Source: Armatimonadota bacterium
GTDB taxonomy: Bacteria; Sysuimicrobiota; Sysuimicrobiia; Sysuimicrobiales; JACQTN01
Reading direction: 5' to 3'
DNA length: 13,771 bases
Assembly (NCBI GenBank): GCA_016210785.1
Contig: JACQTN010000436.1
Coordinates: 1-13,771, forward strand
The notes below the pieces were generated by a model that saw nothing but the letters and a program-made list of their open reading frames with translations, made no database searches and was not told the DNA's origin. This document shows positions 1-13,771 of this stretch, in pieces. The translations under genes and the position numbers were made by a program. The first letter of the stretch is position 1. The number at the start of each line of letters is the position of its first letter.

Positions 1-604
1 CCGTGACGAGCAGCGACACGAAGGTGGGGAGGACGAACTTGATCGCCACGACACCCACCGTCAGGGAGGCTCCGATCACCACCCCCGGGTAGGTCGCGGC
101 GGTCTTGATCCGCGCAGAGAGGTCCATCTCGGCCTCCATGTAGCTTGCCAGATATTCGGCAATGGAGTCCAGGGCCCCGCTCACTTCGCCGGATCGCACC
201 GTGTTGACGTAGAGCTCGGAGAAGACCTTGGGGTGCTTGGCCATCTCCCCGGAGAGGGTGCCGCCCGCCTCGATGCCCCTCCGGACCGACTGGATGACTT
301 CCTTCAGCCTTCGGCTCGACGTCTGCTGGCTCAGCACCTCCAGAGAGGTCACCAGCGGCAGTCCTGCGGCGACCATCGTCGCCAGCTGCCGCGTGAACAG
401 GACCACGTCCTGCCGGTTGATCTTGCCTCCAAAGAAGCTGATCGGCTGAGAGGGACCGGCTTCCTTCTCTTGCCGCTCGAGGGACGTCACCATGAAGCCA
501 CGATCCCGCAGCGTGGCCACGGCGGTCCGATCAGAGTCCGCCTCCAGCGTCCCTGAAACAATCCTGCCTGTGTTGTCCCGGGCACGGTACGCAAACGTCG
601 CCAT
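1..604 (-). CDS. pilC: Type IV pilus / type II secretion inner-membrane platform protein (PilC/GspF family), 3' part beyond window
   Basis: The gene encodes the inner-membrane platform protein of a type IV pilus or type II secretion machine, which couples the cytoplasmic ATPase to pilin assembly. The first 201 residues are visible; the frame stays open to base 1, so about half of a normal 400-residue protein is missing. The start is ATG at 604 (protein begins MATFAYRARDNTGRIVSG, typical of the family). A cytoplasmic N-terminal region covers residues 1-65. The first T2SSF domain starts near residue 68 (FTRQLATMVAAGLPL) and includes the family hallmark GGTLSGEMAKHPKVFSELY near residues 114-132 and SGEVSGALD near 138-146. 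A hydrophobic segment at about 173-195 is the first membrane helix. AGAGGA lies 12 bases and AAAGG 2 bases before the start. It has its own promoter just upstream. Pilus and secretion versions cannot be told apart from this fragment, so the symbol is provisional. Confidence 0.93.
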   Translation of the reverse strand, partial: MATFAYRARDNTGRIVSGTLEADSDRTAVATLRDRGFMVTSLERQEKEAGPSQPISFFGGKINRQDVVLFTRQLATMVAAGLPLVTSLEVLSQQTSSRRLKEVIQSVRRGIEAGGTLSGEMAKHPKVFSELYVNTVRSGEVSGALDSIAEYLASYMEAEMDLSARIKTAATYPGVVIGASLTVGVVAIKFVLPTFVSLLVT

Positions 605-654
605 GGCCTTTGACGGTCCTCTTCCTCTCGATGGCCCCTCCGTCTCCTCAGTTC

Positions 655-683
655 ATTGTGACGCCGGCCCCCGCCGGTGTCAA
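655..683 (-). promoter_or_regulatory. Sigma70-type promoter for pilC
   Basis: Read on the minus strand, a perfect -35 box TTGACA (683-678) is followed after exactly 17 bp by CACAAT (660-655), which matches 4 of 6 bases of the -10 consensus including the final AAT. Transcription would start near 648, giving a leader of roughly 45 bases before the pilC ATG at 604. The spacer is entirely C and G apart from its last base and forms the core of an inverted repeat (see the repeat at 660-681). Box identity and spacing are seen directly; activity is inferred. Confidence 0.6.
660..681. repeat. Inverted repeat filling the promoter spacer, possible operator
   Basis: Two 9-base arms, 660-668 and 673-681, are reverse complements except for one position (G-U compatible in RNA) and are separated by CCCC. 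The repeat lies between the -35 and -10 boxes of the pilC promoter and overlaps the end of the -35 box and the first base of the -10 box. A dimeric regulator could bind here. In a GC-rich genome a chance palindrome is also plausible. There is no following T tract, so it is not a terminator. Confidence 0.4.
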
Positions 684-731
684 ACTCCCCGGCGGCGCCA
701 GGCGCCCTCATCCGCCGGCCCGAGGCTCCTC

Positions 732-763
732 CGGTGGGGTGCCGCCGTCCCCCACCGCGGTGG
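732..763. repeat. Overlapping inverted repeats in divergent intergenic region
   Basis: An 8-bp stem (CGGTGGGG at 732-739 with CCCCACCG at 750-757, 10-base loop) overlaps a perfect 12-bp palindrome, CCACCGCGGTGG, at 752-763. The two structures are mutually exclusive as RNA. They lie about 95 bases upstream of the sensor kinase start and would be in its leader or promoter region. They could be regulatory or simply a by-product of GC-rich composition. Confidence 0.3.
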
Positions 764-857
764 TCCGCTCTCCGTCCCGACGCGGTCATACGCCGTCCCG
801 CGAGGCTCTCGCAGCAGGAGTTTCGTGGCGGGAGTTGAAAGTCTTGAGAATTGACAG

Positions 858-3014
858 ATGGTTGTGCGGGAGGGATGCTGGCTGCCAACGGCGGCGAAGT
901 TTTCCACCCACGTGGAGCGCACGATTATCGAGGCGCGGTGGGTGGCGATTGGTCTCCTGCTGGCCCTGGAGGCTGTCGCGCCGACTCTCCGGACGTCCTC
1001 TCGGTTGCTCCTGCTCGTCCTGGGCGCCGCGGTCCTTTACAACCTCGTGCTCTTTGCCCTGGTCATGAGGGCACGCGACCGGCTCTCCGGACTCGCGGTG
1101 CCCACGCTGATCGTTGACGCGCTTCTGGTGACCCTGAGTCGTTACATGACGGACCATACCCCAGAGGTGTTGCTGCTCGCCGGCGCGGTTGTCGTGGAAG
1201 GGGCGCTGAGGTTCTCCTACCGGGGCAGCGTTGCCGTCGCCGCGGTCGTCAGCCTCGGTGAGATCCTGGCGCCTCCGCTCCTGTCAGACAATCCGGCGAG
1301 AGTGCTGGCCGTGCCGGTGCGCATCGGGTTTCTCTTCCTCATCGCACTGGCTGCGGGATGGGTTGCCTCTCGGGAGCATGAGCAGCGCGCGCGATTCACC
1401 ATGCTGCGCGAGAAAGCGCTGGTCAGCGAGTCGCCGGCGGATCTTACCACCCTGACCAGGAGCTATCTGGACACCATCGCCAGCGCCGTTTCCGCAGACA
1501 GCGGTTCGATCATGGTGGCCCACGGAGAGAGCCGGGATTTGGAGATCATGGCCAGCCGGGGTCTCGATGTGTCCCGTATCGGCAGCACCACCCAACGCAT
1601 AGGCCAGGGCGTCGCCGGGTGGGTGGCCCAGGAGGGCAAGGGACTGCTCCTGAGCCGCTCTCCCGGACAGAACGGCCCCTTCCCCCTGCTGCGCGAGGAC
1701 ATCGTTTCGGCGATCAGCATTCCGGTGAGGGTGCGCGGCCACACGTATGGGGTCATTAATCTGAACCGCAGTCAGGGCCACCCACCGTTCGACGAGCAAG
1801 ACTACGCCCTGGTGAGCCTGGTTGCCAGCCAGCTCGGCGCCGCCCTCGTCCAGGTGCAGCACCTGCAGGCGGTGGCAGAGCGGGTACGCCATCTTGCCGC
1901 GCTCCACAACATCGTGGTCACCAGCCGCAACCTTGACGTGGCCACCCTCCACCTGCGCCTCCTGGAGGAGACCTTGCAGGCCGTCGGAAGCCGACGCGGC
2001 ATCCTCGCTCGTGTCAGCGAGACCGGCCAGCACGAGGTCGTGGCCGTGACGGGCTTCGCCAACAGCGAGGCCACAGAGTTGCTGAAGGCCGCGCTGGAGT
2101 CGGGCAACGATCATCGTGCTCGCCAGATCGTGCCGCCGGCGCCGCCGGCCGGGGAGACCGGGGGCGTGGTGGCCATCCCCCTGACCACCGCAGGGCGCTC
2201 CGTCGGGCTGCTGTGCATGGACGCTGACCTGGCAGGCATCCGGGGCGACGAGGGGATGGCCTTGCTGGAGGCGACCGCCCGCCATCTGGCGGTCGCCGTT
2301 GACAGCGCGCACACCATGCATCATTCGGTGGAGACCGGCGTGACTGAGGAACGCCGCCGCATCGCCCGCGAGATCCACGACGGACTTGCGCAGCGGCTGG
2401 CCGACGCCTTGCTGCAAACGGAATTGACCCACATGGCGGTCCGTGGCGACAACCCGCAGCAGGCCTTTCAGGATCTGGCCGATCTGCGGACCTTGATCGA
2501 ACAGGGCATCCGTGAGCTGCGATCCTTCATGACCTCGCTCCGCGAGCCGGTGATGGCCGACGGAGGTCTGTTCACCTCCCTGCGGCACCTCATCCATGAA
2601 TTCCAGCGGCGGTCCAGCATCGAAGTCGAGTCCACCTTTTCCGACCAGGAGGATCTGCTCTCGCCGGCCGCAAAGCTGACGATCCTTTCGGTTGTGCAGG
2701 AAGCGCTGGTGAACGTGCGCAAGCATGCCCAGGCCACGCGGGTGGCCATCTCCATCGAAAACAATGCCACGGCTTTCCGCTGCAGTGTCACGGACAACGG
2801 CAGAGGGTTCGACGTGGCCAGCCAGGCCGAGTCAGCGTCGGGCCAGCACCTGGGATTGACGTCGATGCGTGAACGGGCAGGCCTCGTGCGTGGAACGCTG
2901 GATGTCCGCAGCGCGCCAGGCCTCGGGACGAGCATCACCCTGACGATCCCGATCATTCAGGAAGGCGCCGGTCCATCAGGAACGCCCAACGTGGAGTCCG
3001 CTGTGGACGGCTGA
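858..3014 (+). CDS. Membrane sensor histidine kinase, NarL/DegS type (6 TM, 2 GAF, HisKA_3, HATPase)
   Basis: This 718-residue kinase senses an unknown signal and should phosphorylate the response regulators encoded next to it. Residues about 29-170 are six hydrophobic segments, a membrane sensor region. Two GAF domains follow, at about 195-335 and 345-483. The dimerisation/phosphoacceptor domain of HisKA_3 type starts near 495 (EERRRIAREIHDGLAQ); His507 is the predicted phosphorylation site, and the H-D-x-x-x-Q pattern (507-512) fits a kinase that also dephosphorylates its regulator. The ATPase domain has the N box (VQEALVNVRKHA, Asn619), DNGRGFD at 646-652, GLTSMRERA at 666-674 and GLGTSITLTIP at 688-698. 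The start is ATG 858; an in-frame TGA at 852 rules out anything earlier. The ribosome site is weak, so GTG 864 or GTG 912 remain possible. It is first in a three-gene operon, 39 bases before the next gene. The ligand is unknown. Confidence 0.92.
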   Translation: MVVREGCWLPTAAKFSTHVERTIIEARWVAIGLLLALEAVAPTLRTSSRLLLLVLGAAVLYNLVLFALVMRARDRLSGLAVPTLIVDALLVTLSRYMTDHTPEVLLLAGAVVVEGALRFSYRGSVAVAAVVSLGEILAPPLLSDNPARVLAVPVRIGFLFLIALAAGWVASREHEQRARFTMLREKALVSESPADLTTLTRSYLDTIASAVSADSGSIMVAHGESRDLEIMASRGLDVSRIGSTTQRIGQGVAGWVAQEGKGLLLSRSPGQNGPFPLLREDIVSAISIPVRVRGHTYGVINLNRSQGHPPFDEQDYALVSLVASQLGAALVQVQHLQAVAERVRHLAALHNIVVTSRNLDVATLHLRLLEETLQAVGSRRGILARVSETGQHEVVAVTGFANSEATELLKAALESGNDHRARQIVPPAPPAGETGGVVAIPLTTAGRSVGLLCMDADLAGIRGDEGMALLEATARHLAVAVDSAHTMHHSVETGVTEERRRIAREIHDGLAQRLADALLQTELTHMAVRGDNPQQAFQDLADLRTLIEQGIRELRSFMTSLREPVMADGGLFTSLRHLIHEFQRRSSIEVESTFSDQEDLLSPAAKLTILSVVQEALVNVRKHAQATRVAISIENNATAFRCSVTDNGRGFDVASQAESASGQHLGLTSMRERAGLVRGTLDVRSAPGLGTSITLTIPIIQEGAGPSGTPNVESAVDG

Positions 3015-3031
3015 GGACGTGTCGCGGCCGG

Positions 3032-3039
3032 AAAGGAGG
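3032..3039 (+). promoter_or_regulatory. Strong ribosome binding site of the NarL-type regulator
   Basis: AAAGGAGG is close to the ideal Shine-Dalgarno sequence. It lies in the 39-base gap after the kinase, 14 bases before the ATG at 3054, which is longer than usual. No other in-frame start fits the domain boundary, so the ATG stands. Confidence 0.6.
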
Positions 3040-3053
3040 AACTCTCGAGTCAC

Positions 3054-3719
3054 ATGCCCAGGCAAGAACCAATCCGCGTGGTGCTGGCGGACGACCATGC
3101 GCTCTTCCGCCATGGCCTCCGCAAGGTGCTGGAGGCGTCCCGGCAGATAGAGATCGTCGGCGAGGCTTCCACCGGCGAAGAGGCCACGTCGGTAGTCCAG
3201 AGTCTGGCCCCGGATGTGGTGCTCCTGGACGTGAGCATGCCGGGGATCTCGGGGATTGAAGCCGCCAAGATCATCGCCACCGCCAGCCCACGCACTCGCA
3301 TCATCATCCTCACCGTACACGCGGATGACGAATATCTCTTCGAGGCCATCAAGGTAGGCGCCACCGGTTACCTGCTCAAAGATTGCCCGCCGGATGCCCT
3401 CCTGGATGCCGTGAAGGTCGTTCACCGCGGGGAGGCAATTCTCCAGCCGTCCCTCGCCGCAAAGGTGCTGCGCGAGTTCGCCCGTGCCCCTGAGCACAAA
3501 GAGATCCACGACGTGCTCACCCCGCTCACCGACCGTGAGCTGGAGATTCTGCGGCTGGTGGCCGGGGGGCTGGCGAACAAGGAAATCGGTCACAAGCTGG
3601 GCATCAGTGAGCGGACAGTGAAAAACCACCTGAGCAACATCATGAACAAGCTACACACCAACAGTCGCACGCAGGCGGCCGTGTATGCCCTGCGGACAGG
3701 AATGATCCGCCTGGACTGA
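3054..3719 (+). CDS. NarL/FixJ-family DNA-binding response regulator
   Basis: This 221-residue response regulator is the probable transcription-factor partner of the upstream kinase. The receiver domain (about 7-122) has the acidic pair Asp13/Asp14 (LADDHALFRHGL), the phosphoacceptor Asp59 (VVLLDVSMPGISG), the switch Thr87 (IILTVHA) and Lys109 (YLLKD). A LuxR-type helix-turn-helix occupies about 153-221 (LTDRELEILRLVAGGLANKE, then GISERTVKNHLSNIMNKL). Its length and domain spacing are normal for the NarL group, and all key residues are present. HisKA_3 kinases and NarL regulators are the standard pairing, which agrees with the 39-base spacing from the kinase gene. Target genes cannot be read from the sequence; the neighbouring pilC promoter or its own operon are candidates only by position. 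Confidence 0.95.
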   Translation: MPRQEPIRVVLADDHALFRHGLRKVLEASRQIEIVGEASTGEEATSVVQSLAPDVVLLDVSMPGISGIEAAKIIATASPRTRIIILTVHADDEYLFEAIKVGATGYLLKDCPPDALLDAVKVVHRGEAILQPSLAAKVLREFARAPEHKEIHDVLTPLTDRELEILRLVAGGLANKEIGHKLGISERTVKNHLSNIMNKLHTNSRTQAAVYALRTGMIRLD

Positions 3720-3738
3720 GCGGACCCCGGGTTCCGAC

Positions 3739-3744
3739 GAAGGG
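3739..3744 (+). promoter_or_regulatory. Ribosome binding site that favours the TTG start at 3754
   Basis: GAAGGG ends 9 bases before TTG 3754, an ideal spacing, but only 3 bases before GTG 3748 and directly abuts TTG 3745. This favours 3754, which also gives the usual receiver-domain opening (M)IRVMLVDD. Confidence 0.5.
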
Positions 3745-3753
3745 TTGGTGGGC

Positions 3754-4128
3754 TTGATCCGAGTAATGCTGGTCGACGACAACGTGAGCTTCCGGGAACG
3801 GCTGGCGCGGTTCCTGCGCCTGCACGACGACCTGGAGGTGGTGGCGGAGGCCGGAGACGGGCTGCAGGCCATCGAGCGGGCGCGCCAGGCCCTGCCGGAC
3901 GTCATCCTGATCGACTTTCGGATGCCTCGACTCGACGGGTATACGGCGGCCCGCAGGATCATCGAGGAATCTCCCACCACGAAAGTCTTCATCCTCACCG
4001 CCTATCCCGGGGCGCTCGATCCGGAAAAGATGGCCCGCGCGGGCATTGAGTTGCTGGTGAAGGACCTGGCGCCTTCGCTGATCGTGAACGCCATCCGGCG
4101 GGTTGTCACCAGCAGCCAGCCCACCTGA
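3754..4128 (+). CDS. Stand-alone receiver-domain (CheY-like) response regulator
   Basis: This protein of about 124 residues consists of a receiver domain and nothing else, so it has no DNA-binding or enzymatic output. From TTG 3754 the acidic pair is Asp8/Asp9 (VMLVDDN), the phosphoacceptor is Asp54 (VILIDFRMPRLDG), the switch Thr is 82 (FILTAYPG) and the conserved Lys is 103 (LLVKDLAP). All phosphotransfer residues are present, so it should be phosphorylated. It could be a phosphate sink, a phosphorelay intermediate or a regulator acting by protein contact. It lies 34 bases after the NarL-type regulator, and the same kinase could serve both. TTG 3745 and GTG 3748 are alternative starts that add 3 or 2 residues. 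The gene ends 37 bases from the convergent HD-GYP gene, and no terminator hairpin with a T tract is visible between them. Confidence 0.9.
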   Translation: MIRVMLVDDNVSFRERLARFLRLHDDLEVVAEAGDGLQAIERARQALPDVILIDFRMPRLDGYTAARRIIEESPTTKVFILTAYPGALDPEKMARAGIELLVKDLAPSLIVNAIRRVVTSSQPT

Positions 4129-4165
4129 CCGTCATCGCCTTCTCGTTCGGCCGCGAGTCCCAACC
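4129..4165. other. Convergent gap between the receiver-domain gene and HD-GYP copy 2
   Basis: Only 37 bases separate the stop codons of the two converging operons. A 4-bp stem (CTCG/CGAG) is the only hairpin visible, and there is no T tract in either direction, so no intrinsic terminator is called. Transcripts may overlap at their 3' ends or end by Rho. Confidence 0.6.
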
Positions 4166-5575
4166 CTACAGATGCATGGCCACATCAATGCCATACCGGC
4201 CGGGATCCACGCCCCGCACAATCCTGTGAGTCGGGCTCCGGGCCAGGTCCAGCGACGTAGGTTCCAGCGCCTGTCCCTGGCGATCACGCACCACCTTCAC
4301 CCACGGCCGCGTGGGCTCCGCCAGGTTGGCCTGATAGACCACGGCCACGTCTCCGCTGTCCAGTTCGACCACCGACCCCATGGGATACGGGCCCAAGGCA
4401 TGGGTGAAGAGCGCGGCCATCGGGGGATCAAACCACGTGCCGCTCAAGCCCTGGATGACCACCATCGCCTGCTCCGGGCGCAGGACCCGCCGCACCCGGT
4501 CACGCGATGCGGTTGTCGTGTCGTAGAAATCTGCAATCGCCACCAGTCGGGAGTATGGGTGGGGGCGCTCCTTAAACGAGAGCTTCGGGTATCCCGACAG
4601 GTCGAACCGGGCGTGGTGCTCAAAGGCCGCGGCCATGGGAATGCTGTCCCATCCGCTGAGGCTGCGGAGAAGGTAGGCGCCCTCCACGACGTGCCGCTGC
4701 CGGATGGCCTCTTCCCCGGGGGCGAGCGGATCGACCTTATATCGCAGGTCCGCGGGGATGTTGACCTTGCCGATGTCGTGAACCAGGGCGGCCAGGCCAA
4801 GATTGCTCCGCTGCCTGGCGTCCAGTTCGACGCCGAACACCGCCAGCAGGGTGAGCAGACACACGTTGACGGGATGCCGGGCAGACTCTTCGTCGTGGCC
4901 GCCCATGGCCGCCAGCCGCGTAATCTCGCGTGCTCCCCGCAGGAGCATTTCCTGCAGCGACTCCACCACAAACCTGGCGCGCAAGATGTCCAGCTGCCCG
5001 TATCGCTCCACCTCAAAGGTCATCTCGACAAAGGTCTGCACGGCCCAGTAGTACACCTGCTCGGCCGCTCGCTCCACGCTGCCGCTGGCCGGCGCCTGCC
5101 ACACTCTGGGCGGCCCGATCCGCACGTGGCGCACGCCGGCTTCCTTCAGGGCGTCCGGGGCGCCTCCCAGGGCGATGATTTCTTCCGGCTCCAACCCGAG
5201 GATCTGCACGACCTCCACGAGTTCAGCGCGGTCTATCCCCCGCCGGAAGCTCACGCTGCCGATCTTCCGCTCGAGACACAAACCGCTGAACTGGCGGAGG
5301 TAGACGGAGTCCTCCTCCACCAGCTCCTTGTTGACGAAGACCGCATCCTCCCAGACGTCGAAGCGGATGTCGGGGGCGGGCGCCAGGATATCCCTGATCG
5401 CGGTCTCCACCAGGTCGGTGGCCTCGTCCACGCGAGGGTGCCCCTTGGGGTAGAGACGGAGGTCTTTGATGGCCGCCATGAGGAGCCGGAGAAACTCCTT
5501 GGCCTGCTCGATCCGTTCAACGGACTGGGCGACGACGGGCGGCTGTTCTCGGGCCTGTCGGGGTAGGGTCGTCAC
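4166..5575 (-). CDS. HD-GYP-type phosphodiesterase, copy 2 (predicted cyclic-di-GMP hydrolase)
   Basis: This 469-residue soluble protein has three parts. Residues about 24-155 are an N-terminal domain shared with the three upstream proteins (FLRLLMAAIKDLRLYPKGHP; later IALGGAPDALKEAGVRHVRI). Residues about 195-385 are an HD-GYP domain. It shows Glu230-x3-His234 (HPVNV), His266-Asp267 with IGK, His295, His320-His321 and DLSGYP (325-330), and ADFYD with Asp349. The usual 'HHE' reads HHA, but the metal ligands all appear present. Residues about 395-469 form a small beta-rich C-terminal domain (GSVVELDSGDVAVV). Known HD-GYP proteins hydrolyse cyclic-di-GMP to pGpG or GMP; activity here is inferred. 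The GTG start overlaps the stop of the upstream HEAT gene (GTGA), with GGAG 9 bases before it, so translation is probably coupled. It is the last gene of the valS-led operon. No EAL or GGDEF domain and no membrane segment is seen. Confidence 0.9.
   Translation of the reverse strand: MTTLPRQAREQPPVVAQSVERIEQAKEFLRLLMAAIKDLRLYPKGHPRVDEATDLVETAIRDILAPAPDIRFDVWEDAVFVNKELVEEDSVYLRQFSGLCLERKIGSVSFRRGIDRAELVEVVQILGLEPEEIIALGGAPDALKEAGVRHVRIGPPRVWQAPASGSVERAAEQVYYWAVQTFVEMTFEVERYGQLDILRARFVVESLQEMLLRGAREITRLAAMGGHDEESARHPVNVCLLTLLAVFGVELDARQRSNLGLAALVHDIGKVNIPADLRYKVDPLAPGEEAIRQRHVVEGAYLLRSLSGWDSIPMAAAFEHHARFDLSGYPKLSFKERPHPYSRLVAIADFYDTTTASRDRVRRVLRPEQAMVVIQGLSGTWFDPPMAALFTHALGPYPMGSVVELDSGDVAVVYQANLAEPTRPWVKVVRDRQGQALEPTSLDLARSPTHRIVRGVDPGRYGIDVAMHL
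5572..5575 (-). promoter_or_regulatory. GTGA stop/start overlap coupling HEAT protein 2 and HD-GYP protein 2
   Basis: On the minus strand the four bases GTGA contain both the GTG start of the HD-GYP gene and the TGA stop of the HEAT gene. Such overlaps usually mean translational coupling, which fits proteins made in a fixed ratio. Confidence 0.8.
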
Positions 5576-7677
5576 GCCCCCACTCTCCGCTCGACGGCGG
5601 CCACCGCCTGCTGGGCCAGCGTTCGCAACTCATGATTCTTGGCACGGAAGAACAGGCTCCTGCGGCCCGCCAGCCGTCGGAGCACCGGCAGTGCCGCGTG
5701 GGAGCCGAGGCGGGCCAGGGCCTGAATCGTTTCTCGCCTGAGCGGATAGTCCCGCAGCAACGGGTCCCACCGCTCGAGGATCTGCACCAGGACCGGCACA
5801 GCCAGGTCATTGCCGGAAACCCCGAGCCACCGTGCTGCCTGCCGGCGGGTCTCCTCGTCGGGCTTCTGCAGGAGTTTGGTCAGGATGGCGATGGCCTCCG
5901 GAGAATCCCGCTGCGCCAACACCCGCATGGTCTCCTTGCGCACCCGAGCATCCTGATGCTCGAGGGTCTCCTCGAGATATCGCAGGACGGCAGGATCGGA
6001 CAGCTCGCCGAGAATGCCGACGATATTCCGAACGACGTACCACCGGGGATCCGCGAGTTTGGAGGTGAGAGCGGGCACCCGGTTCTCCCCGATGCGGACC
6101 AGGACGGCGCAGATCGTGCGCCTGATTCCTATCCGCTCCTCATCGGTGAGCTGATCAAGCAAGTGACCCAACACATCGTCCTTGTACTCCTCAAAGAACC
6201 GATAGACCTCCGAGATTCCCCGGTCCCGGCCGGCCTCCCCGGCGTTCAACCACTCCACCAGAGACCGGATCAGGTCCCGCGTCAACAGACGGCCGATGGC
6301 CGACCGTGCGATTTCGCCGCGCTCCTCGGGCAGGTTGTCGGCGAGGGTGCGCAGGCTGTGCATCATCCGCAGCAATACGCGATAGTTGCCCTCCGCAACC
6401 GCCAGCGAGAGCCCGGCGACCAGGAGATCCACGAGCGATTCGAAGCGGGCGCGGTCATCCAGGTGCTGCAGCAGGTCGAACGCGGTCTCGATGGCCTCCA
6501 CCCGAGCCATCCTTTCATCGAGGCCCACCAGCGCCCGCCTGGCCTCGGCCACCAGATCGGCCGACGGAGGTCCAACCTCTTCTGGCCGCCCGGCCAGCAC
6601 CGCGCCCAGCTCCGAGTCCAGCGGGAGCCCCTGCACTCCGTCCAGGGGCAGGGCGGCGAGATCGATGACGACGCCGCGGGGAGCCAGGACCCGCTGAGCG
6701 GACTCAATGATCTGCCGGGCGAGCGCAGGCGCCCATCCCAGGCTCACCGCCACCGCCTCCGCGACCTCCTGGCTATCCCCCGGGTGCGCGAACGCATCAA
6801 AGACGACTCGACGGAGGTCATCTTCCGCGAGGTGCTGGAGAAGGGCCAACGCCAGCGGATCCCGACCGGCCTTCCGCACGATGAGCCCGCGCAGCGGTGG
6901 GCCCAGCGGTTCCTGGAGCATGAGGACGGCCCGCGCCAGGCTGTCGTAGATTCGCGCCCCATCCTCGGGAAGCTCGTCCACGATGATCCGGTCCAGGGTG
7001 CGCATCCCCTGAAACATGGCCTCCAGCTTCTGCTGCTGTCCATCGTCGGTCATGGACTTGAGGAGGACGCCGAAGGTTTCCTCCAGGAACCGGGCGATCT
7101 GAGGTGGTTCTCCCTTCAATGCGGCCAGCAGTTCCTCGCGGTTCTCAAGAAACAGCGGTGCCCGCCCCAGGATGGCGCTGAGCATCTCATCGTCGACAAA
7201 GCTGACTTCGTCCGGGGGCAGCGTCAGCTCGTAGACCGTGATGTGACCCACCCCTCGCTGCCAGAGCAGGTGGGCAACCCCGCCCAGGCGGCGCACGGTA
7301 TCACGGGTCATCACCAGGATGGACAGGAGGTGTTGGACCTCGACGGGAACGGCACCGGGCAGGATCGTGAGGCGCCGGATCTGGCGGGCGTACATGCTGA
7401 AGATCATGCCCGTCAGGACATCCTCCATCTGCTCCTCTTCTTCCAGGAAATTGAAGGAGACGGTGTACCGGTTGATGTTCGCGATGAGGGGGCCATGCTT
7501 GCCCAGGTAGACGTTCAGCGGACCTTCCAGCACGCTCAGGCATTCCTGGGTCAGGCCGTGCTCGGGCGAGTACATGCGGGAGGCTTTGAAGGCAGCATTG
7601 AAGCGCTTGAGGACACCGATCGCCTCCTCAAGCCGCTCTCCTCTTGCCTTCGTCTCCGCGTCGGGGGTGACCGCCAC
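5572..7677 (-). CDS. HEAT-repeat protein, copy 2, with N-terminal domain shared with HD-GYP partners
   Basis: This 701-residue soluble protein has no recognisable catalytic motif and is probably a scaffold or regulator of the adjacent HD-GYP enzyme. Residues about 18-150 resemble the N-terminal domain of the HD-GYP proteins (VLKRFNAAFKASRMYSPEH; ending GGVAHLLWQRGVGHITV). The middle, about 165-510, is alpha-helical and aligns with HEAT copy 1 (DRIIVDELPEDGARIYDSLA against DRAILDQPLDDQPTLYRNLA). A Pro/Gly-rich linker lies near 332-372. HEAT-like repeats fill about 515-695, including DPRWYVVRNIVGILGEL and ARVRKETMRVLAQ. The start is GTG 7677, with GAGGG 7 bases upstream; an in-frame TGA near 7707 excludes a longer form. 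It starts 66 bases after HD-GYP copy 1 and overlaps HD-GYP copy 2 by four bases. The function is not established. Confidence 0.85.
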   Translation of the reverse strand: MAVTPDAETKARGERLEEAIGVLKRFNAAFKASRMYSPEHGLTQECLSVLEGPLNVYLGKHGPLIANINRYTVSFNFLEEEEQMEDVLTGMIFSMYARQIRRLTILPGAVPVEVQHLLSILVMTRDTVRRLGGVAHLLWQRGVGHITVYELTLPPDEVSFVDDEMLSAILGRAPLFLENREELLAALKGEPPQIARFLEETFGVLLKSMTDDGQQQKLEAMFQGMRTLDRIIVDELPEDGARIYDSLARAVLMLQEPLGPPLRGLIVRKAGRDPLALALLQHLAEDDLRRVVFDAFAHPGDSQEVAEAVAVSLGWAPALARQIIESAQRVLAPRGVVIDLAALPLDGVQGLPLDSELGAVLAGRPEEVGPPSADLVAEARRALVGLDERMARVEAIETAFDLLQHLDDRARFESLVDLLVAGLSLAVAEGNYRVLLRMMHSLRTLADNLPEERGEIARSAIGRLLTRDLIRSLVEWLNAGEAGRDRGISEVYRFFEEYKDDVLGHLLDQLTDEERIGIRRTICAVLVRIGENRVPALTSKLADPRWYVVRNIVGILGELSDPAVLRYLEETLEHQDARVRKETMRVLAQRDSPEAIAILTKLLQKPDEETRRQAARWLGVSGNDLAVPVLVQILERWDPLLRDYPLRRETIQALARLGSHAALPVLRRLAGRRSLFFRAKNHELRTLAQQAVAAVERRVGA

Positions 7678-7743
7678 GTTCGCGCCCTCGTCTCCAGATC
7701 CTCATCCATCGGCACTTCTGGATCGAGTTCCAAATTTCCTGCA

Positions 7744-9165
7744 TCACACATAGGCCAGCACGTTCACCCTGGCCTCCAGGGGATCGACGCACTGGACCAC
7801 CTGCCGGGTGTCCTCAGCCGCATTGACAATGAAGGGGTCCACGTCCTCCCCGGAGGGACCGCGGATGACCTTGACCTGCGGACGGAACACGTCTTCCTCC
7901 CTGGTGCGGACGACGACCGCCAGCTCCCCGGTGTCCAGGACGACCACCGAGCCGGCCGGGTAGAGCCCCAGCAGCCGGACAAAGAGGCGGGCCAGCGTGG
8001 GATCGAACATCTGACCGGCCCGAGAAAGGATCATCTTCATGGCCATATCCGGCAGCATGGGCCGCCGGTAGACGCGCCGGGAGGAGGTGACGGCTTCGTA
8101 GAAGTCGGCGATCTGCACGATCCGCGAAAAGAGATGGGGGCGGTCCTTCGCGGCGATCTGGGGGTAGCCGGTCAGATCGTAGTGGGCATGGTGCTCGAAC
8201 GCCACGACCATGGCGATACGCGCCAGACCAGGCAGTTTCTGCAGCAGGTGTGCTCCATATATAGGGTGGCGATTGATGAGATCCCGCTCTCGCGGCGTCA
8301 GCACACCCGGCTTGGTGATCACCTGCCACGGCACCCTGACCTTCCCCAGGTCGTGAAGAAGAGCGGCGATGCCGAGCGCAAAGATCTGAGGGCGGTCCAG
8401 GCTGAGGCGCGTGCCCATGAGCACGGAAAGGACGCACACGTTCACGCAGTGGTGCGAAGTGTCCTCATCGTACCGCTTGAGCGAGTTGAATCCCAGGAAG
8501 GCGAACCGGTCCTGGACGACCACATCCACCATGGCGTTGATGAAAAGGCGTGCCTTGCGCAGGTCGAGAGGAAGTCCCTCGCTCGCCGCGTAGTCGAACT
8601 CGTATGCGCTGCGCAGGGCAACCCGGTAGACCTCGGCCACATCGATCTCCGCCCTGGGTTTCTCCAGGAGAACGTTGCGACGAGGAAGGGCGGTGATGCT
8701 GGCAACTCCCTTCTCTTTCAGCGCGCCGGCCACACCGCCCATCTCCCGGAGGGCGCGTGGATGCGTGTGGAGCACATCGACAAAGCGTTCGATCTCGGAA
8801 CCCTCGATCCCGCGGTGGAACTCGAAACCACCGATGTCGATCTGTTTGAGCTCCATGAGCAGCGGATAGAGAAGGAAGCTTTCCTCGAGGAGGAGGCGAT
8901 TCTCCCAGAAGAAGGTATCCTCGTAGATGTGGAACCTCACCACTGGCTGCGCAAGCAGCAGGTCGGTGAGCACGTCTGTGAGCTGGCTGGTGATCTCGGC
9001 CATCGCGGGGTGACCAACGGGGTAGAGATGCCGCTGGCGTTTAGCCGCGGCCAGGAGCCGCAATACCGTCCCCACGCGCCGCCACCCTCGCCTGGCGGCA
9101 CCCGGTCTGCCGGACCACAGCGAGGGCGGGGAGTCCATCGCTGGAGGCTGACGCTCGACGCTCAT
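7744..9165 (-). CDS. HD-GYP-type phosphodiesterase, copy 1 (predicted cyclic-di-GMP hydrolase)
   Basis: This 473-residue protein has the same architecture as HD-GYP copy 2. A Pro/Arg-rich tail (1-30) precedes the shared N-terminal domain (about 30-160: VLRLLAAAKRQRHLYPVGHP; later GGVAGALKEKGVASIT). The HD-GYP domain (about 200-390) has Asp235-x3-His239 in DTSHHCVNV, His271-Asp272 with LGK, His300, His325-His326 and YDLTGYP (329-335), and ADFYEAVTSSRRVYR around Asp354. Position 235 is Asp where copy 2 has Glu. The C-terminal beta-rich domain (about 400-473: GSVVVLDTGELAVVV) matches copy 2. The start is ATG 9165 with GGAGGG 5 bases before it. It follows HEAT copy 1 by 34 bases. The metal-binding set suggests an active cyclic-di-GMP phosphodiesterase; this is inferred from the family, not shown. 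Confidence 0.9.
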   Translation of the reverse strand: MSVERQPPAMDSPPSLWSGRPGAARRGWRRVGTVLRLLAAAKRQRHLYPVGHPAMAEITSQLTDVLTDLLLAQPVVRFHIYEDTFFWENRLLLEESFLLYPLLMELKQIDIGGFEFHRGIEGSEIERFVDVLHTHPRALREMGGVAGALKEKGVASITALPRRNVLLEKPRAEIDVAEVYRVALRSAYEFDYAASEGLPLDLRKARLFINAMVDVVVQDRFAFLGFNSLKRYDEDTSHHCVNVCVLSVLMGTRLSLDRPQIFALGIAALLHDLGKVRVPWQVITKPGVLTPRERDLINRHPIYGAHLLQKLPGLARIAMVVAFEHHAHYDLTGYPQIAAKDRPHLFSRIVQIADFYEAVTSSRRVYRRPMLPDMAMKMILSRAGQMFDPTLARLFVRLLGLYPAGSVVVLDTGELAVVVRTREEDVFRPQVKVIRGPSGEDVDPFIVNAAEDTRQVVQCVDPLEARVNVLAYV

Positions 9166-9170
9166 ACCTT

Positions 9171-9176
9171 CCCTCC
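9171..9176 (-). promoter_or_regulatory. Ribosome binding site of HD-GYP copy 1
   Basis: GGAGGG on the minus strand, 5 bases before the ATG at 9165. It favours this ATG over the later in-frame Met at residue 10. Confidence 0.7.
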
Positions 9177-9199
9177 CACGGCACAGCGACCCGGCCGAT

Positions 9200-11314
9200 T
9201 CAACGGCTCACGTTCACACGATCGGGTGGTTCCGCCGGTTGGCTGGTGCGCTGGAGCGCCTCCAGGGCATACCGGGCGGTTCGCCTCAGTTCCCGGGCTG
9301 GCGCTCCAAAGGCAAAGCGCCTGCGCGCAATGCGCTCCAGGTAAGGGACAGCCTCCGTGGCGCCGATGCGCGCCAGCGTTCGAATCGCCGCCTTCTTGAC
9401 GTCTAACGTGCGGTAGAGTGGATCCGAATGGAGCACGATCTGTAGGATGGAGGACACGGCCTGGCTGGGACGTTCGCCGTTAATCCGCAGCAGCACCGCC
9501 TGCTTGATCCGCGGGTCCGGATCCTGCAGCCCCTCCAGGAGCACTTCCTGCGCCTCGGGGGTCCTGATCCGGGCCAGGGCTTCCACCACCTCACGGCGTA
9601 CCCGGTACTCGGGGTGCTTGAGCGCGGTCGCCAGGCAGGGAAGCACCTCCGGAACCGCGATGCGTCCCATGATGGTCACAACATTGCGCACCAGGTGCCA
9701 GCGCTGGTCGGCGACATGGCGGCCGATGACCTGGACGTGCTCCCGGCCCCAGCGGGCGAGGAGATCACACAGCAGCGCTCGCACCGCCCGCTGAGGCTCC
9801 TTGCCCAGGCGCTGGATCAACGGGATGATCAGCTCATCGCTGATCGGCTCCAGACAGGCAGAGATCGCGTCGCCGGCGGCAGTCCCCCGCTGTTCCCACA
9901 GCGCAGTCAGCAGCTGCTCCACGAGCCGCTCATCGACCAGACGCAGGAGCATGTCCCGGGTGAGGTCGCTGCGGGGGCCCGTCGGGCCCGTCGCCAGCCT
10001 CTTTAAGGTTCGCAGGACCAGGGAGAGCATCCGGTAATCGCTGCGCTCGAGGAGACCGGGAAACTGTTCTTCCAGAACCCGGGCGGCGGCGACAAAGCTT
10101 TCCAAATCCTCCTCTTGCAGGAGGAGATCCACATGGGTGGCAAGAGCCTCCGCGGCAACCGAGGCGGCAGTGACGTCCTTCCCCAGAGCCACCAACTCGT
10201 CGATCGCTTCGTCCGTCACCGCCACCATGTCATCCGTGACGGGCAGATCCTGCTCTATATCCACCCGCTTGGCGGGGCCTGCGGGCATCTCCGGCTCGGC
10301 GGCTGACAGGCTCTCGATCACGTCGGGAGGAAGGTGGGTCTGCCCCAGCCGGGTCAGCTCCTGCGCCACCCCTTCCAGGACCTCCTGGCTCCGGCCTGTG
10401 CCCTCCCGGAACGCCCGGGTCATGTCCCCGAGCAGGGACACCATCTGGCTCGGCGACAGGCTGCTGACCATCAGCCGGCCCAGTTCCTGGCTGGAGAGCT
10501 GCTCCAGCACCGACATCGCAGCCTCGTCCCGGCTCCCCCCGGCCAAAAGGACCTTCCCCACCAGGGAGCGGATCGGGTCCTCCAGGAGGAGCTGCGCCTG
10601 CGCGAGGTTCCGGTACAGAGTCGGCTGGTCGTCGAGCGGCTGGTCGAGGATGGCCCGGTCGATGACCCGGAGCGCATGGGAGACCTGCTCGCCGATCTGC
10701 CGTTCGTCGGCCGTGTCGCCGTGCCGGGTGGCGAACTCGTGAACGTTACCGATGAGTCTGGCCGCCTCCTCCGGTCCCTCCCTGATGGAGTCCAGAATCA
10801 TGTCTCGCTCTTGCGGGGAGAGACGCCGCTGACCGAACAGCGCGTGCACCGCGTCGGTGGGTTGAACCTCCTCCTCGATCAGTTGCTCGAGAGACACCTC
10901 CCGGACCTGGACCGTATAAATCCGGCGCTCCCAGAGCAGGTGTTCGAGCCCCCCGGCCTCTTCCAGGTCTGACCGCTCCATGGTGACGATATCCAGGAAG
11001 CCCAGTATGTCCGCGTCCTGGACCTCCGGGAGGAACGTGACCTGCGCGAGATTATACGCGTAGAAATAGAGGGCAAGGCGGGAGAGACCTTCCAGCGCCA
11101 CCTCCTCTCCATCCACGCGAAAGTTGTCCTTGGTAATCCCAAGGGCGAGCACGCCGTGGCTCTCCATGAACCGGCGCAACTCGCTGAGGAAGCGGGGGAG
11201 TTGCTGATCGACGGCAGCGTGGTGGGCACCATAGAGCCGGGCGGCCACAACGAGCGTGTTGAGCCGCCAGAGAACTCTCTCCGCCTCCGGCCTGAATTCC
11301 TCCATGCCCAGCAC
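9200..11314 (-). CDS. HEAT-repeat protein, copy 1, with N-terminal domain shared with HD-GYP partners
   Basis: This 704-residue soluble protein is a paralogue of HEAT copy 2. Residues about 10-140 carry the shared N-terminal domain (VLWRLNTLVVAARLYGAHH; ending GGLEHLLWERRIYTVQV). The middle region (150-330) aligns with copy 2 and is followed by an Ala/Pro/acidic linker at about 335-375. HEAT-like repeats occupy about 505-690 (DQRWHLVRNVVTIMGRI, YRVRREVVEALARI, KKAAIRTLARIGATEAVPYL). No enzymatic motif or membrane segment is seen, so a scaffold or partner-binding role is the reasonable guess. The start is uncertain: GTG 11314 or ATG 11305, neither with a strong ribosome site. It lies 53 bases after the valS stop and 34 bases before HD-GYP copy 1, consistent with one transcript. 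Confidence 0.85.
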   Translation of the reverse strand: MLGMEEFRPEAERVLWRLNTLVVAARLYGAHHAAVDQQLPRFLSELRRFMESHGVLALGITKDNFRVDGEEVALEGLSRLALYFYAYNLAQVTFLPEVQDADILGFLDIVTMERSDLEEAGGLEHLLWERRIYTVQVREVSLEQLIEEEVQPTDAVHALFGQRRLSPQERDMILDSIREGPEEAARLIGNVHEFATRHGDTADERQIGEQVSHALRVIDRAILDQPLDDQPTLYRNLAQAQLLLEDPIRSLVGKVLLAGGSRDEAAMSVLEQLSSQELGRLMVSSLSPSQMVSLLGDMTRAFREGTGRSQEVLEGVAQELTRLGQTHLPPDVIESLSAAEPEMPAGPAKRVDIEQDLPVTDDMVAVTDEAIDELVALGKDVTAASVAAEALATHVDLLLQEEDLESFVAAARVLEEQFPGLLERSDYRMLSLVLRTLKRLATGPTGPRSDLTRDMLLRLVDERLVEQLLTALWEQRGTAAGDAISACLEPISDELIIPLIQRLGKEPQRAVRALLCDLLARWGREHVQVIGRHVADQRWHLVRNVVTIMGRIAVPEVLPCLATALKHPEYRVRREVVEALARIRTPEAQEVLLEGLQDPDPRIKQAVLLRINGERPSQAVSSILQIVLHSDPLYRTLDVKKAAIRTLARIGATEAVPYLERIARRRFAFGAPARELRRTARYALEALQRTSQPAEPPDRVNVSR

Positions 11315-11367
11315 CGCCCCGCGCAGAGCGCTCAGACCCCGGGCACTATTTCACAGGCGACGCGCCG

Positions 11368-13771
11368 TCACGCTGTCAATTCGCGTTTGCGCCGGTAAAC
11401 AGTTTGTTTTCGCCTCTCCAGGGCGGCTTCCCTTTCCCGCTCGCGCTCGATCACCTCGGAGGGGGCCCGGCTGACAAACTCCCGATCATTGAGCTTCGCC
11501 CGCACGCGCTGGAGGTCGGTCTCGACCCTGGCCAGCTCCGCCTCCAGGCGTGCCATCTCACGCCCCAGGTCGATCACGCCCGCCAGCGGGATGTGGACCT
11601 CGACATCGCCAACCAGGGCGGCGGCGGCCTGGGAGGGCTTCTCCCCGTCGGATCCGCGGAGTTCCACCCTGCCCGCTCGGACCAGGTGGGCGATCGCGGG
11701 CCGGATCTGGTCCAGGCGTGAATGTCGGGACGCCGGCGCCACCAGGACCAGGTCGACCCGCCGGCCTGGCGGCACGTGCATGTCCGCCCGGATGCCCCGG
11801 CCCGCCCGGACCAGGTCCATGAGCAGGCCCATCGCCTCCTCGGCCTCTTCGTCCACCAGCGAAGGATCGAAACCCGGCCACTGCGCCACCATGAGGCTGG
11901 GCGTCTCGTGATCGCGGGGCAGGCTCTGCCAGACCTCCTCGGTGATGAAGGGCATCACGGGGTGCAGCAGCGCCATCGTACCCGACAGCACCCCCCACAA
12001 GGTCTGCTGCACGGCGGCCCTCCGGGGGCCGGACAGCGCAGGCTTGGCCAGCTCCAGGTACCAGTCGCAGAACTCGCTCCAGACGAAATCGTACAGCGCC
12101 CGGCAGGCCTTGTCGAACTCGTATGCGTCCAGGAGCGCCGTCACGTCACGCACCGTGCGCGCGTAGCGACTCCGGATCCAGCGGTCGGCCAGATCCAGAT
12201 GGCCGTGCCACCCGCCGGTTGGGTCGGGCCGGAACCCGGCCAGGTTCATCCGAACAAACCGCGCAGCATTCCAGATCTTGTTGGAAAAGTTCCTGGTATC
12301 TTCCACCATTTTTTCGGAGAATCGCAGGTCCTGTTGCGCCTGAGAGCACCGCAGGAGCAGGCTGAAGCGAAGCGCGTCGGCACCGTGGCGGGCAATCTGC
12401 GCCAGGGGATCGATGCCGGTGCCCAGCGACTTCGACATGCGCCTCCCCTCGATGTTCAGCACGGTGGGATTGATGTAGACGTCCCTGAAGGGGACGTCGC
12501 CCCGGAACTCCAGCCCAAACATGATCATGCGCGCCACCCACAGGAAGATGATGTCCCGGGCCGTGGCCAGCACCGCGGTGGGATAGAAGTAGGCCAGGTC
12601 TGCGGTCTCCTCTGGCCACCCCAGTGTGGCGATCGGCCACAGGGCCGAACTGAACCAGGTGTCCAGCACGTCGCCGTCCTGGCGCAGCCCGGTGGCACCG
12701 CAGGCCGGACAGGCGGCGGGCGACGTTTTGCTGGCCACGATCTCGCCGCAGGGACAGTACCACACCGGAATCCGGTGCCCCCACCACAACTGCCGGGAGA
12801 TGCACCAGTCGCGGATCTCGGCCATCCAGTCCAGGAAGATGCGCTGCCATCGCTCGGGGAAGAACCGCACCCGGCCCTCCTCCACGGCGCGGATGGCGGG
12901 CGCCGCCAGTTCCTTCATCCGGCAGAACCACTGCTCTGAGATGTAGGGCTCGAGCACGGTCCCGCACCGGTCGCAGTGCCCGATGCTGGTCCGGTAGGGC
13001 TCCGTCCGGACCACGAACCCACCCTGCGCCAGGTCTTCGGCGATGGCCGCGCGGCAGGCGAACCGGTCCATCCCCTCATACCGGCCCGCCAGGTCGTTCA
13101 TCCGGCCGTGCTCGTCGAGCGCTACGAGCGTCTCCAGCCCGTGATCGCGCCCGATCTCGTAGTCGAGCGGATCGTGCCCGGGAGTCACCTTGACCGCCCC
13201 CGTACCGAACTCGCGCTGCACACGCCGGTCGGCGATGATGGGAAGGCGGCGGCCCACCAGGGGCAGCGTCACGGCCTGGCCGATGAGGTGGCGGTATCGC
13301 TCGTCGTCAGGATGGACGGCGACGGCGACATCGGCCAGGATGGTCTCCGGCCGCTGCGTGGCCACGACGATGCCCGCACCGCCGTCCTGGCCGGGGTAGC
13401 GCAGGTAGAAGAGGGTGCTGTCGGTCTCCCGGTGGTCCACCTCCAGGTCCGAGATGCCGGTCCGGCAGCGCGGGCACCAGTTCACCATGTAGGTGCCCCG
13501 GTAGATGTAGCCCTTGTTGTGCAGCCGGATGAAGGCCTCCATCACCGCGTCGTAGTAGTGCGGATCGAGGGTGAAGACAAAACGATCCCAGTCGCAGGCA
13601 CAACCCATCGACTTGAGCTGCTCGGCGATGATGTTGCCGTACTGCTCCTTCCACCGCCAGACCCGCTCCAGGAAACGCTCCCGGCCCAGGTCCTCCCGGG
13701 TCAGACCTTCCCTGGCCAGGTCCCGCTCCACCACGTTCTGGGTGGCGATGCCCGCGTGGTCGGTGCCGGGC
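11368..13771 (-). CDS. valS: Valyl-tRNA synthetase, 5' end beyond window
   Basis: ValRS attaches valine to tRNA(Val) and edits mischarged threonine. The frame is open through base 13771, where it reads PGTDHAGIATQ, a ValRS signature just after the HIGH region. About 800 residues are visible and perhaps 80 are missing, including the HIGH motif. The GTG at 13734 is therefore internal and not the start. Visible parts, in order, are the CP1 editing domain (ATQRPETILADVAVAVHPDD; FGTGAVKVTPGHDPLDYEIG), zinc-type Cys clusters (HCDRCG; WYCPCG then CPACG), the catalytic segment ISRQLWWGHRIPVWYC, DTWFSSALWP, and the KMSKS loop as RMSKS (12427-12441). These are followed by the anticodon-binding helical domain (YDFVWSEFCDWYLELAKPAL) and a C-terminal coiled coil of about 65 residues rich in Glu and Arg. 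The ATQRPET variant is discussed in the findings. It is the first visible gene of the leftward operon. Confidence 0.97.
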   Translation of the reverse strand, partial: PGTDHAGIATQNVVERDLAREGLTREDLGRERFLERVWRWKEQYGNIIAEQLKSMGCACDWDRFVFTLDPHYYDAVMEAFIRLHNKGYIYRGTYMVNWCPRCRTGISDLEVDHRETDSTLFYLRYPGQDGGAGIVVATQRPETILADVAVAVHPDDERYRHLIGQAVTLPLVGRRLPIIADRRVQREFGTGAVKVTPGHDPLDYEIGRDHGLETLVALDEHGRMNDLAGRYEGMDRFACRAAIAEDLAQGGFVVRTEPYRTSIGHCDRCGTVLEPYISEQWFCRMKELAAPAIRAVEEGRVRFFPERWQRIFLDWMAEIRDWCISRQLWWGHRIPVWYCPCGEIVASKTSPAACPACGATGLRQDGDVLDTWFSSALWPIATLGWPEETADLAYFYPTAVLATARDIIFLWVARMIMFGLEFRGDVPFRDVYINPTVLNIEGRRMSKSLGTGIDPLAQIARHGADALRFSLLLRCSQAQQDLRFSEKMVEDTRNFSNKIWNAARFVRMNLAGFRPDPTGGWHGHLDLADRWIRSRYARTVRDVTALLDAYEFDKACRALYDFVWSEFCDWYLELAKPALSGPRRAAVQQTLWGVLSGTMALLHPVMPFITEEVWQSLPRDHETPSLMVAQWPGFDPSLVDEEAEEAMGLLMDLVRAGRGIRADMHVPPGRRVDLVLVAPASRHSRLDQIRPAIAHLVRAGRVELRGSDGEKPSQAAAALVGDVEVHIPLAGVIDLGREMARLEAELARVETDLQRVRAKLNDREFVSRAPSEVIEREREREAALERRKQTVYRRKRELTA

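Follow-up and report, generated by a model that had tools for sequence, protein, structure and literature searches.

Paired HEAT-repeat and HD-GYP proteins with a common N-terminal domain are encoded by a conserved two-gene module in bacteria

HD-GYP phosphodiesterases are recognized by seven metal ligands (H...HD...H...HH...D), as defined in a passage of PMC8177086. A single genome can hold many of these enzymes. PmxA, which according to a passage of PMC4877007 has the architecture Cache-HAMP-HD-GYP, was considered as a characterized member of the class described here and rejected, as its N-terminus differs. The messenger c-di-GMP is bound by MshE-type ATPases, as stated in a part of PMC5013675. 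In the open-license literature searched, which consisted in part of abstracts or passages, no description of a HEAT/HD-GYP pair was found, and co-mentions of the two concerned other matters.

The window (the whole stretch of 13,771 nucleotides analyzed) contains two tandem copies of a conserved HEAT-then-HD-GYP two-gene module, namely pair A (HEAT1-HD1) and pair B (HEAT2-HD2; Table 1). HEAT1 and HD1 are spaced by 34 bases, while the end of HEAT2 and the start of HD2 have 4 bases in common. The gene for valine–tRNA ligase adjoins the module in several relatives, too, and a block similar to that of the histidine kinase, regulator and receiver genes is found in the relatives L044, L045 and L056.

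Table 1. Genes, domains and repeat stretches located in the window.
Feature	Position	Strand	Description
HEAT1	9200..11314	-	704 aa; leading gene of pair A; shared domain at the N-terminus, a middle part and HEAT repeats at the C-terminus
Shared domain of HEAT1	10901..11287	-	aa about 10-138; profile match aa 13-135, 100 bits; alignment
Best HEAT_2 stretch of HEAT1	9494..9709	-	aa 536-607
HD1	7744..9165	-	473 aa; trailing gene of pair A; shared domain at the N-terminus and HD-GYP domain
Shared domain of HD1	8683..9078	-	aa about 30-161; profile match aa 33-158, 113 bits; AlphaFold2 model
HD_5 (HD-GYP) domain of HD1	7993..8433	-	Pfam 100.1 bits
HEAT2	5572..7677	-	701 aa; leading gene of pair B; shared domain at the N-terminus, a middle part and HEAT repeats
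Shared domain of HEAT2	7228..7623	-	aa about 19-150; profile match aa 22-147, 95 bits; AlphaFold2 model
Best HEAT_2 stretch of HEAT2	5752..5973	-	aa 569-642
HD2	4166..5575	-	469 aa; trailing gene of pair B; shared domain at the N-terminus and HD-GYP domain
Shared domain of HD2	5114..5506	-	aa about 24-154; profile match aa 27-151, 117 bits
HD_5 (HD-GYP) domain of HD2	4424..4831	-	Pfam 57.6 bits
Valine–tRNA ligase, partial (runs off contig)	11368..13770	-	upstream neighbor
PilC/GspF (type IV pilus/type II secretion platform protein), partial	2..604	-	downstream context
Sensor histidine kinase	858-3014	+	convergent with module
NarL-type response regulator	3054-3719	+	convergent with module
Stand-alone receiver	3745-4128	+	convergent with module

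Judged by their sequences, HEAT1, HD1, HEAT2 and HD2 all start with one common domain of about 125 residues. A sequence-only reading of the locus had proposed a single domain plan for the four N-termini, and this was borne out: the LYP.GH, MYSPEH and LYGAHH motifs, like all four GG segments that close the domain, read as it described them, a profile built from the domain matched each of the four proteins (95–117 bits), and these matches agree within a few residues with the ranges it had given. Compared with 1000 shuffles, the best local score of each protein pair gave z-scores of 34.5 (HD1/HD2), 24.3 (HEAT1/HEAT2), 11.6 (HD2/HEAT2), 6.6 (HD1/HEAT2), 5.1 (HD1/HEAT1) and 4.9 (HD2/HEAT1). The real score was reached by one of the 1000 shuffles for HD1/HEAT1, whose best local score was higher for the whole proteins (68) than for the domain alone (58), and by none (0/1000) for each of the other pairs. 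The pairwise alignments are collinear across the domain, and a comparison of HD-type with HEAT-type profiles, which were separate but had members collected with a mixed seed profile, gave an E-value of 1.4e-31 over 130 columns. Within the set of four, single-sequence phmmer linked HEAT2 to HD2 at 1.1e-5 and HEAT1 to HD1 and HD2 weakly (i-E 0.007 to 0.09).

An AlphaFold2 model of the HD1 domain reached block mean pLDDT values of 91–98 (model residues 11–140, i.e., aa 30–159); MAFFT misaligned five residues at the very end of this fragment, which fall outside the domain. The HEAT2 domain was modeled from a HEAT-only alignment, separate from that used for HD1, and the two models show nearly the same helix/strand order, predicted as two long helices followed by two strands, then a helical stretch and one more strand, and lastly three short helices and a strand. 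No known Pfam or NCBIfam domain was found at the N-terminus: no listed Pfam family had its best stretch within the N-terminal 200 residues of the four window proteins at E ≤ 1, and at E ≤ 0.01 a Pfam match was seen for 0/36 HEAT-type and 1/28 HD-type domains (PF09166, E 0.0034). Sequence searches with a four-row profile gave no credible solved relative (best E 0.22), and a fold search of the PDB (Foldseek and VIA-align, the HEAT2 model by VIA re-alignment only) gave no clear match, an absence that does not prove a new fold. Sequence, predicted secondary structure and the absence from Pfam thus support the earlier proposal of an unnamed domain family common to scaffold and enzyme.

Both HD1 and HD2 exceed the curated cut-off of HD_5 (PF13487; 27.2 bits), and all seven metal ligands are found in the two proteins as well as, overall, in 51/55 HD-class proteins. 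The GYP motif is likewise present in HD1 and HD2; among the 46 members outside pair B, G, Y and P are kept in 41, 42 and 44, respectively, whereas the motif is missing from all nine pair-B relatives (G and Y gapped), though HD2 retains it. At the position of the third-metal Glu (E185 of PmGH), where the alignment is uncertain, HD2 has Glu, HD1 has Asp, and the 46 non-pair-B members have Tyr (20), Asp (10) or Ser (8), among others. The window's genome holds 21 HD_5 matches. Bearing only indirectly on a putative hydrolysis of c-di-GMP or 3',3'-cGAMP, GGDEF proteins occur in 42/42 genomes with the shared domain vs. 92/103 without it (Fisher p 0.02, kinship ignored). In the HEAT proteins, HEAT_2 (PF13646; cut-off 27.7 bits) scored 107.9 bits for HEAT1 and 90.1 bits for HEAT2. 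They did not qualify as phycobiliprotein lyase or NblB, with the NCBIfam equivalog models of CpcE and NblB scoring 16 to 36 bits against cut-offs of 330 and 300 (best 36.4 vs. 300).

With one genome sampled per genus, the domain was found in 42/145 genomes (about 29% of the sampled bacterial genera). Leaving out five contigs with matches (G040:C17, G035:C115, G048:C171, G070:C123 and G009:C1), we counted 121 domain-bearing frames in 68 loci, comprising 62 HEAT-class, 55 HD-class and four carriers for which a contig end or a broken frame prevented assignment to a class; in a further set of 59 loci, 20 (among L181–L209) repeat loci already counted. For 50/55 HD-class genes, the gene immediately upstream on the same strand is a HEAT-class carrier, and in 23 of these 50 pairs the two genes overlap by 4 bases (-4). 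The other five comprise a fusion (L056), a gene-start artifact (L081) and three genes with a contig end upstream, for two of which (L053 and L093) the cut upstream gene is HEAT-class. Such recurrence across many distant bacteria suggests that both proteins function together as a unit. In the loci covered, 9/62 HEAT-class carriers are followed by no HD-class gene, and the domain can therefore act without an HD-class hetero-partner; for two of them (L064 and L075) the downstream genes are of HD-like length but were rejected as HD-class. An open frame of 24,576 residues with a domain match proved to be a masked-base artifact, the real gene being an ordinary HD-type one. None of 495 plasmid records matching an HD-type relative covers 80% of it in one place, and protein searches from HD1 and HEAT2 returned only themselves and one relative.

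In a tree of the domain (129 columns, few branches well supported), the HEAT and HD labels take 4 changes vs. 39 in shuffles. The relatives' pair B forms one group in the HEAT tree and also in the HD tree; HEAT2 falls in a starred tree set with nine pair-B rows of relatives, and HEAT1 in a supported set without such rows. Moreover, for paired domains the distances are correlated (r 0.90, 50 pairs; thinned set, r 0.27, 25 pairs), with 0/2000 permutations as high in either set, and L056 is a natural fusion of a HEAT-type N-terminal part with a complete HD-type protein, placing both domains in one chain. Binding between the products of neighboring genes does not follow from co-inheritance alone.

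In relatives, the locus in which the window's pairs sit also includes type IV pilus genes. Where the downstream side of pair-B loci from the window's order was covered, 7/8 have a pilB/gspE-like gene beside the HD gene, and the sole one tested (L045) encodes T2SSE and MshEN; the window itself has no pilB between HD2 and pilC. Outside this order, L065 has two pilB/gspE-like genes upstream, and any given Pfam family was seen in at most 3 of the 59 flanking genes scanned (68 listed), so that no common neighbor partner emerged among them. With neighbors this mixed, the pilus link is not general.

That the N-termini resemble each other by chance, or by convergence of helical, leucine-rich segments with an LYP motif, is extremely improbable: the weak single-sequence links of HEAT1 to the two HD proteins would fit such an origin, but it was rejected on the shuffle scores and the profile-profile match, and the collinear alignments and the nearly identical predicted secondary-structure order of the HD1 and HEAT2 models speak against it as well. 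A further option is that the domain senses a ligand or state and is used in parallel by both proteins, which would respond to the same signal and not bind one another. Its presence on HEAT-class proteins without an HD-class neighbor and, like a portable input module, on a GGDEF-AAA-HEAT protein (L071) would agree with this, as would the extra regulatory or sensory domains often fused to HD-GYP proteins, which a passage of PMC8177086 describes. A general sensor, however, would be expected also on kinases, cyclases and transcription factors, whereas the 121 carriers comprise no class besides HEAT or HD (the four unclassed being cut or broken), and the HEAT-then-HD order with its frequent 4-base overlaps points to assembly; overall, a parallel sensor appears unlikely.

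Less probable still, in our estimation, is a homodimerizing role, by which HD-GYP and HEAT proteins would form separate homodimers and the gene pair would persist solely for reasons of dosage or common regulation. The existence of lone HEAT-class carriers and the almost full split of the domain tree into the two types (4 changes) could be explained in this way, yet in the loci counted every HD-class carrier with a covered upstream flank has a HEAT-class neighbor, and one lineage (L056) has fused both N-terminal domains. The sequence-only reading had suggested hetero-oligomerization or a common signal. Adjacency, overlaps, co-inheritance and the L056 fusion make this plausible, while the nine lone HEAT-class carriers oppose an obligate hetero-complex.

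On balance, we lean toward a conserved two-gene module whose shared domains would pair and thereby couple the HEAT scaffold with the HD-GYP phosphodiesterase. Building on the observed domain, gene order, co-inheritance and metal ligands, we infer complex formation, catalysis, substrate and target as follows. The common N-terminal alpha/beta domain of both partners would derive from an old duplication, and the N-terminal domains of the HEAT and HD-GYP proteins would bind one another, thereby linking the HEAT-repeat scaffold with a putative metal-dependent phosphodiesterase of cyclic dinucleotides that is translated from the same message. Through its scaffold the enzyme would be positioned at a target, where it would reduce the cyclic dinucleotide; in the window's bacterial order, the likely target would be the type IV pilus machine. 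It is conceivable, and we propose it tentatively, that the pair represents an undescribed bacterial signaling module, in which two diverged forms of an unrecognized domain, possibly with a new fold, lock scaffold and phosphodiesterase into one complex, so that the signal is removed only at a selected machine. A widespread class of HD-GYP proteins has a co-encoded repeat-protein partner with a matching domain on both, which makes the question of "which partner, which place" directly testable, and a domain that Pfam leaves unannotated on these proteins would receive a name and a function.

Among described systems, HD-GYP phosphodiesterases that carry a regulatory domain at the N-terminus (for example PmGH, 4mcw; PA4781, 4r8z; RpfG; PmxA) have HD_5, the metal ligands and GYP in common with HD1 and HD2. 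In contrast to those enzymes, the N-terminal domain of HD1 and HD2 matches no Pfam family and is found also on the HEAT protein encoded directly upstream, and the residue after HH, which is Glu in PmGH, is A, L, V, I, M or Q in 41/46 non-pair-B members. FimX and PilZ, known regulators of pili, carry other domains. With systems in which c-di-GMP acts locally on type IV pili via MshEN-type assembly ATPases, the comparison is that pair B adjoins a pilB/gspE-like gene in the window's order, the one tested (L045) having MshEN, but the window locus differs in having no pilB. CpcE and NblB, HEAT proteins with PBS-lyase-type repeats, share the C-terminal HEAT_2 and HEAT_PBS repeats with HEAT1 and HEAT2, but the HEAT proteins of the module also bear the shared domain at the N-terminus and usually have an HD-GYP partner.

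The domain that the sequence-only reading had placed at the N-terminus of all four window proteins (HEAT1, HD1, HEAT2 and HD2) is a real shared domain of common descent. Local alignments among the four N-termini, made with no selection beyond ranges set beforehand, lay above 1000 shuffles each with z values of 34.5, 24.3, 11.6, 6.6, 5.1 and 4.9; the real score was equalled by one shuffle in 1000 for HD1/HEAT1 and by none in 1000 for the other five pairs. By single-sequence search, HEAT1 vs. HD1 and HEAT1 vs. HD2 were weak. A profile built from the four window domains, the check proposed by that reading, served as seed and picked up relatives in 44 of the 147 genomes searched. Profiles of 28 HD-type and 36 HEAT-type domains matched each other over 130 columns (probability 99.9, E 1.4e-31), and a larger HEAT-type/HD-type split gave E 3.2e-32; since the seed behind these sets was a mixed one, which biases them towards similarity, the shuffle comparison represents the independent leg.

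The suggestion of an unnamed domain family held up as well: Pfam assigns the domain to no family in the four window proteins, and no Pfam family listed for them has its best stretch within residues 1–200. Among domains cut from relatives, Pfam gave one weak match in the 28 of HD-type and none in the 36 of HEAT-type. AlphaFold2 models of the HD1 N-terminus (HD-type rows only, mean pLDDT 87) and the HEAT2 N-terminus (8 HEAT-type rows only, mean pLDDT 82) both begin with a pair of long helices and a pair of strands; next come a helical stretch, modelled as two short helices in HD1 and as a single one in HEAT2, then one strand, three short helices and a closing strand. Structure searches against the PDB gave no clear match.

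A broader profile hit 42 of 145 genomes in a set that takes one genome from each genus and shares many genomes with the seed-profile search, and 48 of 147 genomes (27 of 69 genera) in a second set. The 68 loci examined hold 121 domain-bearing frames, namely 62 of HEAT-class (with HEAT repeats), 55 of HD-class (with the HD-GYP enzyme domain) and four unclassed, three of them truncated by a contig end. The remaining one, in L094, is a broken frame with a HEAT-class frame before and an HD-class frame after it; it represents an HD-type carrier, and the break falls within a Gly-rich stretch that lies between shared domain and HD domain. Another 59 short loci, 20 of which overlap loci counted before, gave 42 HEAT, 16 HD and nine unclassed frames (seven truncated where the locus ends). 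The few carriers of other build include a complete 360-residue protein matching no Pfam family, a 1364-residue protein and a GGDEF-AAA-HEAT protein (see table); a 24,576-residue open frame in L252 was rejected as an artefact of masked bases, the gene being an ordinary HD-type member. Named carriers, all binned genomes, comprise a Thermodesulfovibrionia bacterium, a Nitrospiraceae bacterium, another Nitrospirae bacterium, an actinomycetote and a deltaproteobacterium. A protein search with a Nitrospirae HD-type query found 276 relatives; among the 120 listed, names, where given, read only HD or HD-GYP domain protein.

Coordinates of features in the window and in loci of relatives (L-numbers)
Feature	Location	Positions	Strand
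Sensor kinase, NarL-type regulator and stand-alone receiver, between module and pilC	window	858-4128	+
pilC	window	2-604	-
Fusion, 732-residue frame: HEAT-type N-terminal part and complete HD-type protein	L056	6433-8631	-
1364-residue protein, domain near N-terminus, no Pfam family matched	L253	1926-6017	-
1204-residue protein: GGDEF, AAA ATPase, shared domain and HEAT repeats	L071	5340-8954	+

The window, one contig of a draft assembly (616 contigs, 72% complete), carries, downstream of valS, the minus-strand genes HEAT1, HD1, HEAT2 and HD2 in this order. Pfam places HEAT_2 repeats towards the C-terminus of HEAT1 and HEAT2, and HD_5 in HD1 and HD2. Gaps of 34 bases (HEAT1-HD1) and 66 bases (HD1-HEAT2) separate the first three genes, and the HEAT2 stop is overlapped by the HD2 start by 4 bases. 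In the 68 loci, 50 of 55 HD-class carriers are immediately preceded, on the same strand, by a HEAT-class carrier, and 23 of these pairs overlap by exactly 4 bases; larger overlaps are partly artefacts, because gene starts were taken from the longest frame. The remaining five are a fusion (L056), a locus where the frame, started naively, extended through the HEAT gene (L081), and three contig ends (L053, L089 and L093); the truncated upstream gene belongs to the HEAT class in L053 and L093. Conversely, for 12 of the 62 HEAT-class carriers no HD-class carrier was found downstream: the L081 artefact, two contig-end cuts (L055 and L068) and nine standing alone, downstream of which no HD-class frame was found. 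The domain-bearing enzyme thus seems to need a neighbouring scaffold gene, whereas the scaffold can occur without the enzyme, and the lone HEAT-class carriers show that use of the domain is not limited to hetero-pairing. The L056 fusion, which holds two domain copies in one chain and keeps the enzyme with no HEAT match left in Pfam, fits one complex, but could be an assembly error or local deletion.

On a tree of 118 domains (129 columns only, 27 of 115 inner branches well supported), the HEAT/HD labels need 4 changes vs. 39 in shuffles, a pattern that one old duplication would give. Distances of paired domains correlate (r 0.90 for 50 pairs and 0.27 after thinning to 25, each reached by 0 of 2000 permutations), which shows co-inheritance, not binding. 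In quick full-protein trees, HEAT1 and HD1 (pair A) each fell into a supported set without pair-B rows, HEAT2 into one with nine pair-B rows, and HD2 was not firmly placed. L095 and L100 carry one pair in one direction and a B pair in the opposite one; in L095, valS separates the two pairs.

Ten loci carry a pair B, and two of these are truncated at the HD gene or behind it. In seven of the remaining eight, the next gene downstream, on the same strand, is pilB/gspE-like; the one examined (L045) encodes T2SSE and MshEN domains. The window retains the rest of this block (two receivers, sensor kinase and pilC); pilB is absent from it. A similar kinase, NarL-type regulator and receiver block occurs in relatives, there with the pilB/gspE-like gene. 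Elsewhere, the same genome has four MshEN and nine GGDEF matches. Outside the window's gene order, L065 adjoins two MshEN ATPases and neighbours are otherwise mixed. MshEN was found in 41 of 42 domain-positive vs. 86 of 103 domain-negative genomes (p 0.013) and GGDEF in 42 of 42 vs. 92 of 103 (p 0.020), both uncorrected for kinship and on a high background.

Gene order recurs, reading frames overlap, the partners are co-inherited and active-site ligands are retained. The two versions of the shared domain probably bind to one another, so that the phosphodiesterase would be positioned by the HEAT solenoid; more speculatively, its place of action might be the pilus machine. No description of such a HEAT/HD-GYP pair was found in the open-licence portion of the literature searched.

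The seven metal ligands and the GYP motif are all present in HD1 and in HD2, and the seven ligands are kept in 51 of 55 HD-class proteins. Unlike the window's HD2, all nine pair-B HD relatives (L042, L043, L044, L045, L047, L049, L056, L095 and L100) keep the ligands and lack the GYP loop, so that their substrate or activity may differ. Whereas the characterised phosphodiesterase PmGH (4mcw) has Glu after the HH, 41 of 46 members outside pair B carry A, L, V, I, M or Q at this position.
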